Shown here: one piece after another, positions 1-10,293 of the stretch
Layout: the number at the start of each line of letters is the position of its first letter
How positions within the stretch are numbered: position 1 is the stretch's first letter
Source of the DNA: an uncultured Atopobiaceae bacterium
Lineage (GTDB): Bacteria; Actinomycetota; Coriobacteriia; Coriobacteriales; Atopobiaceae
Direction of reading: 5' to 3'
Length of the DNA stretch: 10,293 nucleotides
Assembly: GCA_944321005.1 (NCBI GenBank)
Contig: CALUJT010000057.1
Coordinates: forward strand, 1-10,293
Notes under the pieces: model-generated
Database searches by the model: none
The model's input: only the letters and a program-made list of their open reading frames with translations
Told to the model about the DNA's origin: nothing
Program-made: the position numbers and the translations under genes

Positions 1-162
1 CATGGCCCGCTTGACCGGGTCCGTGGTGGTTCCCCGCACGTCGGAGACGATCGCGATCTCCTGCCCGGTGACGGCGTTCACCACGCTCGACTTGCCGGCG
101 TTTCTAAGCCCGAAGAACCCTATGTGCACGCGCTCGCCCGAAGGCGTCTCGTTGAGTCCCAT
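1..162 (-). CDS. hydF: HydF, [FeFe]-hydrogenase maturation GTPase (N-terminal 54 codons only)
   Basis: HydF is the GTPase and scaffold on which the 2Fe subcluster made by HydE and HydG is assembled before transfer to the apo-hydrogenase. Only the first 54 residues are in the window; the gene continues past the left edge. Visible residues begin MGLNETPSGERVHIGFFG. They contain the P-loop (GLRNAGKSS, about residues 18-26) and the switch region DVRGTTTDPV (about 41-50), both in the arrangement usual for HydF. The start is set by a strong Shine-Dalgarno, AAGGAGGAG, at 165-173. It is the last visible gene of a hydE-hydG-hydF order on this strand, but is separated from hydG by 197 nt that hold a long palindromic repeat. 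The Fe-S cluster domain cannot be assessed here. Confidence 0.93.
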   Translation of the reverse strand, partial: MGLNETPSGERVHIGFFGLRNAGKSSVVNAVTGQEIAIVSDVRGTTTDPVKRAM

Positions 163-188
163 CTCTCCTCCTTGCCCGGGGCCCCGCC

Positions 189-345
189 AATTGGGGACGT
201 GTTATTTCTCGCTGAGCGTTTGGGACAGGTCCGTTTACCGGGACCGACTCGACCCGCGCGGACCTGTCCCAAACGCTCAGCGAGAAATAACACGTCCCCA
301 ATTTGCAGGCCCAAACGCTCAGCGAGAAATAACACGTCCCCAATT
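189..345. repeat. Palindromic repeat locus A: 44-bp inverted arms plus a third tandem arm
   Basis: Arms at 189-232 and 260-303 are perfect 44-nt reverse complements around a 27-nt spacer. A third, shortened arm at 310-345 repeats 268-303 exactly (36 nt) in direct orientation, 42 nt downstream. Each arm runs from AATTGGGGACGTG at the outer end to TTTGGGACAGGTCC inside; the third lacks the ACAGGT end. The variable core is TCGCTGAGCG in all three. The locus sits between the hydG stop and the hydF ribosome-binding site, so a transcript through it would fold into a very stable stem about 27 nt upstream of the hydF start. It belongs to the same family as the repeats beside the RAYT transposase gene. 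Confidence 0.95.
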
Positions 346-359
346 GGCAGACCAAATTG

Positions 360-1808
360 CTAGAAGCGGAAGTCGCGGCGGTTGGAGCCGCGGATGTCGG
401 CCACGTGCTCGGTGGCGATGCCCCTCGTACGCTCGTTGGGGATGCGCGCCAGCTCGCGCTCGATGAGCGGCCAGCCCACCTCGGCCGTGGCGGGCGAGGC
501 GTAGTCCACCAGGTACTCCGCGAGCGTCATCAGAGCGTTGGGGTGGCAGCAGTTGAGGATCTGCCCGCTCTTGCAGAGGCTCATGAAGCGGTCCCCCGTG
601 CGACCCTCGCGATAGCACGCGGTGCAGAACGAGGGGATGTGGTCGAGCTGCATGAGCCAGCGCACCACCTCGTCGAGCGAGCGCTGGTCGGAGACGTCGA
701 ACTGCTCCGAGTCGTGCGGGCGCTCCTCCTCGTCGTAGCCGCCCACGCTCGTGCGCGAGCCGCCGGAGATCTGCGAGATGCCCAGCTCGAGGGCGCGCCC
801 GCGCACGGCCTCGTTCTCGCGCGTGGAGATGATCATGCCGGTGTAGGGCACCGCCACGCGGATGCACGCGATGATCTTGGCGAAGGTGTCGTCGTCGATC
901 CCGTTGTCGAACTCGTCCGGGTCGATGTCGTCCGCCCTCTTGAGGCGCGGCACGGAGATGGTGTGCGGCCCCACGCCGTGCACGGCCTCGAGGTGCTCCG
1001 CGTGCATGAGCAGGCCGGCGAACTCGTAGCGGTACTTCTCCAGGCCAAAGAGCACGCCCAGGCCAACGTCGTCGATGCCGCCGTCCATGGCGCGGTCCAT
1101 GGCCTCCGTGTGGTAGGCGTAGTCGTGCTTGGGACCGGTGGGGTGCAGCTCGAGGTAGCTCTTCTTGTCGTAGGTCTCCTGGAAGAGGATGTAGGTGCCA
1201 ATCCCCGCGTCCTTGAGCATGCGGTACTCCTCCACCGTGGTCGCGGCGATGTTGACGTTCACGCGGCGGATAGCACCGTTCCTGTGCTTGATGGAGTAGA
1301 TCGTGTCGATGCACTCGAGGATGTACTCGATGGGGTTCATCCTGGGATCCTCGCCCGCCTCGATGGCAAGGCGCTTGTGCCCCATGTCCTGCAGCGCGAT
1401 GACCTCGCGGCGCACCTCGTCCTGCGTGAGCTTGCGTCGCGCGATGTGCTTGTTCTTGGCGTGGTACGGGCAGTAGGTGCAGCCGTTCACGCAGTAGTTG
1501 GAGAGGTAGAGCGGCGCAAAGAGCACGATGCGGTTGCCGTAGTAGGCGAGCTTGATCTGGCGCGCCAGGTCGAAGATCTTCTCGTTGAGCTCGGGGACGT
1601 CGCAGGCGAGAAGCACGCTCGCCTCGCGGTGCGTGAGGCCCGCGCAGTGGTAGCCGTTGCCCTGACGTACGGGCTTCGCCTTCTCGAGCAGGCTCTCGAT
1701 GAGCGCGACGTCGTGCGCGTGCGCGGCGGCGTAGTCGAGGGTCTCGCGAATCTCCTCGTCGTTGATGAAGTCCTCGGCATAGCGGGACCTCGGGTCGTAC
1801 CTCGCCAT
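360..1808 (-). CDS. hydG: HydG, radical-SAM tyrosine lyase for hydrogenase H-cluster assembly
   Basis: HydG cleaves L-tyrosine by radical SAM chemistry, releasing p-cresol and producing the CO and CN- ligands of the [FeFe]-hydrogenase 2Fe subcluster. The 482-residue product has the family's usual length. The radical SAM cluster motif CX3CX2C is at Cys106, Cys110 and Cys113 (CVNGCTYCPY). The auxiliary-cluster motif CX2CX22C near the C-terminus is at Cys395, Cys398 and Cys421, which distinguishes HydG from ThiH and HydE. Both cluster sites are intact. The start at 1808 is preceded by GGAGAGGAGA on the minus strand. It follows hydE by 90 nt; that gap can form a 7-bp GC stem (1868-1874 with 1883-1889). 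The stop is 15 nt from repeat locus A. Confidence 0.97.
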   Translation of the reverse strand: MARYDPRSRYAEDFINDEEIRETLDYAAAHAHDVALIESLLEKAKPVRQGNGYHCAGLTHREASVLLACDVPELNEKIFDLARQIKLAYYGNRIVLFAPLYLSNYCVNGCTYCPYHAKNKHIARRKLTQDEVRREVIALQDMGHKRLAIEAGEDPRMNPIEYILECIDTIYSIKHRNGAIRRVNVNIAATTVEEYRMLKDAGIGTYILFQETYDKKSYLELHPTGPKHDYAYHTEAMDRAMDGGIDDVGLGVLFGLEKYRYEFAGLLMHAEHLEAVHGVGPHTISVPRLKRADDIDPDEFDNGIDDDTFAKIIACIRVAVPYTGMIISTRENEAVRGRALELGISQISGGSRTSVGGYDEEERPHDSEQFDVSDQRSLDEVVRWLMQLDHIPSFCTACYREGRTGDRFMSLCKSGQILNCCHPNALMTLAEYLVDYASPATAEVGWPLIERELARIPNERTRGIATEHVADIRGSNRRDFRF

Positions 1809-1898
1809 ATGTCTCCTCTCCTTCGCGGTCAGGCTCGCGGGCGCGGGCCTTCCCCCTCAGATGCGCGCCGGGCGCGGCGTGACGCCCGGACTCGGCTG

Positions 1899-2966
1899 TC
1901 AGCGACGCCTGGCGTCGCCCCGGTCGACCACCACGTGGCAGCCGATCTCCTCCATGCGCCGCGACAGCTCGGCAAGCCCCTCTGCCGCCTCGCTGCCGGC
2001 GCACGCCTTATTATCGTACAGCTCGTACTTCTCGCGCGCGTCCGTCGGCGAGAGGTTGGGCATGACCACGTTGGCGCCGGCGAGCATGCCCCGCTCGCGA
2101 CCGCGAGGGTCGAGCGTGGCGAGCGCCGTCGTGGCCGGAAGCAGTAGCGCAGGCTCGATCAGCCGCAGGAGCGAGAGCAGGTAGCACGTGAACCCCACCG
2201 AGCCCGCCGGCTCGTGCGCGAGGGGCGTGGCGTGGTGCGGGACAAAGGGGCCGATGCCGCACATGGCGGGGCGGAGGCCCTCCACCAGCTTGAGGTCGGC
2301 GGCGAGCGTGGCCGGCGTCTGTCCCGGGGAGCCCACCATGAAGCCGCATCCAACCTGGTAGCCTATGGCCGCGAGGTCGCGCAGGCAGGCCAGGCGGTGC
2401 TCCAGCGTGAGCTCCGCCGGGTGGAGGCTCGCGTAGTGCGCGGGGTCCGCCGTCTCGTGCCGCAGCAGGTAGCGGTCTGCGCCCGCGTCAAAGAGGGCCT
2501 GGTAGCTCTTGTGGCTGCGCTCCCCCAGGGAGAGCGTGACCGCGCAGTCCGGGTGTGCCAGCTTTATCGCGCGCACCAGGCCGCACATGAGCTCGTCCGT
2601 GAGCGCTGGGTCCTCCCCGCCCTGGAGCACGAAGGTCCTGAAGCCCAGCTCGTAGCCTTCGTCGCAGCACGCGAGCACGATCTCCGGGGAGAGCCGGTAG
2701 CGCTCCGCCGAGCGGTTGGAGCGGCGAAGGCCACAGTAGAGGCAGTCGTTTCTGCAGTAGCTGCTTATCTCCAGGAGGCCGCGGACGAAGACGTCGTCCC
2801 CGTAGACCGCGCGCCGGGTGACGAGGGCGCGCTCCGCGGCGTAGGCCGCCAGAGAGGGCGAGAAGGACGAGACGAGCTCCTCGTACTTCTCGATGGGAAG
2901 CGCGTGCTCACGGGCGAGAAGGTCGACGAGCTCGCGGCATCGCTCCTCGGCGGCGGAGCTAGGCAT
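1899..2966 (-). CDS. hydE: HydE, radical-SAM maturase for [FeFe]-hydrogenase
   Basis: HydE is the radical SAM enzyme that acts on the HydG-derived iron-cysteine-carbonyl-cyanide product during building of the azadithiolate-bridged cluster. The product is 355 residues, normal for the family. The radical SAM motif is at Cys71, Cys75 and Cys78 (CRNDCLYCGLRRSN), followed by the SAM-binding GGEDP segment, and the C-terminal part contains the conserved ANVVMPN and YDNK segments typical of HydE and BioB-like TIM barrels. The ATG overlaps the end of the upstream TM1266-type gene (8-nt overlap), so the two are probably translationally coupled. BioB is the nearest alternative, but the neighbouring hydG and hydF make HydE the clear call. 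Confidence 0.96.
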   Translation of the reverse strand: MPSSAAEERCRELVDLLAREHALPIEKYEELVSSFSPSLAAYAAERALVTRRAVYGDDVFVRGLLEISSYCRNDCLYCGLRRSNRSAERYRLSPEIVLACCDEGYELGFRTFVLQGGEDPALTDELMCGLVRAIKLAHPDCAVTLSLGERSHKSYQALFDAGADRYLLRHETADPAHYASLHPAELTLEHRLACLRDLAAIGYQVGCGFMVGSPGQTPATLAADLKLVEGLRPAMCGIGPFVPHHATPLAHEPAGSVGFTCYLLSLLRLIEPALLLPATTALATLDPRGRERGMLAGANVVMPNLSPTDAREKYELYDNKACAGSEAAEGLAELSRRMEEIGCHVVVDRGDARRR

Positions 2967-3252
2967 TCGGCCCGCCCTGCCCTGCGTCTTTCTGCTCTGC
3001 GACCACGTTTGAATAGAGCGTCTTCACGCTCACGCCCGGGAGCGACCCCACCTTGCCGGCGAGGGCGGACGTGACGTCCTGCGGCGCGTCCAGGGCGACG
3101 GAGATAACGCTCACCCCGCGCTCACGATACGGCACCCCCATGCGACCGAAGATGTGGTCGCGGTACTCGTGCAGAAGCTCGTTCAGGGCCTCGACGGACT
3201 CCGGGTCCTCGACGATGATCCCCATGATGGCGATGCGCGTGGTGGCGGACAT
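2959..3252 (-). CDS. TM1266-type putative iron-only hydrogenase system regulator (ACT-like fold)
   Basis: This is a 97-residue protein starting MSATTRIAIMGIIVEDPE. It has the small ferredoxin-like/ACT-type pattern of the family annotated as putative iron-only hydrogenase system regulator (TM1266-like), including EALNELLHEYRDHIFGRMGVPY and a second half with VISVALDAP and LPGVSVKTLYS. The role of the family is inferred from linkage with hydEFG; its ligand is not established. The longer in-frame start at 3309 was rejected because the ATG at 3252 has AGGAGAGGGGAG just upstream and matches the usual N-terminus. The stop overlaps the hydE start, so this is the first gene of the hyd maturation operon. 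Confidence 0.85.
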   Translation of the reverse strand: MSATTRIAIMGIIVEDPESVEALNELLHEYRDHIFGRMGVPYRERGVSVISVALDAPQDVTSALAGKVGSLPGVSVKTLYSNVVAEQKDAGQGGPNA

Positions 3253-3283
3253 GGCGCTCCCCTCTCCTGTTGGCCGTGTGCCC

Positions 3284-3289
3284 ATCATA
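3284..3289 (-). promoter_or_regulatory. Candidate -10 box of the hyd maturation operon
   Basis: TATGAT on the minus strand matches TATAAT in five of six positions and lies 32 nt upstream of the first start codon, giving a leader of about 25 nt. No good -35 lies at 16-18 bp; the nearest candidate, TTGAGG, is 21 bp upstream. An activator-dependent promoter would explain this. Inference only. Confidence 0.35.
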
Positions 3290-3320
3290 GTTCTTCTCGG
3301 CAGCGTCACGCCTCAATCGC

Positions 3321-3378
3321 CATGTTTCTGCGGACAAAATAGGCTTCGACAAAGGCCGATCCTGTCCGGAAATACATG
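3321..3378. repeat. Imperfect 58-nt palindrome upstream of the hyd operon promoter
   Basis: The segment begins catgt and ends acatg. It pairs with itself at 18 of the outer 24 positions, with a GGACA/TGTCC core and a GGC/GCC inner block around a short AT-richer centre. It lies about 30 bp upstream of the candidate -10 box. It may be a regulator binding region, or a degenerate member of another small repeat family. It lacks the AATTGGGGAC motif of the main repeat family. Sequence alone does not separate these options. Confidence 0.55.
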
Positions 3379-3453
3379 GTGGTCGCACGACGAGAAGAAC
3401 CCGGAGGCAGCTCCTCCCACCCCCGCCCCCGGCAGAAGGAGCGACATGTGAGA

Positions 3454-3520
3454 GGCGGCCCCGGACCTGCTAAGAGGAAGTTCCGCGCAGCGCACTTCCT
3501 CGTGCAGGTCCGGGGCCGCC
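3454..3520 (-). terminator. Strong hairpin downstream of gdhA, probable terminator
   Basis: Two perfect 17-nt complementary arms (3454-3470 and 3504-3520, GGCGGCCCCGGACCTGC and its complement) enclose an inner 8-bp stem (3474-3481 with 3494-3501). The hairpin begins 24 nt after the gdhA stop on the minus strand. There is no T-run after it in either direction, so it is either a T-less terminator of the kind seen in GC-rich actinobacteria or a stabilising 3' end. Its position between gdhA and the hyd promoter favours a role in separating the two units. Confidence 0.6.
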
Positions 3521-3544
3521 CCCACCTTGAATCGGGTCAGGCGA

Positions 3545-5066
<1,522 letters not shown>

Positions 5067-5168
5067 CTGTTAATTGGGGACGGGTTATTTCCGTCAGACC
5101 GTTTGGGACAGGTTTTCAGCAACCTGTCCCAAACGGTCTGACGGAAATAACCCGTCCCCAATTAACAG
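5067..5168. repeat. Palindromic repeat locus B: perfect 48-bp inverted arms, 6-nt loop
   Basis: Arms 5067-5114 and 5121-5168 are exact reverse complements with loop TTCAGC, forming a 102-nt near-perfect cruciform or hairpin. Each arm runs from CTGTTAATTGGGGACGGG at its outer end to TTTGGGACAGGTT inside. The variable core is CGTCAGACCG, different from locus A but identical in its own two arms. It lies between the tRNA-Gly terminator and the gdhA upstream region. Its right arm reaches to within 2 nt of the terminator stem and overlaps the T-rich tail of that terminator. Confidence 0.96.
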
Positions 5169-5170
5169 AA

Positions 5171-5193
5171 AGCCCGGGCAAGTGGCCCGGGCT
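5171..5193 (-). terminator. Terminator of the tRNA-Pro/tRNA-Gly unit
   Basis: AGCCCGGGC (5171-5179) pairs perfectly with 5185-5193 across a 5-nt loop. On the minus strand the stem is followed by TTTCTGTT. It lies 10 nt past the 3' CCA of tRNA-Gly. The T-tail is short and merges with the outer edge of repeat locus B. Confidence 0.75.
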
Positions 5194-5203
5194 CATCAAA
5201 GTC

Positions 5204-5277
<74 letters not shown>

Positions 5278-5282
5278 GTGCA

Positions 5283-5359
5283 TGGTCGGGGCGACTGGAT
5301 TCGAACCAGCGACCCTCTGCTCCCAAAGCAGATGCGCTACCAAGCTGCGCCACGCCCCG
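5283..5359 (-). tRNA. tRNA-Pro (anticodon TGG)
   Basis: The minus strand gives a 77-nt cloverleaf with acceptor CGGGGCG/CGCCCCG, D arm with the usual AGCTTGGTAGCGC, anticodon loop TTTGGGA (anticodon TGG), T loop TTCGAAT and encoded CCA. It reads CCA/CCG proline codons. It is the first gene of a two-tRNA unit. Confidence 0.97.
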
Positions 5360-5372
5360 GTCGCAAGTGACA

Positions 5373-5401
5373 AGTATAGGCGAGCGTCCCCCGCCCGGCA
5401 A
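5373..5401 (-). promoter_or_regulatory. Promoter of the tRNA-Pro/Gly unit
   Basis: The minus strand has TTGCCG (5396-5401) and TATACT (5373-5378) separated by 17 bp; the -10 is a five-of-six match. The -10 lies 13 nt upstream of the mature tRNA-Pro 5' end, as is usual for tRNA units. Confidence 0.7.
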
Positions 5402-5407
5402 TGTGCA

Positions 5408-5427
5408 AATTGGGGTCGGGTCCCTTT
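5408..5427. repeat. Possible degenerate fragment of the AATTGGGG repeat family
   Basis: AATTGGGGTCGGGT followed by CCCTTTTT resembles the outer end of locus B (AATTGGGGACGGGT) with one change in the first 14 nt, then diverges. No inner TTTGGGACAGGT end and no partner arm are present. It may be a decayed half-element, a different short repeat, or chance. Confidence 0.35.
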
Positions 5428-5540
5428 TTACACATCCGACCGCCGTGTCTCCTTGCCCGCCCGCCTAAATCAACGGCACATGGTGACTTGGCGCGACATA
5501 TGCGGGTAACAAGTAGACACCCCCGGGAAGGAAGGCCTTC

Positions 5541-5996
5541 ATGGACGAGCTGCTTATCACCAACTCCATCGCAACGCTGTGGTTTCCCGCGGTCGTCATC
5601 CTCTCGCTCGCCACCATCGCGGGCAGGTGGGTCATTCTGGGAAAGATGGGCAGAAGGCGTTGGGCCGCGATCGTCCCGGTCTTCTCGACCTGGGAGGTGA
5701 GCGAGGGGGCCTCCGGTAGCCGCGTGCTGAGCACGGTTGCCGCCACGGCGAGCGCGGCGTTTCTGATCTCCGTCCTTCTCGGCCTCGGGCGCCACTACGA
5801 GACGCAGTGGGTCGCGACGCTCATCCTCGCACTCTGGATCGTGACGCAGCTCGTGGTGAGCGAGCGGCTCGCGAGGGCCTTTGGGGCGGGTCCGGGCTTT
5901 GCGGCGGGGCTCGTTCTTGTCCCCATCGTCACATACCCGCTCCTCGTGATGGACGGAAAGGTATATCTCGGCCCGGTTGACGGGTCCGGCGCCTAA
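5541..5996 (+). CDS. Small multi-spanning membrane protein, DUF5684-like
   Basis: The 151-residue protein has about four hydrophobic segments, roughly residues 10-27, 61-82, 89-107 and 117-137. Between the first two is a basic loop, GKMGRRRWAAIVPVFSTW (34-51), that resembles the G-x-x-x-W-x-A-x-x-P-x-x hallmark of the DUF5684-type small membrane proteins often found beside signal peptidases. No catalytic residues were recognised and no function is assigned. The start is chosen because GGAAGGAAGG lies just upstream. The stop is 61 nt before the lipid kinase start, so the two may share a transcript, although a TACAAT box lies between them. Confidence 0.7.
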   Translation: MDELLITNSIATLWFPAVVILSLATIAGRWVILGKMGRRRWAAIVPVFSTWEVSEGASGSRVLSTVAATASAAFLISVLLGLGRHYETQWVATLILALWIVTQLVVSERLARAFGAGPGFAAGLVLVPIVTYPLLVMDGKVYLGPVDGSGA

Positions 5997-6019
5997 GACG
6001 CCCCGGGTGTCACCTGGCG

Positions 6020-6025
6020 TACAAT
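6020..6025 (+). promoter_or_regulatory. Candidate -10 box upstream of the lipid kinase gene
   Basis: TACAAT matches TATAAT in five of six positions and lies 32 nt upstream of the ATG at 6058. No recognisable -35 is present at normal spacing, so read-through from the upstream membrane-protein gene is an alternative. Confidence 0.3.
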
Positions 6026-6057
6026 CGGGGCGATAAGAACCTCGAGAAGGGCGTCTC

Positions 6058-6981
6058 ATGGCAAACTCCCCGCTCGGTCGCACGCTGCTCATAGCCAACC
6101 CCGCCGCCCACAGCGGCCGCGGCGCTGAGGGCGCGGACTTCGCACGCCACTTCCTGGGGAGCTACTCCACCGCGACGCGCGGGTACGAGGTCCGCCTCAC
6201 CAGCGGGCCCGGCGACGCTGTGGGAATCGCCGCGGGCGCCGTTGGCTTTGACACGGTCCTCGCGCTCGGCGGCGACGGGGTCATCCACGAGGTCGTGAAC
6301 GGCCTCATGCGGCTTCCGGCCTCCGCGCGCCCGCAGCTCGGCATCATTCCCCTTGGCTCCGGCAACGACTACGCCCGCACGCTCGGCATGGTCAAGAACG
6401 ACGTCGAAGGGGCGTTTGCGCAGCTCGTCCGCGGCACGGTACGCGAGCTCGAGGTCGGACGCGTCAACGGGGCCCACTTCATGCAGACCCTCTCGTTTGG
6501 CCTGGACGCTGCAATCGCGCTGGACACGACCGACCGTCGCGCAGCCAACACCTCGCAGGAGGGCGAGGCGCTCTTCATCACCTCCGGCCTCAAGATCCTC
6601 TCGCGCGCGAGGGACGGCTTTCCCTGCACGGCGCGCTTCGACGACGAGGGGCCCGTCGACCTCAGGACGCTCATCTTTGCCGTGCAGGTGGGGCCCACGT
6701 ACGGCGGCGGCTTCAGGGTCTGCCCGGACGCGGACCCCGGCGACGGCCTTCTCGACGTCTGCTACAACGTCAAGAAGCCAGCGGTCCCCCACCTGTTGGC
6801 CCTCTTTGGGCTCGCGCGCTCCGGTCGTCACGCGAGGTCGCGCGTCGTTCGCCTGCGCCGCATCCGCCACGCCGAGCTCGACTTTGCCGAGGAGCCGCCC
6901 TGCCAGGTCGACGGCGAGCGCCTTGCCGGCACCCACTTCGAGATCGACGTCATCCCCCGCGCCCTCCGCGTCATCTGTTAA
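6058..6981 (+). CDS. Diacylglycerol kinase family (DagK/YegS/LCB5-type) lipid kinase
   Basis: Members phosphorylate diacylglycerol or related lipids with ATP; in Gram-positive bacteria DgkB recycles diacylglycerol into phosphatidic acid. The 307-residue product has the whole family architecture: N-terminal NPAAHSGRG (about 14-22), the nucleotide-binding GGDGVIHEVVNG (71-82), GSGNDYAR (100-107), and a C-terminal domain with PDADPGDGLLDV and QVDGE (283-287). Catalytic-domain motifs are intact. The exact lipid substrate is not readable; a YegS-like kinase is also possible. The TAA stop at 6979-6981 lies inside the border of repeat arm C, so the last codon or two may have been altered by insertion. 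Confidence 0.9.
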   Translation: MANSPLGRTLLIANPAAHSGRGAEGADFARHFLGSYSTATRGYEVRLTSGPGDAVGIAAGAVGFDTVLALGGDGVIHEVVNGLMRLPASARPQLGIIPLGSGNDYARTLGMVKNDVEGAFAQLVRGTVRELEVGRVNGAHFMQTLSFGLDAAIALDTTDRRAANTSQEGEALFITSGLKILSRARDGFPCTARFDDEGPVDLRTLIFAVQVGPTYGGGFRVCPDADPGDGLLDVCYNVKKPAVPHLLALFGLARSGRHARSRVVRLRRIRHAELDFAEEPPCQVDGERLAGTHFEIDVIPRALRVIC

Positions 6982-7023
6982 TTGGGGACGTGTTTTTTCG
7001 TGCAGATGATTTGGGACAGGTTT
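6980..7023 (+). repeat. Repeat arm C, left border of the RAYT cassette
   Basis: This 44-nt single arm starts AATTGGGGACGTG and ends TTTGGGACAGGTTT, with core GTGCAGATGA. It has no local partner, but arm D2 at 8141-8184 is its inverted copy with three differences in 44 nt, all in the core. With the preceding CTGTT it matches the outer border of locus B exactly for 16 nt. Confidence 0.92.
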
Positions 7024-7091
7024 GTCGTCCGTTGTACCAAGCTTGCCGGGCGCAACCGCTCAAGCGGCACCCGACTCCGGACTCGTTGAGC

Positions 7092-7114
7092 AAAAAAGAC
7101 AGCACTCTCCTGTT
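7092..7114 (-). terminator. Possible weak terminator of the RAYT gene
   Basis: On the minus strand, 10 nt after the RAYT stop, a short 4-5 bp stem (AACAG with CTGTC) is followed by TTTTTT. The stem is weak, so the T-run may be incidental. Confidence 0.3.
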
Positions 7115-7123
7115 GACGAGCGC

Positions 7124-7891
7124 TCACTCCCCGCTTGCGAGAAGAATCCCCTTTTGAATGGAGTAGCGACCGATGCTCGTCACGCGCTCGATCTGCCTGA
7201 GCGAGAGGCCCGCATCCCTGAGGGCAAGAAGCGCTTGGTCCCTATCCGCGCCGGACAGTTCTCGCAGCGCCCGCGGGTCAAGTGGATACAGCACGGCGCG
7301 GGCAATCTCGAAGACGTCATCTTCGGGAACCCTCTTGCCCGCGCGAAAGCAGTACGCATTTGGCCGACTCTGAAAGCTCATGGACAAGAAGCCGTCAGCT
7401 CCGCCCAACAGGTCAAGGATCGGATCGACGTTGGCCAGTCCCCACTCGCCTCCCGTTCCCGCATACTCATCGAAGCTGCTCCACGGGTAGTCGGCAGCCG
7501 AGCAAAGCCCGGCCTTCTCGGGGTTATCATGAATGTATCTGACGGCCGCGACCAGTTGTGCGTCGGACTCGATGGGAACGCTCTTAAACCGACCGTCGAA
7601 CACGGAGCCCACATGCCCCGTCCTGCTGTTGAAGTGCCCGGCGTACTTCGTCGCAAGGGCATGCATCGCAGAACTCAGACAACCGACCTCGTCACAGAAG
7701 AGGAGGTGGACATGGTTCGTCATAAGACACCAGGCAAGAAGCGAGAGTCCCGGGGTCTCAAGCGTTCTGGAAAGAGCTTCGAGAAACGCTCGCCTGTCAA
7801 CGTCATCCTCGAAGATTACCTGCCTACCGTTGCCTCTCAGCATAACGTGATAGTATCCAGACTCTGCGACCTTTCTTGACGTCCTCGGCAT
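7124..7891 (-). CDS. REP-associated tyrosine transposase (RAYT, Y1/HUH family)
   Basis: RAYTs are single-copy relatives of IS200/IS605 TnpA that nick single-stranded palindromic repeats using a HUH metal site and one tyrosine. The 255-residue product has the Y1_Tnp domain in about residues 10-130: YYHVMLRGN at the start, the HUH motif NHVHLL with His60 and His62, GHVGSVFDGRFKS (92-104), and RYIHDNPEKAGL (118-129), where Tyr119 is the likely nucleophile. The C-terminal third ends in an HTH-like segment (AGLSLRQIERVTSIGRYSIQKG). The gene is intact. A purine-rich GGGAGAGGAGAGGG precedes the ATG. It is enclosed by repeat arms C, D1 and D2, and has no TnpB partner. The assignment to RAYT rather than an IS200-type TnpA rests on length, motif spacing and flanking repeats. 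Confidence 0.9.
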   Translation of the reverse strand: MPRTSRKVAESGYYHVMLRGNGRQVIFEDDVDRRAFLEALSRTLETPGLSLLAWCLMTNHVHLLFCDEVGCLSSAMHALATKYAGHFNSRTGHVGSVFDGRFKSVPIESDAQLVAAVRYIHDNPEKAGLCSAADYPWSSFDEYAGTGGEWGLANVDPILDLLGGADGFLSMSFQSRPNAYCFRAGKRVPEDDVFEIARAVLYPLDPRALRELSGADRDQALLALRDAGLSLRQIERVTSIGRYSIQKGILLASGE

Positions 7892-7917
7892 GCCCTCTCC
7901 TCTCCCTCAGTGGAAAG

Positions 7918-7945
7918 AAGATACCATCAGCGAAGGACTTTTCAA
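7918..7945 (-). promoter_or_regulatory. Promoter of the RAYT gene
   Basis: The minus strand carries TTGAAA (7940-7945) and TATCTT (7918-7923) with a 16-bp spacer, ending 26 nt before the ATG. The -35 is a five-of-six match. The region is AT-rich compared with its surroundings. Confidence 0.6.
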
Positions 7946-8060
7946 CAAGCATCAAGGTTTTCGACAAATTGACAAATCAGGGTTCTTGGCGATTAGACCA
8001 ATAGGGCGCAGCAGCACTGCCGAAGACGTCCCGCCGAACGGACGATCGTCGGCGTTTCAG

Positions 8061-8101
8061 ACCCGTCCCAAAACGTCTGCACGAAATAACACGTCCCCAA
8101 T
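8061..8101 (-). repeat. Repeat arm D1, inner right arm of the RAYT cassette
   Basis: Read on the minus strand it runs ATTGGGGACGTGTTATTTC, core GTGCAGACGT, then TTTGGGACGGGT. It is in the same orientation as arm D2 and inverted to arm C. Its core differs from arm C at two positions. The ACAGGT end carries one change (ACGGGT). Confidence 0.9.
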
Positions 8102-8111
8102 GTGCACAAAA

Positions 8112-8139
8112 GGACGGCGCCGCAGATGCGACGCCGTCC
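8112..8139 (-). terminator. Intrinsic terminator of the ptsI operon
   Basis: 12-nt arms (8112-8123 and 8128-8139) pair at 11 of 12 positions around the loop AGAT on the plus strand, and on the minus strand the stem is followed by TTTT. This is a canonical terminator lying 51 nt past the ptsI stop. Repeat arm D2 lies between the stop codon and the terminator. Confidence 0.85.
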
Positions 8140-8140
8140 A

Positions 8141-8184
8141 AAACCTGTCCCAAATAGTCTGAACGAAAAAACACGTCCCCAATT
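8141..8184 (-). repeat. Repeat arm D2, outer right border of the RAYT cassette
   Basis: On the minus strand it reads AATTGGGGACGTGTTTTTTC, core GTTCAGACTA, then TTTGGGACAGGTTT. It is the inverted partner of arm C. Including the preceding CTGCT, its border begins 2 nt after the ptsI stop codon. Confidence 0.92.
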
Positions 8185-8190
8185 AGCAGG

Positions 8191-9894
8191 CTAGCGGGCG
8201 GCGGCCTGGAGCATGGCCTTGACCTCGGTGGCGGTCTTGAGCTTCATGACCTTCTCGGTGAGGGCGTCGGCCTCGGCCTTGGTCCACTCGGAGATGATGC
8301 GACGGGTGCGCAGGATGGACGGGGCGGAGACGGAGTACTCGCTCAGGCCGAAGGAGATGAGAACCGGGATGAGCAGCGGGTCGGCCGCGGCCTCGCCGCA
8401 CATGCCCACCATGATGCCGGCCTTGTTGCCCTCCTCGATGATGCGCTTGAGCGAGCGCAGGACGGCGGGCTGGTAGACCTCGTAGAGGTAGCCCACCTTG
8501 TCGTTGCCGCGGTCGGCGCACATGGTGTAGCCGATGAGGTCGTTCGTGCCGATGGAGAAGAAGTCGCACTCGGCGGCGAGGTCGTCGGCGATGAGGGAGG
8601 CGGCGGGCGTCTCGATCATGGTGCCGACCTCGATGTCCTTGTTGTAGGCCACGCCGCGGGCGTCAAGATCGGCCTTGCACTCCTCGACGAGCGCCTTGAC
8701 CTGGCGAATCTCGTCGATGTTGGTCACCAGCGGCACCATGATCTTGATGTCGCCGAAGGCGGAGGCGCGAAGAAGGGCCGTGAGCTGGACCTTGTACTGC
8801 TCGGGGTTGTTGAGGCAGTAGCGGACCGCACGGTAACCCATGAAGGGGTTCTCCTCCTTCTGGAGGTTCATGTACGGGATCTCCTTGTCGCCGCCCACGT
8901 CGAGCGTGCGGATGATGACCGGCTGGTTCTTCATGCGCAGCGCGACCTTCTGGTACGCGGCGAACTGCTCGTCTTCGCTCGGGAGCTCCTTGGCGTCCAT
9001 GAAGAGGAACTCGGAGCGGAAGAGGCCGACGCCCTCGCAGTCGTGCTCGGCCGCGACGTTGGCGTCGTCCGGGTTGCCGATGTTGGCGACGAGAAGGACC
9101 TTGTCGCCGTCGCCGGTGACGGTGGGCTTGCCGCGATAGGCCTCGAGCGCCTGCTTCTCCTCGGCGAACTGCTTGGCCTTGGCACGGTAGTGGGCGAGGT
9201 CGTTGTCGTTGGGGTTCACCAGGACGCGGCCGCGGGAGCCGTCAACGATGACCATGTCGCCGCCCTTGACGTTCTTGGTGCAGTCCGCGACGGAGAGCAC
9301 GGCGGGAATCTCGAGCGCGCGGGCGATGATTGCGGAGTGGGACGTGCGGCCGCCGGTCTCGGTGACGATGCCGGCCACGTTGTCCTTGTCGATGTCCGCC
9401 GTCATCGAGGGCGTGAGCTCGTGGACGACCACGATGGAGTTCTCGGGCAGCGTGGAGAGGTCGACGACCTCCTTGCCCAGCAGGTCGGCGAGAAGCCCGG
9501 TCTTGACGTCGGCGACGTCGGCGGCGCGCTCGCGGAAGAGCTCGTCCTCCATGTTGGAGAACATGTTGTAGTACATGTCATAGGCCTCGGAGACGGCCTG
9601 CTCGGCGCACATGCCGGCTTCGATGGAGCCGTTGACCATCTCCTGGATGCCCTCGTCCTCGGCAAACTCGATGTGGGCGCCCATGATGGCGGCGGCCTCC
9701 TCGCCCACGGTCTGCGTCATGCGCTCGATCTGGGCGTTGGTCTGCTCGATGAACTTGGCGACAGCGGCGCCGTAGCGCTGCTTCTCGTCACCGGCATCGT
9801 CCGGCTTGTGCGGGGTGAAGCTCAGGTCGGGCTCGACGGCCACGCGCGCGACGCCGATCCCGATGCCGTCAGATGCGTTAACTCCCTCGTACAT
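8191..9894 (-). CDS. ptsI: Phosphoenolpyruvate-protein phosphotransferase (PTS enzyme I)
   Basis: Enzyme I takes phosphate from PEP onto a histidine and passes it to HPr, driving PTS sugar uptake; it is cytosolic. The product is 567 residues, normal for the family. The active-site histidine is His186 in GGRTSHSAIIAR. The C-terminal PEP-binding barrel has NIGNPDDANVAAEHDCEGVG, GLFRSEFLFM and IETPAA, the signature DFFSIGTNDLIGYTMCADR, and the catalytic Cys499 in GMCGE. The ATG at 9894 (MYEGVNASDG) is preferred because GGGGGAG lies 3 nt upstream and it gives the family length; a start 12 nt upstream (MGEN) lacks a well-spaced site. It lies 95 nt after a fruK-like gene on the same strand, probably in one operon, and ends at a clear terminator. 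HPr is not in the window. Confidence 0.96.
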   Translation of the reverse strand: MYEGVNASDGIGIGVARVAVEPDLSFTPHKPDDAGDEKQRYGAAVAKFIEQTNAQIERMTQTVGEEAAAIMGAHIEFAEDEGIQEMVNGSIEAGMCAEQAVSEAYDMYYNMFSNMEDELFRERAADVADVKTGLLADLLGKEVVDLSTLPENSIVVVHELTPSMTADIDKDNVAGIVTETGGRTSHSAIIARALEIPAVLSVADCTKNVKGGDMVIVDGSRGRVLVNPNDNDLAHYRAKAKQFAEEKQALEAYRGKPTVTGDGDKVLLVANIGNPDDANVAAEHDCEGVGLFRSEFLFMDAKELPSEDEQFAAYQKVALRMKNQPVIIRTLDVGGDKEIPYMNLQKEENPFMGYRAVRYCLNNPEQYKVQLTALLRASAFGDIKIMVPLVTNIDEIRQVKALVEECKADLDARGVAYNKDIEVGTMIETPAASLIADDLAAECDFFSIGTNDLIGYTMCADRGNDKVGYLYEVYQPAVLRSLKRIIEEGNKAGIMVGMCGEAAADPLLIPVLISFGLSEYSVSAPSILRTRRIISEWTKAEADALTEKVMKLKTATEVKAMLQAAAR

Positions 9895-9911
9895 GTTCTC
9901 CCCCATCCTTC

Positions 9912-9960
9912 TGGCCGAAAGCGGCCAAGCTGAACATTGTCTCGCCCCCGGGACCCGGGG
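9912..9960 (-). other. Intercistronic stems between the fruK-like gene and ptsI
   Basis: Two small GC stems lie in the 95-nt gap: TGGCCG/CGGCCA (9912-9917 with 9922-9927, loop AAAG) and CCCCGG/CCGGGG (9946-9951 with 9955-9960, loop GAC). Neither is followed by a T-run on the minus strand. They could modulate relative expression or RNA stability; the first is adjacent to the ptsI ribosome-binding site. Confidence 0.4.
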
Positions 9961-9989
9961 ACGGGATACCCCCACATGAGCGCGATACG

Positions 9990-10293
9990 CTATTGCTGCT
10001 TCTCGCCCTCCTCGACCGCGGCGGCAGCTGCCGCGCGGTCCTTGTTCGTCTGGATGTCCTGGGCGATGATGCCGGGAATGGCACGGCCCATCTTCTTGTA
10101 GAGCGCGGTGACCACGCGGTCGATCGTGGCGCGCTTTGCGATGCCCTTGCTCGCGGCGGTGGCGGTGCCGCACGCGGAGGCAAAGATGAGGGCGGTCTCG
10201 TAGTCGACGCCGCGCGTGACCTGCGAGAGGAAGCCGCCCACCATGGATTCGCCGGCGCCCGTGGCGTTGACGAGCTTGATCTTGGCGGTGGGG
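9990..10293 (-). CDS. fruK: PfkB-family sugar kinase, probable 1-phosphofructokinase (C-terminal 100 residues)
   Basis: Only the C-terminal 100 residues are visible; the gene continues beyond the right edge. They contain the second PfkB signature as NATGAGESMVGGF, then ASACGTATAASKGIA, a pattern typical of FruK and related tagatose-6-phosphate/1-phosphofructokinases. FruK makes fructose-1,6-bisphosphate from fructose-1-phosphate delivered by the fructose PTS, which fits the enzyme I gene next door. The PfkB signature normally reads GAGD with a catalytic Asp; here the codon at 10248-10250 is GAA, giving Glu. The C-terminus ends in an Ala/Glu-rich, charged tail (AAAAAAVEEGEKQQ). The symbol is tentative because the substrate-specificity half is not visible. 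Confidence 0.75.
   Translation of the reverse strand, partial: PTAKIKLVNATGAGESMVGGFLSQVTRGVDYETALIFASACGTATAASKGIAKRATIDRVVTALYKKMGRAIPGIIAQDIQTNKDRAAAAAAVEEGEKQQ

Follow-up and report, generated by a model that had tools for sequence, protein, structure and literature searches.

The genome of a gut bacterium in which hairpin repeats are scattered by the dozens and tied to a tame transposase raises the question of how the two arms of a repeat stay matched in a segment that differs between loci, and what part the transposase plays. The window, i.e. the whole stretch of 10,293 nucleotides analysed here, holds eight arms, all of them where an initial annotation had placed them, and a RAYT gene:

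189..232, forward strand: palindrome A, arm 1, core TCGCTGAGCG at 209-218
260..303, reverse strand: palindrome A, arm 2, core TCGCTGAGCG as in arm 1
310..345, reverse strand: third arm beside A, truncated, without the inner-block ACAGGT, core as in A
5067..5114, forward strand: palindrome B, arm 1, core CGTCAGACCG at 5092-5101
5121..5168, reverse strand: palindrome B, arm 2, core as in arm 1
6975..7023, forward strand: arm C, core GTGCAGATGA, 3' of the RAYT gene
7124..7891, reverse strand: RAYT gene, HUH/Y1 transposase of 255 aa with NHVH and YIHDNP (PF01797)
8058..8101, reverse strand: arm D1, core GTGCAGACGT, 5' of the RAYT gene
8141..8189, reverse strand: arm D2, core GTTCAGACTA, 5' of the RAYT gene, at the end of ptsI

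Such a system is in kind already known, as REPIN/TIRtron repeats and as 'orthoswitch'; the novelty lies in the clade, the design of the arms and the repeat-type exchange at shared sites. The whole is probably explained by REPtron/TIRtron repeats, in which the arms would be non-autonomous intergenic hairpins served by the window's HUH RAYT, combined with template switching and an orthoswitch of RAYT alleles. In palindrome A the two arms pair over 54 nt with 94% complementarity, in palindrome B over 48 nt with 100%. Palindrome B, located past a terminator-like hairpin of tRNA genes and upstream of gdhA, folds as a single 48-bp hairpin (z -19.8), and arm C overlaps the stop codon of a diacylglycerol-kinase-like gene. 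A known RNA family as the identity of the repeats was rejected, since Rfam matches that reach the gathering score are confined, within the window, to the two tRNAs, with no RNA family at the repeats.

Within an Olsenella-like genus, 15 of 31 genomes contain the arm, which consists of two blocks at a set spacing (pattern with a gap of 4-24 nt); the reversed control pattern has no match in any of the 31. The fixed 10-nt gap between the blocks that had been proposed holds for all 22 matches in the window's own genome when 4-20 nt are permitted (reversed control 0; outer-block matches 41), and the matches listed for the genus contain one other gap length, 46 nt on contig 144 of G022. The same proposal of a 10-nt variable core stands as to fixed length but not as to free sequence: core positions 4-7 are CAGA-like (C in 220, A in 209, G in 220 and A in 189 of 220 arms), and the TTT 3' of the core is also variable (e.g. 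AAAA), so that what varies in sequence but not in length is really a 13-nt stretch, between ...TTTC and GGGAC. Two outer-block positions vary too, and are equal between arms in 79/82 and 77/82 palindromes. Within each arm, a 13-nt spacer of CAGA-like centre separates two direct GGGAC-type boxes, TTGGGGACGKGTTWTTTC and GGGACAGG, and the whole element is two such arms, inverted. The arm ends read CTGNNA-TTGGGG or near variants, and the GTAG/GTGG tetranucleotide is absent from the 5' foot of the hairpin. Cleavage by known RAYTs is at CT (PMC8266576, available text). This two-box arm with a fixed spacer predicts recognition by distance and little by spacer sequence; RAYT contacts would keep both boxes and the spacing between them unchanged, with less constraint on the spacer.

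The RAYT in the window carries its catalytic motifs at residues 59-62 (NHVH) and 119-124 (YIHDNP); H60, H62, N123 and P124 are invariant across 60 relatives and Y119 is almost so. PF01797 (Y1_Tnp) matches the window protein with E 1.3e-10 and is present in 60/60 relatives, and NF047646 (REP-associated tyrosine transposase) scores 61.7 bits, under its cut-off of 80. The structure model (pLDDT 92.7) has its best fold match in 4er8, a RAYT-REP hairpin complex, although a PDB sequence search with the RAYT profile gave no match at E 0.001. The C-terminal end of the model is made of helices 214-226, 231-238 and 242-254; a helix-turn-helix there, a trait of TIRYT/subclass 2.1 proteins, is weakly supported, with helix-turn-helix families matching some of the 60 relatives (best E 7e-4) and the window protein not at all at E 1. 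The HUH and Y---NP motifs, the Y1_Tnp domain and its own dispersed flanking repeats place the protein in Y1 HUH class 2 (RAYT/TnpAREP), and the Y---Q motif of IS200/IS605 TnpA is absent, its place being taken by YIHDNP. The suggested link to an IS200/IS605-like enzyme was right in kind, the Y1 HUH RAYT in the window having gone unnamed. Three arms flank the gene, and seven more genomes have the identical layout.

Among the known systems closest to this one are TIRtron/TIRYT (PMC3733652) and TnpAY1 subclass 2.1, i.e. Bertels group 1 (PMC6006769), as far as the available text of these sources goes. Shared features are a RAYT-like Y1 HUH gene encoding about 250 aa with NHVH and Y---NP motifs, long flanking inverted repeats, no GTAG foot, and dispersed single and dimeric copies; the long terminal inverted repeats of TIRYTs, unrelated to GTAG, have their counterpart here in the arms, 41-54 nt long, that lie to either side of the gene. 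The GGGGWSAS motif, common to some TIRs but not all, fits the short repeat type described below (GGGGACAG) and the arms beside the G013 RAYT, and fits in part the window arms (GGGGACGT, TGGGACAG), which read GGGGACGT or GGGGACGG. Unlike TIRtron/TIRYT, the arms here have two boxes and a fixed 13-nt spacer. REPINs, as the accessible part of PMC3116915 describes them, similarly have inverted pairs, conserved ends, a covarying middle and a RAYT link, whereas here it is a spacer of fixed length within each arm that covaries, and a GTAG-type foot is absent. Names of Coriobacteriia genera are absent from the available text of PMC6006769 and PMC3733652, and a literature search found no work joining 'repetitive extragenic palindrom' with 'Olsenella'.

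At a single ptsI-linked locus the RAYT exists as separate alleles, and each allele is flanked by a repeat type of its own. Of 70 RAYT loci, eight have long arms on both sides and nine have short palindromes (GGGGACAGTCCCC) on both sides, all 17 at ptsI, where two otherwise flanked RAYTs are also found. The short-flanked RAYTs form one clade (100/99) and the long-flanked ones another (91/94), while the same labels are scattered on the gdhA tree. At least 20 short palindromes are present in 9/9 short-allele genomes vs 1/22 others (Fisher 5e-7), and genome-wide repeat content largely follows the resident RAYT allele. G011 lacks any exact match to the long pattern in spite of its long-type RAYT, and four short-allele genomes contain at least 12 long arms each. 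A third repeat type, considered as a further complete system, was a weak candidate and was set aside, with exact copies numbering 6 in G028, 4 in G000 and 1 each in G001, G027 and G030.

Core matching between arms was analysed with 220 typed arms from nine genomes, window included (omitted were G004, G010, G016, G017, G025 and G029, the unpaired G022 arms, some unpaired G000 arms and, besides the 46-nt match in G022, one in G015 contig 7 that looks like a junction). Both arms have an identical 10-nt core in 60/82 palindromes, compared with a mean of 10.1 and a maximum of 22 in 10,000 within-genome arm permutations. The proposal that arms of one palindrome share their core holds for 62/86 palindromes when three from G010 and one from G017 are added, and fails for the other 24, with G022 matching in just 2/8. 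How the matching arises is reflected in changes at orthologous sites. In 22 element pairs, hand-chosen from orthologous groups, 58 arm positions underwent the same change in both arms, 27 changed in a single arm and 1 changed differently in the two, and the 59 both-arm changes compare with a permuted mean of 17.7 (maximum 39 in 20,000); the 15 same-type pairs alone have more one-arm (26) than both-arm changes (17). Loop comparisons (n=46) gave 17 direct, 8 inverted and 21 without a clear call. Two loops were kept 13/13 (L199/L213, L192/L200) though 3 and 2 arm positions had changed in both arms, and clear inversions were seen at three loci (L003/L197, inverted 20/20; L189/L206; L246 vs L186 and L215). 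Three less clear ones involve loops that are partly self-complementary or dissimilar (L183/L256, L224/L238, L252 vs L192 and L200). Because unrelated loops of equal length reach 11/13 identity, the shorter inversions (12/13, 9/10) count less than 20/20. Whole-element copying was rejected: the best of 15 equal-length loop pairs within one genome reached 11/13 and the fifth best 8/13, so that loops are either not co-copied as a rule or quick to diverge.

Since arms often change alike at orthologous sites and some loops are exactly kept or inverted, arm matching appears, from sequence comparison, to be best explained mainly by template switching within the hairpin, in which DNA polymerase would switch template and copy a change in one arm into the other. 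These results support the earlier suggestion that arms are copied together or gene-converted. Similar inverted-repeat template switching, with homogenised arms, multi-base changes and inverted spacers, has been reported for yeast coding DNA and RNA genes, RAYT repeats not being covered in the available text (PMC8604942, PMC8794818), and the inverted loops here would mark the process in natural bacterial hairpins. Selection on the paired structure may add to copying. That selection alone pairs the arms via compensatory point mutations, the hairpin being required either at the RNA level, as terminator or mRNA stabiliser, or as single-stranded RAYT substrate, would agree with the location of elements at gene ends, with long palindromes far stabler than shuffled sequence (z -19.8 and -18.0) and with the compensatory changes on record for REPINs in the accessible part of PMC3116915. 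We nevertheless find it unlikely, as adjacent bases change jointly on both sides of the hairpin (L186/L215, for example, has GAAAA replaced by TTTTT) and loops are inverted whole, neither of which is expected from point mutation with compensation; covariation alone is no proof of structure selection where one arm can copy the other. The initial annotation, whose copying proposal and enzyme link in kind have stood, had also offered the core as a pairing or specificity tag linking element to enzyme or target, like IS200/IS605 guides, in which a tetranucleotide 5' of a subterminal hairpin pairs with the cleavage site. One core type does tend to dominate per genome (GTGCAGAC in G012, G018 and G021; TCTCAGAG in G009, G013 and G015), and the window's RAYT has GTGCAGAY or GTTCAGAC in the arms beside it. 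The tag is highly improbable, however, given the 22 different cores among 27 G015 palindromes, the core's location in the stem, inside the arm, as opposed to the known guide tetranucleotide 5' of the hairpin (PMC8266576, available text), the short-type RAYT now present in genomes bearing GTGCAGAC arms, and the division of RAYT alleles by whole repeat type, long vs short, and not by exact core.

Different repeat types occupy the same intergenic gaps in sister genomes. The closest sister, G001, has the other (short) allele, and 13 comparable sites in this one sister pair hold eight short palindromes, neither type at five and no long element. The first G001 sites were picked for holding short palindromes and are biased; the unbiased ones are the window sites and 13 flanks (11 found, 10 loci). 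Flank identity is 96-98% at the A side and left of B and 92% right of B, and whole-segment import as the source of the type difference at A and B was rejected, as the flanks are alike right up to the element. Sisters whose RAYT alleles differ at one locus, and whose repeat types differ along with them at many common sites, offer a natural experiment on RAYT action. The RAYT would spread its own repeat type on single-stranded DNA, and replacement of the ptsI-locus allele by recombination (orthoswitch) would let the new type take many old addresses.

On one reading, which we hold tentatively and with nearly even prospects, an incoming RAYT allele, swapped as a cassette by recombination at one fixed locus, rewrites dispersed repeats at existing addresses and, within a few per cent of divergence, turns hairpins of the old type into its own, with the common outer ends of both types as entry points. 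Independent insertion of long and short elements at the same preferred spots (gene ends, past terminators), with no retyping, is possible but on balance doubtful. It fits the gene-end sites, the gdhA site with nothing in several species, the five of 13 G001 sites with neither type and the bases past the CTG end, often unlike between types at one site. It sits poorly with the outer CTG-NNN and arm start equal in both species at site B, site C and L042/L043, and with the 8/13 sites, far over chance at P 1e-13 for 1% occupancy and 4e-8 for 5%, a guessed rate. G000 and G001 moreover share short palindromes at 9/15 examined G000 palindromes, at G001 loci selected for holding them, which suggests that short repeats are older in the pair. 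The equal ends at B, C and L042/L043 are also predicted if the long element was inserted inside the middle of a short one; the ends are unequal at A, D2, L001, L002, L022 and L044, and this reading is unsettled. As to a target-site duplication, the sites compared include no empty site with clean, defined ends.

The set of RAYT alleles at ptsI resembles the orthogroups and 'orthoswitch' of Pseudomonas and Stenotrophomonas, where, in the available text of PMC3686654, syntenic RAYTs have differing flanking repeat classes in related genomes, and dispersed repeats are both matching and left over. The eight long-, nine short- and two otherwise-flanked RAYTs beside ptsI show the same pattern. That source infers mutated flanking repeats and then a spread that leaves old copies to decay, whereas here alleles of <50% identity are exchanged between sisters, and the new type is found in old places.

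The pattern of arms and cores is real and non-random, and the larger story is one of exchange, of REP-associated tyrosine transposase (RAYT) alleles and of the repeat type at shared sites. All arms named by the initial annotation were found in the window as described, at the following places (G and L numbers denote genomes and loci of the genus):

189–303, with a further arm at 310–345: palindrome site A
5067–5168: palindrome site B, upstream of gdhA
7124–7891, minus strand: RAYT gene of the HUH/Y1 type, with three long arms around it

The contig is number 57 of a 294-contig draft genome (G000) with a completeness of 85%. Contigs 51, 84/89, 111, 151 and 222 of this draft end within or right beside palindromes; the repeats therefore probably break the assembly, and their copies are undercounted.

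The proposed fixed length of the core, 10 nt, was found in all 22 own-genome matches to a two-block pattern that permitted 4–20 nt. Matches occurred in 15 of the 31 genomes of the genus and, across the family, in 15 of 140 genomes, confined to one of 35 genera, while a reversed control pattern had none in the own genome, the genus or the family. A longer gap (46 nt in all) was seen at G022 contig 144, 1677–1722, the single such case among the matches listed, where the match continues into a further GGGGGACGGG stretch. The core is variable in that most variation across 220 arms, taken from nine genomes, falls in 13 positions between ...TTTC and GGGAC, but its central CAGA is nearly constant, with C and G invariant and both A's varying little. 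The outer block also varies at two positions, the remaining block positions being held constant by the search pattern itself.

Within a genome, the two arms of one palindrome shared their core far more often than arms drawn from separate palindromes (60/82; on shuffling the mean was 10.1 and the maximum 22). With four more palindromes counted, the claim that both arms carry the same core applies to 62 of 86; the other 24 have unlike cores, and in G022 only 2/8 are alike. At L241 (G015 contig 34, 103700–105400) one palindrome is nested in another, each arm pair with its own matching core; L189 and L206 have simple palindromes or partial extra arms at the corresponding orthologous site.

The likeness of the arms had been attributed to copying, to selection on the paired structure or to a core acting as a pairing or specificity tag. 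Flanking DNA was used to group long elements from different species, and their arms were compared in 22 chosen orthologous pairs. Both arms changed alike at 58 positions, one arm only at 27, and the two unlike at one; both-arm coincidence was 59 against a permuted 17.7 (maximum 39 in 20,000), a figure that includes seven pairs combining different core types, where whole-element replacement may have occurred. The remaining 15 pairs held 17 both-arm and 26 one-arm changes, 22 of the latter within five pairs. The loops were direct in 17, inverted in eight and unclear in 21 of 46 comparisons. Among the clearest cases, the L003/L197 loop is inverted at 20/20 positions, and those of L199/L213 and L192/L200 are unchanged (13/13 each), yet three and two arm positions, respectively, are altered in both arms. 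Inversion at L189/L206 (12/13) and L186/L246 (9/10) is to be read against unrelated loops, which also reach 11/13 identity. Homogenised arms with inverted spacers are a described result of template switching between inverted-repeat arms (PMC8604942; PMC8794818). Both-arm changes at orthologous sites, together with inverted or conserved loops, thus make copying between arms the best account; selection for pairing may add to the matching, and the tag idea falls.

RAYT matches number one to six in each of 28 of the 31 genomes of the genus. Among 70 RAYT loci examined, long arms stand on both sides of eight and short palindromes (GGGGACNGTCCCC) on both sides of nine, every one beside ptsI. The ptsI-locus RAYT of G028 is flanked by the GGGGTCGGGTCCC type (a 30-nt inverted repeat, 97%), and that of G027 by divergent long-like arms, spotted by eye. 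At the 51 RAYTs away from ptsI, neither the long nor the short type ever occurs on both sides, and a single gene has a short palindrome next to it, to one side only. In a tree of the 70 genes, short-flanked RAYTs form one clade (100/99), long-flanked ones a separate clade (91/94), and ptsI-locus genes cluster together (96/84). The long and short labels are scattered when placed on a 29-genome tree of gdhA, a single gene located near the RAYT locus: each needs five changes, a value also reached in 243 and 221 of 500 shuffles. In that tree the long-allele genome G000 and the short-allele genome G001 are sisters (100/100). A further RAYT paralog (L273, L279) is almost identical between the two, but identity falls to 47% for the RAYTs at their ptsI loci. 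Scattered labels, sisterhood and this disparity argue that RAYT alleles at the ptsI locus have been swapped between species.

Over three aligned parts G001 is 96–98% identical to the window, and 92% over a fourth. Short palindromes nevertheless stand in it at site A (two), at site B (one) and on either side of its ptsI-locus RAYT (one each). In an unbiased test, G001 was searched with flanking DNA from 13 additional G000 loci of the long type, and 11 flanks were found, representing 10 loci; the same gap held short palindromes in five and neither type in five. Including sites A, B and the RAYT locus, G001 thus has short repeats at 8/13, neither type at 5/13 and long ones at 0/13, and a genome-wide pattern search of G001 gave no exact long arm. 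Nine of 15 short palindromes examined in G000, at seven places, are common to G001, which shows that short repeats go further back in this pair. In other species the gdhA/tRNA-Gly site holds long elements, short elements, further inner types or nothing. In this gap, L121 (G021) and L134 (G018) have elements with another inner sequence, GTGACAATTAGGACAGGTTAAATTGTCAC, in place of palindrome B.

Genome-wide repeat content largely tracks the resident allele. Counts of 20 or more short palindromes are reached by 9/9 short-allele genomes, 1/8 long-allele genomes (G000, with 25) and 0/14 others; counts of 12 or more long arms are reached by 7/8, 4/9 and 0/14 long-allele, short-allele and other genomes, respectively. 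The long-allele exception is G011, in which the arms around the RAYT deviate from the search pattern. Long arms in the four short-allele genomes may be leftovers of a former long allele.

The pattern is known in kind, and the repeats belong with REPINs, TIRYTs and orthoswitch systems. Compensatory changes are described for the middle part of REPINs (PMC3116915); TIRYT names RAYTs with long flanking inverted repeats, some with dispersed dimeric repeats (PMC3733652), and 20 of 26 TIRYT examples were assigned to subclass 2.1 (PMC6006769); orthogroups are syntenic RAYTs with different REP classes, and orthoswitch is the change (PMC3686654). Unlike canonical REPs, which have a GTAG foot, the present repeats are without one. 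The portions of open-licence literature consulted contained no description of repeat-type exchange at the same sites, although one may exist elsewhere in print. The comparative setting is unusually clean.

A third repeat type (TTGGGGTCGGGTCCCTTTTTAC), the one flanking the G028 ptsI-locus RAYT, is present once in the window, at 5405–5440, and has four exact matches in G000 and six in G028. A large hairpin (GGCGGCCCCGGACCTGC...GCAGGTCCGGGGCCGCC) lies downstream of gdhA at 3453–3523, and several other genomes of the genus have similar hairpins after gdhA.
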